Positions 1-64,000 of a DNA stretch of 64,000 nt are shown here, piece by piece. Origin of the DNA: Candidatus Onthomonas avicola (GTDB taxonomy: Bacteria; Bacillota; Clostridia; Oscillospirales; Oscillospiraceae). Made by a program: the position numbers and the translations under genes. Positions within the stretch are counted from its first letter, which is position 1. Each line of letters opens with the position of its first letter. The notes beneath the pieces were generated by a model that ran no database searches, was not told the DNA's origin, and was given only the letters and a program-made list of their open reading frames with translations. The stretch lies in assembly GCA_018710845.1 (NCBI GenBank), contig DVJB01000030.1:1-64000 (forward strand). Reading direction: 5' to 3'.

Positions 1-299
1 GTCCGGGAAATATCAGACGGAGCAGGCGCAACTGGACGAAAAAATCGGACAGCTTCAAGCCGCTATCGCCGCCGAGAGCCAGACCGTAGCAGACGCGGAA
101 AACTGGATTGCGCTGATGAAACAGTATGTCAATCCGACGGAACTAACCGCCGAACTTTTGAATACGCTGATTGAAAAAATCGTTGTCCATGAAGCGGTCA
201 AGGGCGAGGACGGAAGCCGGGAGCAGGAGGTAGAAATCTTCTACCGCTTTATCGGCAAAATTGATTGAATGACACCAATATCTTTAACTATGTGATACC
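1..299 (+). mobile_element. Right end of an integrative element
   Basis: The window opens inside the recombinase gene of an integrative element. Only 30 bp separate the recombinase stop (266-268) from sequence that reads as the middle of a host XRE-regulator gene (from about 297), so the element boundary lies near 297-300. The element side is visibly less GC-rich than the host side. The other end, and any attachment-site partner, lie outside the window. The boundary is inferred from where host reading frame resumes; the crossover dinucleotide cannot be fixed from one end. Confidence 0.7.
2..268 (+). CDS. Large serine recombinase, C-terminal end (partial)
   Basis: Reading from base 2 gives 88 residues ending at TGA 266-268; the start is outside the window. 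The stretch has a coiled-coil-like Gln/Glu/Ala segment (EQAQLDEKIGQLQAAI), then the motif LTAELLNTLIEKIVVHEA and an ending EVEIFYRFIGKID. This is the typical carboxy end (DUF4368 type) of TndX/TnpX-class large serine recombinases that excise and integrate clostridial conjugative and mobilisable elements. The catalytic serine domain is not visible. Its stop lies 30 bp from the element-host junction, the usual place for such a gene. Family assignment rests on the tail only but the match in character is strong. Confidence 0.8.
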   Translation, partial: SGKYQTEQAQLDEKIGQLQAAIAAESQTVADAENWIALMKQYVNPTELTAELLNTLIEKIVVHEAVKGEDGSREQEVEIFYRFIGKID

Positions 300-947
300 G
301 GCCTGAGCCTGCCCGACATCGCCCTGCTCGAGCCGCTGGCACAGACGCTGAAGGTGACCATCTCCGAGCTGCTGCGCGGTGAGCGGCTGGAGCGGGCGCT
401 GCCGCTGGAGGAGGTAGAGCAGCTGGTGACCGGCTCGCTCACCCTCACGGCCCGGGAGCGGGCCGCACGGGCCGCGCGCCGACGGCGCTGGGGGCTGCGC
501 CTGGCCGCAGCATGTGCGCTCGCCGCGGCCGAGATCGCCCTGCTGGCGGCGGCCAGGCTGCTGGAGCTGGAGACGCTGGGGATGCTGTTATTGGCGGAGG
601 GGATGCCGGTCGCCTTTGGCGCCTGGTTCTGCCTCGCGGCTCATGAGACGCTGCCGCCGTACTATGACGAGTATCCCATCGGCTTTTACGCGCAGGGCCC
701 GGTTCGCCTGCATCTGCCGGACATCCGGCTGACCAACCGCAACTGGCCGGCCATCCTGCGCGCGGCGCGATGGAGCCTGCTGGCGATGCCGGTGGTCTAC
801 CCGCTCCTCTATGGCCTGGCGGCCTGGCTGCTCGCGCCCCGCCTGGAGCGCGGGGTCTGGCTGCGGACGTGGAACGCCGTGACGCTGGTATGGGTGCTGG
901 CGGGCATTTTCCTGCCGATCTACCTGGCCGCGCGGCGGTCGGACTGA
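297..947 (+). pseudogene. XRE-family membrane regulator, 5' end removed by element insertion
   Basis: In-frame reading from 297 gives TGLSLPDIALLEPLAQTL then KVTISELLRGE, the second half of a Cro/CI-type helix-turn-helix domain. The first half, including the recognition-helix region and start codon, is missing; an in-frame TAA sits at 285-287 in the element sequence. The rest encodes a linker and about four hydrophobic helices with a central segment containing PPYYDEYPIGFYAQGPV, as in clostridial HTH proteins with a membrane-domain tail. A GTG at 354 could start a 197-residue membrane fragment but has no good ribosome binding site. It is best read as a regulator gene disrupted by the element at its left. 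The original ligand or target is unknown. Confidence 0.75.
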
Positions 948-971
948 TTTTTACGCGAAGATGACAGAAAA

Positions 972-1003
972 AGACGTCTGGTCCAACCGGTCACCAGACG
1001 TCT
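972..1003. repeat. Terminator hairpin, left copy of 32-bp direct repeat
   Basis: Perfect copy of 1248-1279. It is a hairpin with an 11-bp stem (AGACGTCTGGT and its complement) and a 10-nt loop. Upstream AAAAA (969-973) gives a T-run for minus-strand transcription, so this copy terminates transcription coming from the amylase gene. Confidence 0.9.
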
Positions 1004-1247
1004 CAGACTGTCGAAAAAACATATTTTGAGATTTCAAATGCAGGCTAAAAGTTCAGAAAGCCCTCCGCAGGAGTTTTGTTGCGTCAGCAACAAAATAGAG
1101 TGAAATATCGTTTTTGGGACGGGCGTGTACCGGCCCAAAAACACAGGGAGGCCGAGAGTGTGCCCCGCAGGGGCGCGCGGGTCGGCCGCATGTTTCGAAC
1201 AAAATCGCAGATTTTGTTCGAGCGTGTCGACCTTTGTCGACACGCTG
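1004..1247 (+). mobile_element. MITE-like structured element E1, inserted in a terminator
   Basis: A 244-bp non-coding insert that begins CAGACTGTCGA (1004-1014) and ends with the inverted form, whose complement is CAGCGTGTCGA (1237-1247). The first 15 bases of the two ends match at 12 positions. Both ends abut a perfect 32-bp direct repeat of a terminator. Inside are hairpins at 1074-1095 (9-bp stem), 1111-1141 (TTTTTGGG stem, the conserved core), 1151-1186, 1196-1220 (11-bp stem) and 1222-1245 (10-bp stem). No convincing gene is present; open frames across it merely read through the palindromes. A homologue, E2, lies in the opposite orientation at 31480-31694. Mobility is inferred from the structure. 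Confidence 0.75.
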
Positions 1248-1279
1248 AGACGTCTGGTCCAACCGGTCACCAGACGTCT
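1248..1279. repeat. Terminator hairpin, right copy of 32-bp direct repeat
   Basis: Perfect copy of 972-1003, starting on the base after E1 ends. It is followed by TTTTCTCTT and so can terminate plus-strand transcription. It lies 6 bp past the stop codon of the amylase gene. Confidence 0.9.
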
Positions 1280-1285
1280 TTTCTC

Positions 1286-3181
1286 TTATCGGTTGTCCTC
1301 GGACTGGAAAGCATCCTTCCGAGGTCCCGGGTAGTGCAGGATCACCCCGCCCATCCGCTTGACCGGGATGGAGAGCGTGCCCTCCCGGCTGGTCACATAG
1401 CGGTGACCGCCCTCCAGATTGACCGCGTACGGAAATGGCCAGGGGATGGAGACCTGGGAGTCCGCTGTGCCATTATTCACTGCCACGGCGATCCCCTCGC
1501 CCGGCAGCGTGCGGGTGTAGGAGATGTGGTTCCGGTGGCAGTCGCCCCAGGCAAAATCGCCTCTGCGCAGGCAGGGGAGCTCCTTGCGCAGCTTGCCCAT
1601 CTTGCGGTAAAAGTTCAGAATTCCGAGATTTTCCTTGCCCCACGGGAAGGGACGGCGGTTGAACGGGTCCTCAAAGCCCTGCATCCCCACCTCGTCGCCG
1701 TAGTAGACGGTGGGCGAGCCGGGGAAGGTGAAGAGCACCATCAGCCCAAGCTGCAGCCGCCGCCAGCCCCAGACGATCTCCGCGGAGGACATGTGATAAT
1801 GCGCCCGCGTCTCGCGCGACCACTCATAGCGCTGCGAGCCGACGCCGAGATAGGTGAGAATGCGCAGCGTGTCGTGCGTGCCCAGCGCGTTCATGGCCGA
1901 GTAAAAGGCGAAGGGGGGATAGTTCTCCCGGATGGTCTCCATCCGGTTCTGAAAGTGCTCGCCGTTGTCGCCCAGCAGAAAGTCGATCAGCGCCGAGCGG
2001 AAGGGATAGTTCATCAGCCCGTCGAGATGGTGGCCGAGCAGGTGGCGGCGGCGCACGCCGTAGGCGACCTTGTTGCTCCCGTCCTCCCAGACCTCTCCGA
2101 TCAGAATGGCGTTCGGGTTCTCCGCCCGCACGGCCTCGTGGATGCCGCGGACAAAATCGTCCGGCAGCTCGTCGGCCACGTCCAGACGCCAGCCGTCCGC
2201 CCCCGCGCGCAGCCAGCGGCGGATGACGGAGTTCTCCCCGCCGTAGATGAATTCGCGGTAAGAGGGGTTATCCTTGTTCACCGCCGGCAGGGAGTAGATG
2301 CCCCACCAGGACTCGTACTCGTCCGGCCAGTGGTGGAACTGGAACCAGTCATAGTAGGGGGAGTCCGCCCCCTGCGCCGCGCCGCGGGTGGGATAAAAGC
2401 CGTCGCCGTTGAAGTAGCGGCTGACATAGCCGGTGTGGTTGAATACCCCGTCCAAAATCACCCGGATGCCCCGCGCATGCGCGGCCCGGCACAGCCGGGT
2501 GAAGTCCTCATAAGTGCCGAGCATGGGGTCAATGTGGTCGTAGTCGGCGGTGCCGTAGCGGTGGTTTTCCGCGGCCTCAAAGATGGGGCAGAAATAGATG
2601 GTCTCCACCCCGAGCGAGGCGATGTAGTCCAGCTTCTGCTCTACCCCCTTCAGGCTGCCGCCGAAGAAGTCCCGGTTGCGGATCTCGCCGTTCTCATTCG
2701 GACGCCATTCCGGCTCGTCGTCCCAGCGCCCGTGTACCGTCCGCCCGCCCACCATGCCGAAGGGGTTGGGCACCTCCGTCCGGCAGAAGCGGTCGGGAAA
2801 GATGTGATAACATACGCCCTCGCCAAACCAGGAGGGCACCTCATCCGTGGGGTCGTAGACGGTGAGCTGGTAGGGGCCGAGCTCCTTGCTCTTGCCGCCC
2901 AGCGTCTCCAGCCGGAAGGAATACCAGATCAGACCGACATACTCCCCCACCGGTAGCGAGCCGGAGAAGGTGTCGATGCCGAGCGCTGTGTCCGTCCACA
3001 CCAGCGGGCGCTCCTCCACCCGGCTGCCGTCAAACTCATAGCACGCGCGCAGCACGCCCCGGGAGAAGCCCTCCTGCCGCTGGGGGCGCAGGGTGAAGTC
3101 CACCGTCGTGCCGGAGGGGACCGCGCCGTACGGGCGCTTATAGGTCAGGTCGCGTGAGTTGTAGATATGATCGTCATACAT
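1286..3181 (-). CDS. GH13 alpha-amylase / neopullulanase-type glycosidase
   Basis: 631 residues; hydrolyses alpha-1,4 (possibly alpha-1,6) linkages in maltodextrins or cyclodextrins. All GH13 landmarks are present: region I DGVFNHTG (244-251), region II GWRLDVADE with nucleophile Asp334, region III IGEVWED with acid/base Glu363, and region IV GTHDT with Asp437. An N-terminal beta-rich domain of about 115 residues precedes the catalytic barrel, as in neopullulanases and cyclomaltodextrinases. No signal peptide, so it should act in the cytoplasm on imported oligosaccharides. The ATG at 3181 follows GAAAGGGTGG. It stands alone, with its own promoter (3304-3332) and the duplicated terminator of E1 downstream. 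Exact substrate is not decidable from sequence. Confidence 0.88.
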   Translation of the reverse strand: MYDDHIYNSRDLTYKRPYGAVPSGTTVDFTLRPQRQEGFSRGVLRACYEFDGSRVEERPLVWTDTALGIDTFSGSLPVGEYVGLIWYSFRLETLGGKSKELGPYQLTVYDPTDEVPSWFGEGVCYHIFPDRFCRTEVPNPFGMVGGRTVHGRWDDEPEWRPNENGEIRNRDFFGGSLKGVEQKLDYIASLGVETIYFCPIFEAAENHRYGTADYDHIDPMLGTYEDFTRLCRAAHARGIRVILDGVFNHTGYVSRYFNGDGFYPTRGAAQGADSPYYDWFQFHHWPDEYESWWGIYSLPAVNKDNPSYREFIYGGENSVIRRWLRAGADGWRLDVADELPDDFVRGIHEAVRAENPNAILIGEVWEDGSNKVAYGVRRRHLLGHHLDGLMNYPFRSALIDFLLGDNGEHFQNRMETIRENYPPFAFYSAMNALGTHDTLRILTYLGVGSQRYEWSRETRAHYHMSSAEIVWGWRRLQLGLMVLFTFPGSPTVYYGDEVGMQGFEDPFNRRPFPWGKENLGILNFYRKMGKLRKELPCLRRGDFAWGDCHRNHISYTRTLPGEGIAVAVNNGTADSQVSIPWPFPYAVNLEGGHRYVTSREGTLSIPVKRMGGVILHYPGPRKDAFQSEDNR

Positions 3182-3303
3182 CGCTCATCCACCCTTTCGG
3201 CGCGTTGGTCATTCCGCCCGCCCGCAGTACCGCACAGAGAGGAGAACGGGAAACCGATCCCGGAAACCTTTCCGAAGGCAAAATACACCATGATATATCT
3301 ATC

Positions 3304-3332
3304 AGTATAACATAAAAGGAGGGAGCGCAAAA
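3304..3332 (-). promoter_or_regulatory. Candidate promoter of the GH13 gene
   Basis: On the minus strand TTTTGC, 17 bp, TATACT. The -10 is good and the -35 weak. It lies about 125 bp upstream of the start codon. Confidence 0.4.
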
Positions 3333-3379
3333 GAATTTTTGACAGAAATTTTGCTTTTTCTCTGTTTGGAGGCGCCTCG

Positions 3380-5449
3380 TCACCGCAAAAGCTGGTTTTC
3401 CGCGTCCACGCGCTCCAGCTCCGCCTGATCGGAGAAATAGTACTCCAGAATATCCGCGGCGATCACCGACGTCGCCGCGCCCGAGCCGCCCTTCTCCACC
3501 GCGACGCAGACGGCGATCTCCGGGTCGTCATAGGGGGCAAAGCAGACGAACAGGCCGTTGGCGTTCTCCTGTCCGCTCACCTGGGCCGAGCCGGTCTTGG
3601 CGCCCACCTGGATGCCCTGGCCGGTCAGGCCGGCAAAGGCCTCCCGCACAGTCGCGGTGCCGTCCACCACCTCGGCCATGCCCTGGAGAATAGCAGAGCG
3701 GCTCTCCTCCGAGAGGGGGACCTCGTTGAGCACCTCCGCCTCGTGCTGGTAGAGCAGCTCCGTGTTGTCATAGCGCTTCACACTCTTGAGCAGGTGGACG
3801 GAGTAGCGGTTCCCGCCGTTGACCAGCGTGGCGATATAGTTACAGATCTGCAGCGGGGTGAACTGGTTGTCGCTCTGGCCGATGGCGGCGGAGAGGGTGT
3901 TGCCGGGATACCAGACGGCGCCCACCCGGTCGCTGTACTCCGGACCGGCGTTGACGCCGGTGGACTCGCTCAGCTCGATCCCGGTCTCCACGCCCAGCCC
4001 ATAGGCCTGGGCGTACTCGGTGAGTGTCTCGATGCCGAGCTGCTCTCCCACGGTGTAGAAGAAGATGTTGCACGAGTCGCGGATGGCGTCCGTCACCGTC
4101 TCCAGTCCGTGGTTGCCGCCGTTGGTCCGGTAGATCCAGCAGCGGAAAGTGGTGCCCAGGTAGTCGAGCCAGCCGGTGCAGCGGATGGTGTCGTCGGTGG
4201 TGATGATGCCCTCATCCAGCGCGGCGGTGGCGGTGACGATTTTATAGGTCGAGCCGGGGGCGTAGGTGCCCAGCAGGGCGCGGTTATAGAGCGGCCGCAG
4301 CGCGTCAGCGGCCAACGCCTCATAGTCCTCGTTATAGGTGGTCAGGTCAAAGGTGGGCCAGCTCGCCGCGGCGAGCACGCCCCCGTCGCTCACGTCGAGC
4401 ACGACCACCGCGCTGCCGCCCTCGCCGCCGTTGATCTCCTCCGTGTGCTCCGCCAGCGCCCGCTCCGCCGCCTCCTGCAGGCGGATGTCCAGCGTGAGGG
4501 AGACATTGCTGCCGGCGACCGGCTCCTCGGCGTAGCGCTCGCTCAGCAGCGTGCCGTCCAGGTCGGTGATGATCTCCGCCGTGCCTGCGGTGCCGCGCAG
4601 ATACTCCTCAAAGGCGTACTCCACGCCGGAGAGACCCACCGTCGCGTCCATCGCGTAGCCCTGGGCGCGGTAGTTCTCCCCGTCCTCCCAGTTTTCCGCG
4701 GAGATGGGGCCCACCTGCCCGAGCAGATGGGCGGCCGCATCGGTGTGATAGACCCGCTCGGCGGTGGTGCGGATCTCCACGCCGCGCAGGCCCTCCTCCG
4801 AGACGATGGTGATGAAGTCGATGTCCACGTCCTCGGCGAAGTACCAGTCGGTCCAGACGATCTCCTCCTCGCGCAGGTAGCAGGCGTAGAGCACGTCGAG
4901 CACCTCCAGCGCGTCCTCCGCGCCGGTGAGCCCAAAGGTGGCGAGCATGGCACCCAGCACCCGCTCCGCGTCGCCCGCCGTGGTGGGCCACTCCATCTCC
5001 TCACAGAGTTCGTAAAAATTGGTGTACTGGCGCACGCCGTCGCTGTCGAGATAGGAAAACGGCGTCTCGGAGGTAAAGGCATACCCGTCTCCGCGCGCCT
5101 CGATGGGCAGTCCGCCGGACTGCCACTCCTGTCCCTGCGCGCGGCAGAGGGCGATCAGGCGGCGCACGGTGGCGACCTGTTCGGCGTAATCCCCCATCGC
5201 GCCCACGTCCAGCTCGGCGTTGTAGACCGTCCGGTTGCTCACCAGCACGCGGCCGTAGCGGTCGGTGATCTCCCCGCGGCCGGCCTCCACCGTCTCGCGC
5301 GTGACAATGGTGTTGGCGGCAGTGGAGGCGTCGATGTCGATGCCGTGGATGATCTGCGCGTCGTAGAGCAGGAAAAGGAACAGCCCCGCCATGGCCAGGA
5401 CAAAGACGGCGAACACGCCGCTGCGGAAGCGGAACATCTTGTATTTCAT
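3380..5449 (-). CDS. mrdA: Penicillin-binding protein 2, elongation-specific transpeptidase
   Basis: 689 residues; class B penicillin-binding protein that crosslinks peptidoglycan for lateral wall growth with the rod complex. One N-terminal membrane helix (about 11-30) anchors an extracellular dimerisation domain and transpeptidase domain. Catalytic motifs are intact: SxxK as Ser400-Thr-Tyr-Lys403, SxN as Ser459-Cys-Asn461 and KTG at 618-620. Last gene of the minus-strand zapA-to-mrdA cluster, 51 bp after mreD, which supports PBP2 over a division PBP3. ATG at 5449 follows a GGAGG-like site within that gap. Confidence 0.93.
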   Translation of the reverse strand: MKYKMFRFRSGVFAVFVLAMAGLFLFLLYDAQIIHGIDIDASTAANTIVTRETVEAGRGEITDRYGRVLVSNRTVYNAELDVGAMGDYAEQVATVRRLIALCRAQGQEWQSGGLPIEARGDGYAFTSETPFSYLDSDGVRQYTNFYELCEEMEWPTTAGDAERVLGAMLATFGLTGAEDALEVLDVLYACYLREEEIVWTDWYFAEDVDIDFITIVSEEGLRGVEIRTTAERVYHTDAAAHLLGQVGPISAENWEDGENYRAQGYAMDATVGLSGVEYAFEEYLRGTAGTAEIITDLDGTLLSERYAEEPVAGSNVSLTLDIRLQEAAERALAEHTEEINGGEGGSAVVVLDVSDGGVLAAASWPTFDLTTYNEDYEALAADALRPLYNRALLGTYAPGSTYKIVTATAALDEGIITTDDTIRCTGWLDYLGTTFRCWIYRTNGGNHGLETVTDAIRDSCNIFFYTVGEQLGIETLTEYAQAYGLGVETGIELSESTGVNAGPEYSDRVGAVWYPGNTLSAAIGQSDNQFTPLQICNYIATLVNGGNRYSVHLLKSVKRYDNTELLYQHEAEVLNEVPLSEESRSAILQGMAEVVDGTATVREAFAGLTGQGIQVGAKTGSAQVSGQENANGLFVCFAPYDDPEIAVCVAVEKGGSGAATSVIAADILEYYFSDQAELERVDAENQLLR

Positions 5450-5500
5450 AGGCAGTTTTCTCCTGTGGGGGAGGCGGGGCGGAGATGGACCCGGCGCCCC

Positions 5501-6016
5501 TCAATAGTCCGGCTCCAGGCCAAACCGTTCGTGAATGGCCCGCACGACGGGGTAGAGCAGCGGGGCGAACAGGGCGGAGTAGAGCGCCTCCGCCCCGGCG
5601 ATGCGCCCCACAGCGGCGGGGTCCTGCTCCAAAAAGAGCAGGCGCGGCACGGCCTGCACCGCCTCAATCCAGACGACGCCGCCAAGCGCGCACAGCAGGC
5701 AGCCCAAAAAGGTCCGACCCATCGTCCGGTTGACGGTCAGCCCGCAGGCCAGCCCCATGGCGGTGCAGGCCCAGACCATCGCCGCGCCCACCGGCTGGTA
5801 GACCAGCGCGCACAGCACGCCGGCGGCCAGCCCGAAGGCCGTACCGAACCAGGCCCCCTCCAGGCTGCCGGCCAGTGCGACCACGACCGGCGCGGCCAGC
5901 GGCACCGCCCCGAAGAGGGGAAAGCGGTTGCATACGCACCGCTCCAGGAAAAACACCACGGCAAACAGGATGCCGTAGGAGATCCAGAGCGCCCGCGTGC
6001 GTTCTCTGCGGCTCAT
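5501..6016 (-). CDS. mreD: Rod shape-determining membrane protein MreD
   Basis: 171 residues, almost entirely hydrophobic with five or so membrane helices and a basic N-terminus (MSRRERTR). MreD links MreC and the cytoskeleton to wall synthesis in rod-shaped cells. The family is poorly conserved in sequence, so the call rests on size, topology and position between mreC (9 bp upstream) and mrdA. The ribosome binding site GAGGTGG lies inside the end of mreC. MreB is not encoded in this cluster. Confidence 0.85.
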   Translation of the reverse strand: MSRRERTRALWISYGILFAVVFFLERCVCNRFPLFGAVPLAAPVVVALAGSLEGAWFGTAFGLAAGVLCALVYQPVGAAMVWACTAMGLACGLTVNRTMGRTFLGCLLCALGGVVWIEAVQAVPRLLFLEQDPAAVGRIAGAEALYSALFAPLLYPVVRAIHERFGLEPDY

Positions 6017-6025
6017 CGCGCCACC

Positions 6026-6862
6026 TCATTCTATGATCTCAAAGTCTTTGATGACAAACACCTGCGCCAGCGCGTCCAGGTCGGCGGCGGGGCGGAGCAC
6101 GGCGTACTGCTCCAGGCCGGAGGGGTCGGTGTAGACCCCCTCAATGTACCCGATCACCAGGCCGGAGGGGTAGAGCCCGCCGGTCCCGGAGGTGAGCACC
6201 TCGTCGCCCGAGACCAATTCGGCCTGCGCGCTCAAATAGGAGAGGCGGCAGGCGCCCTGCGTCATCAGAGTAAGGTCGCCCTCCAGGATGCCGCTGTCGG
6301 CGGTGCGGAAGACCGTCGCGCCCACCGAGATGTCGGGGTCGATGATGGTGGTGACGGTGGACCAGTTCAGGCCCGCCTCGTCCACCACGCCCACCAGCGC
6401 GCCCGTCTCAGTGATGACGCTGTCGCCCTCCGCCACGCCGTGGGCGCTGCCCTTGCTGATGGTGAGCGTCGCCTCCCAGCTCGTGGAGGTGCGCCCGGTC
6501 ACGGCGGCGGACTCAAAGACAAAGTCGCGCCGCCGCTGGCGCAGCTCCAGCAGGTCGCGCAGGCGCTCGTTCTCCTCCAAGGCGCTCGCGGCCTCGCGAT
6601 TGGCCGCCTCCGTCTCGGCCAGCTCCCGCTCCAGCTCGGCCACGCGCTCTTGCAATGCCTCGTACTCGGTGGCGTAGCGGTAGACCCCCTCGCCCCAGGA
6701 GACGACGGCGGTCGCCGCCGCCCGGAAGGGCGTGGCCAGAATGCCGAGCAGGTTGGTCAGCGGATTGACCGGCATCACAGCCGAGCCGATGGAGATCACT
6801 CCGGTGAGCACCAGGGCGGCGATGAGCAGCACAATGCCGTTTTTGCGAAAGAAATCCTTCAC
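6026..6862 (-). CDS. mreC: Rod shape-determining protein MreC
   Basis: 278 residues. A single membrane helix (about 9-29) is followed by a periplasm-side coiled coil (about 66-105, rich in Glu/Leu/Arg) and a beta-domain with motifs such as GRTSTSWEATLTISKGSAHGV and SGTGGLYPSGLVIGYI, which is the MreC pattern. It scaffolds PBP2 and activates it. Translationally close to mreD downstream and 47 bp from maf upstream. Confidence 0.93.
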   Translation of the reverse strand: MKDFFRKNGIVLLIAALVLTGVISIGSAVMPVNPLTNLLGILATPFRAAATAVVSWGEGVYRYATEYEALQERVAELERELAETEAANREAASALEENERLRDLLELRQRRRDFVFESAAVTGRTSTSWEATLTISKGSAHGVAEGDSVITETGALVGVVDEAGLNWSTVTTIIDPDISVGATVFRTADSGILEGDLTLMTQGACRLSYLSAQAELVSGDEVLTSGTGGLYPSGLVIGYIEGVYTDPSGLEQYAVLRPAADLDALAQVFVIKDFEIIE

Positions 6863-6909
6863 GTAATGTTCTCACCTCAGACCGCCGGCCAAGCGGCGGA
6901 AAACGCGCG

Positions 6910-7482
6910 TTACAATACCGGGACGCCCAGCTGCGTGAGCATCCGGCCCAGCCGGCAGACCGGCAGGCCGACCACGCTGGAATAGTCCCCCTCGATGCCC
7001 TCCACCAGCAGCGCGCCCAGGCCCTGGATGCCGTAGGCGCCTGCCTTGTCCATCGGCTCGCCGCTGGCAATGTAGGCGGCGATCTCTCGCTCCGTCAGGT
7101 CGCGGAAGCGGACCGCCGTGGCCTCGTGCTCCACCAGCGCCTGCGCCCCGCGCAGCACGGCCAGGCCAGTATAGACGAGGTGTCGCCGCCCGGACAGAGC
7201 GCGCAGCATCTCCGCCGCCTCCTCTTCCGAGTGGGGCTTGCCGAGCACCTGCCCGTCCAGCGTCACGACGGTGTCCGCGCCGATGACGATGTCCTCCGGG
7301 GTGGCCCCGGCGGCCACCTCCCGCGCCTTGGCCAGGGCGAGGGCCTCCACCAGCCGCTCCGGCGGCAGGTGCGCGCCCATGTCCTCCTCTCCGCGGGCGG
7401 GGATGACCTGAAAGCCGGACAGGCCAATCTGCTCGAGCAGTGCCCGCCGGCGGGGCGACTGCGAGGCGAGAATGATGCCCAT
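6910..7482 (-). CDS. maf: Maf family nucleoside triphosphate pyrophosphatase
   Basis: 190 residues. The N-terminal ASQSPRRRALLEQIG is the Maf signature with the phosphate-binding Ser and Arg residues; the acidic IGADTVVTLDGQVLGKP segment carries the metal-binding Asp. Maf proteins hydrolyse non-canonical or modified NTPs to NMP plus pyrophosphate and in Bacillus slow septation. Next to mreC, the classic maf-mre arrangement. It ends before mreC and starts 8 bp after the dut stop, so the genes are co-transcribed. Confidence 0.92.
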   Translation of the reverse strand: MGIILASQSPRRRALLEQIGLSGFQVIPARGEEDMGAHLPPERLVEALALAKAREVAAGATPEDIVIGADTVVTLDGQVLGKPHSEEEAAEMLRALSGRRHLVYTGLAVLRGAQALVEHEATAVRFRDLTEREIAAYIASGEPMDKAGAYGIQGLGALLVEGIEGDYSSVVGLPVCRLGRMLTQLGVPVL

Positions 7483-7490
7483 CGCGCGCC

Positions 7491-7943
7491 TCAGTTCCGG
7501 CCAGTGGAGCCAAAGCCCCCCGCCTCGCGCGCGGTGTGGTCCAGAGTGTCGGGGATCTCCAGCTCCGCCTGCGCCACCGGCAGGATGGCCATCTGGGCGA
7601 TGCGGTCGCCCGGCTGGACGGTGAAGTCCTCCGGGCCGCTGTTTTGCAGGCCCACCTGAATCTCCCCGCGGTAGTCGCTGTCGATCACGCCGACGCAGTT
7701 GGCCGGGGTGATGCCGTGGCGGATGCCGAGGCCGGAGCGGGCAAAGATGAGGGCCACATATGCCGGCGAGGGCAGGGCGATGGCGATGCCGGTGGGAATC
7801 ACGCGGGTCTCCCCGCGCGGGATGGTCACCGGCTCGTCCAGGCAGGCGTGCAGGTCCATCGCCGCCGCGCCCGCGCTGGCGTAGTAGGGAAGGGGGATCT
7901 CCCGCCCGATCTTGGGCGAAAGCGGCTTGATTTTCAGTTTCAT
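7491..7943 (-). CDS. dut: dUTP diphosphatase (dUTPase)
   Basis: 150 residues, the usual trimeric dUTPase length. All five motifs are visible: AGAAAMDL near residue 27, ARSGLGIRHGI, the uracil-binding segment with GVIDSDYRGEI, GDRIAQM, and the glycine-rich C-terminal GGFGSTGR that closes over the phosphates. It converts dUTP to dUMP, keeping uracil out of DNA and feeding dTMP synthesis. It lies 43 bp after the U32 peptidase gene in the same operon. Confidence 0.95.
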   Translation of the reverse strand: MKLKIKPLSPKIGREIPLPYYASAGAAAMDLHACLDEPVTIPRGETRVIPTGIAIALPSPAYVALIFARSGLGIRHGITPANCVGVIDSDYRGEIQVGLQNSGPEDFTVQPGDRIAQMAILPVAQAELEIPDTLDHTAREAGGFGSTGRN

Positions 7944-7986
7944 CGCTTCATTCTCCTCGTCGGAAACGGTTCAAAAAGGGGGGGCG

Positions 7987-10065
7987 TCACTCCACGTCGC
8001 GGAAATAAAGTCCGCGTGTGTAGTCCACCGGGGCGTAGGAGCCGCGGCCGAGGTAGCGCTCAAACACGCGCACGCACTCGCGCGGATTCTCCGTGGTAAA
8101 GCTCAGCCGCGCCGCCCAGAGGCCGATGCGGGCAAACTGCTCCGTCTTGTCGCCCAGGTAGAGCTTTTTCGAGTTGAAGATCTCGTTCCGGCAGCCGTAG
8201 GCCGGCAGGACGGGGAACTGCGCCCCCGTCCGGTCGGTGAGCTGATTGCTCCCCTGGCAGGCGCAGCGGCCGGAGCGGTTTTTGATAATGCAGTTCTGCG
8301 TGATCATCAGCGGCAGTCGGCCGTAGACGATCAGCTCGGTGTCCAGCGGCTTTGCCAGGTCGCGCACGCGGGCCAGCCGCTGCTCAAAGGAGAGCGTGGC
8401 CGAGCGCAGGCCCATCTCCCGCAGCTGGGCGAGCGTGAGGGAGTTGTATACTCCCAGCCCGAAGTCGCCGCGGCAGGTGAAATCCCGCTGCAGGGCCCAC
8501 GCCAGCGTACCCAGCTCGCCCACCAGCGCGCTGGTGACGCCGAGGGCGCGCACCTCGTCCAGCTGGCGCTCGAGCGCGGGACGCTCCGAGTCCCACAGGA
8601 CGCGCGGCAGAGCGGCGCAGACCTCGACGCCGTCGGCGATCGCCCGCTCCACCAGCGGCCGGGCCGCGAGAATCTCCTCCGGGGCGAGGTAGATGACGGC
8701 GGGCTTGAGGTTTAGCAGGGCCTCGGTGAGCTGCCCCGCCCGGCGCAGCGAGAGGGTATAGACCGGCGCCTCGGCGCGGTTTTCCGTCCGTGGCAGGTCG
8801 GGCATCTGGCCCTCCGGGCGCTCCGGCGGCTGGATGCGCGCCACGCTCAGCTCGTCGAGCAGGCGGCGGCGCAGGCCGTTGAGCGCGGAGAGGGGGACGG
8901 CGAGGCCGGCGTCCGCCTCCACCTCCAGCGACTGGACATAGTAGGGGGTGCCGCCCGTCTTCTCCAGCTGCCGGGCGATCTCCTCCCGGGTGGTGGGGCG
9001 GCGGATGGCGGTCTGGGGGACGGGACCCTCCAGGGAGAGGGTGCGCCCCTCCGGGTCCTCCGCCGCCAGATGCAGCGGCGCCCCGGCGCGCATCGTGGCG
9101 GCCAGGCGGATGCCCACGCGCGGGTGCTCCCGGTGGTAATCCTGCCGGACCTGGGCGAAGAGCTTCTCCGGCGTCCGCTCCGCCTCGCGCACGCCGAACA
9201 TCTGCCGTCCGGTCTTGCCGGTGTAGTAGCCGTCGGTAAAGCCCTGCCGGGAGAAGGCCGCGCGCAGCTGCTCGAGCTCCTCGGCGGTGGGCGCGCGGCA
9301 CTCGCGCAGGGCGGCGGCGTAGATGCGCGTGACGATGGCGACGTATTCCGGCCGCTTCATCCGTCCCTCAATCTTGGCGCAGGCCACACCCATGTCCTCC
9401 AGCTCGGCCAGATGGTGCACGAGGGACATGTCTTTCAGGCTCAGCGGATAGCCGTCGGCCGAGCCGCTCCAGCCGTACTGCATCCGGCAGGGCTGGGCGC
9501 ACAGGCCGCGGTTGCCGCTGCGCGTGCCGATCAGGGAGGAGAAAAAGCACTGCCCGGAATAGCACATGCACAGCGCCCCGTGGACAAACACCTCCACCTC
9601 GATGGGCGCGTGGCGGCAGATATGGGCGATCTGTTGGCGCGTGAGCTCGCGCGAGAGGACGACGCGCTCCATCCCCAGCGCCGCGCAGGCGAGCACCCCG
9701 TCCAGGCTGTGCACCGTCATCTGCGTGGACGCGTGCAGCGGCAGCCCGGGCGCGACGGAGCGCACCAGTTCGGCCACCCCGAGGTCCTGCACCAGCACGG
9801 CGTCCACGCCGATCCGGCTGGCCTCAGCGGCGTAGCGCGCGGCCTGCGGCAGCTCGTGGTCGGAGAGCAGGGTGTTGAGCGTCAGATATACCTTCACGCC
9901 CCGCAAGTGACAATAGTCTACCGCAGTGCGCAGGCTGTTTTCGTCGAAATTGGCGGCGTTCCGGCGGGCGTTGAAGGCGCCGTAGCCCAGATAGACGGCG
10001 TCCGCGCCGTTCTGCACGGCGGCGACCGCCGCCTCATACGAGCCGGCGGGGGAGAGCAGTTCCAT
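7987..10065 (-). CDS. U32 family peptidase / RlhA-like RNA hydroxylation protein
   Basis: 692 residues. Starts MELLSPAGSYEAAVAAVQNGADAVYLG, the U32 barrel signature, and has the cysteine cluster CYSGQCFFSSLIGTRSGNRG followed by LCAQPCR. Such long U32 proteins with a C-terminal extension include RlhA, which needs an iron-sulfur cluster and prephenate for 23S rRNA cytidine hydroxylation; others were first named collagenases. Which activity applies here is not decidable. The gene lies between zapA and dut in a division/envelope operon. Confidence 0.85.
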   Translation of the reverse strand: MELLSPAGSYEAAVAAVQNGADAVYLGYGAFNARRNAANFDENSLRTAVDYCHLRGVKVYLTLNTLLSDHELPQAARYAAEASRIGVDAVLVQDLGVAELVRSVAPGLPLHASTQMTVHSLDGVLACAALGMERVVLSRELTRQQIAHICRHAPIEVEVFVHGALCMCYSGQCFFSSLIGTRSGNRGLCAQPCRMQYGWSGSADGYPLSLKDMSLVHHLAELEDMGVACAKIEGRMKRPEYVAIVTRIYAAALRECRAPTAEELEQLRAAFSRQGFTDGYYTGKTGRQMFGVREAERTPEKLFAQVRQDYHREHPRVGIRLAATMRAGAPLHLAAEDPEGRTLSLEGPVPQTAIRRPTTREEIARQLEKTGGTPYYVQSLEVEADAGLAVPLSALNGLRRRLLDELSVARIQPPERPEGQMPDLPRTENRAEAPVYTLSLRRAGQLTEALLNLKPAVIYLAPEEILAARPLVERAIADGVEVCAALPRVLWDSERPALERQLDEVRALGVTSALVGELGTLAWALQRDFTCRGDFGLGVYNSLTLAQLREMGLRSATLSFEQRLARVRDLAKPLDTELIVYGRLPLMITQNCIIKNRSGRCACQGSNQLTDRTGAQFPVLPAYGCRNEIFNSKKLYLGDKTEQFARIGLWAARLSFTTENPRECVRVFERYLGRGSYAPVDYTRGLYFRDVE

Positions 10066-10183
10066 CGTCTCTCAGTCCTTCCAGAATGATCTCTTGTCTC
10101 AATTTGCGCCAGAGACGGGACAACCGGGGCGCGGTCCGCGCCCCGGCCGTATCGCCCGGCAGATGGATTTGCGGTCTTTGCGG

Positions 10184-10501
10184 TTATTTTGGGCTCTTTT
10201 TCAGCCGCTTAATCTCGCGCCGCGCCTCGGCCAGTTCATTTTTGACCTTGGTCATCTCCTCCAGCTCGTCCTTGAGCTGGGCGCGCAGCGACTCGGAGAC
10301 CTGCTGCTCCTTGAGCGCGGAGTCCACGGCGTTCACCGCTGTGAGCACCGCCGCGTCCAGCGCGCTCACGCGCGACTGCTGCATCACGGCGGTCATCATC
10401 TGGCCGACCTGAGCGGCTACCTCCTCGACGTAGGCCGAGTCCTCGGTAGTGACGAGGGTATAGGGACTGCCGGCGATGTTGACGGTCACTTTCGATTTCA
10501 T
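10184..10501 (-). CDS. zapA: Cell division protein ZapA
   Basis: 105 residues. The N-terminal half KVTVNIAGSPYTLVTTED followed by the helix EEVAAQVGQMM matches ZapA, and the C-terminal 45 residues form a charged coiled coil (ELEEMTKVKNELAEARREI). ZapA bundles FtsZ filaments at midcell. ATG at 10501 follows GGAGGGAGG. It is the first gene of the minus-strand cluster; the promoter is at 10578. Confidence 0.88.
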   Translation of the reverse strand: MKSKVTVNIAGSPYTLVTTEDSAYVEEVAAQVGQMMTAVMQQSRVSALDAAVLTAVNAVDSALKEQQVSESLRAQLKDELEEMTKVKNELAEARREIKRLKKSPK

Positions 10502-10577
10502 GGCTTACCTCCCTCCGGCGGGGCCGGACGATGCAAGGTCGGGCCGCGGCGGCGGCCGAGACGGGTTGTTTTTCTTG

Positions 10578-10606
10578 ATTATAGCATAAAGCTGCCGCCA
10601 AAGAAA
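10578..10606 (-). promoter_or_regulatory. Candidate extended -10 promoter for the zapA-mrdA cluster
   Basis: On the minus strand TGCTATAAT gives an extended -10; a 17-bp spaced TTTCTT is a poor -35. It lies 77 bp upstream of zapA. Confidence 0.45.
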
Positions 10607-10651
10607 CCGATATTCCGATGAATTTTTACGTCCTGCGCGATTTTCTACGCC

Positions 10652-10680
10652 TTGTACTGGCCGGGGATTCCTGTTATACT
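10652..10680 (+). promoter_or_regulatory. Candidate promoter of the DEAD-box helicase gene
   Basis: TTGTAC, 17 bp, TATACT, 112 bp before the start codon, which implies a leader of about 100 nt carrying the hairpin at 10707-10748. Confidence 0.5.
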
Positions 10681-10706
10681 ATACCTTGGTATTCCGTAGA
10701 CATGCA

Positions 10707-10748
10707 GCCCTCAGCCGACCGGCGCCCCGCAGCCGGTCCGCTGGGGGC
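10707..10748 (+). promoter_or_regulatory. Long leader hairpin ahead of the helicase gene
   Basis: A 17-position stem with one C-C mismatch and a G-T pair, closing an 8-nt loop (10724-10731). No T-run follows, so it is not an intrinsic terminator. Its place between promoter and start codon suggests control of the helicase mRNA, for example feedback by the helicase itself; that role is inference. Confidence 0.5.
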
Positions 10749-10791
10749 CAGGTGTCCGGAACCGACTCTGTAGCTTAAAGGACCGAATTTT

Positions 10792-12714
10792 GTGAATTTT
10801 AACGATCTGCATTTACCGAAAGAAATTTTGCAGGCCCTGCGCGAGCAGGGCTATGAGACGCCCACGCCCATCCAGGCGCAGGCGATCCCCCCCGCCATCG
10901 CGGGCCGGGATGTGCTCGGCTGCGCGCAGACCGGCACGGGCAAGACCTGTGCCTTTGCCGTGCCCATCCTGATCCGACTCGGGCGTGAGACGCGGCCGGA
11001 CCGGCCGATCCGCGCCCTGGTGCTCACGCCGACGCGCGAGCTGGCGATTCAAAATCAGGAATGCTTTGAGGCCTACGGCGCCCACCTGCCCCTGCGCAGC
11101 ACGGTGATCTTCGGCGGCGTGGGCCAGGCGCCCCAGGTGGAGGCGCTCACGCGCGGCACCGATATTCTCGTGGCCACGCCGGGCCGTCTGGCCGACCTGC
11201 ACCAGCAGGGCTATATTCATCTCGATCAGCTGGAAATCTTTGTTCTGGACGAGGCGGACCGTATGCTGGATATGGGCTTCATCCACGACGTGAAAAAGAT
11301 CCTGCGCTGGCTGCCGGAGAAGAAGCAGACCCTCTTCTTCTCGGCGACCATGCCGCAGGAGGTCCGGAGCCTGGTGGACCAGCTGCTTCACGATCCGGTG
11401 CGCATCGCCGTGGACCCGATCAACTCCACTGTGGAGGCGATCGAGCAGCGGCTGTATTTCACCGACAAGAGCAAAAAGACCAAGCTGCTGACCTGGCTGC
11501 TGCGTGAGCAGCCCTACCCCTCCGTCCTCGTCTTCACCCGGACCAAGCACGGGGCCAACCGCGTGGCCCGCGACCTGGAGCGCGCCGGCATCCGTGCCGC
11601 TGCCATCCACGGCAACAAGTCCCAGACTGCGCGGCAGACGGCCCTGGCCGACTTTAAGGCCGGGCGCCTGCGCGTGCTGGTGGCGACGGATATCGCCGCG
11701 CGCGGGCTGGATATCGAGGCGCTCTCCTGCGTGATCAACTACAACCTGCCCGACGTGCCGGAGACCTATGTCCACCGGATCGGCCGCACCGGTCGGGCGG
11801 GGCAGGACGGGCTGGCCCTCTCCTTCTGCGATGCGAGCGAGCGGGACGAGCTGGCCGCCATCGAGCGCCAGCTGGGCAGACAGATCCCCCAGGTCGAGCA
11901 GCACCCGTACCCAATGGAGGAGATGGAAGTGCCAATGAAAGACAAACGCGGCCGCAGGGTGAACCCGGAGGACGCCGAGGCCCGCGCCGCAGCCCAGGAA
12001 AAGAGCCGTCAGCCCAGGCAGGCCAAGGCCTGGCCGCAGCCCGAACCTGCCGCTCAGCCCAAGGAACCCGCTGCCCCGGCCGCGCCGGGACAGAAAAAGA
12101 GGCGCGGGAAGCCGGCCGCGCCCAAAGCCTCCTCCGCCGCGCAGGAGCCGGTCCTCCCGCCGGAGGAGGACGTGGGCGACTACACCGACCTTATCCGCCA
12201 CCGCGCCGCCCGCCGCCCGCCGGAGCGCAAGCCGTATTCCGCCTCCAGCCTGGACGAGTTGCTCGCCCTGCCCGACTTTGCCGACGAGCTGGGCTATGGG
12301 GAGCTGGGCAAGGAGCGGCCCCGTCGCCCGAACCCCCTCTCCGGAGGCAAGGTGATGGACGCGACCGCCCGCATGTTCCTGCGCGGCCGTCCCGCTGAGG
12401 AGCCCAAGGCGGCGGAGCAGAAGCCCGCCCGCCGCCGCTCCGGACATCGGGGCGAAAAGAGCAGACCGGCGGAGCAGAAACCAAAGCAGGCTCAGCCGGA
12501 GCAGGGCGGGAAGAAAAAGAAGCCCTCCGCCCCCGCCGCCGAGCGGGCGCCCAAGTCCGCCGCGGTGACGGCCAAGCCGCCGCGCGCCCGCCAGACCAGG
12601 AAACCGGCCGCGCACCCCGCCCGCCCGTCCAAGAGCCCGGCGCCCGCCGCGGGGGAGGCACCGCGCAGCCTGGTGCGACCGTACTATCTCAGCGACAAGA
12701 AGGGGAAACGCTGA
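10792..12714 (+). CDS. DEAD-box ATP-dependent RNA helicase with long basic tail
   Basis: 640 residues, GTG start at 10792 after AAAGGAC. Motifs: Q motif PTPIQ, motif I AQTGTGKT (45-52), PTREL (80-84), DEAD (153-156), SAT (184-186), and motif [10 protein letters not shown] (328-335). Closest in style to RhlE/CshA-type helicases that remodel mRNA and ribosome precursors. From about residue 375 the protein is a 260-residue Lys/Arg/Pro/Ala/Gln-rich extension, probably disordered and RNA-binding. Its stop lies one base before the lspA start, so the next two genes are probably co-transcribed. Confidence 0.93.
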
Positions 12715-12715
12715 T

Positions 12716-13198
12716 ATGACCGCCGTGTACTATCTGGCTGCTCTGCTGCTGGCGGCGGCGGATCAGATCACAAAGCTGCTCACCCGGACCTACCTCGCCG
12801 GCGGGGAGCGGGTGACGCTGATTCCGGGCGTGCTGGGCCTGACCTATGTGGAGAACACCGGCATGGCCTTCTCCGCCTTCAGCGGCTACACCGCCGTGCT
12901 GGCGGTGGTCAGCCTGGTCGCCTCGGTCGCCATTGTGCTGGCGATCTGGAAGCGGTGGCTGCCGCACCCCTTCTGCCAGTGGATGCTCACCCTGCTGCTG
13001 GCCGGCGCGGTGGGCAACCTGATCGACCGCGCCCTCTTCGGCTATGTGACCGACATGATCGAGGTGCTCTTTGTCAACTTTGCCGTCTTCAACCTGGCCG
13101 ACTGCTGCGTGGTGGTGGGCGCGTTCGGGCTGATGGGCTACCTTGTGCGCGAGCTGTGGCTGGAGGAGCGCAGGGCGGGCGGAAAGAAGGGCACATGA
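12716..13198 (+). CDS. lspA: Lipoprotein signal peptidase (signal peptidase II)
   Basis: 160 residues with four membrane helices. It removes the signal peptide from prolipoproteins after diacylglyceryl modification. The two catalytic aspartates lie in NLIDRALFGYVTDMIE and VFNLADCC, and DQITK near the N-terminus and VENTGMAFS are standard LspA blocks. Its last codons overlap the next gene (ATGA at 13195-13198), so translation is coupled. It would process, among others, the lipoprotein at 20400-21215. Confidence 0.95.
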   Translation: MTAVYYLAALLLAAADQITKLLTRTYLAGGERVTLIPGVLGLTYVENTGMAFSAFSGYTAVLAVVSLVASVAIVLAIWKRWLPHPFCQWMLTLLLAGAVGNLIDRALFGYVTDMIEVLFVNFAVFNLADCCVVVGAFGLMGYLVRELWLEERRAGGKKGT

Positions 13199-14115
13199 CG
13201 CCGCTGCTGCTCACCGCCGACCGCGCCGGCGAGCGCGCCGACCAGTTCCTGGCCCGCGCGGTGGAGGGGCTGACCCGCTCGGCCGCCCAGCGCCTGCTGG
13301 AGCAGGGGCTGGCCATGGCGGACGGGCGCGCGCTGAAGAAGAACGACAAGCTCGCCGCCGGCGCTGTGATCGCGCTGGAGCTGCCCGAGCCGGAGGAGGT
13401 GCCCGACCTCCGGGCGCAGGAGATCGCGCTGGACGTGGTCTATGAGGACGCCGACGTGATTGTGGTCAACAAGCCGGCGGGCCTGGTTGTCCACCCCGCG
13501 CCGGGACACCCGGACGGGACGCTGGTCAACGCCCTGCTCTGGCACTGCGGCGACTCGCTGTCCGGCATCAACGGCGCGCTGCGCCCCGGCATCGTCCACC
13601 GCATCGATCGGGACACGAGCGGCCTCATCATCGCCGCCAAGAACGACCGCGCCCATCTCGCTCTGGCCGCGCAGCTGCAGGACCACTCCCTCGCGCGGAC
13701 CTATGAGGCCCTCGCCGTGGGCGGCTTCCGCGAGGACGCGGGGACGGTGGACGCCCCCATCGCCCGCAGCAAGACGGACCGCAAGCGGATGGCCGTGGAC
13801 CCGGAGGGCCGCCGGGCGGTGACCCACTGGGAGGTGCTCGGGCGCTATCGCGGCTATACCCACCTGCGCTGCCGTTTGGAGACAGGGCGCACCCACCAGA
13901 TTCGCGTCCATATGGCCTATCTCGGCCACCCCTTGCTGGGGGATACGGTCTACGGAGCCAAAAAACCGGTCGCGGGCCTGGCCGGTCAGTGCCTGCACGC
14001 GCGGGAGCTCACCTTCCGACACCCGCGCACTGGGGAGGAGATTCATCTCACCTGCCCGCTGCCGGACTGGTTCACCGCCCAGCTCGACCGGCTGAGACGC
14101 GAGAGCGAGACTTGA
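13195..14115 (+). CDS. RluA/RluD family 23S rRNA pseudouridine synthase
   Basis: 306 residues from the ATG at 13195 that overlaps the lspA stop; a longer upstream frame is rejected because it lies over lspA. An N-terminal S4 RNA-binding domain (about 12-70) precedes the catalytic domain with GIVHRIDRDTSGL, where Asp138 is the catalytic residue, and RTHQIRVHMAYLGHPLLGD. The lspA-rluD pairing is common in Firmicutes. RluD-type enzymes modify helix 69 or similar rRNA sites; the exact target is not determined here. Confidence 0.93.
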   Translation: MTPLLLTADRAGERADQFLARAVEGLTRSAAQRLLEQGLAMADGRALKKNDKLAAGAVIALELPEPEEVPDLRAQEIALDVVYEDADVIVVNKPAGLVVHPAPGHPDGTLVNALLWHCGDSLSGINGALRPGIVHRIDRDTSGLIIAAKNDRAHLALAAQLQDHSLARTYEALAVGGFREDAGTVDAPIARSKTDRKRMAVDPEGRRAVTHWEVLGRYRGYTHLRCRLETGRTHQIRVHMAYLGHPLLGDTVYGAKKPVAGLAGQCLHARELTFRHPRTGEEIHLTCPLPDWFTAQLDRLRRESET

Positions 14116-14139
14116 CAAATTTTGCGTTTGGGATACAAT
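14112..14139 (+). promoter_or_regulatory. Promoter of the thiT riboswitch transcript
   Basis: TTGACA (14112-14117), 16 bp, TACAAT (14134-14139), overlapping the stop codon of the upstream gene. Initiation would fall about 20 nt before the riboswitch. Confidence 0.75.
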
Positions 14140-14167
14140 AGAGCTTGGCCGCAAGGCAACAGAATGC

Positions 14168-14264
14168 ACAGGGGCGCTGGGGGACATCTCCGGCTGAGAT
14201 TGGGACAAAGCGCAGTCCCAGGCACCTTGAACCTGATCCGGGTAATGCCGGCGTAGGAAGCTGT
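14168..14264 (+). promoter_or_regulatory. TPP riboswitch (THI element)
   Basis: Contains the two invariant THI blocks: GGCTGAGAT (14192-14200) and CTTGAACCTGAT followed by GGGTAATGCC and GCGTAGGAAG. Outer pairing is ACAG (14168) with CTGT (14261-14264). Binding of thiamine pyrophosphate should favour the terminator at 14289-14332 and switch off thiT. Confidence 0.95.
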
Positions 14265-14288
14265 TTCTGATGGGACACCGTCCGCTTT

Positions 14289-14332
14289 CGTACCGCATTG
14301 TTCTGGATGCAATGCGGTACGTTTTCTTTTTT
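14289..14332 (+). terminator. Riboswitch-controlled terminator
   Basis: Perfect 12-bp stem (CGTACCGCATTG with 14310-14321), 9-nt loop, then TTTTCTTTTTT. It lies between the TPP aptamer and thiT, as expected for transcriptional control. Confidence 0.92.
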
Positions 14333-14348
14333 GGGAGGGGTGTTCAAA

Positions 14349-14939
14349 ATGAACACAAACCGCAAGCTGACCACCCGTCGGATGGTAGAGAGCGCAATTA
14401 TGCTCGCCGTCGGTACGGTGCTGAGTCTATTTACCTTCACCGGCCCCTGGGCGCTGGGCGGAGGCATCACGTTCTGCTCCATGTTGCCGCTGGTTCTCAT
14501 TTCGTGGCGTTACGGCTGTGGATGGGGCCTGTTTACCGCCTTTGTCTATAGCCTGCTGCAAATGCTGCTGGGCATCTCCAACGTGCAGTACGCCGACAGC
14601 GTGTGGACGGCAGTCCTCATTATCCTGTTTGACTATGTGATCGCTTTCTCGGTGATCGGCCTGTCCGCCATGTTTAAGGGCCGGCTGGGGAATCCGCGTC
14701 TGGAACTTGTCCTTGGCATTACCGTTACCTTCCTCGCACGCTTGGCTTGCCACTATGTCTCCGGTGTCTTGGTGTGGGAAGTCCTCTGGCCCAACGAGCT
14801 GGGCTGGGCGGCTCCTATCTGGTCTATTGCCTACAACGCGAGCTATATGGTACCGGAGATCATTATCACCGCCCTGGTGGCGATGTTGATTTACGCGCCG
14901 ATGGGCCGCTATTTCCGCGGCGAGGACCTGAAGGCCTGA
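14349..14939 (+). CDS. thiT: ECF transporter thiamine-binding component ThiT
   Basis: 196 residues from the ATG at 14349, preceded by GGGAGGGG (14333-14340); an upstream in-frame ATG at 14298 falls inside the terminator and is rejected. Six hydrophobic helices and the ThiT-type sequence LALGGGITFCSMLP-like (ALGGGITFCSMLPLVLISWRYG region) and NELGWAAPIWSIAYNASYMVPE, rich in Trp/Tyr/Asn that line the thiamine pocket. It delivers thiamine to the shared ECF energising module (EcfA/A'/T), not encoded here. The upstream TPP riboswitch independently supports the substrate. Confidence 0.93.
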   Translation: MNTNRKLTTRRMVESAIMLAVGTVLSLFTFTGPWALGGGITFCSMLPLVLISWRYGCGWGLFTAFVYSLLQMLLGISNVQYADSVWTAVLIILFDYVIAFSVIGLSAMFKGRLGNPRLELVLGITVTFLARLACHYVSGVLVWEVLWPNELGWAAPIWSIAYNASYMVPEIIITALVAMLIYAPMGRYFRGEDLKA

Positions 14940-14961
14940 TCTCTCAAAACGAGCGGCAAAA

Positions 14962-14998
14962 ACCGGCCCCGGAGCGTTAGCTGCGCTTCGGGGCCGGT
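14962..14998. terminator. Bidirectional terminator between thiT and the HD gene
   Basis: 15-bp stem with one G-T pair around a 7-nt loop. AAAAA just upstream gives a T-run for minus-strand transcripts; TCTTGTCT follows on the plus strand. Confidence 0.8.
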
Positions 14999-15019
14999 CT
15001 TGTCTCAAAGACGGCATGT

Positions 15020-15676
15020 TCACATCATGGTCTGTCCGTTGATCTCCAGGCCGAAGCGCACGCCCAGTTTCTCGGCGGCCTTGCGGCACAGCAGCATCCG
15101 GTCCAGGAAGATCTCAAAGTAGTCCATCAGGGCGCACACGGAGGTGTCGATCTCCAGCACCAGGAGGATCTCCCCCGCCCCGAGCCGCACCTCAGAGCGG
15201 CGGACAGAATAGTTCACCCGGTCGTGGATGTCAAAGGTAGCCAGGTCCTTGTTGCGCACGCGGTTGGCGCGCACGTCCGTCTTGTCGGCCAGGATGAGAG
15301 CCGCCGCCACCGGGTTGACGGGAAAGGCGGTGCGCTCGTCGTGGTTGCCGATGGCGGTGATGACGGTCGCCGTCTCCTCCGGCGGAAAGCCCAGCTTGTC
15401 CAGAATGCGAAAGGCCATCACCGCGCCGCTTTGGGCGTGGTCCACGCGGTTGACGACATTGCCGATGTCGTGCAGCCACCCGGCGATGGCCGCCAGCTCC
15501 GCCGTGCGCGCGTCGTAGCCCAGCCACTCGAGAATCTGCCGTGCCAGGGCGCTCACCCGGCCGACGTGGGCAAAGCTGTGCTCGGTAAAGCCGAGGGCCA
15601 GCAGCGACTCGTCCGCCTTGCGGATGTAGCTGGCGATCTCGGCGTTGGATTTGACCTGTTCCAAATGAATCGGCAT
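15020..15676 (-). CDS. HD-domain phosphohydrolase, function unknown
   Basis: 218 residues from the ATG at 15676, which follows GGGAGG; the longer frame upstream has no ribosome binding site. Metal-binding HD residues: His37, GWLHDIGN with His69-Asp70, and HDERTAF. The C-terminal third (IHDRVNYSVRRSEVRLGAGEILLVLEIDT) resembles small clostridial HD proteins of the HDIG class with an extra beta domain. Substrate unknown; a nucleotide phosphohydrolase is likely but unproven. The gene stands alone, convergent with thiT. Confidence 0.75.
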   Translation of the reverse strand: MPIHLEQVKSNAEIASYIRKADESLLALGFTEHSFAHVGRVSALARQILEWLGYDARTAELAAIAGWLHDIGNVVNRVDHAQSGAVMAFRILDKLGFPPEETATVITAIGNHDERTAFPVNPVAAALILADKTDVRANRVRNKDLATFDIHDRVNYSVRRSEVRLGAGEILLVLEIDTSVCALMDYFEIFLDRMLLCRKAAEKLGVRFGLEINGQTMM

Positions 15677-15764
15677 TGCGCGATCCCTCCCTTTCTGTCC
15701 CTCATGATACACGCTTTGCGCGCAAAATGCCAGACGGCCGCCGATCTTTTTCTGAAACGCCCGA

Positions 15765-15791
15765 GCGCCCCGGCCAGAATGGCCGGGGCGC
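15765..15791. repeat. GC-rich hairpin in the divergent HD-gene intergenic region
   Basis: Perfect 11-bp stem (GCGCCCCGGCC with 15781-15791), 5-nt loop, no T-run on either side. It lies in the 332-bp gap 15677-16008, followed by a purine-only tract of about 25 bp (15800-15827). On the minus strand it would sit in the leader of the HD gene if TTGTCT-16-TATATA near 15850-15880 is its promoter. Role unknown. Confidence 0.5.
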
Positions 15792-15970
15792 CCGAGTTGA
15801 GAGAGAAAAAGAGAAAAGAGAGAGTGGTTGATTGCTTCCTGCCTGCGTATATAGAATAACAGCCAATTGAGACAAAATCTTGACGAGATCGTGAACGTTT
15901 TGTAAACCGTTTTCCGAAACAAATCCCGCCGGAGGGCGTCCCGGTCCTGGCGATGGGACTGCGGATGTGC

Positions 15971-15976
15971 TATAAT
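15971..15976 (+). promoter_or_regulatory. Extended -10 promoter of the second HD gene
   Basis: TGCTATAAT (TG at 15968-15969) with no good -35 box. It lies 33 bp before the start codon. Confidence 0.55.
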
Positions 15977-16008
15977 GTCGCCAAGAAACCGGAACAGGAG
16001 GTCCTTCT

Positions 16009-16590
16009 ATGTCCTGCAAAGAGGAATTCATCGAAATTTACCGCGAGAATGTCACCCGCGCGGGGGCGGACGCCCTGCTGGACTATCTGACGAACAAGAG
16101 CGATTTTTTCACCGCGCCCGCCTCGGCGCGCTACCACGGGGCCTATGAGGGTGGGCTGTGCGAGCACAGCCTGAACGTCTACCACTGCCTGGCAGACTAC
16201 CTCCAGCGCGAGCGGGTGCAGGAGCTCTATGGGCTGGAGTACTCGCCGGAGACGGTGGCCCTGGTCGCTCTGCTGCACGACGTGTGCAAGGCCGGGTGCT
16301 ACCGGAAGACCTTCCGCAACGTCAAGGGGGAGGACGGCAAGTGGACCCAGGTCCCCTCCTACCAGTTTGACGACCCGCTGCCCTACGGCCACGGGGAGAA
16401 GAGCGTGTACATCGTCAACGGCTACCTCCGCCTCACGCGGGAGGAGGCGTTCGCCATCCGCTACCATATGGGCTTCTCCGGCCAGGAGGACAAGGGCGCG
16501 GTGGGCAAGGCCTTCCAGATGTTCCCCCTCGCCTTTGCCCTGTCGGTGGCGGATATGGAGGCCACCTACTTTCTGGAGGGGGACCGGTAA
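16009..16590 (+). CDS. HD-domain hydrolase (YhaM/phage-type)
   Basis: 193 residues; ATG at 16009 after AGGAGG. HD-domain ligands: CEHSLNVYH (His53) and LHDVCKAG (His90-Asp91), then HGEKSVYI and RYHMGF carrying further histidines. Size and motif spacing match small HD hydrolases common in Firmicutes and their phages, related to the nuclease domain of YhaM. Substrate is not known. Its own promoter and a terminator at 16637 make it a single-gene unit. Confidence 0.8.
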   Translation: MSCKEEFIEIYRENVTRAGADALLDYLTNKSDFFTAPASARYHGAYEGGLCEHSLNVYHCLADYLQRERVQELYGLEYSPETVALVALLHDVCKAGCYRKTFRNVKGEDGKWTQVPSYQFDDPLPYGHGEKSVYIVNGYLRLTREEAFAIRYHMGFSGQEDKGAVGKAFQMFPLAFALSVADMEATYFLEGDR

Positions 16591-16636
16591 CGCACGGACG
16601 CCGGTCCTTGCCGCTCCGCCCAGACAGAAAAAGCAG

Positions 16637-16680
16637 ACCGCCGTCCCGTACCGGACCTTTCCGGCGTGGGACGGCGGTTT
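16637..16680. terminator. Bidirectional terminator between the HD gene and rpiB
   Basis: 11-bp stem ACCGCCGTCCC (16637-16647) with 16668-16678. TTTAATT follows on plus; upstream AAAAAG gives a T-run on minus. Confidence 0.82.
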
Positions 16681-16697
16681 AATTGCGTTGAGGCCGC

Positions 16698-17147
16698 TCA
16701 GCCCTGCTCCTTCTGCTCGACGGCCATGATCTTGCCGACGCGGCGGCTGTGACGGCCGCCCTCGAAGGCGGTGTTCAGGAAGACGTCCACGATGCGCTCG
16801 GCCATCATCGGGCCGATCATCGCCCCGCCCATCGCCAGGCAGTTGGCGTCGTTGTGGCGGCGGGTCATCTCGGCGGAGTACGGCTCGTTGCACAGGGCGC
16901 AGCGCACCCCGTGCACCTTGTTGGCCGCCATCGAGATGCCGATGCCGGTGGTGCAGATGACGATGGCCCGCTCCACCTCGCCGCGCGCGAGCATCTTAGC
17001 CGCCGGATAGCCGAAGTCGGGGTAGTCGCAGCTGTCCAGGCTGTGGGTGCCGACGTCGGTCACCTCGTGCCCCTGCGCGATGAGGTAGCTCTTGACATGC
17101 TCCTTGAGGGCATAGCCGCCGTGGTCAGAGCCGATGGAAATCTTCAT
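16698..17147 (-). CDS. rpiB: Ribose-5-phosphate isomerase B
   Basis: 149 residues from the ATG at 17147 after GGGAGG; the longer frame upstream is not supported. Contains SDHGGYALK (Asp8-His9) and the catalytic Cys65 in CTTGIGISMAANK, plus HNDANCLAMGG. It interconverts ribose 5-phosphate and ribulose 5-phosphate in the non-oxidative pentose phosphate pathway; RpiB relatives also act on allose 6-phosphate, but no sugar operon is adjacent. Own promoter at 17199-17227. Confidence 0.94.
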   Translation of the reverse strand: MKISIGSDHGGYALKEHVKSYLIAQGHEVTDVGTHSLDSCDYPDFGYPAAKMLARGEVERAIVICTTGIGISMAANKVHGVRCALCNEPYSAEMTRRHNDANCLAMGGAMIGPMMAERIVDVFLNTAFEGGRHSRRVGKIMAVEQKEQG

Positions 17148-17198
17148 ATCACAATCCCTCCCAGATCGTTGTCCCGGAGGCGGGACGAATCTGTCTCT

Positions 17199-17227
17199 AT
17201 TGTATCGCAGAAGCGGCCAAATAGCAA
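17199..17227 (-). promoter_or_regulatory. Promoter of rpiB
   Basis: On the minus strand TTGCTA, 17 bp, TACAAT, ending 52 bp before the rpiB start. Confidence 0.6.
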
Positions 17228-17238
17228 ACTGTTTGTAT

Positions 17239-18390
17239 TCATTTGACCCGAACCCCGTCAATCCAGACCATGCGGATGCGGGCGGAGACCCCCAGCGGGT
17301 CCCCGTCAGCCACCACGAGGTCGGCGTCCTTGCCCGGCGTGAGCGAGCCGACGCGGCCGTCAATGCCCGCAATTTCCGCGGCGCCCAGCGTGATGGCGCG
17401 CAGCGCCGCCTGGGGGGCCATCCCGGCGCGCACGGCGAGGGCCGCGCCGAGCGGGAGATACTGGATGGGGTTTTCCGGGTGGTCGGTGCACAGGGCCACG
17501 CGCACGCCCGCCGCGGCGAGCCGGGCGGCGTTGGACGGGGTCTGGTGGCGCAGCTCCGGCTTGCTCCGGTCGCCGATCACCGGCCCGGCGATCACCGGGA
17601 CGCCCGCCTCGGCCAGCAGTCCGGCGATCAGGTGGCCCTCTGTGCCGTGGACGATCACCGTCCGGAGTCCGAACTCCCGCCCGATGCGCAGGGCGGTGGC
17701 GATGTCGTCGGCGCGGTGGGCGTGGAAGTGGGCGGGGAGCGTCCCCTGTACCACCGGGACGAGGGCCTCCAGCTTTGCGTCGTAGTCCGGTTTGTCGTGC
17801 TCGTCCGGGTCGGCGCGGTGGCGCTCCAGCTTTTCCAGGTACTCCCGCGCCTTGGCCAGGTGCTCCCGGATGAGCGCGGCGGTCGCCATGCGGGTGACGG
17901 GGGCCTCGTCGCGGTCCTTGTAAGTCCACTTGGGGTTCTCTCCCAGGGCGAACTTCATCGCCGCCGGGGCGAGGACCGTCATCTCGTCTACGCAGCGGCC
18001 CGCCGTCTTGAGCGCGGCGAACTGCCCGCCGATCGCGTTGGCGGAGCCGGGACCGGTGAGCACGCAGGTGACGCCGCCCTCGCGCGCCTCCTGAAAGCAG
18101 CGGTCAAAGGGGTTCACCCCGTCGATCGCGCGCAGGTGCGGAGTGACCGGGTCGGTGGACTCGTTGCCGTCCTCCCCCTCAAAGCCGAGACTGTCCCCAA
18201 AGAGGCCGAGGTGGCAGTGCGCGTCCACAAAGCCGGGGTAGACATGCAGCCCCCCCAGGTCGAGCTGCTCGCCGTCCGGACAGCGGTCCATCCGCCCGAG
18301 GGAGAGAATCTTCCCGCCGTCAAAGGCGAGGTATCCGTCCGCGATGGGAGGCGCATCGATCGGAAAAAGTTTGGCGTGCGTCAGAATCAT
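17239..18390 (-). CDS. Metal-dependent amidohydrolase, substrate unknown
   Basis: 383 residues from the ATG at 18390, which follows AAAGGAAC; a TTG at 18414 in the same frame is less likely. Amidohydrolase (M38) ligands: His58-x-His60 in DAHCHLG, the triple-His segment HFHAHRADD (221-229), His248/His253 in HGTEGH and the C-terminal Asp303 in CTDHPENP; Lys146 could be the bridging lysine. Ends with SLTPGKDADLVVADGDPL, the usual carboxy sheet of imidazolonepropionase-like enzymes. It hydrolyses a cyclic amide or amide bond; no pathway context is visible. Confidence 0.82.
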   Translation of the reverse strand: MILTHAKLFPIDAPPIADGYLAFDGGKILSLGRMDRCPDGEQLDLGGLHVYPGFVDAHCHLGLFGDSLGFEGEDGNESTDPVTPHLRAIDGVNPFDRCFQEAREGGVTCVLTGPGSANAIGGQFAALKTAGRCVDEMTVLAPAAMKFALGENPKWTYKDRDEAPVTRMATAALIREHLAKAREYLEKLERHRADPDEHDKPDYDAKLEALVPVVQGTLPAHFHAHRADDIATALRIGREFGLRTVIVHGTEGHLIAGLLAEAGVPVIAGPVIGDRSKPELRHQTPSNAARLAAAGVRVALCTDHPENPIQYLPLGAALAVRAGMAPQAALRAITLGAAEIAGIDGRVGSLTPGKDADLVVADGDPLGVSARIRMVWIDGVRVK

Positions 18391-18423
18391 GGCGGTTTCG
18401 TTCCTTTTCGGCAAAATTAGAAT

Positions 18424-18451
18424 TTGACATTTTTTGGAAATCTGCTATCAT
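18424..18451 (+). promoter_or_regulatory. Promoter of a candidate small RNA
   Basis: TTGACA (18424-18429), 16 bp, TATCAT (18446-18451), in the gap between two minus-strand genes and pointing away from the amidohydrolase. Confidence 0.65.
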
Positions 18452-18457
18452 AACAGG

Positions 18458-18586
18458 TGCAGCTGAGCCAATCGGAAGCCCGGAACGCCCCGCAGCGGGG
18501 GCGGTTCGCTCCATTCTCCCCGAGAGCAGGAAGAGGGAAGCTGCCCTGTTCTCCTTTTGCGCCGCCCGGATGGGCGGCGCTTTTTT
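18458..18586 (+). ncRNA. Candidate structured small RNA of about 130 nt
   Basis: It is bounded by a good promoter and a terminator, on the opposite strand to both neighbours, and encodes no protein. The 5' segment (around 18452-18464, with one bulged T) can pair with 18539-18550 to form a long closing stem; inside is a GC-rich hairpin (18484-18515 region) and a large purine-rich internal loop. The layout of closing stem, open centre and inner stem recalls 6S RNA, but I cannot match specific 6S bases, and the SRP RNA GGAA/AGCAG loop is absent. Identity is therefore open. Confidence 0.5.
18559..18586 (+). terminator. Terminator of the candidate small RNA
   Basis: Perfect 9-bp stem GCGCCGCCC/GGGCGGCGC with a 4-nt loop, followed by TTTTTT. 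The T-run is on the plus strand only. Confidence 0.88.
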
Positions 18587-18601
18587 CGCTCTGACGGCGG
18601 C

Positions 18602-20239
18602 TTAAAACCAGTACGGGAAAAGACAGACGAACGCCGCTGCACTCAAAACGGCGATGACCGCGACGATGATCCAATAAAAGCGCCTGCCGGGCGCTTTGCC
18701 GGCGAGCTTTGTGAGCAGGAGAAACAGGCCGGCGAGAGAGGCCAGATAAAGGGCATCGGAGAGGAGCGACGACTCTGTGACGGAGGGCAGAGTGGTGTAG
18801 AAGAGATAAATGAGGGCACCATTTGTGATATAATGCATGACCCCAAAAACTCCGACAGCACAGCAATCCCGCGCTAATCCGCCCTTGCCCCATTTGGCGT
18901 CCGGGCTAAAGACGAGAGTACAGACGGCGTAGGCCAGAAGGAGGGGGCAGAATGTGATGGCGAGAGTATCGGCGTAAAGACCAAAGGACGCGGAGCCAAG
19001 GACAATTCCGAAAAGCATTGCCGGCATGGACAGCAGCACGGTGCGCCGGGAGCAGCGTGTGCTGAGAAAGAGCAGCAGGCCGCTCAAAAGTCCCGGGAAG
19101 ATCGAAGTGAAAAGAATATCCATATTGTTCAGGAGGATAATCATTTTGACCAGCTCAGACAGGGCGGAACCCATCCACACGGACAAAAGGACGGGCAGCA
19201 CCGCCTCCCTCTGCCCCTGCTTGGGGCGGGCCTGCGCAGCAGGGCGGGACTTGGCGGAGGAGGGCTTATGCCCGCTTGCAGGGGCCGGCGGCGCAGGCGG
19301 CGTCTCTTCCTGCTCGGGATAGAGCAGCAAATCCTCCAGCGCCCGGCGCAGCTCCGCCGGGCCGGCGTAGCGCTCGCGCGGGTCGCAGGCGCAGGCCTTG
19401 CCCACCACCCCGGCCAGCGCCCCCTGCGCGTAGGCCGGCGGGGGGAGCGGCGCGCCGGAGAGCCGCCGCGTCAGCGCCTCCCGCCGCGCCTCGGGCGTGA
19501 CAGCCGTCTGGGCGGACAGGAAGGGGAGGCGGTTGCCGTTGAGCAGCCGGTAGAGCACCAGGCCGAGGGAGTAGACGTCCGCCGCGCGGCCGCCCTCCTC
19601 GCCGCGGTAGACCTCCGGGGCGGTGTACTCGGCCGGCTCGGACGGCGAGGTGGCTTTCGCGGTCATCCACACCAGCTTCTCGCTGCAAAGGCCGCCGAGC
19701 TTAAAGTCGCCCTGCGCGGAGACAAAGATATTCTCCGGCTTGACGTCGTGATAGGCAATCTGAGATTGCCAGCAGGCTTCCAGCGCCCGGCACAGGTCGA
19801 TGCCCAGCCGGATGACCTCTCGCGAGGTGACGGCGTGCTGGGCGAGGTAGTCCTCCAGCGGCGTCAGACGCTCCATCCGGACCAGAATATCCCAGCCGAC
19901 ACCGTCCCGGTGTTCGATGACTAGGTGCTCCCCATAGCTGACGAGATTGGACGTACCTTTGAGCTGCTGCAGCAGCGAAATCTCCCGCACCAAATCGTTG
20001 ATCACGCCGACAAGGTAATTTCGTGTGCTGGACTTGATCTCCGCATCCTGGGCGGAGTCCATGCCGCTCTCGTGGCGGCCGGGCGGGATGGTGATGGCCC
20101 GAAGGGCGGCCTTGCGGGATACGCCCGAATCACTCCGCTCGATCTCGAACACCGCGCCGAGGCTGTCCTCGCTGACCAGCCGGGTGACGCTCCACGCGCC
20201 GAAGATTGGCTCGTATTGTCCGCAGTAGTTGATATCCAT
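18602..20239 (-). CDS. Membrane-anchored Ser/Thr kinase-like protein, probable pseudokinase
   Basis: 545 residues from the ATG at 20239 after GAGGAGGGAGAGG. Residues 8-290 have the eukaryotic-type kinase fold: YHDVKPEN (163-170) and YTAPEVY with ADVYSLGLVLY are intact. Two ATP-site elements are lost: the VAIK lysine is Arg47 (AALRAI), and the DFG triplet is Gly-Leu-Cys (KLGGLC, 180-185); the glycine loop is also degenerate. A Pro/Ala/Lys linker (about 300-345) leads to six or so membrane helices with no extracellular PASTA domains. The membrane half is paralogous to the gene pair at 21481-22848. It may act as a scaffold or receptor rather than as an enzyme. Confidence 0.8.
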   Translation of the reverse strand: MDINYCGQYEPIFGAWSVTRLVSEDSLGAVFEIERSDSGVSRKAALRAITIPPGRHESGMDSAQDAEIKSSTRNYLVGVINDLVREISLLQQLKGTSNLVSYGEHLVIEHRDGVGWDILVRMERLTPLEDYLAQHAVTSREVIRLGIDLCRALEACWQSQIAYHDVKPENIFVSAQGDFKLGGLCSEKLVWMTAKATSPSEPAEYTAPEVYRGEEGGRAADVYSLGLVLYRLLNGNRLPFLSAQTAVTPEARREALTRRLSGAPLPPPAYAQGALAGVVGKACACDPRERYAGPAELRRALEDLLLYPEQEETPPAPPAPASGHKPSSAKSRPAAQARPKQGQREAVLPVLLSVWMGSALSELVKMIILLNNMDILFTSIFPGLLSGLLLFLSTRCSRRTVLLSMPAMLFGIVLGSASFGLYADTLAITFCPLLLAYAVCTLVFSPDAKWGKGGLARDCCAVGVFGVMHYITNGALIYLFYTTLPSVTESSLLSDALYLASLAGLFLLLTKLAGKAPGRRFYWIIVAVIAVLSAAAFVCLFPYWF

Positions 20240-20286
20240 AGACCTCTCCCTCCTCTGGAAGGGGTGCGCATTTTCTCTCAGCACTT

Positions 20287-20315
20287 ATTATAAAGGCGCG
20301 CTGAAATGCCGTCAA
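20287..20315 (-). promoter_or_regulatory. Promoter of the kinase-like gene
   Basis: On the minus strand TTGACG, 17 bp, TATAAT, ending 47 bp before the start codon. Confidence 0.7.
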
Positions 20316-20342
20316 TCGGAAAAACAGGGTTTGTCGGGCAAG

Positions 20343-20378
20343 GCAAGAGGCCCGCCGTACGGCGGACCTCCTGCCGGT
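20343..20378 (-). terminator. Hairpin after the lipoprotein gene
   Basis: GGCAAGAGGCCCGCCG pairs imperfectly with the mirror half around a GTAC centre. No long T-run follows on the minus strand, so terminator strength is uncertain. Confidence 0.5.
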
Positions 20379-20399
20379 AAATAGGGCTGGAACGGGCGA

Positions 20400-21215
20400 T
20401 CAGCCCATGGTAAAAGGATAGCTGCTGGTGTCGACGACCAGGCGGTACTCCAGCCTGATGAGGGCTGCGTTTTCCATGTGGTTGACACTGATGCCGAAGT
20501 AGAGCCGGTCGGTCAGCGGCCAGGTCTCGGTCAGGTTGGAGCTGTCTGTCGACGACGGGTCCTCCAGCCAGGCGGAGACGCGGGGACTGCCCTCATAGGT
20601 ATCCGGCTCGCCGTAGAGGGAGTAGGCATCGTCGTAGAGCGCCCCCACCGTTTCTGTCAGGGTGTCGGTGTTTCCCTCCAGCAGACCCTGGAACTCCAGA
20701 GAGTAAAAGCCCTCCGGCTCGGACAGGGAGAGACAAAAGGTCTGATAACACTCTGTGCCCAGCAGATCCCGGCGGGCGGCCAGGGTCAGGCGGCTCTCGT
20801 CACTGGACTCGGTGTCCACGTCCGCTTCCGTGAGGGAGAGGGCGGCCAAAATCTCCTCCTCGCCGGCACCGAGCAGCTGCTCCACCGCAGCGACCTCCTC
20901 TGTGCTCAGCAGGCCGGACTCCAGGCCCAGCTGGCCGGCGAGGGAGCCGGCCTCCAGGGGTTCGCGCGCCGGGGAATCGGACGCATCATCTGTCTCGGTT
21001 TCCGGGTCAGTCTCCTCCGGCTGAGCCGGCTCCTCTTCCGGCTCCTCGGATTCGGGGGACGCCTCCCCGGCGGCGTCATCCTCCGGCGTCTCGTCCGTTT
21101 GATCTGTCTGGGCGGCGTCCTGCACGCTGTCCTGAGCCGGTTCCGTCTCCGGCGCGCAGGCGGCGCAGCTCAGCAGCAGGGCAAACGTCAGGACAAATAA
21201 AAATATGCGCTTCAT
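20400..21215 (-). CDS. Acidic secreted lipoprotein, function unknown
   Basis: 271 residues from the ATG at 21215 after AAAGGAGG. The signal peptide MKRIFLFVLTFALLLSC ends in a lipobox with Cys17 (LLSC). It is followed by about 65 residues of Glu/Asp/Pro/Thr-rich low complexity (25-90), typical of a spacer to clear the wall. The remaining 180 residues contain no motif I recognise; SLAGQLGLESGLLS and WLEDPSSTDSSN regions look like a soluble ligand or sensor domain. It sits between the pseudokinase and its paralogous membrane gene pair, with a separate promoter, which suggests a shared role at the cell surface without proving it. Confidence 0.75.
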   Translation of the reverse strand: MKRIFLFVLTFALLLSCAACAPETEPAQDSVQDAAQTDQTDETPEDDAAGEASPESEEPEEEPAQPEETDPETETDDASDSPAREPLEAGSLAGQLGLESGLLSTEEVAAVEQLLGAGEEEILAALSLTEADVDTESSDESRLTLAARRDLLGTECYQTFCLSLSEPEGFYSLEFQGLLEGNTDTLTETVGALYDDAYSLYGEPDTYEGSPRVSAWLEDPSSTDSSNLTETWPLTDRLYFGISVNHMENAALIRLEYRLVVDTSSYPFTMG

Positions 21216-21278
21216 GAGCTGATCCTCCTTTTGTCTCCGTTCTGATAATAGATACGCAAAAGTCATTTTGTATATGAT

Positions 21279-21307
21279 ATAATACGGATTTCGGCGCATT
21301 TTGTCAA
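21279..21307 (-). promoter_or_regulatory. Promoter of the lipoprotein gene
   Basis: On the minus strand TTGACA, 17 bp, TATTAT, ending 63 bp before the start codon. Confidence 0.75.
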
Positions 21308-21442
21308 GTGTCCGGAAGCGCAAAAAAAGGAGGATGACCTTTCACTTCAAACGGCTAAAATAGACTGCATTTTGACCTGCCGGGCGGTGAGAGGGCGAAA
21401 GATACGCCTTTTTGCCGGCGGAAGTTTCGGGCAAAATGACGT

Positions 21443-21464
21443 CGGCCCGCCAAACGGCGGGCCG
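21443..21464 (-). terminator. Hairpin after the two-gene membrane cluster
   Basis: Perfect 9-bp stem CGGCCCGCC/GGCGGGCCG with a 4-nt loop; on the minus strand it is followed by ACGTCATTTTG, a weak T-tract. Confidence 0.6.
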
Positions 21465-21480
21465 GTGAAAAAGACGTTCT

Positions 21481-21678
21481 TTATTGGCTGAAATAGTGGA
21501 ACACGCAGATGACCGCCGTCAGTGCAGTGACGGTGGCAAAGGAAATCCAGTACATCCGCCGGGGCGGCACTTTTTTGGCCGCTTTGTGAAGCAAAAATAG
21601 GGTGAGCAACAGACCGAAACTGGAGGCCAGAACAGAGATTATCATGTCTGTCCTGATGGTTCCAACGGAGATATCCAT
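21481..21678 (-). CDS. Small two-helix membrane protein, paralogue of the kinase C-terminus
   Basis: 65 residues; ATG at 21678 after GAGGTG. Two membrane helices separated by a basic turn (HKAAKKVPPRRMYW). This region aligns with the last 55 residues of the kinase-like protein: LFLLHKAAKKVPPRRMYW here against FLLLTKLAGKAPGRRFYW there, ending in similar aromatic tails. It begins 9 bp after the stop of the zinc-ribbon gene, so the two appear to be a split form of the kinase's membrane module. Function unknown. Confidence 0.75.
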   Translation of the reverse strand: MDISVGTIRTDMIISVLASSFGLLLTLFLLHKAAKKVPPRRMYWISFATVTALTAVICVFHYFSQ

Positions 21679-21687
21679 AGAAGCACC

Positions 21688-22848
21688 TCAAAACAGTCGC
21701 CCCGCCTGGAGAAGTTCGACCCAGTCACGCAACCCCTGTGCCAGCCAGGGCTGCAGGAGGGGCTGAAACAGCCACATGGAGAGAAGAAAAACGGCGATTA
21801 CGGCCAGATAACGCCCCCACTCTGGCCAGCCCCGTCGGGCTCCAAAGCCTGCTGTCAGGGTGCAGGCGGCACTGCCGCAGGCCTGGGGCAAAAAGAGGCG
21901 GGGAAGAAAGGGGTTTATTTCAAATACAAATGATTCTGCCCAATAGTCATAATCAAAATTAAAAGAATAGTGGCAGATTAAACAGCAGTAAAAGATAATA
22001 ACCGCGCTGCCGGCGAGGCGGACGTACTGCCCACCCACGGGAAGGGGACGCCGCGCGATGTCCGCCGCCGGGGCGGACAGAACCAAGCAGGCCGTCAGGA
22101 CGTGGAGCAGGTAAACAAGATAGATCAGATTCAGGTTGAAAATATAGCCGGAGTACCAATCCGCGGCTCTGTTGCCGGCGTCGATGATAATGTCGGTTGC
22201 CATACAGGAGACGACGGCGCAGCCCGCCATACAGGCGTAGAACTTCCATCCAGTCCAGCCCCGCCGTGCCAGCCGAAAAGCAAGGAGGGCGCAGATGATA
22301 CAGGGGGCCACCATGGGATACCCGGGATGGTTATCAGAAAAAGCAAACAAGGGCCACAACAGAAGAATTTCAAAAAAATCGTAAGATAACTCAAAGAAAA
22401 AAGACGATAAATAAGTCCCCATCTGAATTCCGGCCAACATGGCCGGAATAACCAAGAACATCGTCCGCCGACGGCAGTGAAGGCAAAGATAGAGGAGCAA
22501 GCCTGCCAGAACCCCAACGACAGGGAAAAACGCTGACACGTCGGACAAACTAGCTAGATAAGACAGCAATACATTCCCCATCAGCACGGTCAGCAGGATG
22601 GGGAGAAGGGGGTCGTCCCGGTCCAGAGGGACGGAGACCTGCTCGGGAGAGGGGGCACGCCGCCGGCGCAGCAACGACAGGACCCGGCGAAAGGGGTCCG
22701 GCCGCTCTTTTTCCGGGTCCGGCGGCCGCTCCACCGAGGGAATCCACTGAAATGTGGGCCACCGGACATAGTCCGCCGAGAGGTCGTAGCCACAGGACGG
22801 GCAGACGCCTTCCCGCAGCGCTTGGCCGCAAACAGGACAGTTTTCCAT
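21688..22848 (-). CDS. Zinc-ribbon multi-pass membrane protein, paralogue of the kinase membrane domain
   Basis: 386 residues; ATG at 22848 after GAGAGG. Residues 4-19 (CPVCGQALREGVCPSCG) form a treble CxxC zinc ribbon. A basic linker precedes seven to nine membrane helices. The first helices match the kinase-like protein: LLPILLTVLMGNVL here with VLPVLLSVWMGSAL there, and CRRRTMFLVIPAMLAGI with CSRRTVLLSMPAMLFGI. Thus the zinc ribbon replaces the kinase domain at the cytoplasmic end of a shared membrane module. No known function is recognised. Confidence 0.78.
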   Translation of the reverse strand: MENCPVCGQALREGVCPSCGYDLSADYVRWPTFQWIPSVERPPDPEKERPDPFRRVLSLLRRRRAPSPEQVSVPLDRDDPLLPILLTVLMGNVLLSYLASLSDVSAFFPVVGVLAGLLLYLCLHCRRRTMFLVIPAMLAGIQMGTYLSSFFFELSYDFFEILLLWPLFAFSDNHPGYPMVAPCIICALLAFRLARRGWTGWKFYACMAGCAVVSCMATDIIIDAGNRAADWYSGYIFNLNLIYLVYLLHVLTACLVLSAPAADIARRPLPVGGQYVRLAGSAVIIFYCCLICHYSFNFDYDYWAESFVFEINPFLPRLFLPQACGSAACTLTAGFGARRGWPEWGRYLAVIAVFLLSMWLFQPLLQPWLAQGLRDWVELLQAGRLF

Positions 22849-22938
22849 GGCATCCTCTCCGTTTCCTGGCTGACCGGTTTCCGCCTAACCGGCTCATAAT
22901 ACCGGCATAAAATGGCGCCGGAATCGCCCGATACTGCC

Positions 22939-22967
22939 ATCTTAACAGAGGCGGCGAGATTCGTCAA
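22939..22967 (-). promoter_or_regulatory. Promoter of the zinc-ribbon/small membrane gene pair
   Basis: On the minus strand TTGACG, 17 bp, TAAGAT, 90 bp before the start codon. Confidence 0.55.
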
Positions 22968-23039
22968 GAGCCGTTCCGTATCTCCTGCCCCGGGGCACGG
23001 GGCGCACAAAACGGAAAGCCCAAAAAGGGGAGAATTCCA

Positions 23040-23080
23040 ATGAAAAAACGGCAACCAGCCCGCCAGACGGCGGGCCGGTT
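23040..23080 (-). terminator. Terminator of ppdK
   Basis: 12-bp stem (23053-23064 with 23069-23080, one G-T wobble on the minus strand) and a 4-nt loop, followed on minus by TTGCCGTTTTTTC. Confidence 0.8.
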
Positions 23081-23123
23081 GAAAATAAAGGGATTTAGAC
23101 GTGGCAAGGACGCCTTGCCCGGA

Positions 23124-25754
23124 TTACTTCTCGCGCGGATAGCGGATCGCGGCCTGTGCGGCGGCCAGGCGGGCGATGGGCACGCGGAAGGGGGAGCAGG
23201 AGACATAGGACAGCCCCGCGCGGTGGAAGAACTCGATGGAGACCGGCTCGCCGCCGTGCTCGCCGCAGATGCCCATGCGCAGGTTGGGCTTGGTCTGGCG
23301 GCCGTAATCCACCGCCAGCTTCACCAGCCGGCCGACGCCGCGGCGGTCAAAGCGGGCAAACGGGTCGTGCTCGAAGATCTTCTCCTCCAGGTAGCGCGGC
23401 AGGTACTTGCCGCAGTCGTCACGGCTGAAGCCGAAGGTCATCTGGGTCAGGTCGTTCGTGCCGAAGGAGAAGAAGTCGGCCTCCTCGGCGATGCGGTCGG
23501 CGGCCAGCGCGGCGCGCGGCAGCTCGATCATGGTGCCGATCTCATAGGGCAGGTCGAGGCCGGAGGCGGCGATCAGCTCGTCGGCGACGGGCACAATGAT
23601 GCTCTTGATATACTTCAGCTCGCTCTGGCTGGCCACGAGCGGGACCATGATCTCCGGCAGAACCTTCATGCCGGTCTCCTTGGTGACGTTGATGGCCGCC
23701 TCGATGATCGCCTTGGTCTGCATGACGGCGATCTCGGGGAACTCGATGGGCAGGCGGCAGCCGCGCAGGCCCATCATCGGGTTGACCTCCTGGAGGCTCA
23801 CGACGGTCTGCTTGAGCGCCTCAAAGGTCATGCCCATCTCCTCGGCCAGGGCGGCGATATCCTCGTCCTCCTTGGGCAGGAACTCGTGCAGCGGGGGATC
23901 GAGCAGGCGGATGGTGACCGGGTTGCCCTTCATCGCCTTGAAGATGCCCTCAAAGTCGCTGCGCTGCATGGGCAGGATCTTGTCGAGCGCGCGCTGGCGC
24001 TGCTCCTTGGTGCTCGCGACGATCATCTCGCGCACGGCGGGGATGCGGTCGTCGGCGAAGAACATGTGCTCGGTACGGGTCAGGCCGATGCCCTCCGCGC
24101 CGAAGTTGAGGGCCACGCTGGCGTCGTGGGGGTTGTCCGCGTTGGCGCGCACGCCGAGGTCGCGGTATTCGTCCGCCCACTGCATAATGGTGGCAAACTC
24201 GCCCGAGATGGCGGCGTCCTGGGTGGGGATCTTGCCGAGGTAGACGTTGCCGGTGTTGCCGTCGATGGAGAGGAAGTCGCCCTCCTTGACCACATGGCCG
24301 TCAATCGTCATGACCTTGCTCTCCTCGTCGATCTGCAGCGCGCCGCAGCCGGCGACGCAGCAGCGGCCCATGCCGCGGGCCACGACCGCCGCGTGAGAGG
24401 TGCGCCCGCCGCGGCAGGTCAGCACGCCCTCGGCGACCTGCATGCCCACGATGTCCTCGGGGGAGGTCTCCAGGCGGACGAGCAGGACGGGACCGTCGGG
24501 CGCGTGCTCCTCGCACTCCTCGGCGGTGAAGTACACCGCGCCGCAGGCCGCGCCGGGGGAGGCGGGCAGGCCCTTGGCCACAGGCGTCGCCTGGGCCAGC
24601 GCATCCTTGTCAAAGGTGGGATGGAGCACCGCGTCCAGGCTGTTCGGGTCGATCTGGAGCAGCGCCTCGGCGGGGGTAATCAGGCCCTCGTTCACCAGGT
24701 CCACCGCGATCTTGAGCGCCGCGGCGGGGGTGCGCTTGCCGTTACGGGTCTGGAGCATATAGAGCTTGCCGCGCTCGATGGTGAACTCCATGTCCTGCAT
24801 GTCCTTGTAGTGCTTCTCCAGGCGCTGGGAGATGTCGATGAACTGGTCATACACGTCGGGCATGACTTCCTTAAGCTGGGCGATGGGCTGCGGGGTGCGG
24901 ATGCCGGCCACGACGTCCTCGCCCTGGGCGTTCATCAGGAACTCACCGTACATCTTGCGCTCGCCGGTGGCGGGATCGCGGGTGAAGGCCACGCCGGTGC
25001 CGGAGTCGTTGCCCCAGTTGCCGAAGACCATGGTCTGCACGTTGACGGCAGTGCCCCAGGAGTAGGGGATGTCGTTCATGGCGCGGTAGACATTCGCGCG
25101 CGGGTTGTCCCAGGAGCGGAAGACCGCCTTGACCGCCTCCATCAGCTGGACCTTGGCGTCCTGCGGGAACTCCTCGCCCTTCTGCTCCAGATAGTAGGCC
25201 TTGAACTCGCTCACCAGGCGCTTCATATCGTCTGTATCCAGCTCGCTGTCGAGCTTGACGCCGCGCTCTTCCTTCACCTTGTCAATGATGCCCTCAAAGT
25301 TGCGCTTGGGCAGCTCCATCACCACGTCGGAGAACATCTGGATGAACCGGCGGTAGGAGTCATAGACAAAACGGGGGTTGTTGGTCAGCTTGACCAGGCC
25401 CTCGGCCACCGTGTCGTTGATGCCCAGGTTGAGGATGGTATCCATCATGCCGGGCATGGAGGCGCGGGCGCCGGAACGGACGGAGACCAGCAGCGGGTTG
25501 GCGGGATCGCCGAACTTCTTGCCATTCTCCTCTTCCAGGATGGCCAGATTCTTCAGGATCTCCTCCTGAATCTCGTCGCTGATTTTGCGGCCGTCCTCAT
25601 AATACTGGGTGCAGGCCTCGGTCGTGACGGTGAAGCCCTTGGGCACCGGCATGCCGGCGTTGGTCATCTCGGCCAGGTTGGCGCCCTTACCGCCGAGCAG
25701 CTCGCGCATGTTGCGGTTGCCCTCGCGGAACAGGTAGACATACTTTTTGCTCAT
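23124..25754 (-). CDS. ppdK: Pyruvate, phosphate dikinase
   Basis: 876 residues from the ATG at 25754 after AAAGGAG, the usual bacterial length; an upstream in-frame start is rejected. The N-terminal ATP-grasp part begins KYVYLFREGNRNMRELLGGKGANLAEM; the phosphohistidine swivel is GGRTSHAAVVARGMG; the C-terminal PEP/pyruvate barrel has FGTNDLTQMTFGFSRDD and MGICGEHGG with the catalytic Cys. It interconverts pyruvate + ATP + Pi with PEP + AMP + PPi, in anaerobes often glycolytic with pyrophosphate. Monocistronic, with a promoter at 25834-25861. Confidence 0.97.
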   Translation of the reverse strand: MSKKYVYLFREGNRNMRELLGGKGANLAEMTNAGMPVPKGFTVTTEACTQYYEDGRKISDEIQEEILKNLAILEEENGKKFGDPANPLLVSVRSGARASMPGMMDTILNLGINDTVAEGLVKLTNNPRFVYDSYRRFIQMFSDVVMELPKRNFEGIIDKVKEERGVKLDSELDTDDMKRLVSEFKAYYLEQKGEEFPQDAKVQLMEAVKAVFRSWDNPRANVYRAMNDIPYSWGTAVNVQTMVFGNWGNDSGTGVAFTRDPATGERKMYGEFLMNAQGEDVVAGIRTPQPIAQLKEVMPDVYDQFIDISQRLEKHYKDMQDMEFTIERGKLYMLQTRNGKRTPAAALKIAVDLVNEGLITPAEALLQIDPNSLDAVLHPTFDKDALAQATPVAKGLPASPGAACGAVYFTAEECEEHAPDGPVLLVRLETSPEDIVGMQVAEGVLTCRGGRTSHAAVVARGMGRCCVAGCGALQIDEESKVMTIDGHVVKEGDFLSIDGNTGNVYLGKIPTQDAAISGEFATIMQWADEYRDLGVRANADNPHDASVALNFGAEGIGLTRTEHMFFADDRIPAVREMIVASTKEQRQRALDKILPMQRSDFEGIFKAMKGNPVTIRLLDPPLHEFLPKEDEDIAALAEEMGMTFEALKQTVVSLQEVNPMMGLRGCRLPIEFPEIAVMQTKAIIEAAINVTKETGMKVLPEIMVPLVASQSELKYIKSIIVPVADELIAASGLDLPYEIGTMIELPRAALAADRIAEEADFFSFGTNDLTQMTFGFSRDDCGKYLPRYLEEKIFEHDPFARFDRRGVGRLVKLAVDYGRQTKPNLRMGICGEHGGEPVSIEFFHRAGLSYVSCSPFRVPIARLAAAQAAIRYPREK

Positions 25755-25833
25755 ACACTCGCTCCTTTGTATTCCGGTGGATTTGGTGAAAATCACCGGA
25801 AGATAAAATGTGGGTCGCATAGGGTCAATTCAT

Positions 25834-25861
25834 ATTATACAGTTTCCTCCGGGATTTTCAA
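25834..25861 (-). promoter_or_regulatory. Promoter of ppdK
   Basis: On the minus strand TTGAAA, 16 bp, TATAAT, 79 bp before the start codon. Confidence 0.6.
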
Positions 25862-26001
25862 TAAAATTTTTACGTTTTTCCCAATCTGTTCCGATTTATT
25901 TTGCCGGACGGCCCGCCTGACGGTGCTGTCCCGCCGCCGAAGGCGCGACGGAGGAGGGAAAGGGGCGAAAAGAGCGGCAAAATGCCATAAAGAGACGAAA
26001 A

Positions 26002-26032
26002 GCGCCCGCCGCGAAAAATACGCGGCGGGCGC
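26002..26032 (-). terminator. Terminator of the feo operon
   Basis: Perfect 12-bp stem GCGCCCGCCGCG with 26021-26032, 7-nt loop; TTTTCG follows on the minus strand. Confidence 0.88.
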
Positions 26033-26046
26033 GGCAGGTCCAATCG

Positions 26047-26421
26047 TCAACCGGCCTCGATATAGTCCACATGATAGCCGGCCTGCTCGACGGCGCGGCG
26101 CAGCTCAATGTCGTCCACTGTGCGGTCAAAACGGACCACGGCGGTGCCGCGGTTGAGATCTACTTTGGCGACGGCGCCCTCCACGGCGTTGAGCGCGCCG
26201 GTCACATGGTTTGCGCAGTTGGCGCAGTGCATGCCGGAGATGTGCAGCGTCCGCTGGCCGATCACCGGGCCGTCCAGGTGTTTGTCAGACGGCCTTTCCG
26301 CCGGCCGGCCGGAGCCGCCGCAGCAGGGCCCCTCTCCCCGAAAGTGCCGGACGGCGCCGCGCAGGGCAAAGCCGAGCAGGACGAGGACTATAATCAGAAT
26401 GATAAGATCCACACCGTTCAT
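26047..26421 (-). CDS. Membrane-anchored heavy-metal-associated (HMA) domain protein of the feo operon
   Basis: 124 residues. One N-terminal membrane helix (about 5-22), a short Cys-rich stretch GPCCGGSG like FeoB-associated proteins, then a C-terminal HMA fold with the metal site GMHCANC (Cys66, Cys69). HMA domains usually bind Cu(I) or other soft metals, so a place at the end of a ferrous iron operon is unusual. It could shuttle or sense metal at the membrane. ATG at 26421; 12 bp downstream of the preceding small gene, so it belongs to the operon. Confidence 0.8.
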   Translation of the reverse strand: MNGVDLIILIIVLVLLGFALRGAVRHFRGEGPCCGGSGRPAERPSDKHLDGPVIGQRTLHISGMHCANCANHVTGALNAVEGAVAKVDLNRGTAVVRFDRTVDDIELRRAVEQAGYHVDYIEAG

Positions 26422-26433
26422 CGCAAACGCTCC

Positions 26434-26577
26434 TTATTCCTCCTCACGGCGGCGCTCCCGCCGCCGCTGCAGCCACTTTTTGCACTGGCCGGCGAGCAAA
26501 TAGATGCCCATACCGACCACGTAGAGCAGCAGAAATGCCACAAGGCCGTAGAGCATGGAGTCTCCGGAATGGGACAT
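26434..26577 (-). CDS. Small single-helix membrane protein of the feo operon
   Basis: 47 residues from the ATG at 26577, preceded by GGAGC; a longer frame starting at 26622 would overlap the preceding gene by 41 bp. One membrane helix (LYGLVAFLLLYVVGMGIYLLAG) followed by a very basic tail CKKWLQRRRERRREEE. Likely an accessory subunit of the iron transporter by position; no family recognised. Confidence 0.6.
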   Translation of the reverse strand: MSHSGDSMLYGLVAFLLLYVVGMGIYLLAGQCKKWLQRRRERRREEE

Positions 26578-26581
26578 GGCC

Positions 26582-26767
26582 TCAGCGCTCCTTCCGATCA
26601 GCGGACGGGCGGGCGGCGGCATAGCCGCAGGCGGCGCCGCAGCTGCTGCAGCAGCCGGTGCATCCGCCGCCGGTCCGGCGGGCCTCCCGGGCGCGGCGGT
26701 GACGCCGCACGAGCAGAAACGCGCAGTAGCCCAGAATCAGGGCCAGAATCACAATATCCACTGCCAT
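26582..26767 (-). CDS. FeoB-associated Cys-rich membrane protein
   Basis: 61 residues; ATG at 26767 after AAGGAGAG. A membrane helix (VILALILGYCAFLLV), a basic segment and a cysteine cluster with eight-residue spacing (GGGCTGCCSSCGAACG) match the small FeoB-associated Cys-rich proteins found after feoB in Firmicutes. A role in Fe(II) transfer or FeoC-like regulation is proposed for the family. A GC-rich inverted repeat at 26794-26825 lies between it and feoB and could lower downstream expression. Confidence 0.82.
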   Translation of the reverse strand: MAVDIVILALILGYCAFLLVRRHRRAREARRTGGGCTGCCSSCGAACGYAAARPSADRKER

Positions 26768-26848
26768 GGATCATCTCTCCTTACATGGGACACACCCGGC
26801 CGGACGCCGCGCGGGCATCCGGCCGGAGAGAGCGGACGTTATAGTCTA

Positions 26849-29032
26849 TTATACCGCCTGCACCGAACGTTTGGAATAGGTCTTCTGATCTTTGTACGGA
26901 TCGGGGCGCAGGAGCAGGACGACCAACACCAGCGTGAGCACAATACCGACGGCGGACCAGACGGTGAAGGCCGCGCCGGTGACCAGCAGGCCGATCTGAT
27001 ACACGCACAGGCAGACGACGTAGGCAAAGACGTTTTGGAACAGAATGGCAAACCAGAACCACTTGCGCGACTGCATCTGCTGGGCCATAGTGGCAATCGC
27101 CGCCAGGCAGGGCGAGTCAAGCAGGTTGAACAGCAGGAAGCTGAAGGCAGCCAGCGCGCTGGGGAACCAGGCCTGCACCGCCTCGGCCACGGTGACGGGG
27201 TCCTCCGAGAGCTCCTCGGCCACGTTGGCCAGCACGCCCATGGTGGAGACAATTGCCTCCTTCGCGGTGAAGCCGGACAGGGAGGCCGCCACTGCCTGCC
27301 AGTTGCCAAAGCCCAGCGGGGCGAAGATGGGGGCGATGAAGCCGCCAATCACGGCCAGCAGGCTCTCGCTGCTCTCCACCGGGCCAAAGCCGCCCTCGGT
27401 AAAGCCGTACCCGCCAAGGAACCACATGACCACGCAGGCCACGAAGAGGATGGTGCCCGCCTTGATGAGGAAGCCCTTCAGGCGCTCCCACACGTGCAGC
27501 AGGACGGTGCGGGCGGAGGGGATGTGGTACTGCGGCAGCTCCATGACAAAGGGGGCGGGCTTGCCGGAGAAGGGCTTGGTCTTTTTCAGGATAATGGCGG
27601 AGACCAGCACGGCCGCGATGCCGAGGAAGTACATCAGCGGGGCTACCAGGCCGCCGGCGACGTAGCTGCCGGAGATGTAGCTGGCCATCACGCCGCCCAT
27701 CAGCGAGATGACGGGGAGCTTGGCGCCGCAGGGGATAAAGGTGGCCGTCATGATGGTCAGGCGGCGGTCATTGTCCTGCTCGATGGTCTTGGAGGCCATG
27801 ATGCCCGGGATGCCGCAGCCGGAGGAGATCAGCAGGGGGATGAAGCTCTTGCCCGAGAGGCCAAAGTGCCGAAACACCCGGTCCATGACGAAGGCGATGC
27901 GGACCATGTAGCCGCAGTCCTCCAGCAGGGAGAGGAAGAGGAAGAGGATCGCCATCTGCGGGGCAAAGCCGATCACCGCGCCCACGCCGCCGATGATGCC
28001 GTTGACCACCAGGTCGGTGACGATCTCGCCGGCGCCGATCGCCTCAAAGAGCGCGGTCACCGCGTCCTGAATGGCCACGACGAACACGTCGTTCGTCCAG
28101 TCGGTCACCCAGGTGCCGACCGTACTGACGGACACCCAGTAGACGACGACCATCACCGCGATAAAGATGGGGATGCCCAAGATCCGGTTGGTGACGATCC
28201 GGTCGATCTTATCCGAGACGGTGAGCTGCTCACCGCTCTTTTTGACGGTAGTCTTGACTACCTTCTGAATGAAGGTATAGCGCTCGTCGGTGACGATGCT
28301 CTCCATATCGCTGTCGTGGGCGGCCTCCAGCTCTTTGCGCAGGCCGGCCACGGTGTTCGCGGCGCCGGCAGGCAGAGACATGCTCTCGGCCACCTTGCTG
28401 TCGTTTTCCAGGAACTTGACGGCGTACCAGCGGCGCTGCTGGGGCGGGACGGAGGCGGGCAGGAGATCCTTGACCTGCTCGATGGCGTGCTCCATCTCCT
28501 TGGAGAAAATCTCGCCCGGCAGAGCGGCCTCCCTCTTCTGGGCCACGCGCACCGCCTCGTCGATCAGCGCGTCCAGACCGGTCTGCTTGAGGGCAGAGGT
28601 CTCGATGATCGGGCAGCCGAGCAGCATAGAGAGCCGCTTGGTGTCGATGCGCAGTTTGCGCTTTTCCAGGAGGTCGGCCATGTTCAGCGCGATGACCACC
28701 GGGATACCGGTCTCGATGAGCTGTGTGGTCAGGTACAGGTTGCGCTCGATGTTGGTCGCGTCTACCAGGTCCACGATGACGTCCGGGCGTTCGCCCAGCA
28801 GATAGTCACGGCTCACCACCTCTTCCAGCGTGTACGGGGAGAGGGAGTAGATGCCGGGCAGGTCGGTCACGACGATGTCTTCCCTCCGGCGGGCCCCCTT
28901 CAGCCTGCCTTCCTTCTTTTCCACGGTAACACCGGGCCAGTTGCCGACGTACTGGTTCGCGCCGGTCATGGCGTTAAACATGGTGGTCTTGCCACAGTTC
29001 GGGTTACCGGCAAGGGCGATCTTGATAGCCAC
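26849..29032 (-). CDS. feoB: Ferrous iron transporter FeoB
   Basis: 727 residues. The N-terminal G domain has G1 GNPNCGKT (9-16), G3 DLPG and G4 NMAD, followed by a helical GDI domain. The membrane half carries the two gate domains (GFAPQMAILFLFLSLLEDCGYM and GFTAKEAIVSTMGVL) with the conserved Cys of CGIPG. It imports Fe(II) driven by or regulated by GTP. ATG at 29032 after GGAGG; feoA ends 33 bp upstream. Confidence 0.97.
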   Translation of the reverse strand: MAIKIALAGNPNCGKTTMFNAMTGANQYVGNWPGVTVEKKEGRLKGARRREDIVVTDLPGIYSLSPYTLEEVVSRDYLLGERPDVIVDLVDATNIERNLYLTTQLIETGIPVVIALNMADLLEKRKLRIDTKRLSMLLGCPIIETSALKQTGLDALIDEAVRVAQKREAALPGEIFSKEMEHAIEQVKDLLPASVPPQQRRWYAVKFLENDSKVAESMSLPAGAANTVAGLRKELEAAHDSDMESIVTDERYTFIQKVVKTTVKKSGEQLTVSDKIDRIVTNRILGIPIFIAVMVVVYWVSVSTVGTWVTDWTNDVFVVAIQDAVTALFEAIGAGEIVTDLVVNGIIGGVGAVIGFAPQMAILFLFLSLLEDCGYMVRIAFVMDRVFRHFGLSGKSFIPLLISSGCGIPGIMASKTIEQDNDRRLTIMTATFIPCGAKLPVISLMGGVMASYISGSYVAGGLVAPLMYFLGIAAVLVSAIILKKTKPFSGKPAPFVMELPQYHIPSARTVLLHVWERLKGFLIKAGTILFVACVVMWFLGGYGFTEGGFGPVESSESLLAVIGGFIAPIFAPLGFGNWQAVAASLSGFTAKEAIVSTMGVLANVAEELSEDPVTVAEAVQAWFPSALAAFSFLLFNLLDSPCLAAIATMAQQMQSRKWFWFAILFQNVFAYVVCLCVYQIGLLVTGAAFTVWSAVGIVLTLVLVVLLLRPDPYKDQKTYSKRSVQAV

Positions 29033-29065
29033 TTCTCTTGCCTCCTTCTAAACTCTCGCGCAGCG

Positions 29066-29290
29066 TTACGCCTCGCGTACCTCGACGCAGCTGGCGTCGT
29101 TTTTGCGCACGGACAGCTCATAGCCGCGCACGGTGATCTCGACCGGGTCGCCCAGCGGGGCCACCTTGCGGATGTACAGCGAGGTGCCGCGGGTGATGCC
29201 CATATCCATGATCCGGCGCTTGTATGCGCCGTCCCCGTCGATGCTGGTCACGACGACCGTGCTGCCGACTTTTGCCTCTCCTAATGTCAT
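29066..29290 (-). CDS. feoA: Ferrous iron transport protein A
   Basis: 74 residues with the SH3-like FeoA core: LGEAKVGSTVVVTSIDGDGAY, RRIMDMGITRGTSLYIRKVAPLGDPVEITVRGYELSVRK. It binds FeoB in the cytoplasm and is needed for iron uptake. Second of two tandem FeoA genes; it differs strongly from the upstream copy, so the two are not recent duplicates. Starts ATG 29290 after GGAGAGG. Confidence 0.93.
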   Translation of the reverse strand: MTLGEAKVGSTVVVTSIDGDGAYKRRIMDMGITRGTSLYIRKVAPLGDPVEITVRGYELSVRKNDASCVEVREA

Positions 29291-29363
29291 TGTCGCCTCT
29301 CCTTTCTGAAATGGACGATCTATGCCGGGGCGAGAGACGCGCCCGGCAATATAACACCGCGCA

Positions 29364-29573
29364 TCAGATCATGATGTGCCGTGCCATATCCTCATTGATG
29401 GCCACGCGGGAGTCCTTGATGTTGACAATCACATTTCCCCCGATGGCGGAGAGCACCGTGATCTGCGCTCCCGAGATGAAGCCCAGATTTTCCAGAAAGC
29501 GGCGGGTCTCCTCGCTGCCCCCCACTCTGCGGATGGTGTTGCTCTGTCCAATTCCTGCCAGTGTCAACGGCAT
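29364..29573 (-). CDS. feoA: Ferrous iron transport protein A, second copy
   Basis: 69 residues from the ATG at 29573 (a GTG at 29576 is one codon earlier; AGAGG suits either). Core residues MPLTLAGIGQSNTIRRVGG and RRFLENLGFISGAQITVLS with VNIKDSRVAINEDMARHI match FeoA. First gene of the operon, 92 bp downstream of the operator/promoter. Clostridia often carry two feoA genes before feoB. Confidence 0.9.
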   Translation of the reverse strand: MPLTLAGIGQSNTIRRVGGSEETRRFLENLGFISGAQITVLSAIGGNVIVNIKDSRVAINEDMARHIMI

Positions 29574-29639
29574 CACGTTCTAACCTCTTTTCCGTTCGGA
29601 GCCTTGTCCGGCATGGCGTTGTCGTTTCTTTACAGCTAG

Positions 29640-29663
29640 TTAGTATACGCTAATATATGTTAG
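29640..29663. promoter_or_regulatory. Candidate metal-repressor operator over the feo promoter
   Basis: TTAG-N6-CTAA-N6-TTAG (29640-29643, 29650-29653, 29660-29663), two overlapping inverted repeats that cover the -10 and spacer. A bound repressor would block RNA polymerase. TTAG/CTAA half sites fit DtxR/IdeR-type better than the Fur GATAAT pattern; the regulator itself is inferred. Confidence 0.6.
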
Positions 29664-29670
29664 ATGTCAA
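29642..29670 (-). promoter_or_regulatory. feo operon promoter
   Basis: On the minus strand TTGACA (29665-29670), 17 bp, TATACT (29642-29647). Excellent match; 69 bp before the first feoA. Confidence 0.85.
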
Positions 29671-29701
29671 GAACAGATTTAGAAATAGAGAACATATTTT
29701 G

Positions 29702-29733
29702 GAATAGCTAATTCTTTTTGAAATAGCTAATTC
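29702..29733. repeat. Two near-identical AGCTAATTC boxes upstream of the feo promoter
   Basis: GAATAGCTAATTC (29702-29714) and GAAATAGCTAATTC (29720-29733), 18 bp apart, each nearly palindromic around AGCT. They lie 32 to 63 bp upstream of the -35 box, a position typical of an activator or second repressor site. Confidence 0.5.
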
Positions 29734-29901
29734 CCACAAGGGCGCGGCTCTGCCCCGGCGGCTGGGATCAGACGGCCCGGCCGGGCTATCCCGTCGGGCG
29801 TGCGCGGCCGCTTTGGGACGGCGGAGCATTCCGCCGGCGGGGAGGACTGCCGGCAGTGAGACCTCCTGGGCAGACGGAGCGGATAAAAACGGCCCAATCT
29901 C

Positions 29902-29930
29902 TTGACAGTTTCGGGGCGAATGGTTACAAT
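29902..29930 (+). promoter_or_regulatory. Promoter of proS
   Basis: TTGACA (29902-29907), 17 bp, TACAAT (29925-29930), 54 bp before the start codon. The rest of the 410-bp gap 29574-29983 holds the feo control sites and GC-rich inverted repeats (for example GGCGGA-GCAT-TCCGCC near 29820-29835); I see no T-box. Confidence 0.8.
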
Positions 29931-29983
29931 ATTCAGTGCTTTACTGATTTCGGAAGTTCACTTTGGGAAGGGAAGAGACGATT

Positions 29984-31423
29984 ATGGCAAAAGGAAAGAA
30001 GCGCGTGGAGGCCATCACCTCTATGGAGACGGATTTCACCCAGTGGTATACCGATATCTGCATCAAGGCCGAGCTGATTGACTACACCAGCACAAAGGGC
30101 ATGTTCATCCTCCGCCCCTACGGCTATGCGATCTGGGAGAACATCCAGCACTATCTGGACCGGGAGTTCAAGCGCACCGGCCATGAGAACGTGGCCATGC
30201 CGACGCTGATTCCGGAGGGCCTCCTGCAAAAGGAGAAGGACCACGTCGAGGGCTTTGCCCCCGAGTGCGCCTGGGTCACCATGGGCGGCAGCGAGCAGCT
30301 GGAGGAGCGCATGTGCATCCGCCCCACCTCTGAGACGCTCTTTTGCGAGCACTATGCCCACATCATCCACTCCTGGCGCGACCTGCCCAAGCTGTATAAC
30401 CAGTGGTGCTCCGTCCTGCGCTGGGAGAAGACCAGCCGCCCCTTCCTGCGCCACCGCGAGTTCCTCTGGCAGGAGGGCCACACGATGCACGCCACCGCCG
30501 AGGAGGCCATTGAGGAGACCGAGCGCATGCTGGAGGTCTACGCCGACTTCTGCGAGAACGTGCTGGCCATGCCGGTCGTGCGCGGGGTGAAGACGGACAA
30601 GGAGAAGTTCTCCGGCGCGGAGCGGACGTATACGATCGAGTGCATGATGCACGACAAAAAGGCGCTCCAGTCCGCCACCTCCCACTACTTCGGCGACGGC
30701 TTTGCCCGCGCCTTCGGCATCACCTTTGCCGACAAGAACAACACCCTCTCCACCCCCTTCCAGACGAGCTGGGGCCTGTCCACCCGCATCATCGGCGGCC
30801 TGATCATGACCCACGGCGATGACAACGGCCTGGTCCTGCCGCCGCGCGTGGCGCCGGTGCAGGTGATCGTCCTGCCCATCGCCCAGCATAAGCCCGGCGT
30901 GGTCGAGGCGGCTGAGGCGGTCACCCGCCGCCTGGAGGCCGCCGGTGTGCGCGTGAAGATGGACAGCTCGGACCAGTCCCCCGGCTGGAAGTTTGCCGAG
31001 TATGAGATGAAGGGCGTGCCGCTGCGCCTGGAGATCGGCCCGAAGGACATTGAGCAGGGCCAGTGCGTCATCGCCCGGCGCGACACCGGCGAGAAGACCG
31101 CCGTCTCCCTGGAGGAGCTGGAGTCCACCGTCCGCGCGCTGCTCGACGCGGTGCACGAGAGCATGTTCGCGCGCGCCAAGGCCAACCTGGAGGAGAACAC
31201 TTACGCCTGTGCCACCGTGGAGGAGGTAAAGGAGCGGATGAGCAACCAGGGCGGCTTTGCCAAGACGATGTGGTGCGGAGACGAGGCCTGCGAGCTCTAC
31301 ATGAAGGAGCACTGCGGCGTCACCAGCCGCTGCATCCCCTTTGCCCAGGAGCACCTGGGCGATACCTGCCCCATCTGTGGCAAGCCCGCCAAGAAGATGA
31401 TTATCTGGGGCGTCGCGTACTGA
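29984..31423 (+). CDS. proS: Prolyl-tRNA synthetase, archaeal/eukaryotic type
   Basis: 479 residues from the ATG at 29984 after GGGAAGGGAAGAG. Class II motifs: motif 2 at [22 protein letters not shown] and motif 3 at [17 protein letters not shown](R). It lacks the 180-residue insertion editing domain of the usual bacterial enzyme and has the C-terminal zinc-like module [15 protein letters not shown] ... [10 protein letters not shown] ending in Tyr, the ProRS type 3 signature. It charges tRNA-Pro. Terminator downstream is duplicated around element E2. Confidence 0.96.
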
Positions 31424-31441
31424 TTCTGAATCCAAAAGAAC

Positions 31442-31479
31442 TGCCGCCCCGGCCGCGTGAGAACGCAGCCGGGGCGGCT
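31442..31479. repeat. Terminator hairpin, left copy of 38-bp direct repeat
   Basis: Perfect copy of 31695-31732. 11-bp GC stem (GCCGCCCCGGC/GCCGGGGCGGC) with a 14-nt loop, 19 bp after the proS stop. It is unrelated in sequence to the 972-1003 repeat. Confidence 0.92.
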
Positions 31480-31694
31480 AAGGCTGTCAAAAAGTGTTTT
31501 TGACAGCCTTTCGCACAAATGCAAGCATTTGTGCGAGATTGCAGTCCTCCCACGCGCACGGATTTTTGTTCCAAAAATCCGCACACTCGTCGGACTATTA
31601 GTATTTTTGGCCCGGTACATGCCCGTGCCAAAAATAAATTGAACTCTATTTGGCTCTTCGAGCCAAACTCGGTGAGACCTTTTTTGACATGCTG
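31480..31694 (-). mobile_element. MITE-like structured element E2, inserted in a terminator
   Basis: 215-bp non-coding insert, orientation opposite to E1. Ends are AAGGCTGTCAA (31480-31490) and, inverted, CAGCATGTCAA (31684-31694). Hairpins at 31482-31508 (12-bp stem), 31511-31536 (12-bp stem), 31559-31581 (10-bp stem), the conserved core palindrome 31604-31634 (TTTTTGGC stem) and 31649-31667 (8-bp stem). Core and neighbouring TAGAGT spacer align with E1 1096-1141; the other hairpins keep their positions but not their sequence. AT-rich compared with the host. No gene inside. Confidence 0.75.
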
Positions 31695-31732
31695 TGCCGC
31701 CCCGGCCGCGTGAGAACGCAGCCGGGGCGGCT
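31695..31732. repeat. Terminator hairpin, right copy of 38-bp direct repeat
   Basis: Perfect copy of 31442-31479, beginning on the base after E2 ends. It lies 6 bp before the TTGACA of the next promoter. Confidence 0.92.
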
Positions 31733-31738
31733 TAGCAC

Positions 31739-31767
31739 TTGACAAGTCCGCGTAGCACTGCTATACT
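31739..31767 (+). promoter_or_regulatory. Promoter of the small membrane protein gene
   Basis: TTGACA (31739-31744), 17 bp, TATACT (31762-31767), 34 bp before the start. Confidence 0.8.
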
Positions 31768-31801
31768 GATTATAGAAAAATCCTTTCAGAAGGGGGCGCG
31801 T

Positions 31802-31993
31802 ATGATGAGGACCTATCAGGTGCTGGCGGCAGTTTTCCTGACCCTGGCGGCCTACCGGCTGTGCGGACTGCTCGGGGAGCTCTGGCTGATTTGGCAGGGG
31901 GAAGGCAGCGGTTGGAATGCCAATTTTACGATTCTTCTGGCGCTGGGACTGATCTTTCTCCGGAAGTACCGCTCCAGCAGGGAGGAGAGTTGA
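31802..31993 (+). CDS. Small two-helix membrane protein, function unknown
   Basis: 63 residues from the ATG at 31802 (a second ATG follows directly) after AGAAGGGGG. Two hydrophobic helices (VLAAVFLTLAAYRLCGLLG and FTILLALGLIFL) joined by a short polar loop and a basic, charged C-terminus RKYRSSREES. It has its own strong promoter. No family recognised. Confidence 0.6.
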   Translation: MMRTYQVLAAVFLTLAAYRLCGLLGELWLIWQGEGSGWNANFTILLALGLIFLRKYRSSREES

Positions 31994-32075
31994 CCGGCCA
32001 GGGGGGAGATGGCCACAGAGGCATGGCGGGGAATTGCTATGCTAGGCACGCTTTCCGTTCGGCGGCATAACATAT

Positions 32076-32119
32076 GACAGGGTGCGCGGTGGGCATCGGC
32101 CCGGCGCACCCTGTCATTT
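32076..32119 (+). terminator. Terminator of the small membrane protein gene
   Basis: Perfect 12-bp stem GACAGGGTGCGC with 32104-32115, followed by ATTTTCT. Confidence 0.78.
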
Positions 32120-32143
32120 TCTGTTCCATAGGAGTGGATACTT

Positions 32144-32938
32144 ATGCCGCAAGAGCTGATCGGGGCCGCCTTTGGGCTGGGATTCCCCTTTTTGATGACG
32201 ACGGCCGGCGCGGCCACCGTCTTCTGCCTGCGCCGGGAGGCCTCTGCGGGGGTGCAGCGGTGCCTGCTCGGATTCGCGGCGGGGGTGATGATTGCCGCGA
32301 GCGTGTGGAGTCTGCTGCTGCCGGCGATTGAGGCGGGGGAGCAGATGGGCCTGCCCGGCTGGCTGCCTGCGGCGACCGGCTTTGTCCTCGGGGTGCTCTT
32401 CCTGCTGGGGATGGACCATCTGCTGCCGCATATTCATCAGCTGGCTGCCGTGCAGGAGGGACCGCCGAACCGGCTGCGCCGGACCACCCTGCTCGTGCTG
32501 GCGGTCACGCTGCACAATATCCCGGAGGGGATGGCGGTGGGGCTGAGCGTCGCCCTCGCGCTCCGGTCCGGAGACGCCGCCGCGCTCACCGCCGCGGGGG
32601 CGCTCGCCCTCGGCATCGGCATTCAAAACATCCCGGAGGGGGCGGCGGTGTCCCTGCCGCTGCGCCGGGAGGGGCTGAGCCGCCGGGCGGCCTTCCGCAC
32701 CGGCACGCTCACCGGCCTGGTGGAGCCAGCGGCCGGGCTGCTGGCGGCCGCGCTGGCGGCGCTGCTCACACCGGCCATGCCGTGGCTGCTCGCCTTCGCC
32801 GCGGGGGCGATGCTCTATGTCGTGGTGGAGGAGCTGATCCCGGAGGCCAACTTCAGCCCGCCGCACAGTGACCTGGGCACCCTGGCCGCGATGGCCGGTT
32901 TTCTGGTTATGATGGTGCTGGACGTCGCACTGGGATAA
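32144..32938 (+). CDS. ZIP family divalent metal transporter (ZupT-like)
   Basis: 264 residues, eight membrane helices. The two metal-site helices contain HNIPEG (helix IV) and QNIPEG (helix V), the ZIP signature; a short His-containing loop HLLPHIHQL precedes helix IV. Imports Zn(II), Fe(II) or Mn(II) into the cytoplasm. ATG at 32144 after AGGAG. Specificity is not determinable. Confidence 0.92.
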   Translation: MPQELIGAAFGLGFPFLMTTAGAATVFCLRREASAGVQRCLLGFAAGVMIAASVWSLLLPAIEAGEQMGLPGWLPAATGFVLGVLFLLGMDHLLPHIHQLAAVQEGPPNRLRRTTLLVLAVTLHNIPEGMAVGLSVALALRSGDAAALTAAGALALGIGIQNIPEGAAVSLPLRREGLSRRAAFRTGTLTGLVEPAAGLLAAALAALLTPAMPWLLAFAAGAMLYVVVEELIPEANFSPPHSDLGTLAAMAGFLVMMVLDVALG

Positions 32939-32960
32939 TACTGGGCCTCAGGGTGAAAAA

Positions 32961-32998
32961 CGCCGCCCGGACGGAGCGCTTCACTCCGCCGGGCGGCG
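32961..32998. terminator. Bidirectional terminator between the ZIP and PTS genes
   Basis: 15-bp stem with one bulge; on the minus strand CGTTTTTC follows, on plus GCACTTGTTTTG. Confidence 0.8.
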
Positions 32999-33015
32999 CA
33001 CTTGTTTTGCGGTGT

Positions 33016-33327
33016 TTAGCTTTGCGTATGTGTCTGCATCCAATGAAGGAGGGCCGCCTCCAGCTCCTCGTCGGAGAGGGGGTTTTTCAGCCCGACGACC
33101 TCTACCTGGCCCTTCCAGGCGTCGAGCTGGCGCACCAAACGTGCCGGACAGAGCACCAGGTCAAATTGGCCGGCAGTTTTGGCGCCCTCCCGGATGGAGC
33201 CGTGGTGCAGCCGGGCGACTGGCAGGCCCACCTTCCGCGCGGCTTTGGTGGTCAGCGATTCCATCATCAGGCTCAGACCGGCCCCCTTGGGGCAGCACAG
33301 CAGGATGCGGACACCAGTTTCCGGCAT
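33016..33327 (-). CDS. PTS system IIB component, orphan
   Basis: 103 residues from the ATG at 33327; GGAGG lies 12 bp upstream, slightly long. RILLCCPKGAGLSLMMESL is a IIB phosphocysteine loop (Cys-Pro-Lys-Gly-x-Gly), followed by FDLVLCPARLV and VVGLKNPLSDEEL, as in ascorbate/galactitol or lactose-type IIB. It would accept phosphate from IIA and pass it to a sugar through IIC. No IIC lies nearby, so the partner is elsewhere or the pair is regulatory. Confidence 0.72.
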   Translation of the reverse strand: MPETGVRILLCCPKGAGLSLMMESLTTKAARKVGLPVARLHHGSIREGAKTAGQFDLVLCPARLVRQLDAWKGQVEVVGLKNPLSDEELEAALLHWMQTHTQS

Positions 33328-33370
33328 GGGATATGAGACCTCCTCCCTAACAGATGCGGCGCGAACGCCG

Positions 33371-33844
33371 TCATAGCAGTCCCGGGCGGTCCAGATAGCG
33401 CTCCTGCAGGCGCAGCAGATCCTCCTCACAGGTGGCGGCGGCGAGATGTTCGGGCATGCCGCGGATACTCAGCAGATCGCTCAGGGCGACGACGTGCTGC
33501 AAATGCTGCTCGGGATTGACGGCGGAGAGGGCAAAGATGAGCTGCGCGGGGTGCGACTCGCCGTCAGCCAGAGAGAAATCCACCGGCTCGGCCAGGTGCA
33601 GGAAGCTCAGCCCCGTCTTCTTCACGCCGCCGGCGTGCTCCTGGCTGTGCGCGAGGCAGACATTGGGGATAATAATGATGTACGGCCCGTAGCGCCGCAC
33701 GCAGTCGATGATCAGCTCGGCGTAGCTCGCGTCCACGCAGCCGTCGGCCTCCAGCAGGCCGCAGCTCTGGCGGATGGCCTCCTGCCAGTTGGGGACGCGG
33801 TCCATAAATTTGCAGTGATGTTGCTCCACCATGGTTCGCAGCAT
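33371..33844 (-). CDS. PTS system IIA component (fructose/ascorbate type), orphan
   Basis: 157 residues from the ATG at 33844 after GGGAGG. PF00359-type fold: YAELIIDCVRRYGPYIIIIPNVCLAHSQEH with the probable phosphorylated His66 (usual context PHAR), then PAQLIFALSAVNPEQHLQHVVALSDLL. Followed by the IIB gene 43 bp later. Its phosphate should come from HPr; the window encodes one HPr at 54727. Promoter TTGTAT-17-TATAAT at 33902-33930. Confidence 0.82.
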   Translation of the reverse strand: MLRTMVEQHHCKFMDRVPNWQEAIRQSCGLLEADGCVDASYAELIIDCVRRYGPYIIIIPNVCLAHSQEHAGGVKKTGLSFLHLAEPVDFSLADGESHPAQLIFALSAVNPEQHLQHVVALSDLLSIRGMPEHLAAATCEEDLLRLQERYLDRPGLL

Positions 33845-33901
33845 GCCAGATGCCTCCCTTATCCAGACGATGAGCGGCGAAATATCAGCTGAGTAGGCAA
33901 T

Positions 33902-33930
33902 ATTATACAACGCCCCGCGCCCCGATACAA
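33902..33930 (-). promoter_or_regulatory. Promoter of the PTS IIA/IIB pair
   Basis: On the minus strand TTGTAT, 17 bp, TATAAT, 57 bp before the IIA start. Confidence 0.6.
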
Positions 33931-34037
33931 GGGGACACGTGAATTTGGACGAAAAATTTTGTCGGAAAAATCTGCCGGCATACCGCGCCGCCGTCCGGGC
34001 ATACTGAGGACAACCTCAACGACGGGAGATGGAAGAG

Positions 34038-35186
34038 ATGCGTAAAATGGTTGCGGCGCTGCTGCTGGCCGTCAGCTTGGGCGGACTGTCTCTGCCGGCG
34101 GCGCTGGCGGCGGAGGGGGAGAGCGGGCTCACGGTGCCGGCAAAGGCGGCTCTGCTGATGGAGCGGGAGACGGGCGCGGTGCTCTGGGAGCAGAACGCGC
34201 ACGAGCAGCTGGAGCCGGCCTCGGTGACCAAGGTGATGACCATGCTGCTGGTGGCCGAGGCAATTGAGGCCGGCACCCTGACGCTCGACGAGCTGGTGAC
34301 CACCAGCGCCGCCGCCGCCGGCATGGGCGGCAGCCAGGTCTACCTGGAGGAGGGCGAGCAGATGACGGTGGACGAGATGCTCAAGGCGGTCGCCGTCGCC
34401 TCCGGCAACGACGCGGCCGTCGCCCTGGCCGAGCATCTGGCCGGCAGCGAGGGGGCCTTTGCCGAGCGGATGAACCGCCGCGCGGCGGAGCTGGGCATGG
34501 AGGATACGCACTTTGTCAACTGCACCGGCCTGCCCGCCGAGGGGCACCTCACGAGCGCGTACGACATCGCGCTCATGTCGCGTGAGCTGCTGCGGCACGA
34601 GGTGATCCGCCGGTACACCGGCATCTGGATGGACACGCTGCGCGGCGGCGAGTTCCAGCTGGCCAACACGAACAAGCTGATCCACTCCTATCGGGGCGCC
34701 ACCGGGCTGAAGACCGGGTCGACCAGCGCGGCCGGCTTTTGCATCGCCGCCAGCGCGGAGCGCGACGGGATGGAGCTGATCGCCGTGATCCTCGGCGCGG
34801 AGACCTCCGCCGAGCGGTTTGACGCGGCGAGGACCCTGCTCGACTACGGCTTTGGCGGCTGGGCGATGACGGAGATTGTGCCGGAGGAGCTGCCTGCCGA
34901 GGTGCCGGTGCGCCTGGGCCGGGCGGAGACGGTCACTGCCGCGCTCGAACGGCCTGCCCGCCTGCTGGTCACGCGGGAGGAGCTGGGACAGGTGGCGGGC
35001 GCCATCACCCTCTCAGAGGAGGTGGAGGCCCCGGTGCGTGCGGGCGACACGCTGGGGACGCTCACCGTCTCCATCGGAGAGGAGACCGTCTGTGAGCTGC
35101 CGCTGGTGGCACAGGAGGACGTAGAGCGCCTGACCTTCGGGGACCTCTTTGCCCGCATGCTCCGCCAGCTGGCTATGGCAACCTGA
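34038..35186 (+). CDS. dacF: D-alanyl-D-alanine carboxypeptidase (PBP5/DacF type)
   Basis: 382 residues from the ATG at 34038, 9 bp after GGGAG; an ATG at 34029 directly abuts that site and is less likely. Signal peptide (MRKMVAALLLAVSLGG to ALAA). Active-site motifs: SVTK in EPASVTKVMT, SGN in VASGNDAAV, KTG in GLKTGSTS. A C-terminal beta domain and amphipathic tail (FARMLRQLAM) suggest membrane association. It trims the terminal D-Ala of the peptidoglycan stem; DacF is the sporulation/vegetative clostridial homologue. Confidence 0.93.
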   Translation: MRKMVAALLLAVSLGGLSLPAALAAEGESGLTVPAKAALLMERETGAVLWEQNAHEQLEPASVTKVMTMLLVAEAIEAGTLTLDELVTTSAAAAGMGGSQVYLEEGEQMTVDEMLKAVAVASGNDAAVALAEHLAGSEGAFAERMNRRAAELGMEDTHFVNCTGLPAEGHLTSAYDIALMSRELLRHEVIRRYTGIWMDTLRGGEFQLANTNKLIHSYRGATGLKTGSTSAAGFCIAASAERDGMELIAVILGAETSAERFDAARTLLDYGFGGWAMTEIVPEELPAEVPVRLGRAETVTAALERPARLLVTREELGQVAGAITLSEEVEAPVRAGDTLGTLTVSIGEETVCELPLVAQEDVERLTFGDLFARMLRQLAMAT

Positions 35187-35190
35187 ACAA

Positions 35191-35232
35191 AACAGCCGGA
35201 AATCGGAGGACATGCCCCGATTTCCGGCTGTT
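35191..35232 (+). terminator. Terminator between dacF and the YheO-like gene
   Basis: Perfect 16-bp stem AACAGCCGGAAATCGG with 35217-35232; only a short T-tract (TTATGCTG) follows on plus. Confidence 0.7.
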
Positions 35233-35251
35233 ATGCTGTCTCTGCCGCGCC

Positions 35252-35917
35252 TTAATCTCCCGGCAGATTGGAGGAATCGCTTTGACCGGCCGCGCGCTCC
35301 TGCGCCAGCTCGGTGAGGTATTTGTAGACGGTATAGCGAGACACGCCCAGCCGCTGGGCAATAAAGGGGACAGACTTGCGGAAGGAGAAGGCCTCCTTCT
35401 GCTCCAGCAGGGCGATGATCTTGAGCCGGTCAGACTTGTTGAGCGCGCTGACCGGCTTGCCCACCACGGCCAGACACTCCTCGAAAACCTCCCCCAGACG
35501 GTTGTCGCCGCTGCGCCACATGGCGGATTTCAGGTCGGCGTCCGCGCTCATCAGATCTACGAGGATGCGGTTGGCGTACACCAGAGAGGTGTAGTCAAAA
35601 TTGATGCCGAGGGCGAGGTTGTAATCCGGACCGATCATGTGAAAGGTAGAGCTCTTGATCTGCTGCCCAGATGGCGTGGTGGCATAAAGGTTGACAAAAT
35701 CTGTCTTCAGCCCCTCCTCGCTCAGCTCCGTCTCGTTGCCGAGAATATCCATGGTCGAGCCCACCGAGCGGCCGGAGATATGCCCATTATAGATAGACAA
35801 GATGGGGTGACTTGGGATGCTCATGTCGTGGACCAGTGTCTCACAGGTGGAGCCAAAGGTCTCCGCAATGCCCCTTGCGGTACGGTCCAGGAATTCAAAT
35901 GCCTCGTCGCGGTTCAT
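35252..35917 (-). CDS. YheO-like PAS/helix-turn-helix transcriptional regulator
   Basis: 221 residues from the ATG at 35917 after GAGAGGAAG; an in-frame ATG at 35950 lacks a ribosome site. N-terminal YheO/PAS-like domain (SIPSHPILSIYNGHISGRSVG, typical of the family), and a C-terminal HTH: FRKSVPFIAQRLGVSRYTVYKYL. Relatives such as DauR control D-amino-acid or amino-acid catabolism genes. No target operon is adjacent; it is divergent from a two-component system. Confidence 0.85.
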   Translation of the reverse strand: MNRDEAFEFLDRTARGIAETFGSTCETLVHDMSIPSHPILSIYNGHISGRSVGSTMDILGNETELSEEGLKTDFVNLYATTPSGQQIKSSTFHMIGPDYNLALGINFDYTSLVYANRILVDLMSADADLKSAMWRSGDNRLGEVFEECLAVVGKPVSALNKSDRLKIIALLEQKEAFSFRKSVPFIAQRLGVSRYTVYKYLTELAQERAAGQSDSSNLPGD

Positions 35918-36090
35918 TTTGACGTTCTTCCTCTCTCCGGGGTCAATCATTTGACATTGCTTGTTGCCGCTGCGGCCATTTTGCCGCGGCGGTCCGGCCG
36001 TCTCCCTCCGGATAGTCCTCAAAACGGACTGAGCTGTCCGCTGTGGACGGACAGGGCGGATGCGCGGGCAAAACGGAGGAAGCACAAATT

Positions 36091-36119
36091 ATTATAAGCA
36101 AAAACATATGGCAATGCAA
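36091..36119 (-). promoter_or_regulatory. Promoter of the YheO-like gene
   Basis: On the minus strand TTGCAT, 17 bp, TATAAT. The 313-bp gap 35918-36230 also holds TTGCCA-18-TAGGAT (36167-36196) on the plus strand as a possible promoter for the two-component genes. Confidence 0.5.
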
Positions 36120-36230
36120 GTCAAATTCTGTCATTTTGTCAGGCATGTTTAGATTTGCCGCCGCAGTTGCCAAATCAGCCCTCTCTGTGTTAGGATAAGG
36201 ACAGAAAACAGGCGGAAGAGGAGGGGGAAG

Positions 36231-36911
36231 ATGCGTATTCTGATCGTGGAGGACGAGCCGCGCCTGGCGCGGACCGTCGCCGACCTGCTGCGCGAGCACC
36301 GGTACGCGGCGGACATCGCCCCGGACGGACCGTCCGGCCTGGACAACGCGCTCACCGGCATCTATGACGCGGTGATTCTGGACGTGATGCTGCCCGGCCT
36401 GGACGGGTTTGAGGTGGTGCGCCGCCTGCGCCAGCAGGGGATGCGCACGCCGGTGCTCATGCTCACCGCCCGTACAGAGGTGGGGGACCGGGTCTGCGGC
36501 CTGGACAGCGGGGCGGATTACTATCTGACCAAGCCCTTTTCCAGCGAGGAGCTGCTCGCCTGTCTGAGGGCGCTCACCCGGCGGCAGGGAGAGCAGACGG
36601 AAAATGTGCTCGCGTTTGGGGACCTGCGGCTGGAGCTGGCCTCTTGCCTGCTCGTGTGCGGCGCCCGCTCGGTGCGCCTGAGCCGGAAGGAGTTTGAGAT
36701 CCTGGGGATGCTGATGGCCCGGCCGGGGCGCGTGGTGTCCAAAGAGCAGCTCCTGCTCAAGGTCTGGGGCTATGAGTCGGACGCGGAGGACAACAATGTG
36801 GAGGTCTACATCTCTTTTCTGCGCAAAAAGTTCCAGCACATCGGCAGTGCGGTGACCATCCGCACTCTGCGCATGCTGGGCTATCAGCTGGAAGCGGGGC
36901 GGCAGGTATGA
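36231..36911 (+). CDS. OmpR-family response regulator
   Basis: 226 residues; ATG at 36231 after GAGGGGGAAG. Receiver domain with phospho-acceptor Asp51 (VILDVMLPG), Thr/Lys switch residues (MLTART, TKPFS) and a winged-helix DNA-binding domain (LSRKEFEILGMLMARPGRVVSKEQLL, LRMLGYQL). Overlaps the histidine kinase start by 4 bp (ATGA). Target genes unknown. Confidence 0.94.
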   Translation: MRILIVEDEPRLARTVADLLREHRYAADIAPDGPSGLDNALTGIYDAVILDVMLPGLDGFEVVRRLRQQGMRTPVLMLTARTEVGDRVCGLDSGADYYLTKPFSSEELLACLRALTRRQGEQTENVLAFGDLRLELASCLLVCGARSVRLSRKEFEILGMLMARPGRVVSKEQLLLKVWGYESDAEDNNVEVYISFLRKKFQHIGSAVTIRTLRMLGYQLEAGRQV

Positions 36912-38173
36912 TCCGGCAGCTGCGGCGAAAATTCGTGCTCATCAATATGGCGCTGGTCACGGCGCTGATGGTGGTCATCTGCCTGATGCTGGTGATCTCC
37001 ACGCGCGACAGCCTGCGCGCGGACAGCCAGGCGGTGCTGGAACGGGTGATCGGTGAGACGGAGCCGTCCATATGGCCTTTTGCGGACGGCGGGCGGCGTC
37101 AGGAGGTGGCGCTGCCCTATTTCACCGTGGTGATCAACCCGCTGGGCGAGGTGGTCGTCACCTCCGGCCAGTTCTACGCGCTGGAGGACGAGCAAGTGCT
37201 GACAGACATTGTCGCCGCCAGCTTTGCCAGCCCGCAGCAGACCGGCACGCTGGCGGAATACGGGCTGGCCTATCTGCGGGAGGAGAGCGGCTTTGGCTGG
37301 CGCGTGGCCTTTGTGGACACCACCTACGCCGACAGCACCCTGCGCAGGACGATCTGGAACACGGTGACGGTGGGGCTGGGCGCGCTGGTGGCTTTTTTTG
37401 CCGTCAGTGTTCTGCTCGCGCGCTGGGCGGTCCGGCCGGTGGAGCAGTCCTGGCGCCAGCAGCGCCAGTTTGTGGCCGATGCCTCTCACGAGCTCAAGAC
37501 GCCGCTGACCGTCATCCTCTCCAGCGCCGACCTGCTGCGCGGCTGGGACGGGGAGGACCGCGGGGAGCTGGCGCGCTGGACAGAGAACATCTGTGCCGCC
37601 GGCGGGCAGATGCGCGAGCTGGTGGAGCAGCTGCTCCTGCTCGCGCGCAGCGACAGCGACGGCGCATCGCGGCAGGGGTTTTCGGCGGTGGACCTCTCCG
37701 ATCTGGCGCAGACCGCCCTGCTCATGTTCGAGCCGGTCGCCTTTGAGGCGGGAAAGGTGCTCGAGGACGGCGCGGTGGAGCGGGAGATCACCGTCTCCGG
37801 AGACGCATCCCGCCTCAAGAGGCTGCTCGACATCCTGCTGGACAACGCCGTGAAGTACGCCGCGCCCGGCGGGCACATCCGCGTGACGCTCCGGCGAGAG
37901 GGCAGGCGCGCGCTTTTGTGCGTGGCCGACGAGGGGGAGCCCATCCCGAAGGAGGAGCTGGAGGCCATCTTCCGCCGTTTCTACCGGGGCGACCGCTCAC
38001 GCAGCTCCCCTGGCTTCGGGTTGGGGCTGGCAATCGCGCGCACCATCGCCGCCGAGCACGGGGGACGGCTCTGGGCCGCCTCGGAGGAGGGGTGGAACCG
38101 CTTTTTCTGCGCCCTGCCCCTGCCGCACGGGACGGAGCGGCGCGTGAAAATTGCCAGCAGCGGGAAAACATGA
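36908..38173 (+). CDS. Two-component sensor histidine kinase
   Basis: 421 residues. Membrane helices at about 12-31 and 150-172 enclose a 120-residue extracellular sensor. No clear HAMP; the kinase core follows directly: H box ASHELKTPL (His194), N box LDNAVKYA, G2 GFGLGLAIA. The G1 box reads ADEGEPIP rather than DxGxG, a common relaxed form. Partner of the regulator that overlaps its start. Signal unknown. Confidence 0.92.
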   Translation: MIRQLRRKFVLINMALVTALMVVICLMLVISTRDSLRADSQAVLERVIGETEPSIWPFADGGRRQEVALPYFTVVINPLGEVVVTSGQFYALEDEQVLTDIVAASFASPQQTGTLAEYGLAYLREESGFGWRVAFVDTTYADSTLRRTIWNTVTVGLGALVAFFAVSVLLARWAVRPVEQSWRQQRQFVADASHELKTPLTVILSSADLLRGWDGEDRGELARWTENICAAGGQMRELVEQLLLLARSDSDGASRQGFSAVDLSDLAQTALLMFEPVAFEAGKVLEDGAVEREITVSGDASRLKRLLDILLDNAVKYAAPGGHIRVTLRREGRRALLCVADEGEPIPKEELEAIFRRFYRGDRSRSSPGFGLGLAIARTIAAEHGGRLWAASEEGWNRFFCALPLPHGTERRVKIASSGKT

Positions 38174-38179
38174 TATACT
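38151..38179 (+). promoter_or_regulatory. Promoter of the SecB-like gene
   Basis: TTGCCA (38151-38156), 17 bp, TATACT (38174-38179), overlapping the end of the kinase gene; 62 bp before the next start. Confidence 0.6.
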
Positions 38180-38241
38180 GACACTGTGCGGCGCTCCGGG
38201 CTCCGGACGCCGCCACCCAGGCAAGAAAGGAGGGCACTGTC

Positions 38242-38661
38242 ATGCCCACAATCAACCTGCTGCACCAGCGCACCCGCGAGCTGCACCTGCGCAACGACAT
38301 CCGCAAGCCGGGCCAGCTGGAACTCAAGAGCAACTTTAACTTCAATGTCAAGTTCGCCCCGGACGGCGCGCGCTGCGTGGCGACGCTCTACCAGAGCTTT
38401 GAGGATAAGAGCGGCGAGGGGGCCTTCTCCCTGTCGGTGACGCTGGAGGGCGCGTTCTCCTGTGAGGGCGTGCGCGGCGACGAGGAGAAGAAGGAGGTCC
38501 ATCTGATGGCCTACGACGCGCTCTTCCCCTATCTCCAGTCCACCGTGGGACAGCTCTTTGCCGGTACCGGGATGCCGGGCTTTATGGTCAAAAAGATGCG
38601 CCTGGACCAGAACAAGGTCACCGTCTCCCAGCCCAAGCCGCCCACGCTGCCCATTGTCTGA
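38242..38661 (+). CDS. SecB-like export chaperone protein
   Basis: 139 residues; ATG at 38242 after AAGGAGG. The central beta region and the segment ALFPYLQSTVGQLFAGTGMPGFMVKKMRLD align with Proteobacterial SecB ([20 protein letters not shown] then nearby NLAPVNFD), giving a SecB-like fold. Classical SecB is absent from most Gram-positives, but SecB-like proteins occur in clostridia. It may hold an unfolded client; no adjacent toxin-antitoxin genes are present, so a TAC role is unsupported. It lies 9 bp before the second response regulator, probably co-transcribed. Confidence 0.75.
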   Translation: MPTINLLHQRTRELHLRNDIRKPGQLELKSNFNFNVKFAPDGARCVATLYQSFEDKSGEGAFSLSVTLEGAFSCEGVRGDEEKKEVHLMAYDALFPYLQSTVGQLFAGTGMPGFMVKKMRLDQNKVTVSQPKPPTLPIV

Positions 38662-38670
38662 CCTGCGCTC

Positions 38671-39347
38671 ATGGTCTATCTGATCGAGGATGACGACAAT
38701 ATCCGCGAGCTGGTGATCTATACCCTCAGCCAGGCTGGCGTCGAGGCGCGCGGCTTCGCCCTGCCCTCCGCGTTCTGGCGGGCGGTGGAGGAGCGGCGCC
38801 CCGCGCTGGTGCTGCTGGACATCATGCTGCCGGAGGAGGACGGGCTCGCCATCCTGAAAAAGCTGCGCGCTGGGGCGGATACCGCGCACATCCCGGTGAT
38901 GATGCTCACCGCGCGCGACAGCGAGTATGACAAGGTGGTCGGACTGGACTTGGGCGCCGACGACTACCTGGCCAAGCCCTTCGGGATGATGGAGCTGTCC
39001 GCCCGGGTGCGGGCGCTGCTGCGCCGCGCCGAGGCGCGCGCGCCGGAGGAGACCTGCTATCGGTCCGGGCCCATCGCCGTCTGGCCGGAGCGGCACATCG
39101 CCGAGGCGGACGGGCGGGAGGTCGCGCTCACCCGGAAGGAGTTTGACCTGCTGTGTCTGCTGCTGCGCAGCGCCGGCCGGGTGGTCACGCGTGAGCGGCT
39201 GCTCCAAGAGGTGTGGGGCTACTCCTTCCAGGGAGAGAGCCGGACGGTGGATGTACATGTGCGCACGCTGCGTCAGAAGCTGGGCGCGGCGGGCGAGCGG
39301 ATCGAGACGGTGCGCGGCGTCGGCTACCGGCTGCGGGGGCAGGCAGA

Positions 39348-39351
<4 letters not shown>
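38671..39351 (+). CDS. OmpR/PhoB-family response regulator
   Basis: 226 residues. Receiver with Asp50 (VLLDIMLPEEDG) and MLTARD/AKPFG switch residues, winged-helix domain with LTRKEFDLLCLLL and SRTVDVHVRTLRQKLG ... VRGVGYRL. High similarity in layout to PhoB/PhoP. The following kinase overlaps by ATGA. Phosphate control is plausible because pit/phoU-like genes lie 6 kb downstream, but this is inference. No strong ribosome binding site precedes ATG 38671, so translation may be coupled to the SecB-like gene. Confidence 0.93.
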
Positions 39352-40739
<1,388 letters not shown>

Positions 40740-40750
40740 GGGACGGCAAA

Positions 40751-40794
40751 AGGGGTATCCTCTCCTCATCTAAAAGAGATGGGAGGATACCCCT
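40751..40794 (+). promoter_or_regulatory. Hairpin that sequesters the ribosome binding site of the next gene
   Basis: AGGGGTATCCTC (40751-40762) pairs perfectly with 40783-40794, and CATCT/AGATG extends the stem after a small bulge. The GGGAGG ribosome site (40781-40786) lies within the 3' arm, and ATG 40796 follows one base later. No T-run follows, so an attenuating or translational switch is more likely than a terminator. Confidence 0.6.
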
Positions 40795-40795
40795 G

Positions 40796-40981
40796 ATGCG
40801 TACCCAGATGATCATCCTGACGCTCCGCGAGCCGGAGCGCCTGAACGCCCTGCCTGAGCCGCGGCCGCCGGAGGAGGAGCCGCGCCCGGACCGGCTCGGC
40901 CTGACGCTCGATGTGATCGCTTCCCTGGCGATCGTGGCCCTGTGCGCCGCAGCGGCGCTGGAGGTCCTGGGCGGAATCTGA
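40796..40981 (+). CDS. Small single-helix membrane protein, function unknown
   Basis: 61 residues; ATG at 40796 after GGGAGG. A Pro/Glu-rich cytoplasmic half (REPERLNALPEPRPPEEEPRPDR) and one C-terminal membrane helix (LDVIASLAIVALCAAAALEVLGG). It follows the PhoR-like kinase gene and is probably on the same transcript, with its start controlled by the hairpin just upstream. No family recognised. Confidence 0.6.
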   Translation: MRTQMIILTLREPERLNALPEPRPPEEEPRPDRLGLTLDVIASLAIVALCAAAALEVLGGI

Positions 40982-40992
40982 CAAAAAATCAA

Positions 40993-41019
40993 AACGTCTG
41001 AGCCGTGCACTCAGACGTT
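40993..41019 (+). terminator. Hairpin ending the two-component transcript
   Basis: Perfect 10-bp stem AACGTCTGAG with 41010-41019. The T-tract (CTGATC) is poor; AAAAAATCAAAA upstream would favour minus-strand termination. The rest of the 510-bp gap 40982-41491 is AT-rich with no open gene up to the rpsO promoter. Confidence 0.55.
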
Positions 41020-41332
41020 CTGATCGGGTAAATGCCTCGGTGCATTCTGGCAACGCTTTTGCGAGGCCGCAGGTAGGAAGCATTTACGTATTGTGTATTG
41101 TAGCGCATCTTTTCGCCAAATGCAAGGGAAAGTGACAAAAAAATGCTCTGCGGTCTGACAAAAGAAGCGGGAATGCGCCCCGGAGCCTTGCGGCAAAATT
41201 CACAAAAATGTGACAAAGGAAGAAAAATGAGGACATTTGTCCTTCCGGAGCGGTCATTTGTTCCGCGATAGGCAAAAGGAGAAAAGCGGTTGGAAAGTGA
41301 CCGACGGTCTCCGCCCGGACAGGAAAAAACTC

Positions 41333-41361
41333 TTTACAGGGGCGGGAAAATATGATACAGT
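41333..41361 (+). promoter_or_regulatory. Promoter of rpsO
   Basis: TTTACA, 17 bp, TACAGT. The 124-nt leader that follows contains small inverted repeats around 41420-41465 that could be the S15 autoregulatory site; the consensus S15 leader fold is not clear to me. Confidence 0.6.
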
Positions 41362-41491
41362 GAGAAGGCATGCAAAATGGCATGTATTTTCCGCCCGTGT
41401 GCTTAGTTTCGGGAGATATCGGGTTATTCCCGTCGTTCACCGGCCCGAGACTCAGCTCGCTGGGAATTAATCAGAAAGGTGGAACACAGAC

Positions 41492-41758
41492 ATGATTCGC
41501 AAGGAAGAAAAGACCGCCGTCATCGAGGCCAACCGCACGCATGAGAACGACACCGGCTCCCCCGAGGTGCAGATCGCCATTCTCACCGCCCGGATTCAGG
41601 AGCTGACCGAGCACCTGAAGGTCCACAAGAAGGACAACCACTCCCGCCGCGGCCTGCTGAAGATGGTCGGTAAGCGCCGCCGTCTGCTGGACTATCTGGC
41701 CCGCAAGGACATCGAGCGCTATCGTGCCCTGATTACCAAGCTCGGCATCCGTAAGTAA
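41492..41758 (+). CDS. rpsO: 30S ribosomal protein S15
   Basis: 88 residues, the standard length. Core [51 protein letters not shown] matches S15, which binds the 16S rRNA central domain. ATG at 41492 after GAAAGGTGG. Followed by pnp, the conserved rpsO-pnp order. Confidence 0.98.
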
Positions 41759-41777
41759 GACGATACGGACTCCGGGG

Positions 41778-41801
41778 CGGCGGCCCGCCGCCGCCCCGGG
41801 G
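41778..41801 (+). terminator. GC-rich hairpin after rpsO
   Basis: CCGGGGCGGCGG and its complement around a 4-nt loop. No T-run follows, so it may partly terminate or stabilise the rpsO mRNA 3' end. Confidence 0.55.
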
Positions 41802-41827
41802 ATCTCCCCGGGACAGTGGGAAGTCCT

Positions 41828-41890
41828 CTCTTTAGCAGTTGAATCTGTTGTCCAACACGAGCTGGACGGCGGATTCAAGTGCTAAAAGAG
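41828..41890 (+). promoter_or_regulatory. Long leader hairpin of pnp, candidate PNPase autoregulatory site
   Basis: CTCTTTAGCA and TTGAATC in the 5' arm pair with GATTCAA and TGCTAAAAGAG in the 3' arm; the inner helix continues to an 8-nt loop. The result is a nearly continuous stem of about 25 bp, 44 nt before the pnp start. In E. coli RNase III cuts a like-placed hairpin and PNPase then represses its own mRNA; a similar loop is inferred here. Confidence 0.55.
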
Positions 41891-41933
41891 TCCCGCTGTT
41901 CCTCTGAAAAGACAGATTACAAGGAGGAACATT

Positions 41934-44072
41934 ATGTCAACTATCATCAAGCACCGCCAATTCCCCAATTACAAGTGCTACGAGATGGACCTGTGCGGCC
42001 GTCCGCTCAAGCTCGAGGTGGGCAAGGTGGCCGAGCTGGCCAACGCCGCCGTTGTCGTCAGCTACGGTGAGACCACTGTGCTCGTCACCGCCACCGCCGC
42101 CTCCCGTCCGCGCGACGGGGTGGACTTCTTCCCACTGTCCGTCGACTTTGAGGAGAAGCTGTACGCGGTGGGCCGGATCCCCGGCTCCTTCCTGCGCCGC
42201 GAGGGCCGTCCCAGCCTGCCGGCCGTGCTGGCCAGCCGCTGCATCGACCGCCCGATCCGTCCGCTCTTCCCGGCGGATTTCCGCAACGATGTGGCGATCG
42301 TCTGCACGGTGCTCTCTGTCGACCGCGACTGCTCGCCCGAGGTGGCCGCGACCATCGGCACCTCCGCCGCCCTGGCCATCTCCGACATTCCCTGGAACGG
42401 CCCGGTGGGCTGCCTGAGCGTGGGCTATGTGGACGGGGAGATCGTCTTTAACCCCACTCAGGAGCAGAGCCACAAGAGCCGCATGTCCACTACCGTCGTG
42501 GCCACCGGCAAGAAGATCGTCATGATCGAGGCGGGCGCTGACCAGATTCCGGAAAACGTCATGTTTGACGGCATCGCCAAGGCCTTTGACGAGATTCAGA
42601 AGCAGATCGCCCTCATCAATCAGATGGTCGCTGAGATCGGCAAGCCGAAGTTTGACTATCCCCATGCCGACTTTGACCAGGAGCTCTTTGACAAGATCGT
42701 GGAGGCCACCATGGACGAGGCCAAGGCCGCCATGGACACGGACGACAAGAATGTGCGCGAGGCCCGCTGGGACAAGCTGATCGACCGCTGGCACGAACTC
42801 TTCCTGGAGGACTACCCCGAGATGGACAAGTACCTCGAGGAGATCACCTATAAGTTCCAGAAAAAGATTGTCAAGGCCTGGCTGCTCGAGGGCCACCGCG
42901 TGGACGGCCGTGCCATGAATGAGATCCGTCCGCTGGCCGCCGAGGTCGCCGTGCTGCCCAAGGTGCATGGCTCCGGCCTGTTCACCCGCGGCCAGACGCA
43001 GGTGCTCTCCGTCTGTACCCTCAACACCCTCTCCGCCTGCCAGAAGCTGGATACCATCTGGGAGGAGGATACCAAGCGGTATATGCACCACTACAACTTC
43101 CCCTCCTTCTCGGTGGGGGAGGCGCGCGGCAGCCGCTCCACCAACCGCCGCGAGTACGGCCACGGCGCTCTCGCCGAGCGCGCGCTGGTGCCGGTGCTCC
43201 CATCGGAGGAGGAGTTCCCCTACGCCATCCGCGTCGTCTCCGAGGTGCTCAGCTCCAACGGCTCCACCTCTCAGGGCTCTATCTGCGGCTCCACCCTGGC
43301 GCTGATGGACGCCGGCGTGCCCATCAAGGCCCCGGTGGCCGGCATCTCCTGCGGCCTGATTCAGGACGATGAGGGCGGCTTCACCACCTTCATCGACATC
43401 CAGGGCGTGGAGGACTTCCACGGCGAGATGGACTTCAAGGTGGCCGGCACCAAGACGGGCATCACCGCCATCCAGATGGACCTGAAAAACGACGGCCTGA
43501 CGCTGGAGATCGTCAAGAACGCGCTGGAGATCACCCGCGACGCGCGCTATGAGATTCTCGACCAGATCATGCTCCCCTGCATCGCCGAGCCGCGCCCGGA
43601 GGTGTCGGAGAACGCGCCCAAGATGGTCAAGATGAAGATCGCCGTGGAGAACATCCGTGATGTCATCGGCTCCGGCGGCAAGGTGATTCAGAAGATTCAG
43701 GCGGACTCCGGCGCCAAGGTGGACGTGGAAGAGGACGGCACCATCTATATCTCGGGCGACAACGCCGCCGCCTGCGATGCCGCGCGCAAGGCGATCGAGG
43801 CGATCGTCTTCGTGCCCGAGGTGGGCAGTCTCTACTTCGGTAAGGTGGTGCGCATTCTGAAGTTCGGCGCCTTTGTCGAGCTGGCCCCGGGCAAGGACGG
43901 CATGGTCCACATCTCCAAGCTGGCCAACCACCGCATCGCCCGCGTGGAGGACGCGGTGAACATCGGCGATATGATCTGGGTCAAGGTCACCGACATCGAC
44001 GAGAAGGGCCGCGTCAACCTCAGCCACATCGACGCCCTGCGCGAGATCAAGGCCCGCAAGAGCGGCAACTGA
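41934..44072 (+). CDS. pnp: Polyribonucleotide nucleotidyltransferase (PNPase)
   Basis: 712 residues. Two RNase PH-like domains flank a helical linker; the second has GARGSRSTNRREYGHGALAERAL-type phosphate and RNA-binding residues and catalytic DFHGEMDFKVAGT. C-terminal KH (IGSGGKVIQKIQADSGAKVDV) and S1 (FGKVVRILKFGAFVELAPGKDGMVHISKL) domains bind RNA. Degrades RNA 3' to 5' using phosphate. ATG at 41934 after AAGGAGG. Confidence 0.98.
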   Translation: MSTIIKHRQFPNYKCYEMDLCGRPLKLEVGKVAELANAAVVVSYGETTVLVTATAASRPRDGVDFFPLSVDFEEKLYAVGRIPGSFLRREGRPSLPAVLASRCIDRPIRPLFPADFRNDVAIVCTVLSVDRDCSPEVAATIGTSAALAISDIPWNGPVGCLSVGYVDGEIVFNPTQEQSHKSRMSTTVVATGKKIVMIEAGADQIPENVMFDGIAKAFDEIQKQIALINQMVAEIGKPKFDYPHADFDQELFDKIVEATMDEAKAAMDTDDKNVREARWDKLIDRWHELFLEDYPEMDKYLEEITYKFQKKIVKAWLLEGHRVDGRAMNEIRPLAAEVAVLPKVHGSGLFTRGQTQVLSVCTLNTLSACQKLDTIWEEDTKRYMHHYNFPSFSVGEARGSRSTNRREYGHGALAERALVPVLPSEEEFPYAIRVVSEVLSSNGSTSQGSICGSTLALMDAGVPIKAPVAGISCGLIQDDEGGFTTFIDIQGVEDFHGEMDFKVAGTKTGITAIQMDLKNDGLTLEIVKNALEITRDARYEILDQIMLPCIAEPRPEVSENAPKMVKMKIAVENIRDVIGSGGKVIQKIQADSGAKVDVEEDGTIYISGDNAAACDAARKAIEAIVFVPEVGSLYFGKVVRILKFGAFVELAPGKDGMVHISKLANHRIARVEDAVNIGDMIWVKVTDIDEKGRVNLSHIDALREIKARKSGN

Positions 44073-44109
44073 GCTGCGCGCCCGGCCCCAAAGCATCAAT
44101 AAAACCAAG

Positions 44110-44143
44110 CAGCGCCGGGCAGACTATGTCCGGCGCTGTTTTT
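44110..44143 (+). terminator. Terminator of pnp
   Basis: 9-bp stem CAGCGCCGG with 44130-44138, followed by TTTTT. Confidence 0.88.
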
Positions 44144-44173
44144 GTCTGAAAAATGGAAGGGAGGCCCTGCCCC

Positions 44174-45436
44174 GTGTTTGATTACCGCCTGGAGACGCTG
44201 CCCAACGGGGTCCGCATCATCACTGAGCCCATCGGCTCCGTCCGCTCCGCCGCCCTGGGCATCTGGGTGGCCACCGGCTCGCGCGACGAGCGCGCGGCCG
44301 AGTCCGGCGCGGCACATTTCATCGAGCACATGCTCTTCAAAGGGACCCACACCCATACCGCCGCCGAGCTGGCCGCCCGGATGGACGCCATCGGCGGGCA
44401 ACTCAACGCCTTTACCACCAAGGAGTGTACCTGCTTCTATGTCCACGCCCTCGACAGCCACCTGATGGAGGGGCTGGACATCCTGTGCGGCATGTTCTTC
44501 GATTCAAGGTTTGCGGAAGAGGACGTACAGACCGAGCGCGGCGTCATTCTGGAGGAGATCGGCATGTACCGCGATGACCCGGCGGACGTCTGCTCCGAGC
44601 GGCTGAGCGCCGCCGTCTTTCACGGCACGCCGCTGGCCCGGCCGATTCTCGGCCGCCGCGCCACGCTTGAGCGGATGACGGGCGAGTGGCTGCGCGGCTA
44701 TCAGCAGGCACACTACCGCCCGGACCGCGTGATCGTCGCCCTGGCCGGCTCCTATCCGCCGGAGGTGCTGGAGGAGATTCGCCACCGCTTTGGCGCGATG
44801 GAACCGGCCAAGACGCCCAAGGCCCGTCCCGGCCATTACCGCAGCGCGATCACCCTGCGCCGCAAGGCGACCGAGCAGAACCAGCTCATCCTCGCCTTCC
44901 CGTCTCTGGCGGCGGGGGATGGCCGGCGGTTTGCCATGCAGCTGCTCAGCTCCATCCTGGGCGGGGGAATGTCCTCCCGCCTGTTCCAGCAGGTGCGCGA
45001 GCGGCAGGGGCTGTGCTACAGCATCTACACCTACGGCAACTGCTACGCCGATACCGGTCTGTTCGGCATCGCCACGGCCCAGAGCCAGGAGACAGAGGAG
45101 CGCGCCCTGGCGAGCATCCGCGCGGTGGTGGATGAATTTCTCGACCACGGCGCCGCGCCGGAGGAGCTCGCACGCGCCCGGGAGCTGGCCAAGGCGAATG
45201 TGCTCATGGGGCTGGAGTCCACCACCGCGCACATGAACCACCTCGCCCGCTCCCTGCTGGAGGGGACGCCGGTCCTCTCCCCGGACGAGATCATCGCCGC
45301 CTACGACGCGGTGACGGCCGAGGATGTGACCGACCTGGCCCGTGAGACCTTCCGCTGGGAGGTGGCCTCGCTTTCCGTAGTGGGCCGCGTCGCGCCGGAG
45401 GAGCACTACCGCCGTGTGCTCTCTGTACAGGCGTGA
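44174..45436 (+). CDS. M16 family (insulinase-like) zinc peptidase
   Basis: 420 residues from a GTG at 44174, 9 bp after GGGAGG; an ATG at 44153 lies upstream of that site and is rejected. Inverted zinc motif HFIEH (48-52) in ESGAAHFIEHMLFKGT and distal ERGVILEEIGMYRDDP. The C-terminal half is the paired non-catalytic lobe with SSRLFQQVRERQGLCYSIYTY. Matches the YmxG/MlpA group often found after pnp in Firmicutes; substrate unknown. Confidence 0.92.
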   Translation: MFDYRLETLPNGVRIITEPIGSVRSAALGIWVATGSRDERAAESGAAHFIEHMLFKGTHTHTAAELAARMDAIGGQLNAFTTKECTCFYVHALDSHLMEGLDILCGMFFDSRFAEEDVQTERGVILEEIGMYRDDPADVCSERLSAAVFHGTPLARPILGRRATLERMTGEWLRGYQQAHYRPDRVIVALAGSYPPEVLEEIRHRFGAMEPAKTPKARPGHYRSAITLRRKATEQNQLILAFPSLAAGDGRRFAMQLLSSILGGGMSSRLFQQVRERQGLCYSIYTYGNCYADTGLFGIATAQSQETEERALASIRAVVDEFLDHGAAPEELARARELAKANVLMGLESTTAHMNHLARSLLEGTPVLSPDEIIAAYDAVTAEDVTDLARETFRWEVASLSVVGRVAPEEHYRRVLSVQA

Positions 45437-45437
45437 C

Positions 45438-45473
45438 TTTACAAAGTTCATTCAAATATTACACAACTTACAA
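45438..45473 (+). promoter_or_regulatory. Cluster of TTTACA-like boxes upstream of the pit promoter
   Basis: TTTACA (45438), TTCATT (45447), TTACAC (45459), TTACAA (45468) in an AT-rich patch 30 to 60 bp before the -35 box. The boxes resemble Gram-positive Pho repeats, but their spacing of 8 to 12 bp is irregular, so this is tentative. Confidence 0.35.
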
Positions 45474-45500
45474 ACTCTTTTCGATTTCGCCGAAATATAT

Positions 45501-45529
45501 TGACAAACTTTACGTTTGCTGGTACGATA
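45501..45529 (+). promoter_or_regulatory. Promoter of pit
   Basis: TTGACA (45501-45506), 17 bp, TACGAT (45524-45529), 155 bp before the start codon, implying a long leader. Confidence 0.75.
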
Positions 45530-45595
45530 AAAGAGCGGATTCCGGCAATTTTTGCCGGGCATAATCAAACACAGAGGGGTCCTGTACCCTGCGCA

Positions 45596-45641
45596 GAGGA
45601 GGAACAGAAGTTTCGATGACCGAAGATTCTGCTCCTTTTTG
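45596..45641 (+). promoter_or_regulatory. Terminator-like hairpin in the pit leader
   Basis: AGGAACAGAAGTTTCG pairs with CGAAGATTCTGCTCCT with three non-Watson-Crick positions, followed directly by TTTTTGTG. A smaller hairpin (CCGGCAA/TTGCCGG, 45541-45558) precedes it. This is the layout of an attenuator between promoter and gene; the ligand or factor is unknown. Confidence 0.5.
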
Positions 45642-45683
45642 TGTGCATGGCCCCGGAAAATTCGTTTGGGAGACGAGAAGAGT

Positions 45684-46736
45684 ATGGAAGTTACCTTTGC
45701 GGAATTTATCCGGGAGATGACGGTGAGCCCCGTCCTGACGGTGACCGTTCTCCTCACGCTGGGTGTCATCTTCGTCAACGGCTGGACGGATGCGCCCAAT
45801 GCCATTGCCACCTGTATCAGCACGCGCTGCCTGAAGGTGCGCACCGCGATCTGGATGAGCGCGGTGTTCAACTTCCTCGGCGTATTCATCATGACACAGA
45901 TCAACAGCTCGGTCGCCTCTACTATCACGAATATGGTGGACTTTGGCGGCAACACGCAGGAGGCGCTCATTGCCCTGTGCGCGGCGCTCTTTTCCATCGT
46001 GGTCTACAGTGTGGGCGCTTCCTTCTTTGGCATCCCGACCAGTGAGAGCCACAGCCTCATCGCCGGACTCACCGGCTCGGCCATTGCGATCCATAACGGA
46101 CCGGCTGGCGTGAATATGGACGAATGGGCCAAAGTGCTCTACGGCCTGGTGCTCAGCCTGGTGATCGGCTTTGCGATCGGCTGGGTGGTCTGCAAGCTGG
46201 TTACCATCATTTGCTACAACCTCGACCGCAGGAAGACGAACAAGGCGTTCCAGGGAGCGCAGATTTTTGGCGCGGCGGCGATGAGCTTTATGCATGGCGC
46301 GCAGGACGGACAGAAGTTTATCGGCGTCCTTTTCCTCGGCATGGCCTTTTGCAAGGGGCAGGACAGCGTGAGCGGCGCGGTCATCCCGATCTGGATGATG
46401 CTGCTGTGCAGCGTCATTATGGCGGCAGGTACCAGCGTCGGCGGAGAGAAGATCATCAAGTCGGTGGGCATGGACATGGTCCACCTGGAGAAGTATCAGG
46501 GTTTCTCCGCAGACCTGGCTGCGGCGCTCTGTCTGCTGATCTCCAGCCTGTTCGGCATCCCCGTCTCCACCACCCACACCAAGACCAGCGCCATTATGGG
46601 CGTCGGCGCGGTCAAGCGCCTGTCGGCCATCAACTATGGTGTCGTCAAGGACATGATGCTGACCTGGATCTGCACGTTCCCAGGTTGCGGATTAATCAGC
46701 TTTGCCATGGCCAAGCTGTTTATGGCCATTTTCTGA
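45684..46736 (+). CDS. pit: Low-affinity inorganic phosphate transporter, PiT family
   Basis: 350 residues from the ATG at 45684; the longer frame passes through the leader hairpins. Ten or so membrane helices and the paired PiT signatures: VNGWTDAPNA (32-40) near the N-terminus and GIPVSTTHTKTSAIMG near the C-terminus. Moves phosphate with H+ or Na+. Followed after 52 bp by the PhoU-like gene, the usual pit partner. Confidence 0.93.
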   Translation: MEVTFAEFIREMTVSPVLTVTVLLTLGVIFVNGWTDAPNAIATCISTRCLKVRTAIWMSAVFNFLGVFIMTQINSSVASTITNMVDFGGNTQEALIALCAALFSIVVYSVGASFFGIPTSESHSLIAGLTGSAIAIHNGPAGVNMDEWAKVLYGLVLSLVIGFAIGWVVCKLVTIICYNLDRRKTNKAFQGAQIFGAAAMSFMHGAQDGQKFIGVLFLGMAFCKGQDSVSGAVIPIWMMLLCSVIMAAGTSVGGEKIIKSVGMDMVHLEKYQGFSADLAAALCLLISSLFGIPVSTTHTKTSAIMGVGAVKRLSAINYGVVKDMMLTWICTFPGCGLISFAMAKLFMAIF

Positions 46737-46788
46737 TCGCTTTACGCCCAGTTTTTCCGGCCGAGCCGGAGCAAAAAGGAGAGAGACT

Positions 46789-47415
46789 ATGTTCAAGAAG
46801 CAGGATTCCTTCTATTTTGAGAATTTTGTCGCCTGTGCCGACTCGGCCTGTCAGGCGGCCGCCATGCTGCGGCAGGTGGTGGAGCACTACGATCCGGATC
46901 GGATTTACCAGCAGCTTGAGGAGATGCACAACATCGAGCACAAGGCTGACCAGCAGCGCCATGAGCTGCTCGCCGCCCTGGTCAAGGCGTTTATCACGCC
47001 ACTGGAGCGGGAGGACATTATGGACCTCAGCCGCAGCATTGACGAGGTGACGGACAAAATTGAGGACGTGGGCATCCGCATCTATTACAACAATATCCGC
47101 ACCATCCAGCCGGACGCCATTGCCATGGTGGATGTCGTCGTGCGCTGCTGCCAGGCGGTAAAATCCATGATGCAGGAGTTCCCCAACTTCAAATCCGCTC
47201 CCAAGGAGCTCTACCAGCACATTATTGAGATCAACAGCATGGAGGGGGAGGCGGATAAGCTCTATATCCAGAGCATGCATAACCTGCACTCCAACTGCAC
47301 CGACCCGCTGACCGTCATTGCCTGGCGTGAGATTTACAACTATCTGGAAAAGTGCGCCGACGCCTGCGAGCACGTCGCGGACGCCGTCGAGAGCGCACTG
47401 ATGAAGAACACCTAA
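46789..47415 (+). CDS. PhoU-like (DUF47/YkaA) phosphate regulator
   Basis: 208 residues from the ATG at 46789 after AAAAAGGAGAG. All-helical with acidic metal-binding repeats (EEMHNIEHKADQQRHEL, SRSIDEVTDKIEDVG and EGEADKLY, YNYLEKCADACEHVAD), the DUF47 pattern related to PhoU. It modulates the adjacent PiT transporter in several bacteria. Ends at a terminator 47436. Confidence 0.9.
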   Translation: MFKKQDSFYFENFVACADSACQAAAMLRQVVEHYDPDRIYQQLEEMHNIEHKADQQRHELLAALVKAFITPLEREDIMDLSRSIDEVTDKIEDVGIRIYYNNIRTIQPDAIAMVDVVVRCCQAVKSMMQEFPNFKSAPKELYQHIIEINSMEGEADKLYIQSMHNLHSNCTDPLTVIAWREIYNYLEKCADACEHVADAVESALMKNT

Positions 47416-47435
47416 TTTCCTTTCACGGAATGACA

Positions 47436-47475
47436 AAACCCCGCGCCGCGGCAAACCTGCTGCGGCGCGGGGTTT
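47436..47475 (+). terminator. Terminator of the pit/phoU-like operon
   Basis: 14-bp stem AAACCCCGCGCCGC with 47462-47475, then TTCTCG (the stem itself ends in TTT). Confidence 0.85.
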
Positions 47476-47499
47476 TCTCGCGGCCTAGCAAGAGGAAGA

Positions 47500-47531
47500 A
47501 AAATCCCCTCTCCGCTTTTAGCGGAGAGGGG
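47500..47531 (-). terminator. Terminator of the oxaloacetate decarboxylase operon
   Basis: Perfect 11-bp stem CCCCTCTCCGC with 47521-47531; on the minus strand ATTTTTCTTCC follows. Confidence 0.88.
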
Positions 47532-47553
47532 AAAACGTCAGTTGGGGAACTTG

Positions 47554-47961
47554 TCAGCTCAGAATGACGAGCGGGTCGCCGGTCTTGACGGTGGAGCCCT
47601 GGCTCGCGACCACCTGGGCGACCAGGCCGTCTTTCGGGGCGAGGACCTCGTTCTCCATCTTCATGGCCTCGATGACGGCAAGGATCTCGCCACTGCGCAC
47701 AGACTGGCCGGCGCTGACCTTGACGGCGACCACGGTGCCGGGCAGAGGGGCGGTGACCGCCTCACCGGCGGCCAGCGGCGCCGCCGCTGCAGGGGCAGCC
47801 GGCGCGGGTGCGGCAGGCGCAGCCACAGGGGCGGCCACCGCCGGAGCCGCTGCGGGCGCGGCCGAGGGCGCCATCGCCTCATATTCGTCCGCCAGGATGG
47901 CCTGGCCCTTTTCCACGATGACCTCGTAGACGCGGCCATTGAGAGTCACTCTGTATTTCAT
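47554..47961 (-). CDS. Biotin carboxyl carrier protein of a decarboxylase complex
   Basis: 135 residues; ATG at 47961 after AGGAGG. A short N-terminal beta segment, a 35-residue Ala/Pro linker (30-66) and a biotinyl domain with EAMKMEN, Lys101 the biotin site. It carries CO2 from the alpha subunit to the membrane decarboxylase. Overlaps the end of the gamma-like gene by spacing of one base. Confidence 0.93.
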
Positions 47962-47962
47962 C

Positions 47963-48298
47963 TTACTTTACCTCCTGGATGGAAATGAAGCGCAGCTCGT
48001 TGAGCGGGAGCTGAAGCTCGTCGGCGACAATGGCCATCACCATGGCGGCCGTGCGGTCGGGTACGTCGTGCAGCATCACGCCGCCGCAGGAGCCGCGGGC
48101 CAGCCGGGCAGGCGCTGCGGCGGGCGCCGGGGCCTCCGGAAAAGCGTTGGCAGCCGCCAGCGCTGCCTCCTGCTGCTGCTCGGCCTGCTTGGCGGACCGG
48201 GCGCGGCTGACCAATACGACGATGAGCACGATCACCAGCAGAATCGCCAGGACGACGATGCCGGAGATCTGCCCGTCTTGCGTAAAGAGAATGTTCAT
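47963..48298 (-). CDS. Oxaloacetate decarboxylase gamma-like membrane subunit
   Basis: 111 residues from the ATG at 48298, 8 bp after GGGAGG; an in-frame ATG at 48316 overlaps the alpha subunit stop. One N-terminal membrane helix ([21 protein letters not shown]), an Ala/Pro-rich stretch and a C-terminal domain ending in [12 protein letters not shown]. This is the OadG topology: membrane anchor that organises alpha and beta subunits. Sequence conservation in the family is low, so context carries weight. Confidence 0.75.
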
Positions 48299-48312
48299 CC
48301 CGACGCCTCCCA

Positions 48313-49698
48313 TCAATCCAGCGCTTCCAGTGTGTAGCTACAGGTGCGCTCCTGGAGTTCCTTGCGGTGCTGGAAGTAGTCCTTGGCCTGCTTGGGGAAG
48401 CAGATATAGCTCATGATATCCTCTTCGCTCTGGGCGAGGTCGCCGAGCTCCGCCTGCGTGTCGGCCCAGATGGTGCTGGGCTGCGCGTCCACCACGCGGC
48501 AGTCGATGGGCTGCTTGTCACCCAGGATCTTCTTGGCCAGCTCGGGGTTTACCGGGGCGGGCGCGATGCCGTACTCGCCGTGGAAATAGGCCTTGACCTC
48601 GTTGGAGATCTGCTTATACGGCTCGCCGACCAGGACGTTGGTGACCGCCTGGTTGCCCACCATCTGGCTCAGCGGGGTGACCAGCGGGGGATAGCCCAAG
48701 TCCTTGCGCACCTTGGGAATCTCGGTGAGGGCGGCGTCAAACTTGTCCATGGCGCCCATGTCGGTCAGGTTGGCGATCATATTGGAAAGCATGCCGCCGG
48801 GCACCTTGTAGACCAGGGCGTTAGAGTCGGTGGCCAGGCTCTTGGGGTTGAGGGTGCCGTCGGCCACATAGCCCTCCTTGATGGGCTTAAAGAAGTCGTT
48901 GACCTCCTTGAGCACCGTCTCGTTCAGGCCGTCCTCGATGCCCATCTGCTGCAGGGCGAAGTGCATCGTCTCGGTGGCCGGCTGGCTGGTGCCGCCGGAG
49001 AAGCAGGAGGTGGCGGTGTCGATCACGTCGATCCCCGCTTCGATGGCCTTCATATAAGTCATATAGGCCATGCCGGTGGTGCAGTGGGTGTGCAGGATGA
49101 CGGGGATATCGCCTACCGCGTCCTTCACGCCGGAGATGAGGTCATAGGCCTCCTGCGGCCCCATCGTGCCGGCCATATCCTTCAGGCAGATGGTGTCAAA
49201 GCCCATATTCTTGAGCTCCTTGCACATCTGGACGTACTTGGCCACGGTGTGCACCGGGCTCTGCGTGTAGGAGATGCAGCCGGAGGCGGTGGCGCCGTAC
49301 TTCTTGGCGGCCTCAAAGGCGGTCTTGATGTTGCGGAAGTCGTTGAGCGCGTCAAAGATGCGGATGATATCAATGCCGTTCTTGACGGACAGCTCGACAA
49401 ACTTGGTCACGATGTCGTCGGGATAGTGCTTATAGCCCAGCAGGTTCTGACCGCGCAGCAGCATCTGCAGCTTGGTGTTGGGCATGTGCTCCCGGATGCC
49501 GCGCAGGCGGGCCCAGGGATCTTCGTTCAGATAGCGCAGGCAAGAGTCGAAGGTCGCGCCGCCCCAGCACTCGACGGAGTAGTAGCCGGCCTTATCCATG
49601 GTGGAGAGGATCGGCTCGTATTTGTCATAGGGCAGACGGGTGGCGATCAGGGACTGGTTTGCATCACGCAGTACGGTTTCAGTCAATTGCACGCGCAT
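48313..49698 (-). CDS. Oxaloacetate decarboxylase alpha subunit / carboxyltransferase
   Basis: 461 residues from the ATG at 49698 after GGAGG. Carboxyltransferase barrel with ETVLRDANQSL (metal site), CLKDMAGTMGP (catalytic Lys) and the HTHCTTGMAY metal histidines. No biotin domain at its own C-terminus; the separate carrier at 47554 supplies it. It transfers CO2 from oxaloacetate to biotin. A pyruvate carboxylase subunit B role is the main alternative. No beta subunit is seen in the window. Promoter at 49765. Confidence 0.92.
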   Translation of the reverse strand: MRVQLTETVLRDANQSLIATRLPYDKYEPILSTMDKAGYYSVECWGGATFDSCLRYLNEDPWARLRGIREHMPNTKLQMLLRGQNLLGYKHYPDDIVTKFVELSVKNGIDIIRIFDALNDFRNIKTAFEAAKKYGATASGCISYTQSPVHTVAKYVQMCKELKNMGFDTICLKDMAGTMGPQEAYDLISGVKDAVGDIPVILHTHCTTGMAYMTYMKAIEAGIDVIDTATSCFSGGTSQPATETMHFALQQMGIEDGLNETVLKEVNDFFKPIKEGYVADGTLNPKSLATDSNALVYKVPGGMLSNMIANLTDMGAMDKFDAALTEIPKVRKDLGYPPLVTPLSQMVGNQAVTNVLVGEPYKQISNEVKAYFHGEYGIAPAPVNPELAKKILGDKQPIDCRVVDAQPSTIWADTQAELGDLAQSEEDIMSYICFPKQAKDYFQHRKELQERTCSYTLEALD

Positions 49699-49764
49699 AC
49701 GTACACCTCCGTGTTGTCTCTTTCCGTATTTCAGGTGACAGGAAAACAGATTATAACAGATATC

Positions 49765-49793
49765 AGTATAAGCAAAATGACGTAAAAAGTAAA
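49765..49793 (-). promoter_or_regulatory. Promoter of the oxaloacetate decarboxylase operon
   Basis: On the minus strand TTTACT, 17 bp, TATACT; a second TATAAT (49751-49756) lies downstream with a weaker -35. Confidence 0.5.
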
Positions 49794-49964
49794 TAAAGAA
49801 TCGGATTAGGAGAAATATTTTTGGCGATATATCCAATTCGGGCCCGGGCGGCAGGCGTTCTTTGTCTAAAATTTCACGACCGGGGATGAAAAGTGGACGC
49901 TGTCGTACCGGCAGAGGGGAAAATGGGGGAAAATGTGCCGTAATTGCACCGGATCATGTATCTG

Positions 49965-50510
49965 TCAGAGCTGCCCGGCCTGCACCAGCGCCCAAGTGCG
50001 CAGCACGCCGAGCTGGGTCTTCGCGTCGGGGAGTTGATTGGACAGCGCCATCTGATAGGCTGTCTCCAGCGGGATGCGCTCCACCTCGAGGAACTCGTCC
50101 TCGTCCAGATGCATCCGGCAGGTGCCAGAGATGCGGCAGGCCCAGAGGCGCAGGATCTCGTTGCAGTAGCCGGGGGTGGGATAGATCTCCCCGAGAAAGA
50201 CATACTGCTCCGACCAGGTGCCCGTCTCCTCCTCCTGCTCGCGCTTCATCGCCTCGAAGGGCTCCTCGCCCGGCTCCAGCTTGCCGGCGGGCAGCTCCAG
50301 CGTCTCGCATTGGAAGGGATAGCGGAACTGCCGGACAAAGAGCAGCTCGTTTTGCTCCGTCAGCGCGGCCACGGTGACGCCGCCGGGGTGCTCGATCACC
50401 TCGCGGCCCACCTCCTGCCCGTCGGGCAGGCGCGCGCGGTCCACCCGCAGCTTGACAATGCGGCCTTTGAATTTGTACTCGTAAGAGAGCTGTTGTTCCT
50501 TCAGGTTCAT
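49965..50510 (-). CDS. NUDIX hydrolase, ADP-ribose pyrophosphatase type
   Basis: 181 residues; ATG at 50510 after AAGGAGG. Nudix box GKLEPGEEPFEAMKREQEEETG has all GX5EX7REUXEEXGU positions. N-terminal KGRIVKLRVDRARLPDG and GREVIEHPGGVTVAAL are typical of ADP-ribose pyrophosphatases (NudF). Splits ADP-ribose to AMP and ribose 5-phosphate. 15 bp after the radical SAM gene, so part of the mutY operon. Confidence 0.92.
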   Translation of the reverse strand: MNLKEQQLSYEYKFKGRIVKLRVDRARLPDGQEVGREVIEHPGGVTVAALTEQNELLFVRQFRYPFQCETLELPAGKLEPGEEPFEAMKREQEEETGTWSEQYVFLGEIYPTPGYCNEILRLWACRISGTCRMHLDEDEFLEVERIPLETAYQMALSNQLPDAKTQLGVLRTWALVQAGQL

Positions 50511-50525
50511 GTCGCTGCCTCCTTG

Positions 50526-51401
50526 TCAGACTCCCGTCAGGTCGAAGGGAGGGATATATTCGTTCCGGGCGGACTCCGGCTCCTGGGTGAAGCCCTCCAG
50601 CCCCAGATTTTCCATGTAGGCCTGCGCGCTGCGCCGCTCGCCCGAGCGCAGGCGCCGGTTCAGCTCGGGAAACTTCGCCGCCCGCCCACAGGGGAGGTAC
50701 TGGCTCATGAGGGAGAAGAGCACCGTCCCGGGCGGAAAGGTCTCCGCTACCCAGTCCATCACCGCCCGGGCGGCCGGGAGCTTGCCGGGCAGAATCAGGT
50801 GGCGGATGACGACGCCGCGCGTGAGCAGCCCGTCCGCGTCCAGTTGATACGGCCCGGTCTGGCGCACCATCTCCCGGATGGCGGCCTGGGCGGTCTGGAC
50901 ATAGTCCGCCGCGCCGCTGTAGCGCAGGGCGTCGGCGTTCGCGGCATATTTCAGGTCGGGAAGGTAGATGTCCACCTTTCCCTCCAGGGCGCGCAGCGTC
51001 TCGATGCGCTCATAGCCGCCGGTGTTGTACACCACCGGCACGCCGAGGGGCGTCCGGAGCACCTGGGCGATCACATGTGCGTAGTGGGTGGGGGTGACGA
51101 AGTTGATGTTGTGCGCCCCCTGGGCGATCAGCTCCTGGCAGATCTCCCGCACCCGCTCGGGGGTGACCGGCTTGCCAAAGCCCTCCTGGCTGATCTCGCT
51201 GTTCTGGCAGAAGACGCACCGGAGCGGGCAGCCGGAGAAGAAGATGGTGCCGGACCCGCGCGTGCCCGAGATGGGCGGCTCCTCCCAGTGGTGGAGCGCC
51301 CCGCGGGCGAGCACGGGGAGAGAGGGCATCCGGCAGTAGCCGCCCGCCTCCGTCTCGGTGCGCACCGCGCCGCAGCGGCGGGGGCAGAGATTGCAGATCA
51401 T
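50526..51401 (-). CDS. Radical SAM protein, PflA/PflX-like activating enzyme
   Basis: 291 residues from the ATG at 51401, whose ATGA overlaps the mutY stop, after GGGAGG; longer frames upstream lie over mutY. The [4Fe-4S] motif is GCPLRCVFCQN (Cys58, Cys62, Cys65). An extra Cys set, Cys3/Cys6/Cys10 and Cys23, lies at the N-terminus. NINFVTPTHYAHVI and VVYNTGGYERIETLRALEG are COG1313 (PflX) features. PflX clients are unknown, so the target is open. Confidence 0.88.
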   Translation of the reverse strand: MICNLCPRRCGAVRTETEAGGYCRMPSLPVLARGALHHWEEPPISGTRGSGTIFFSGCPLRCVFCQNSEISQEGFGKPVTPERVREICQELIAQGAHNINFVTPTHYAHVIAQVLRTPLGVPVVYNTGGYERIETLRALEGKVDIYLPDLKYAANADALRYSGAADYVQTAQAAIREMVRQTGPYQLDADGLLTRGVVIRHLILPGKLPAARAVMDWVAETFPPGTVLFSLMSQYLPCGRAAKFPELNRRLRSGERRSAQAYMENLGLEGFTQEPESARNEYIPPFDLTGV

Positions 51402-52486
51402 CCGTCCGTCCCTCCCATCGGCCCACCGGACAGCCGGGTCTCCACCTCCGCCCGAAAGGCGGAAAAGGCGTTGGGCACGGCGTAGGTGCCGTGGAGGGCG
51501 GCCCGGTCCGCCCAGACCCAGCCGTCGGGCAGGACGGCGTCCGCGCCCAGCTCGAGCGCGCGGCCCTCCATCTGCCACTCGATGTGCGTGAAGATATGTT
51601 TTCCCCGCCCGGCGGGATGGGCGCGCTCCAGCGGCAGGCCCCAGGCGGCGGGGTCGTCCCCCTCCAGGGTGTGGGGATATTCCCACAGCCCGGCCAGCAG
51701 CCCGCGCGATGCGCGCTTGCGCAGGGCAACGCGCCCGCGGGAGAAGAGGAGATAGACCGTCCCGGCGGCCACGCGGCGTGCCCGCTTGGGCAGCTTGGTC
51801 GGGAGCTGGCCGGTGCGCCCCTCCTGAAAGGCGCGGCACTGACCGGCCAGAGGGCACTGTTCGCACAGCGGCGCGCCGTTGGGCAAGCAGACCAGTGCGC
51901 CCAGCTCCATGAGCGCCTGGTTAAACTGGCCGGGGAAGTCGAGCGGGATGACCGCCGCGAGGGCCTCGCGCACGGCGCGCTTGGTCTCCGGAGCGTCGAT
52001 GGGGCGTTCGTCCCCCGTGACCCGGCAGACGACGCGCAGCACGTTTCCGTCCACCGCGGGCACCGCCCGGCCGAAGGCGATGGACGCGATCGCCCCGGCG
52101 GTGTACTCCCCCACGCCGGCGAGGGTCAGGATATCCTCGTACCGGTCGGGAAAGACGCCGCCGAAGCGCTCCATGATCTGCCGCGCGGCCTTTTGCAGGT
52201 TGCGCGCGCGGTTGTAGTAGCCCAGCCCCTGCCAGAGCTTGAGCAGCTCCTCCTCGTCCACCTCCGCCAGGTCGCGCACGGTGGGCAGCCGCTCGAGAAA
52301 GCGGGCGAAATAGCCCAGCACGGCGGCTACCCTGGTCTGCTGGAGCATGATCTCGGAGACCCAGACCTTGTACGGCTGCGGGTCGCTTCGCCAGGGCAGA
52401 ACGCGCGCGTGCTCGCGAAACCAGACCAGCAGGGGAAAGACGATGCCGTCCAGGGCCCCGTCCTCCCGGGGCGTGTTGGCGTTCAT
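51398..52486 (-). CDS. mutY: Adenine DNA glycosylase MutY
   Basis: 362 residues from the ATG at 52486 after GAGGTG. HhH-GPD domain with PYKVWVSEIMLQQTRV (catalytic Glu45) and LAGVGEYTAGAIASIAFGRAVPAVDGNV (Asp146); Fe-S cysteines CxxxxxxCxxCxxxxxC in CLPNGAPLCEQCPLAGQC; C-terminal NUDIX-like domain for 8-oxoG recognition. Removes adenine opposite 8-oxoguanine. First gene of an operon with the radical SAM and NUDIX genes. Confidence 0.95.
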   Translation of the reverse strand: MNANTPREDGALDGIVFPLLVWFREHARVLPWRSDPQPYKVWVSEIMLQQTRVAAVLGYFARFLERLPTVRDLAEVDEEELLKLWQGLGYYNRARNLQKAARQIMERFGGVFPDRYEDILTLAGVGEYTAGAIASIAFGRAVPAVDGNVLRVVCRVTGDERPIDAPETKRAVREALAAVIPLDFPGQFNQALMELGALVCLPNGAPLCEQCPLAGQCRAFQEGRTGQLPTKLPKRARRVAAGTVYLLFSRGRVALRKRASRGLLAGLWEYPHTLEGDDPAAWGLPLERAHPAGRGKHIFTHIEWQMEGRALELGADAVLPDGWVWADRAALHGTYAVPNAFSAFRAEVETRLSGGPMGGTDG

Positions 52487-52505
52487 GGCGTTCACCTCGG
52501 ACACT

Positions 52506-52534
52506 ATTATAATGCCTGCGGGACAAAGCCGCAA
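52506..52534 (-). promoter_or_regulatory. Promoter of the mutY operon
   Basis: On the minus strand TTGCGG, 17 bp, TATAAT, 19 bp before the mutY start. Confidence 0.55.
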
Positions 52535-52716
52535 GCCTCGCGCCAAAAGGAGGAAAAACTGGGAAAAAGATGAATATCCCCCGCCCGCGCCGTCCATACT
52601 GAGAGGCGAGGAGGCCGGAAGCGTCCGGTCCCGAAGCTCGGCGCGCCGCCCGCCGCAAAGGAGCGGCACCGCGCCGCGGGGAAAGACGCCCGCGCGCGGA
52701 AACGCTGGAGGTTATG

Positions 52717-53649
52717 ATGAAGAAACCCACAATCTGGAGCCGGATCGGCAACTTCCTGATGGGAAAGGGCTTTTACATGGTGCTCTTGCTGTGTGTGATG
52801 GCCATTGGCGGTTCCGGCTACTATCTGTACCATCTGGCGACGGAGGACCTCACCGGACAGACGGTCTCCGCCACCGCCGAGGTGGAGATCCCGGCGGAGG
52901 AGGCGTCCGGCGAGGTGAGCGCCGAGGAGGTCGCCGGCGCGATTGCTGAGGCGGAGGAGCGCGCCCAGGCGCTCGCCGAGGCGGAGACGGAGGCCCAGAC
53001 CGACGCGGCGTCAGAGGGGGCGCAGACGGAGTCATCTGACGAGGCTGCGGCGGAGGATTCTGCCGCTGAGACGGCCTCGGAGGAGGTCTCAGCCGAGACT
53101 GCCGCCGCGGAGGAACCGGCGGAAGAGGTGAGCACCGAGACGCCGGCGGAGGAGACGGCCGCGGTGACGGAGACGGAGGAGACTGCCGCCGTGACGGAAG
53201 CGGAGGAGGCCGCCGCGGTGACGGAGGAGCCGGCAGAGGAGGCCGCGTCCTTTGCCCCGCCGGTGCAGGGGGAGGTCGTGGCGGCCTTCTCGGACAGTGA
53301 ACTGACCTATAACGCGGCGCTGGGCGACTGGCGGACCCATAACGGCGTCGATCTGGCGGCCAACGCGGGCGATGCGGTCTGCGCCGTGCTGGACGGCGAG
53401 GTGCTCTCCGTCACCGAGGACGTGCTGCTCGGCACTACTATCACCCTCAACCACGGGGACGGCCTGACGACGGTCTACGGCAATCTGGACCCCGACGTCG
53501 CCGTGGAGCAGGGGGACGCCGTCTCCGCCGGAGAGGTGATCGGCGCCGTGGGCGAGACCGCCGCCGGGGAGACAAACGAGGGAGCTTGGCTCCACTTCGC
53601 CGTCAGCCAGGACGGCGAGGCGGTGGACCCGTCGGATTATCTGGGCTGA
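52717..53649 (+). CDS. LytM/M23-domain membrane protein, SpoIIQ-like, catalytic His replaced
   Basis: 310 residues from ATG 52717, 5 bp after GGAGG (an ATG at 52714 is too close). One membrane helix (about 20-40), a 130-residue acidic Glu/Ala/Thr repeat region (52-178), and a C-terminal LytM domain with zinc ligands His208-x3-Asp212 (HNGVD) and His293. The first His of the HxH motif is Trp291 (WLHF), so hydrolytic activity is doubtful. This is the SpoIIQ layout used to link mother cell and forespore; clostridial peptidase activity is the alternative. Confidence 0.78.
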   Translation: MKKPTIWSRIGNFLMGKGFYMVLLLCVMAIGGSGYYLYHLATEDLTGQTVSATAEVEIPAEEASGEVSAEEVAGAIAEAEERAQALAEAETEAQTDAASEGAQTESSDEAAAEDSAAETASEEVSAETAAAEEPAEEVSTETPAEETAAVTETEETAAVTEAEEAAAVTEEPAEEAASFAPPVQGEVVAAFSDSELTYNAALGDWRTHNGVDLAANAGDAVCAVLDGEVLSVTEDVLLGTTITLNHGDGLTTVYGNLDPDVAVEQGDAVSAGEVIGAVGETAAGETNEGAWLHFAVSQDGEAVDPSDYLG

Positions 53650-53664
53650 CCGCAAAAGTCAAAA

Positions 53665-53707
53665 CGGCCGGGAGACGGAATTTTCTCTGTCTCCCGGCCG
53701 CTTTTTT
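53665..53707 (+). terminator. Bidirectional terminator between the LytM gene and ldhA
   Basis: Perfect 12-bp stem CGGCCGGGAGAC with 53689-53700 and 12-nt loop; CTTTTTT follows on plus. On minus the opposite side is GTTTTGACTTTTG. Confidence 0.9.
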
Positions 53708-53712
53708 GGGGA

Positions 53713-54705
53713 TTACTCCACTTTGTTCTTCAGCTCCTCGCCATGGGCGAAGGCGTAGGCGTTCTCCATCGTGGTGACGGCGATCGCCTGCAGGGCGGTG
53801 TGGGTGAAAAACGCCTGGTGGCTGGTCACAATCACGTTGGGGAAGGCCAGCAGCAGGGCGACCTTGTCGTTGGCCAGCACGTTGTCCGAAAAGTCCTCAA
53901 ACACCTGCTCGTCCTCGTCCTCATACACGTCAAGCGCGACGGCGGCGAACTTATGCCGCCGCAGCGCCTCGAGCAGGGCATCGGTGTCGATCAGCGGGCC
54001 GCGGCTGGTGTTGACCAGGATGGCGGAGTCCTTCATCTGCGCGATGGTCTCGGCGTTGATCATGTGGTGATTCTCTGGCGTGAGCGGGCAGTGCAGGCTG
54101 ATCAGGTCGCTGCGCCGCAGCAGCTCATCCAGCTCGACATAGGTCAGAATATCCTTCAGTGCCGGGTTGGGATACTTGTCGTAGGCGATGACCTCCATGC
54201 CAAAGCCCTTGCAGATGCGCGCCATCGCCGCGCCGATCTTACCGGTACCCACGATGCCGGCCACGCCGTCGTGCAGGTTATAGCCCAGCAGGCCGTCCAG
54301 GGAGAAGTTGTTGTTGCGCACCTTGATATACGCCTTGTGGATGCGCCGGTTGGCCGCGAGGGCCAGCGTCATGGCAAACTCTGCCACCGCCTCCGGGCTG
54401 TAGCCGGGCACGCGCAGCACCGTAATGCCGAACTCCTTCGCCGCGGCCAGGTCCACGTTGTTAAAGCCCGCGCAGCGCAGCAGCAGCAGCCGGACTCCCT
54501 CCTCGTGGAACCGCTCGAGCACCGGAAGGGAGCAGTCGGCGTTGACAAAGGCGCAGACCGCCTCATAGCCCTTGCAGAGCGGGGCGGTGGTCGCGTCCAG
54601 GTTGGCGCTCAGGAAGTCGATCTGGCACTCATAGCCGGGGTCGGCGGCCAGCTGGTCAAAATAGAGGTGGTCGTAATCCTTCGCGCCGTAAAACAGAATC
54701 TTCAT
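53713..54705 (-). CDS. ldhA: D-lactate dehydrogenase
   Basis: 330 residues. NAD-binding GIVGTGKIG; substrate residues RCAGFNNVDL and NTSRGPLIDT (Arg); acid DVYEDE (Glu) and catalytic His in SHQAFFTHTAL, the pattern of LdhA-type D-2-hydroxyacid dehydrogenases. Reduces pyruvate to D-lactate with NADH. 21 bp after the HPr gene, so the two are co-transcribed. Confidence 0.92.
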   Translation of the reverse strand: MKILFYGAKDYDHLYFDQLAADPGYECQIDFLSANLDATTAPLCKGYEAVCAFVNADCSLPVLERFHEEGVRLLLLRCAGFNNVDLAAAKEFGITVLRVPGYSPEAVAEFAMTLALAANRRIHKAYIKVRNNNFSLDGLLGYNLHDGVAGIVGTGKIGAAMARICKGFGMEVIAYDKYPNPALKDILTYVELDELLRRSDLISLHCPLTPENHHMINAETIAQMKDSAILVNTSRGPLIDTDALLEALRRHKFAAVALDVYEDEDEQVFEDFSDNVLANDKVALLLAFPNVIVTSHQAFFTHTALQAIAVTTMENAYAFAHGEELKNKVE

Positions 54706-54726
54706 GTCCGCACTCCTCTCCGGTTG

Positions 54727-54984
54727 TCAGAAATAGCGATGAATGTCCGCCTCGAGTGCGGCGGCGGCCTGGGCCTCCTCCGGACCCTCGCAGGTCACGG
54801 TGAGCGTGTCCCCCGTTTTCGCGTGCAGGGACATGATATCCAGCAGGCGCTTGGCGTTGGCCTTCCGCCCATCCAGCGCCAGCTCGACGGCACAGTGGAA
54901 CTTGACCGCCTCTTCGGAAAACAGACCGGCCGTGCGGGCATGGATGCCGTTTGGGTCGGAAACGGTGTAGGTGAATTGTCTCAT
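54727..54984 (-). CDS. HPr-like phosphocarrier without the regulatory serine
   Basis: 85 residues, HPr length. Phospho-acceptor His15 in GIHARTAG is intact. The HPr kinase site Ser46 is Arg (context KANAKRLLDIMSL, normally AKSxxxxMSL), so CcpA-type signalling through Ser-P-HPr cannot occur in the usual way. It therefore looks like a transport- or target-specific HPr paralogue, or a lineage without Ser46 control. It leads an operon with D-lactate dehydrogenase. ATG at 54984 after AAAGGAG. Confidence 0.88.
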   Translation of the reverse strand: MRQFTYTVSDPNGIHARTAGLFSEEAVKFHCAVELALDGRKANAKRLLDIMSLHAKTGDTLTVTCEGPEEAQAAAALEADIHRYF

Positions 54985-55069
54985 CAGGCTGCACTCCTTT
55001 GCTCTCGTGTTAGACTGCCCGGGACGGACAGTGACGATTCATCCGCGCGCAAAAACGCTCTCTGGTAAC

Positions 55070-55097
55070 AGTATACGGACATTACCGGCTGTGTCAA
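55070..55097 (-). promoter_or_regulatory. Promoter of the HPr-ldhA operon
   Basis: On the minus strand TTGACA, 16 bp, TATACT, 85 bp before the HPr start. Confidence 0.75.
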
Positions 55098-55142
55098 GGA
55101 AAAAGATGGAGAAATTAGGGATAGCTAACAAAGAGTAAAAAG

Positions 55143-55169
55143 ATCTCCCCGGCGCGTGGCCGGGGAGAT
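55143..55169 (-). terminator. Terminator of the 40-residue protein gene
   Basis: Perfect 11-bp stem ATCTCCCCGGC with 55159-55169; on minus CTTTTTAC follows. Confidence 0.88.
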
Positions 55170-55191
55170 GAAACCGTTTTGACGTTGACGT

Positions 55192-55314
55192 TCAGGCTGC
55201 GTCCTCGCGCAGCTCGCAGCGCGCCTCATACTCTGTGTCGGCGGAGAAGAGGAAATTCCCCTCCGGGGAAAAGACCTCTACATGGCCTCTCACATGGCGA
55301 ATCTCGTATTCCAC
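55192..55314 (-). CDS. Conserved-looking 40-residue protein, function unknown
   Basis: Starts at GTG 55314, directly after AAGGAGGGATTCCC, and ends TGA at 55192-55194. The product begins MEYEIRHVRGHVEVFSPEG and ends with a charged helix EARCELREDAA. Pattern (beta-strand pair VRGHVEVF...FLFSAD then a helix) suggests a small folded protein. It has a ribosome site, its own terminator and no overlap with other genes, so it is very likely real though too short for most gene finders. Confidence 0.65.
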   Translation of the reverse strand: MEYEIRHVRGHVEVFSPEGNFLFSADTEYEARCELREDAA

Positions 55315-55432
55315 GGGAATCCCTCCTTGATCTTGGATGCCCATAGTATACAAGTTCATAAGTCCGATAATACGGACTGTTCGGACAGGACGGAGGGAAA
55401 ATCGAGGGGAAATAGGGGCTTGCGGAAAAATT

Positions 55433-58400
55433 TTACCAGTTGCGCTTCATGATCTCCTCGCAGATGCGCTGGCTGTTGTTGTGGTCGAGGTAGGCGTACC
55501 TCTGCGCTCGCATGGCGGCGTATTTCTCCGGCAGGCGGAAGCCGTCCTTGGCGTAGGCCTCCAGACGCTCCAGCAGGGCCTCCGGTGTGAGCACGCGTTC
55601 GCCGAACAGCTCGGTCTCCATGTCGATATACGAGCCGGTGGTCTCGTTGTACTGCTCCAGGTCAAATTGATAGAAGAGCACCGGCTTTGCCTGATAATAG
55701 ACATCCCAGCAGACGCTGGAGTAGTCGGTGATCAGCAGCTTACAGCCCATGATGAGCTGGTTAAGCGGCTCGGAGCCGAACGGGATCAGCCGCACCCGAC
55801 CGCCGGCGGCGATGTGGAAGTTGGACAGGTAGTCGCGGAATTTCGGATGGATATAGAAGTCGAGGTAGAGATCCTCCCGCTCCAGCAGGGTGGCCAGGCG
55901 GGGATCGTTGAGCAGGGCCATATAGTTGCGGTAGTAGTCGCTGGTGACAAATACCGCGTCGGAGACCTCCTCCAACCAGTTGCGCCAAGTGGGCATGACA
56001 AGCACATGCCGCTCCTGCCAGCCGGCGTCCTCCAGCACATCCCAGCGGGCCAGGCCGGTGATAATGACATCCTCCGGCGGATAGGCCATCTCCTCCACAA
56101 TAATGTCATGCTCGCGCTGATTGGACGTGACAAAGAGGTTGACGGCGTTGGTGCCCTTGCTGTAAAACTCCACCCGTTTGAGCGCAATCACCCCGTGCTG
56201 GAGAAAGACCAGCTTTTTCCGGTTCATCACCCGCGGCAGGATGATGCTCTCCTTGGCGCGCCAGGCGTAGGCGTGGGCCTTGGAGTCACTGGAGATGAGC
56301 AGGCGCGCGGCGAGAATATAGACCATGTGCCGCAGACTCATGAACTGAATCACGTGGTCACGATAAGGCAACAGGCGCTCGCGATAATCCGGCTGACGCT
56401 TGTCAATGACAAAATAGATGCTCCGCCGCATCGTCCGCTCCATGTCGTGCTCCATACAGTGACGGAAGAAATAGAAGCCATTATCCTGCGCCATGCAGCA
56501 GTACTTCTCATAGCACAGGAAGATGCTCTTCTTCGCCAGTGGCCGCGCAAAGACGCGGCTGAGCAGCAGGGCCAGCCGCTCCTTCAGGCGGAACAGCAGG
56601 CCGCTGTATGGGCTGTACTCCTGGCAGACGAGGGCAAAGTTGTTGTCCGCGGTCCGGTAGAGAGAGACGGACTGCTCCTCATCCTGCCGGTAGCTGCCGG
56701 AGTGGAAGGTGCGCTCCAGACGCTGGAGAACGCGGTTGGCCTGGCGTCTCCACTTGCCCTGGACCACTTCAGCGCGGATGCGCACGGTGTAGGACACGCC
56801 GTCCTGTCCTTCAAATACCGCCCGGATGTCCCAGTAGAGCGGGGAAAAGCGGCATTCAGAGAGATCAAGCGAGGCGGTGAGCACCGTGCTGCCCGCCGGG
56901 CCTGGCTTTGCTTGAGCGGAGAAGGAGTAGACCGCACGGTCCACCTCCAGCTTGTAGCGGTGCAAAATAGCAAAGCCGGTCCACCGGCCGGGCACCGTCT
57001 CCGGACAGACGACCCGAAGCTCCAGCCGGCGGCCGCGCAGGCGAATCACCTTTGCCCGGCAGACCAACTGCCGCTCGTAGCGGCGCATGCGGTCAGAGGT
57101 CTGAATCTGGCAGTAGCCGGCAAAGGGACAGCAGATGAGGGCGATGACGGTCTGCCTGCCCAGTGCGGTCTCTCCGACCGGCGCGCCATACGCGAAGGTG
57201 CGGTCCAGATATTCATCCTCGCGGAATTGGCTGCGAATGGTTCTCTCCGGCAGGCGCAGCTGCACGTGATAATAGATGTCACCCTGCCGCACGGCCAGCG
57301 AGAGCTGCCAGCGGGTGATCAGGCTGTTTTGCAGCCCGTCGCGCAGTGCGGTGAGATCGGCCTCCAGCAGGCCGGAATGGCGGCTGCCGTCGAGCAGCCG
57401 TACCGGCAGGCGCAGCGCGACGGACTTGAACTCGGCAACCAGGCACAGCTCATCTGACGGGGCAAAAGAAAAGTTGGGCACTTCAAAATGCCAGAGCCAG
57501 TTCTCACCGCCGAGGTCGCGAATGGCGCAGTGGCCGTACACGGGGAGGCGGCCGTCTTCAAGCATCTCGTTGAGCGGCGCCGGTTTGCCGTCCGGCCGCT
57601 GCGCGTTGGGCAGCGTGGTCCCGGAAATTAAGGTAGGATGGCACAGCTGGTCGAGGGATAGGTAGCAGCGCACGCCGTCCGCCTCACGCAGCGGTACGCC
57701 GTTGGCCAGGTACTCCAGGCTGCGGTTAAGACCGTCGCCCAGAACGGAGAGCGGCACATAGCAGAACACGCCATCCCCGACGGAGATTACGCCGGACAGG
57801 GCAAGTGTCCGCCCGTCGACCGGCAGCTGCAGGCGGGAGAGGGCGGCGGTATAGTGCCCGTCCGCGTCTGCGGCGGCGGGCAGAAAGAGGGCGCCCTCCT
57901 CCCGCCCGTCCGGGCGGTGCAGGGCAAACCCGTCCAGCGCCGGCGCGCCCGATGGCGCCTGGGCGCACAGGCGGAAGGGCTCCTCTTCCAGAGACCACTC
58001 CGTCAGGCCGTAGGTGAGCTGCTGCCAATAGCGCAGGCTGCGCGGCGTCAGATGGAGGCCCAGCTCCGGGGGGTGCTTGCCGTCCTGATAGAAATAGGGG
58101 AGTGCCTCATAGAAGCAATCCTCCCGGTAGAAGCTGGCCACCGGCTCGCCCCAGAGGTCTCGCTTGTCAAACAGATACAGGCTGCGCGCGCTCTTGCGCA
58201 GACGGGGCGCGAGCGCCTCGCTCACCAGAGAATAGAGCACCTGCTGCCCGTCCACCAGATGCAGCCGCAGCGGGCGCGGGTCCTCCGGCTGCAGCGCGGC
58301 CTCCACGCCGGTCAGGTCGATGATAATCCGGCCGTCCCCCAGCGCCTCGGCCGGGCGCTGCCAGTGGCAGGTCTCCGGCCAGTTGGACAGCAGCAGGGAG

Positions 58401-58555
58401 AGCGGGCCGGGGGGGATCTCCCGCTCGCCGCCCGCGCAGCGCAGGCACAGCCGCCCAGCGGACGGCGAGAGCAGCTCCACCTGGAGCGGACGCCCGGTGG
58501 AGACGATGGACAGTCCGGACTCCAACGGTGTCCAGGGCGCGGGGGACTGGGACAT
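55433..58555 (-). CDS. CDP-glycerol glycerophosphotransferase-family protein with large N-terminal domain
   Basis: 1040 residues; ATG at 58555 after AGGAGG. The C-terminal 380 residues are a Glyphos_transf (TagF/TagB-like) GT-B domain: LVFLQHGVIALKRVEFY, DVIITGLARWDVLED, MPTWRNWLEEVSD, YIHPKFRDYL and KLLITDYSSVCWDVYYQAKPVLFYQFD. Residues 1-640 are beta-rich repeats with no motif I recognise. Such enzymes polymerise glycerol phosphate or related units in teichoic-acid-like polymers or capsules. No other polymer genes are near, so its product is uncertain. Divergent from the S10 operon. Confidence 0.85.
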   Translation of the reverse strand: MSQSPAPWTPLESGLSIVSTGRPLQVELLSPSAGRLCLRCAGGEREIPPGPLSLLLSNWPETCHWQRPAEALGDGRIIIDLTGVEAALQPEDPRPLRLHLVDGQQVLYSLVSEALAPRLRKSARSLYLFDKRDLWGEPVASFYREDCFYEALPYFYQDGKHPPELGLHLTPRSLRYWQQLTYGLTEWSLEEEPFRLCAQAPSGAPALDGFALHRPDGREEGALFLPAAADADGHYTAALSRLQLPVDGRTLALSGVISVGDGVFCYVPLSVLGDGLNRSLEYLANGVPLREADGVRCYLSLDQLCHPTLISGTTLPNAQRPDGKPAPLNEMLEDGRLPVYGHCAIRDLGGENWLWHFEVPNFSFAPSDELCLVAEFKSVALRLPVRLLDGSRHSGLLEADLTALRDGLQNSLITRWQLSLAVRQGDIYYHVQLRLPERTIRSQFREDEYLDRTFAYGAPVGETALGRQTVIALICCPFAGYCQIQTSDRMRRYERQLVCRAKVIRLRGRRLELRVVCPETVPGRWTGFAILHRYKLEVDRAVYSFSAQAKPGPAGSTVLTASLDLSECRFSPLYWDIRAVFEGQDGVSYTVRIRAEVVQGKWRRQANRVLQRLERTFHSGSYRQDEEQSVSLYRTADNNFALVCQEYSPYSGLLFRLKERLALLLSRVFARPLAKKSIFLCYEKYCCMAQDNGFYFFRHCMEHDMERTMRRSIYFVIDKRQPDYRERLLPYRDHVIQFMSLRHMVYILAARLLISSDSKAHAYAWRAKESIILPRVMNRKKLVFLQHGVIALKRVEFYSKGTNAVNLFVTSNQREHDIIVEEMAYPPEDVIITGLARWDVLEDAGWQERHVLVMPTWRNWLEEVSDAVFVTSDYYRNYMALLNDPRLATLLEREDLYLDFYIHPKFRDYLSNFHIAAGGRVRLIPFGSEPLNQLIMGCKLLITDYSSVCWDVYYQAKPVLFYQFDLEQYNETTGSYIDMETELFGERVLTPEALLERLEAYAKDGFRLPEKYAAMRAQRYAYLDHNNSQRICEEIMKRNW

Positions 58556-58630
58556 GGGAAAAACCTCCTGCCTGCCGGCCCGGCAGCATCCGGGCCCAAA
58601 ATGAATGGTTGGCGCCTTTTGATATCCCGA

Positions 58631-58660
58631 TTATAGCATACCTCTCTGCGCTGAGACAAG
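58631..58660 (-). promoter_or_regulatory. Promoter of the glycerophosphotransferase gene
   Basis: On the minus strand TTGTCT, 18 bp, TATAAT, 77 bp before the start codon. Confidence 0.45.
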
Positions 58661-58726
58661 AGCGCCGGGCTGTTTCCGGGCCGGGACACAGAGACGGAAA
58701 AAATACACGGAAAACGAAAAAAGTGC

Positions 58727-58755
58727 TTGACTTTTTCGCCAGCTGCCAGTATAAT
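58727..58755 (+). promoter_or_regulatory. Promoter of the S10 ribosomal protein operon
   Basis: TTGACT (58727-58732), 17 bp, TATAAT (58750-58755). The leader to rpsJ is about 285 nt (58763-59045), contains no open gene I trust, and is a likely site of autoregulation; I cannot assign a specific fold. Confidence 0.8.
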
Positions 58756-59045
58756 ATCCACCGATGCGCTGCGGCGCATTGTGCGATGATGCAGGAGATT
58801 GCGGACGGAGGTCCGGTAACTTCTGCGGAGTATGTCCGGGCTGGATCTGGGCGGCTGTGAGAAGACACTGTGCGATTCTGGCGTATATCGCCATGCGCGG
58901 TGGAGACGGCCGGCGGTTTGCGTCGGCTTTCTTTGCTGAGATGGAGTGATACACACGGCACAGCGTATGTTAATCTCGACCAGCCCTCCGCTCCAAATAC
59001 CCCCGGTTCATGTACAACTAGTACGAAAACAAGGAGGAGCACACC

Positions 59046-59354
59046 ATGGCAAAAGAGACTATCCGCATTCGCCTGAAGGCCTATGACCATCAGCTCATCG
59101 ATCAGAGCGCCGAGACCATCGTGGAGACCGCCAAGCGCACCGGCGCCTCCGTCTCTGGTCCGATTCCCCTGCCGACCAAGAAGGAGGTCGTGACCATCCT
59201 GCGCGCGGTGCACAAGTACAAGGACAGCCGCGAGCAGTTCGAGCGCCGCACCCACAAGCGCCTGATCGACATCCAGAATCCCTCCCCCAAGACGGTGGAG
59301 GCGCTGATGAGCCTGCAGCTTCCGGCGGGCGTCGAGATTGAGATCAAGCTGTAA
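59046..59354 (+). CDS. rpsJ: 30S ribosomal protein S10
   Basis: 102 residues; ATG at 59046 after [38 protein letters not shown] and GPIPLPTKK are diagnostic. First gene of the S10 operon. S10 also serves as NusE in antitermination. Confidence 0.99.
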
Positions 59355-59503
59355 GACAGCGCCGGATCTCACACCTGATTTTGTCAGTACCCATACTCCG
59401 CCGACCGGCCTGTCCGGCAGGGCGGAGGGGTCATGTTGAGGCGCGGCCGCCAGCCCGATGGGCGTCCGTCTCAACCAATAACCTTACAAGGAGGATATCC
59501 GAA
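59355..59503 (+). promoter_or_regulatory. rpsJ-rplC spacer with two hairpins
   Basis: 149-bp gap holding TCCGCC...GGCGGA (around 59396-59427) and GTTGAG...CTCAAC (around 59434-59476). No promoter boxes are obvious. This is the longest gap in the operon and may hold a regulatory site for L3/L4 translation; that is inference. Confidence 0.4.
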
Positions 59504-60235
59504 ATGGAACGAAAGGCAATCATCGGCAAAAAGGTCGGCATGACCCAGATCTTCGATGAAGCCGGCAAGGTGGTTCCCGTCACCGTCATCGAGGCGGGGC
59601 CCTGCACCGTGGTTCAGAAGAAGACCGCTGAGAAGGACGGCTATGAGGCCATTCAGCTCGGCTACCAGCCCACCACCGAAAAGCACCTGACCAAGGGTCA
59701 GAAGGGCCACCTGGCCAAGGCGGGCGAGGGCCTGCTGCTGCGCGTGCTCAAGGAAGTCAAGGTGGACAGCTACGATTCTCTCAACGTCGGCGATGTGCTC
59801 AAGGCGGACGTCTTCGCCGTGGGCGACAAGGTGGATGCCACCGGCATCAGCAAGGGCAAGGGCTACGCCGGCGTCATCAAGCGCCACGGCGCGCACCGCA
59901 CCCCGATGAGCCACGGCGGCGGCCCGGTCCACCGTCATGCCGGCTCCATGGGCTCCACCTCTACCCCCAGCCGCATCCGCAAGGGCAAGATCGGCGCCGG
60001 TCAGATGGGCGCCGAGCAGGTCACCGTGCAGAACCTGGAAGTGGTGAAGGTCGATCCCGAGGTGAACCTGATCGCCGTCCGCGGCGCGATCCCCGGCCCG
60101 AAGGGCGGCGTGGTCGTCATCAAGAGCACCGCCAAGGTCAACGTGGTCAAGCAGGCCGGCGCCGGCATCTCCAGCAACCCGCAGAAGGCTTCCGCCCGTG
60201 TCAACCCGCAGAAGGCCTCCGCGAGAAACCGCTAA
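59504..60235 (+). CDS. rplC: 50S ribosomal protein L3
   Basis: 243 residues from the ATG at 59504 after AAGGAGG. GKKVGMTQIFDEAGKVVPVTVIEAGPC and the loop KRHGAHRTPMSHGGGPVHRHAGSMG match L3. About 30 residues longer than usual because of a basic C-terminal tail with a repeated NPQKASAR unit (two copies). Confidence 0.98.
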   Translation: MERKAIIGKKVGMTQIFDEAGKVVPVTVIEAGPCTVVQKKTAEKDGYEAIQLGYQPTTEKHLTKGQKGHLAKAGEGLLLRVLKEVKVDSYDSLNVGDVLKADVFAVGDKVDATGISKGKGYAGVIKRHGAHRTPMSHGGGPVHRHAGSMGSTSTPSRIRKGKIGAGQMGAEQVTVQNLEVVKVDPEVNLIAVRGAIPGPKGGVVVIKSTAKVNVVKQAGAGISSNPQKASARVNPQKASARNR

Positions 60236-60256
60236 GGGAAAGGAGAGCAAACCAAC

Positions 60257-60877
60257 ATGTCTATCGCTAAGGTTTATGATATGGCCGGCAAGCAGGTGGG
60301 CGAGGTCGAGCTGGCTGCGTCCGTCTTTGGCATCGAGCCCAACCTGCCCGCCGTTCACGCGGTGGTCAAGAACCACCTGGCAAACTGCCGTCAGGGCACG
60401 CAGTCCGCGCTGACCCGCGCGGAGGTCTCCGGCGGCGGCAAGAAGCCGTGGCGCCAGAAGGGCACCGGCCGCGCCCGTCAGGGCTCCACCCGCTCCCCGC
60501 AGTGGACGCACGGCGGTATCGTTTTTGCCCCCAAGCCCCGCAGTTACCGCTACACCCTTAACAAGAAGCTGCGCCGCCTGGCTCTCAAGAGCGTCCTGTC
60601 CGACAAGGCTCAGAACGGCAACATCGCCGTCATCGACAGCCTGGAGATCGCCGAGCCCAAGACCAAGACCATGGTCGCCCTGCTGAGCGCGATCGACGCC
60701 GGCAAGAGCGTGGTTATCACCGACGGCGTCAAGTCCGGCGTGGTGCTGTCCGCGCGCAATATTCCCGGCGTGATCACCACGCCCGCCAACATTCTGAGCG
60801 TCTATGATCTGGTCAACGCCAAGACCCTGGTCATCGACAAGGCCGCGCTGGCCACCATCGAGGAGGTGTACGCGTAA
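60257..60877 (+). CDS. rplD: 50S ribosomal protein L4
   Basis: 206 residues; ATG at 60257. [27 protein letters not shown] is the L4 loop that reaches into the exit tunnel. In many bacteria L4 also represses this operon. Its stop overlaps the rplW start (TAATG). Confidence 0.98.
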
Positions 60878-61170
60878 TGACCGCCTATGATATCATTCTC
60901 CGGCCTGTCGTCACCGAGCACTCCATGCTCGGCAGCGCCGACAAGAAGTACACCTTCATCGTGCATCCCGACGCGAACAAGGCCATGATCGGCCAGGCCG
61001 TCGAGGAGATCTTCGGCGTCAAGGTCGCCAAGGTCAACACGATGAACTACGACGGCAAGGTCAAGCGCATGGGCGCCGGCCGTCCCGGCCGCCGCTCCGG
61101 CTACAAGAAGGCCATCGTCAAGCTGACGGAAGACTCCAAGTCGATTGAGTTCTTCGACGGCATGGTCTGA
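60877..61170 (+). CDS. rplW: 50S ribosomal protein L23
   Basis: 97 residues; starts in TAATG overlap with rpl[16 protein letters not shown] and [31 protein letters not shown] match L23, which docks trigger factor and SRP at the tunnel exit. Confidence 0.98.
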
Positions 61171-61187
61171 TAGGGAGGTAACGCAAA

Positions 61188-62021
61188 ATGGCGATTCGTG
61201 CTTATAAGCCCACGACCCCGTCGCGCCGTCACATGACGGTGTCCACGTTCGAGGGCATCGACAAGAAGGCCAAGCCTGAGCGCGGCCTGACCGAGTCTCT
61301 GAAGAAGAGCGCCGGCCGCAACAGCTATGGCCGGATCACCGTCCGCCACCGCGGCGGCGGCGTGCGCCGCAAGTATCGCGTGATCGACTTCCGGCGCCTG
61401 CGCGAGGACAACGCCACCGTCCTGCGCCTGGAGTATGACCCCAACCGTTCGGCCAACATCGCCCTCATCCAGTATGAGGACGGCGAGAAGGCCTATATCC
61501 TCGCTCCGGTGGGCCTCAAGCCCGGCCACATCATTGAGACCGGCGCCCAGGCCGACATCAAGCCGGGCAACTGCCTGCCCCTGTCAGCTATCCCGGTGGG
61601 CACCATCATCCACAACATCGAGCTGCACCCCGGCAAGGGCGCCCAGCTCGTGCGCGCCGCCGGTGAGCAGGCGCAGCTGATGGCCAAGGAGGGCGACTCC
61701 GCCCAGATCCGCCTGCCCTCCGGCGAGTACCGCCTGGTCAAGGCCAACTGCAAGGCCTGCATCGGCCAGGTCGGCAACGAGGACCACGCGAACGTCCACA
61801 TCGGCAAGGCCGGCCGGAAGCGCCACATGGGCTGGCGTCCCACCGTCCGCGGCTCGGTCATGAACCCGAATGACCACCCGCACGGCGGCGGCGAGGGCCG
61901 CGCCCCGATCGGCCGTCCTGGCCCGGTCACCCCGTGGGGCAAGCCCGCCCTGGGTTACAAGACCCGCAAGAAGAAGAATCCGACCGACAAGTTTATCGTC
62001 CGTCGCCGCAACGCCAAGTAA
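61188..62021 (+). CDS. rplB: 50S ribosomal protein L2
   Basis: 277 residues; ATG at 61188 after [27 protein letters not shown], and the C-terminal [24 protein letters not shown] containing the conserved His of the peptidyl-transferase-proximal loop. Confidence 0.99.
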
Positions 62022-62033
62022 GGAGGCAGAAAC

Positions 62034-62303
62034 ATGAGCAGATCTGTGAAGAAAGGCCCCTTCTGCGCTCCCGAGCTGCTGAAGCGGGTGGATGAGATGA
62101 ACCAGACCGGCGAGAAGAAGGTGCTCAAGACCTGGAGCCGCGCTTCCACCATCTTCCCCTCTTTCGTCGGCCACACCTTCGCCGTGCATGACGGCAAGAA
62201 GCATGTGCCCGTCTATGTGACGGAGGACATGGTCGGCCATAAGCTGGGCGAGTTCGCGCCCACCCGCTACTTCCGCGGCCACAGCGGCGGCAAGACCAAG
62301 TAA
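62034..62303 (+). CDS. rpsS: 30S ribosomal protein S19
   Basis: 89 residues; ATG at 62034 after [52 protein letters not shown] and [14 protein letters not shown] are diagnostic. Confidence 0.99.
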
Positions 62304-62317
62304 GGAGGCTGCGACAA

Positions 62318-62656
62318 ATGAGTGAAGCAAAAGCGACCCTGACCTACGCCCGGATCTCTCCGCGCAAGGTCAACATCGTCTGCGATCTGATCCGGGGCAA
62401 GGACATCGACCTGGCGGTCGGCATCCTGAACAACACCCCCAAGAAGGCCTCCCCCCTGCTGGCCAAGCTGGTGAAGAGCGCCGCGGCCAACGCGGAGAAC
62501 AACCACGGTATGGACGCCTCCAAGCTGTATGTCTCCGCCGCCTACGCCAACGCCGGCCCCATCATCAAGCGGATGCGTCCGCGCGCTCACGGCCGCGGCT
62601 ACCGCATCGACAAGCGCACCGCCCACATCACCGTCGTGGTGAGCGAGAAAGCCTGA
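62318..62656 (+). CDS. rplV: 50S ribosomal protein L22
   Basis: 112 residues; ATG at 62318 after [24 protein letters not shown] and the tunnel loop [19 protein letters not shown] match L22. Confidence 0.99.
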
Positions 62657-62669
62657 GGAGGGAAGATTT

Positions 62670-63503
62670 ATGGGTCAGAAAGTGAATCCCCACGGCTTCC
62701 GCGTGGGTGTCATCAAGGACTGGGACTCCCGCTGGTATGCCCGCAACGAGAAGGTCGGCGACCTGATCGTTGAGGATCAGAAGATCCGCAAGTACCTGAA
62801 GAAAACGCTCTATAGCGCCGGCGTGCCTCGCATCGAGATCGAGCGAGACAACGCCAAGGTGCGCATCTACCTCCACTGCGCCCGCCCCGGCATGGTGATC
62901 GGCAAGGACGCCACCGAGGTCGAGCGCATCCGCAAGGAGCTGGAGAAGATGATCGGCAAGACCGTGCAGCTGTCCATCGTGGAGGTCAAGCGCGGCGAGA
63001 TCGACATGAACGCCCAGCTGGTCGCCGAGAACATCGCCCAGCAGCTCGAGAAGCGCATCTCCTTCCGCCGGGCCATGAAGAAGGCCATCAGCAACGCCAT
63101 GCGTGCCGGCGCCAAGGGCATCAAGGTCTGCGTGTCCGGCCGCCTGGGCGGCGCGGAGATCGCCCGCAGCGAGCACTATCATGAGGGCACCATCCCCCTG
63201 CAGACGCTGCGCGCCGACATCGAGTACGGCTTCGCCGAGGCTGCGACCACCTATGGCCGTATCGGCGTCAAGGTCTGGGTCTACAAGGGCGAGATCCTGA
63301 GCCAGACCCTGCGCACCACCCCCCGCACCATCGACCTGTCCAAGCCCTATCGCGAGCGCTCCGACCGGCCCCGCCGCCGGGATGGCCGCCGCGGAGGCAA
63401 CGGCAGCTTCAATCGTAACCGGGACGGCCGTCCCGCCGGCGGCGGTTATAACCGCGACCGCGCGAATGGCGGCGCTCCCCGTAAGGAAGGAGGCAACCGC
63501 TGA
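62670..63503 (+). CDS. rpsC: 30S ribosomal protein S3 with Arg/Gly-rich C-terminal extension
   Basis: 277 residues; ATG at 62670 after [29 protein letters not shown] and KH domain with [28 protein letters not shown] match S3. After residue 225 a 50-residue tail rich in Arg, Gly and Asn ([16 protein letters not shown] ... [12 protein letters not shown]) makes it longer than the typical 210-230. Its stop overlaps the rplP start (TGATG). Confidence 0.98.
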
Positions 63504-63934
63504 TGCTTCTGCCTAAGAGAGTAAAGTACCGCAGAGTGCAGCGCGGCCGCATGACCGGAAAGGCTTCCCGCGGCAATACCGTCACCTACGGTGAGTTTGG
63601 CCTCCAGGCCCTGGAACCGGCCTGGATCAAGTCCAACCAGATCGAGGCGGCCCGTATCGCCATGACCCGCTACACCAAGCGTGGCGGCAAGGTCTGGATC
63701 AAGATCTTCCCCGACAAGCCGGTCACCCAGCAGGCTGCCGGCTCCCGTATGGGTAAAGGTAAGGGCTCCCCGGAGTACTGGGTTGCCGTTGTCAAGCCCG
63801 GCCGCGTGATGTTTGAGATCGCCGGCGTGCCCGAGGCGGTTGCCCGCGAGGCGCTGCGCCTGGCCTCTCACAAGCTGCCGATCCAGACTAAGATCGTGAA
63901 GAAAGAAGTCCCCCAGGAAGGTGGTGAAGCGTAA
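63503..63934 (+). CDS. rplP: 50S ribosomal protein L16
   Basis: 143 residues; ATG at 63503 overlapping the rpsC stop. [34 protein letters not shown] and [28 protein letters not shown] are diagnostic. Overlaps rpmC by TAATG. Confidence 0.99.
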
Positions 63935-64000
63935 TGAAGGCCAAAGAGATCCGCGCCATGTCCGCTACTGAGCTGGACAGCAAGCTGCTGGAGCTGAAGA
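63934..64000 (+). CDS. rpmC: 50S ribosomal protein L29 (partial, cut by window end)
   Basis: First 22 codons only: [22 protein letters not shown], the L29 N-terminus. Starts in TAATG overlap with rplP, continuing the canonical S10 operon order. Confidence 0.93.
   Translation, partial: MKAKEIRAMSATELDSKLLELK

What the first reader, a model, noticed from the sequence alone, without database searches (positions are those of the whole stretch)
972..1279. Element E1: a structured non-coding insert flanked exactly by a duplicated terminator
Seen directly: a 244-bp segment (1004-1247) has imperfect inverted ends (CAGACTGTCGA and CAGCGTGTCGA) and abuts, with no spare bases, a perfect 32-bp direct repeat that is a complete bidirectional terminator hairpin. 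Each copy retains a T-run on one side only (minus for the left, plus for the right), so the insertion leaves one working terminator in each direction. Known transposase target duplications are normally 2-14 bp; duplicating a whole 32-bp hairpin is odd. Inference: a mobile, possibly trans-mobilised element that targets intrinsic terminators and is neutral to the host because the target is copied.
Basis: partly seen in the sequence, partly recalled or inferred. Interest (0 to 1): 0.85.

Follow-up and report, generated by a model that had tools for sequence, protein, structure and literature searches.

The report
Mobile element duplicating its hairpin target
A short non-coding mobile element inserts at DNA hairpins, mostly gene terminators, and usually leaves a complete copy of the hairpin on each side, so the length of the duplicated target seems to be set by the shape of the DNA and not by a fixed ruler in the enzyme.

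Summary
Window 1004-1247 is a 244-bp insert between two identical 32-bp hairpins (972-1003, 1248-1279). It has 20 long matches in its own genome and belongs to a family whose core occurs in 20 of 32 genomes of the genus. Of 77 family copies with both ends defined, 59 are flanked by a 19-40 bp direct repeat; most repeats are hairpins, and repeat edges track the hairpin feet. Related genomes hold empty sites with one hairpin; one lies in this window (26000-26033). The ends (CAGNNTGTC) match those of one clade of IS1182-family insertion sequences. Of 25 such IS copies seen with both flanks, 15 have the same hairpin at both ends, 9 two different hairpins and 1 a hairpin at one end only. In Thermocaproicibacter one "different" pair is exactly reciprocal between chromosome and plasmid, as recombination between two copies predicts. 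Best reading: a non-autonomous (MITE-like) element moved by an IS1182-type transposase that joins at the 5' feet of an extruded hairpin. Hairpin targeting by an IS1182 relative is published. Whole-hairpin duplication was proposed in print in 2017 as one possible pathway; I found no documented case in the papers I could search. Mobilisation in trans and the cruciform step are inferred.

The parts
972..1003 (.). left copy of the duplicated target hairpin (A-run on its outer side, i.e. T-run for minus-strand transcripts)
   Evidence: 32/32 identical to 1248-1279; the unit folds at -18.8 kcal/mol
1004..1247 (+). E1, a 244-bp non-coding MITE-like element (subfamily I)
   Evidence: 33 matches in own genome, 20 of them long (E <= 5e-40); RNA fold z = -7.2
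1004..1018 (+). left terminal inverted repeat CAGACTGTCGAAAAA
   Evidence: same 15 nt as the end of the autonomous IS1182 copy L322/L405
1110..1142 (+). core stem-loop with CGGGCRTGTACCGG at its tip (1120-1133)
   Evidence: compensatory pair changes within and between subfamilies
1221..1246 (+). terminal palindrome at the right end (includes the right inverted repeat CAGCGTGTCGA, read on the minus strand)
   Evidence: structure; the equivalent palindrome of another E1 copy was itself hit and duplicated (L017)
1248..1279 (.). right copy of the duplicated target hairpin (T-run on its outer side)
354..947 (+). upstream gene, no Pfam match; converges on the element
1286..3181 (-). alpha-amylase-family gene whose 3' end faces the element
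   Evidence: PF00128, E 2.3e-51
31442..31479 (.). left hairpin copy of the second family member in the window
   Evidence: 38/38 identical to 31695-31732
31480..31694 (-). second family member (subfamily III), 215 bp
   Evidence: core at 31612-31625; ends AAGGCTGTCAAAAAG and TTTTTTGACATGCTG
31695..31732 (.). right hairpin copy of the second family member
26000..26033 (.). empty target site: one hairpin, which in the related genome G025 (L214) is present twice around a 206-bp family member
   Evidence: flanks 99% identical over 2 x 240 bp

Best explanation
E1 is a non-autonomous (MITE-like) member of an IS1182-type transposition system. SHOWN: it is repetitive; it shares end sequences with one clade of IS1182-family insertion sequences; both kinds sit at hairpins and usually leave a whole copy of the hairpin on each side; empty sites hold one copy; the repeat length follows the hairpin. 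INFERRED: an IS1182 transposase supplied in trans binds the CAGNNTGTC ends, recognises an extruded target hairpin or cruciform and joins the two 3' ends of the element at the 5' feet of the hairpin on the two strands. Repair of the resulting long single-stranded gaps copies the hairpin. At non-hairpin targets the same chemistry leaves an ordinary short repeat of about 4-10 bp. Because each gene of a convergent pair keeps a hairpin with its own T-run, insertion at a bidirectional terminator is probably close to neutral, which would explain the accumulation there.
For: Copies and repeats: 73 of 135 usable copies have a flanking direct repeat scoring >=30, against 2 of 559 cross-paired controls; at >=40, 70 against 0. 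With both ends defined: 59 of 77. Hairpin nature: 70 of 73 repeats fold >5 kcal/mol below shuffles. Structure sets the length: repeats of 19-40 bp, both edges within 6 nt of the hairpin feet in 56 of 59; the 3' edge is within 3 nt of the foot in 78%, against a mean of 35% when lengths are permuted (highest of 2000 permutations 56%). Empty sites: window 26000-26033 against G025 L214; G016, G017 and G029 against G004, G020 and G028; G000 C8 against G025 L219. Partner: IS1182-family transposases over the NCBIfam cut-off (381, 394 and 385 bits against 270) with the same ends; 24 of 25 copies seen with both flanks have a hairpin at each end, 15 of them the same hairpin, 20-39 bp. The hairpin-type transposases form one supported clade (99/98). 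Nested case: L017. Own genome keeps an IS1182 remnant next to a hairpin.
Against: 18 of 77 copies with both ends lack the long repeat. On a strict ungapped palindrome score only 41 left and 46 right flanks of 77 (34 both, 53 either) exceed the 99th percentile of 458 control windows. Of 25 IS1182 copies, 9 carry different hairpins at their two ends and 1 (L320) has a hairpin at one end only; recombination is demonstrated for one chromosome/plasmid pair. The only IS1182 copy found in the window's genome is broken (287 aa open frame), so no active source is seen there. No transposition was observed; terminator activity was not measured. Few bases of most hairpin repeats lie outside the stem (0-3 at either edge in most), less than the 4-10 bp of non-hairpin repeats, so a single 'constant stagger' rule is not proven.
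Confidence: 0.86

Rival explanations
1. Hairpin-replacing transposition as published for IS1272: the element removes the target hairpin and brings no duplication; the two hairpins seen are independent terminators of the convergent genes.
For: Same IS family and same target class (PMC5678879, PMC4923244, passages read). Nine of 25 IS1182 copies do have two unlike hairpins.
Against: The direct repeat of 59 of 77 MITE copies and the hairpins of 15 of 25 IS copies are the same sequence on both sides; empty sites retain one hairpin; in T. melissae the unlike pairs are reciprocal.
Confidence: 0.04
2. The hairpin is carried along as part of the mobile unit and is not a target.
For: Elements nearly always have something palindromic at their ends.
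Against: Hairpin sequence differs from copy to copy within one genome, and the empty site has that very hairpin without the element.
Confidence: 0.02
3. The transposase makes variable long staggered cuts in ordinary duplex DNA and merely prefers dyad-symmetric sequence bound as double strand; no hairpin extrusion is involved.
For: Long variable repeats are known for some DDE elements (recalled, no call); nothing here shows extrusion in the cell.
Against: Repeat edges follow the hairpin feet over a 19-40 bp range with unrelated sequences and variable loops, hard to reconcile with two duplex half-sites at changing distance; several non-hairpin targets show only short repeats (by eye).
Confidence: 0.25
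4. E1 is a structured non-coding RNA gene with twin terminators, not a mobile element.
For: Strong fold (z -7.2) and covarying core stem.
Against: 20 long matches at different places of one genome, empty sites, nested insertion, ends shared with IS1182. An RNA-level role of the interior is still possible in addition.
Confidence: 0.03
5. The hairpin doubling is an assembly artefact or a secondary tandem duplication.
For: Many family copies lie at contig ends in these draft genomes; the left flank of IS copy L407 runs into N.
Against: The same pattern occurs in 15 genomes of the genus, in 11 further genomes and in plasmid records of Sutcliffiella and Enterococcus; copies have diverged with age (24 identical, 27 at 90-99%, 8 below 90%).
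Confidence: 0.01

Closest known systems
IS1182 family insertion sequences, clade with CAGNNTGTC ends (NCBIfam NF033551)
   Same: Same ends, same target class, same whole-hairpin duplication in 15 of 25 copies; transposases over the family cut-off.
   Different: E1 carries no recognised gene and the resemblance that I established is the 15 bp at its left end.
IS1272 / TnSha1 of staphylococci (IS1182 family; PMC5678879 abstract and passages, PMC4923244 passages)
   Same: Target hairpins, several of them terminators, without sequence specificity; structure-dependent insertion.
   Different: IS1272 removes all or part of the hairpin and leaves no target duplication; E1 and its partners usually keep it twice. 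PMC5678879 proposes whole stem-loop duplication only as an alternative pathway (its Fig 13, pathway b).
Bacterial MITEs in general (review PMC10969869, passages read)
   Same: Short, repetitive, inverted ends, structured, parasitic on an IS.
   Different: Target duplication set by a hairpin; the words IS1182 and hairpin do not occur in that review.
IS elements inserted in REP palindromes (PMC1525189, PMC8450116; search listings only)
   Same: Palindromic intergenic targets.
   Different: Those targets are a repeat family; here hairpins of unrelated sequence serve.

Membership tests
MITE (non-autonomous derivative of an IS) | short, without a transposase gene | tested here: met
   244 bp; the three small frames that overlap it (69-78 aa) have no Pfam match; the only long frame starting in it runs antisense through the amylase gene
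MITE (non-autonomous derivative of an IS) | multicopy at unrelated loci | tested here: met
   20 long matches; 46 core matches in own genome; 20 of 32 genus genomes; reversed-pattern control 2 matches in all
MITE (non-autonomous derivative of an IS) | terminal inverted repeats shared with an autonomous element | tested here: met
   CAGACTGTCGAAAAA identical to the end of IS1182 copy L322/L405
MITE (non-autonomous derivative of an IS) | moved in trans by that transposase | not testable with these tools
   no transposition assay; inferred from ends and target habit
IS1182-family transposition system (partner) | transposase over the curated family cut-off | tested here: met
   L082 381, L318 393.8, L323 385.1 bits against 270
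IS1182-family transposition system (partner) | targets palindromes or hairpins | tested here: met
   hairpin at both ends in 24 of 25 copies with both flanks in the CAGNNTGTC clade; IS1182 members with other ends showed no long direct repeat (scores up to 25)
IS1272-type hairpin-replacing transposition | target hairpin removed, no target duplication | tested here: not met
   empty sites with one hairpin, filled sites with two
known structured RNA family | match to an Rfam model | tested here: not met
   no match at gathering level or up to E = 1 in window 950-1300

The most novel reading that the evidence does not exclude
Transposases of this IS1182 clade read DNA shape: they prefer to insert across an extruded hairpin or cruciform, so each such insertion is a fossil record of a hairpin that was extruded in a living cell, and the duplicated hairpin is a two-sided tag that also reveals later recombination between copies. 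The covarying interior of the MITE (tip CGGGCRTGTACCGG with compensatory stems) has a further role at RNA or single-strand level.
Probability: 0.45. Interest if true: 0.78.

Novelty: new variant of a known kind. Interest (0 to 1): 0.64.

Why it matters
Target-site duplication is normally taken as a fixed ruler of a transposase (a few bp). Here its length follows the secondary structure of the target, 19-40 bp in the MITEs and 20-39 bp in the IS copies. That gives natural evidence for a pathway proposed for IS1272 but, in the papers I could search, not documented. It explains how an element can invade terminators without destroying them, offers a genomic read-out of hairpin extrusion in vivo, and supplies hairpin tags that identify IS-IS recombination, as in plasmid pTVN.

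Tried and rejected
Known RNA family: Rfam gave nothing. Hairpin as carried cargo and IS1272-like replacement as the general mode: rejected by empty sites. The IS1182 remnant in the own genome as a complete donor: rejected, it is broken. The site orthologous to E1 in G025 as an empty site: it is not empty; it holds another 130-bp element with CAG...CTG ends between two diverged hairpins. G030 has a single hairpin after its amylase gene, but by eye its other neighbour is a gene in another orientation, so it is only a partial empty site. At the G004/G020/G028 site, G002 has other DNA downstream and was not used; six more distant hits (L370-L375) were not judged. An IS1182-like element in G013 (L084) with CAGACTGTGTCAAAA ends lies outside the clade and shows no hairpin beside it. 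The per-flank palindrome score without bulges was less clear-cut than the direct-repeat test and is reported as such. Row L315 in the transposase tree came from a wrong frame (very long branch) and is left out of the clade statement. Only 80 of the 93 stretches found were listed.

Copy accounting. E1 subfamily in own genome (21 loci L001-L021; flanks read by eye, L017): duplicated hairpin 11 (L001-L005, L007, L009, L011, L014, L017, L018); short repeat 4 (L006, L008, L013, L020); none 2 (L015, L019); truncated or one-sided 4 (L010, L012, L016, L021). The 143 core-bearing stretches include 8 too short to use and at least one chance match (L213). One search adds 10 copies from one further assembly (JAJQBJ); 4 of those 10 had a repeat score of at least 30. 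Of the 18 copies without long repeat, by eye: short repeat 8 (L006, L008, L025, L158, L165, L176, L199, L203), diverged or partial hairpin 3 (L190, L235, L290), none seen 7 (L015, L043, L147, L167, L194, L197, L215). IS1182 copies: 32 loci were looked at, 21 (three of them the same places as, one the own remnant) and 4 plasmid loci; those with an end beyond the contig, with other ends, or with an end lost (among them L082, L316, L319, L325, L409, L419, L421) are not among the 25.

Full report
What is there. The window holds two identical 32-bp hairpins at 972-1003 and 1248-1279 with a 244-bp insert exactly between them. The insert begins CAGACTGTCGAAAAAA and ends TCGACACGCTG. The left hairpin has the A-run and the right hairpin the T-run of what looks like one bidirectional terminator between two convergent genes, an unnamed gene (354-947, +) and an alpha-amylase-family gene (1286-3181, -). 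In the whole window only two exact direct repeats of at least 18 bp lie 60-3000 bp apart: this pair, and a 38-bp hairpin pair at 31442-31479 / 31695-31732 that flanks a second, related element.

Family. The repeat plus insert has 33 matches in its own genome, 20 of them long (E <= 5e-40). Among 59 genomes the insert matches 19, all in the genus; 0 of 27 genomes outside the genus matched. A 14-base core at the tip of its central stem-loop, CGGGCRTGTACCGG, occurs 46 times in the own genome and in 20 of 32 genus genomes, against 2 matches of the reversed control in all. I distinguish three subfamilies: I (E1), II (other species; ends CAG..TGTCAAAAAAG and GACAGGCTC) and III (the copy at 31480-31694).

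Flanks. I collected 143 core-bearing stretches and aligned left against right flanks. Of 135 usable ones 73 have a direct repeat scoring at least 30 and 70 at least 40, against 2 and 0 of 559 cross-paired controls. Of the 73 repeats 70 fold more than 5 kcal/mol below shuffles. With both element ends defined, 59 of 77 copies have the long repeat. These repeats are 19-40 bp long (median 31) and begin and end at the hairpin: both edges within 6 nt of the hairpin feet in 56 of 59, and 78% of 3' edges within 3 nt of the foot, against 35% after permuting lengths (highest of 2000 permutations 56%); repeat length and hairpin span correlate at 0.72. On a stricter ungapped palindrome score per flank, 41 left and 46 right flanks of 77 (34 both) exceed the 99th percentile of 458 controls. 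Of 59 pairs, 24 are identical, 27 are 90-99% and 8 under 90% identical; both copies keep similar folding energy (mean -22.8 and -23.1 kcal/mol; for the 20 pairs under 95% identity, -19.5 and -20.8). In an old pair (L282, below the score limit and so not among the 59) the two copies differ at many stem positions, yet each is still a good hairpin, as expected if each is used as a terminator. At least three of six bases are A before the left repeat in 36 of 59, and T after the right repeat in 37 of 59.

Exceptions. 18 of 77 lack the long repeat; sorted by eye, 8 have short repeats of 4-10 bp (for example CAACCAAGAG, CAATTCC, AGTTTT), 3 have diverged or partial hairpins, and 7 have nothing that I could see. 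So hairpins are strongly preferred, not obligatory.

Not only terminators. In locus L017 a subfamily III element sits in the terminal palindrome of an E1 copy and has duplicated it (26 of 29 positions), while a diverged pair of the original hairpin flanks the composite.

Empty sites. Window 26000-26033 is a single hairpin; the related genome G025 has the same hairpin twice around a 206-bp subfamily III element, with flanks 99% identical. G016, G017 and G029 have one hairpin where G004, G020 and G028 have two around a subfamily II element, with the same sequence on both sides. G000 contig C8 has one (diverged) hairpin where G025 has two. At the site orthologous to E1 itself, G025 has a different 130-bp element with CAG...CTG ends between two diverged hairpins; G030 has a single hairpin after the amylase gene, but its other neighbour differs.

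Partner. The own genome has one broken IS1182-family gene whose right end, TTAACAGTCTG, abuts a hairpin. G030, with 13 matches to E1, has an intact gene of 476 aa that scores 381 bits against the IS1182 cut-off of 270; its element starts CAGCTTGTCAAAG and ends TTTTGACAGGCTG, next to a hairpin; its left neighbour is beyond the contig. Across genus, family and order, and in named plasmids, 25 IS1182 copies with such ends could be seen with both flanks. In 15 the same hairpin lies at both ends (20-39 bp; L318, L405-L407, L410, L411, L413, L415-L417, L422, L424, L425, and L427 and L429 in plasmids of Sutcliffiella horikoshii and Enterococcus faecium). In 9 there is a hairpin at each end but the two differ (L083, L315, L326, L408, L412, L414, L423, L428, L426/L430). 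In 1 (L320) only the right end has one. The transposases of this type form one clade of 19 rows with support 99/98, counting two copies at contig ends; one row (L315) had to be discarded. IS1182 members with other ends showed no long direct repeat (scores up to 25).

Why some pairs differ. This is exactly what recombination between two IS copies would leave, and it suggests that the plasmid arose by excision between them or has integrated and left. For the other unlike pairs this is an extrapolation.

Interior. The central stem pairs in all subfamilies although its sequence changes: for example one pair is G-C in 8, C-G in 4 and T-A in 3 of 15 distinct E1 sequences, and another is C-G in subfamily III (19 of 19) and G-C in E1 (15 of 15) (the right-hand base of that last pair was used to sort the groups, its partner was not). 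The tip was the search pattern, so its conservation is by construction.

Mechanism. Inferred: the transposase joins element 3' ends to the 5' feet of an extruded hairpin on both strands; gap repair copies the hairpin. This is pathway b of the scheme in PMC5678879 (passages read), which the authors set beside the hairpin removal they saw for IS1272. PMC4923244 (passages read) reports hairpins, several of them terminators, as IS1272/TnSha1 targets, with partial deletion of the hairpin. I found no paper documenting whole-hairpin duplication in the listings of 10 searches of the held library; subscription reviews were not held.

Judgement. It is a new variant of a known kind: hairpin-targeting by an IS1182 relative is known; whole-hairpin duplication, its dependence on hairpin length, and a genus-wide MITE family exploiting it appear not to be documented in what I could search.

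Noticed in passing
window 31442-31732: A second family member (subfamily III, minus orientation) with a perfect 38-bp duplicated hairpin.
   Followed up: yes
L412, L426, L430 (Thermocaproicibacter melissae chromosome and plasmid pTVN): Reciprocal hairpins A-IS-B and B-IS-A around identical IS1182 copies: the 19-kb plasmid pTVN, which carries cas10, looks like an IS-IS excision circle or an integration partner.
   Followed up: partly
L017 1462-2073: Subfamily III element nested in the terminal palindrome of an E1 copy, with that palindrome duplicated.
   Followed up: yes
L010, L013-L017, L019, L020: E1 copies come in modular sizes: optional GC-rich inserts of roughly 47 and 40 bp at two internal places.
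   Followed up: no
L394 844-973: The orthologue of the E1 site in G025 holds a different 130-bp element with CAGACCGTCGAAAAA / TTTTTTGACACGCTG ends between two diverged hairpins: the same terminator was hit in two species, or an old insertion has turned over.
   Followed up: partly
L026 and L220: The terminator after what reads by eye as the ribosomal protein L7/L12 gene carries a subfamily III element with a doubled hairpin in both G000 and G025; probably a shared insertion.
   Followed up: no
window 2-265: C-terminal end of a protein with a DUF4368 match (E 8.6e-25), a domain I recall from large serine recombinases; the gene that follows aligns with G025 from window 301, where the compared stretch began, so whether a mobile element ends there is open.
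   Followed up: partly
window 14163-14276 and 58778-58857: TPP riboswitch and S10-Clostridia ribosomal protein leader.
   Followed up: no
ends of several G000 contigs: Draft contigs often stop within about 150 bases of a family core, so copy numbers here are probably lower bounds.
   Followed up: no
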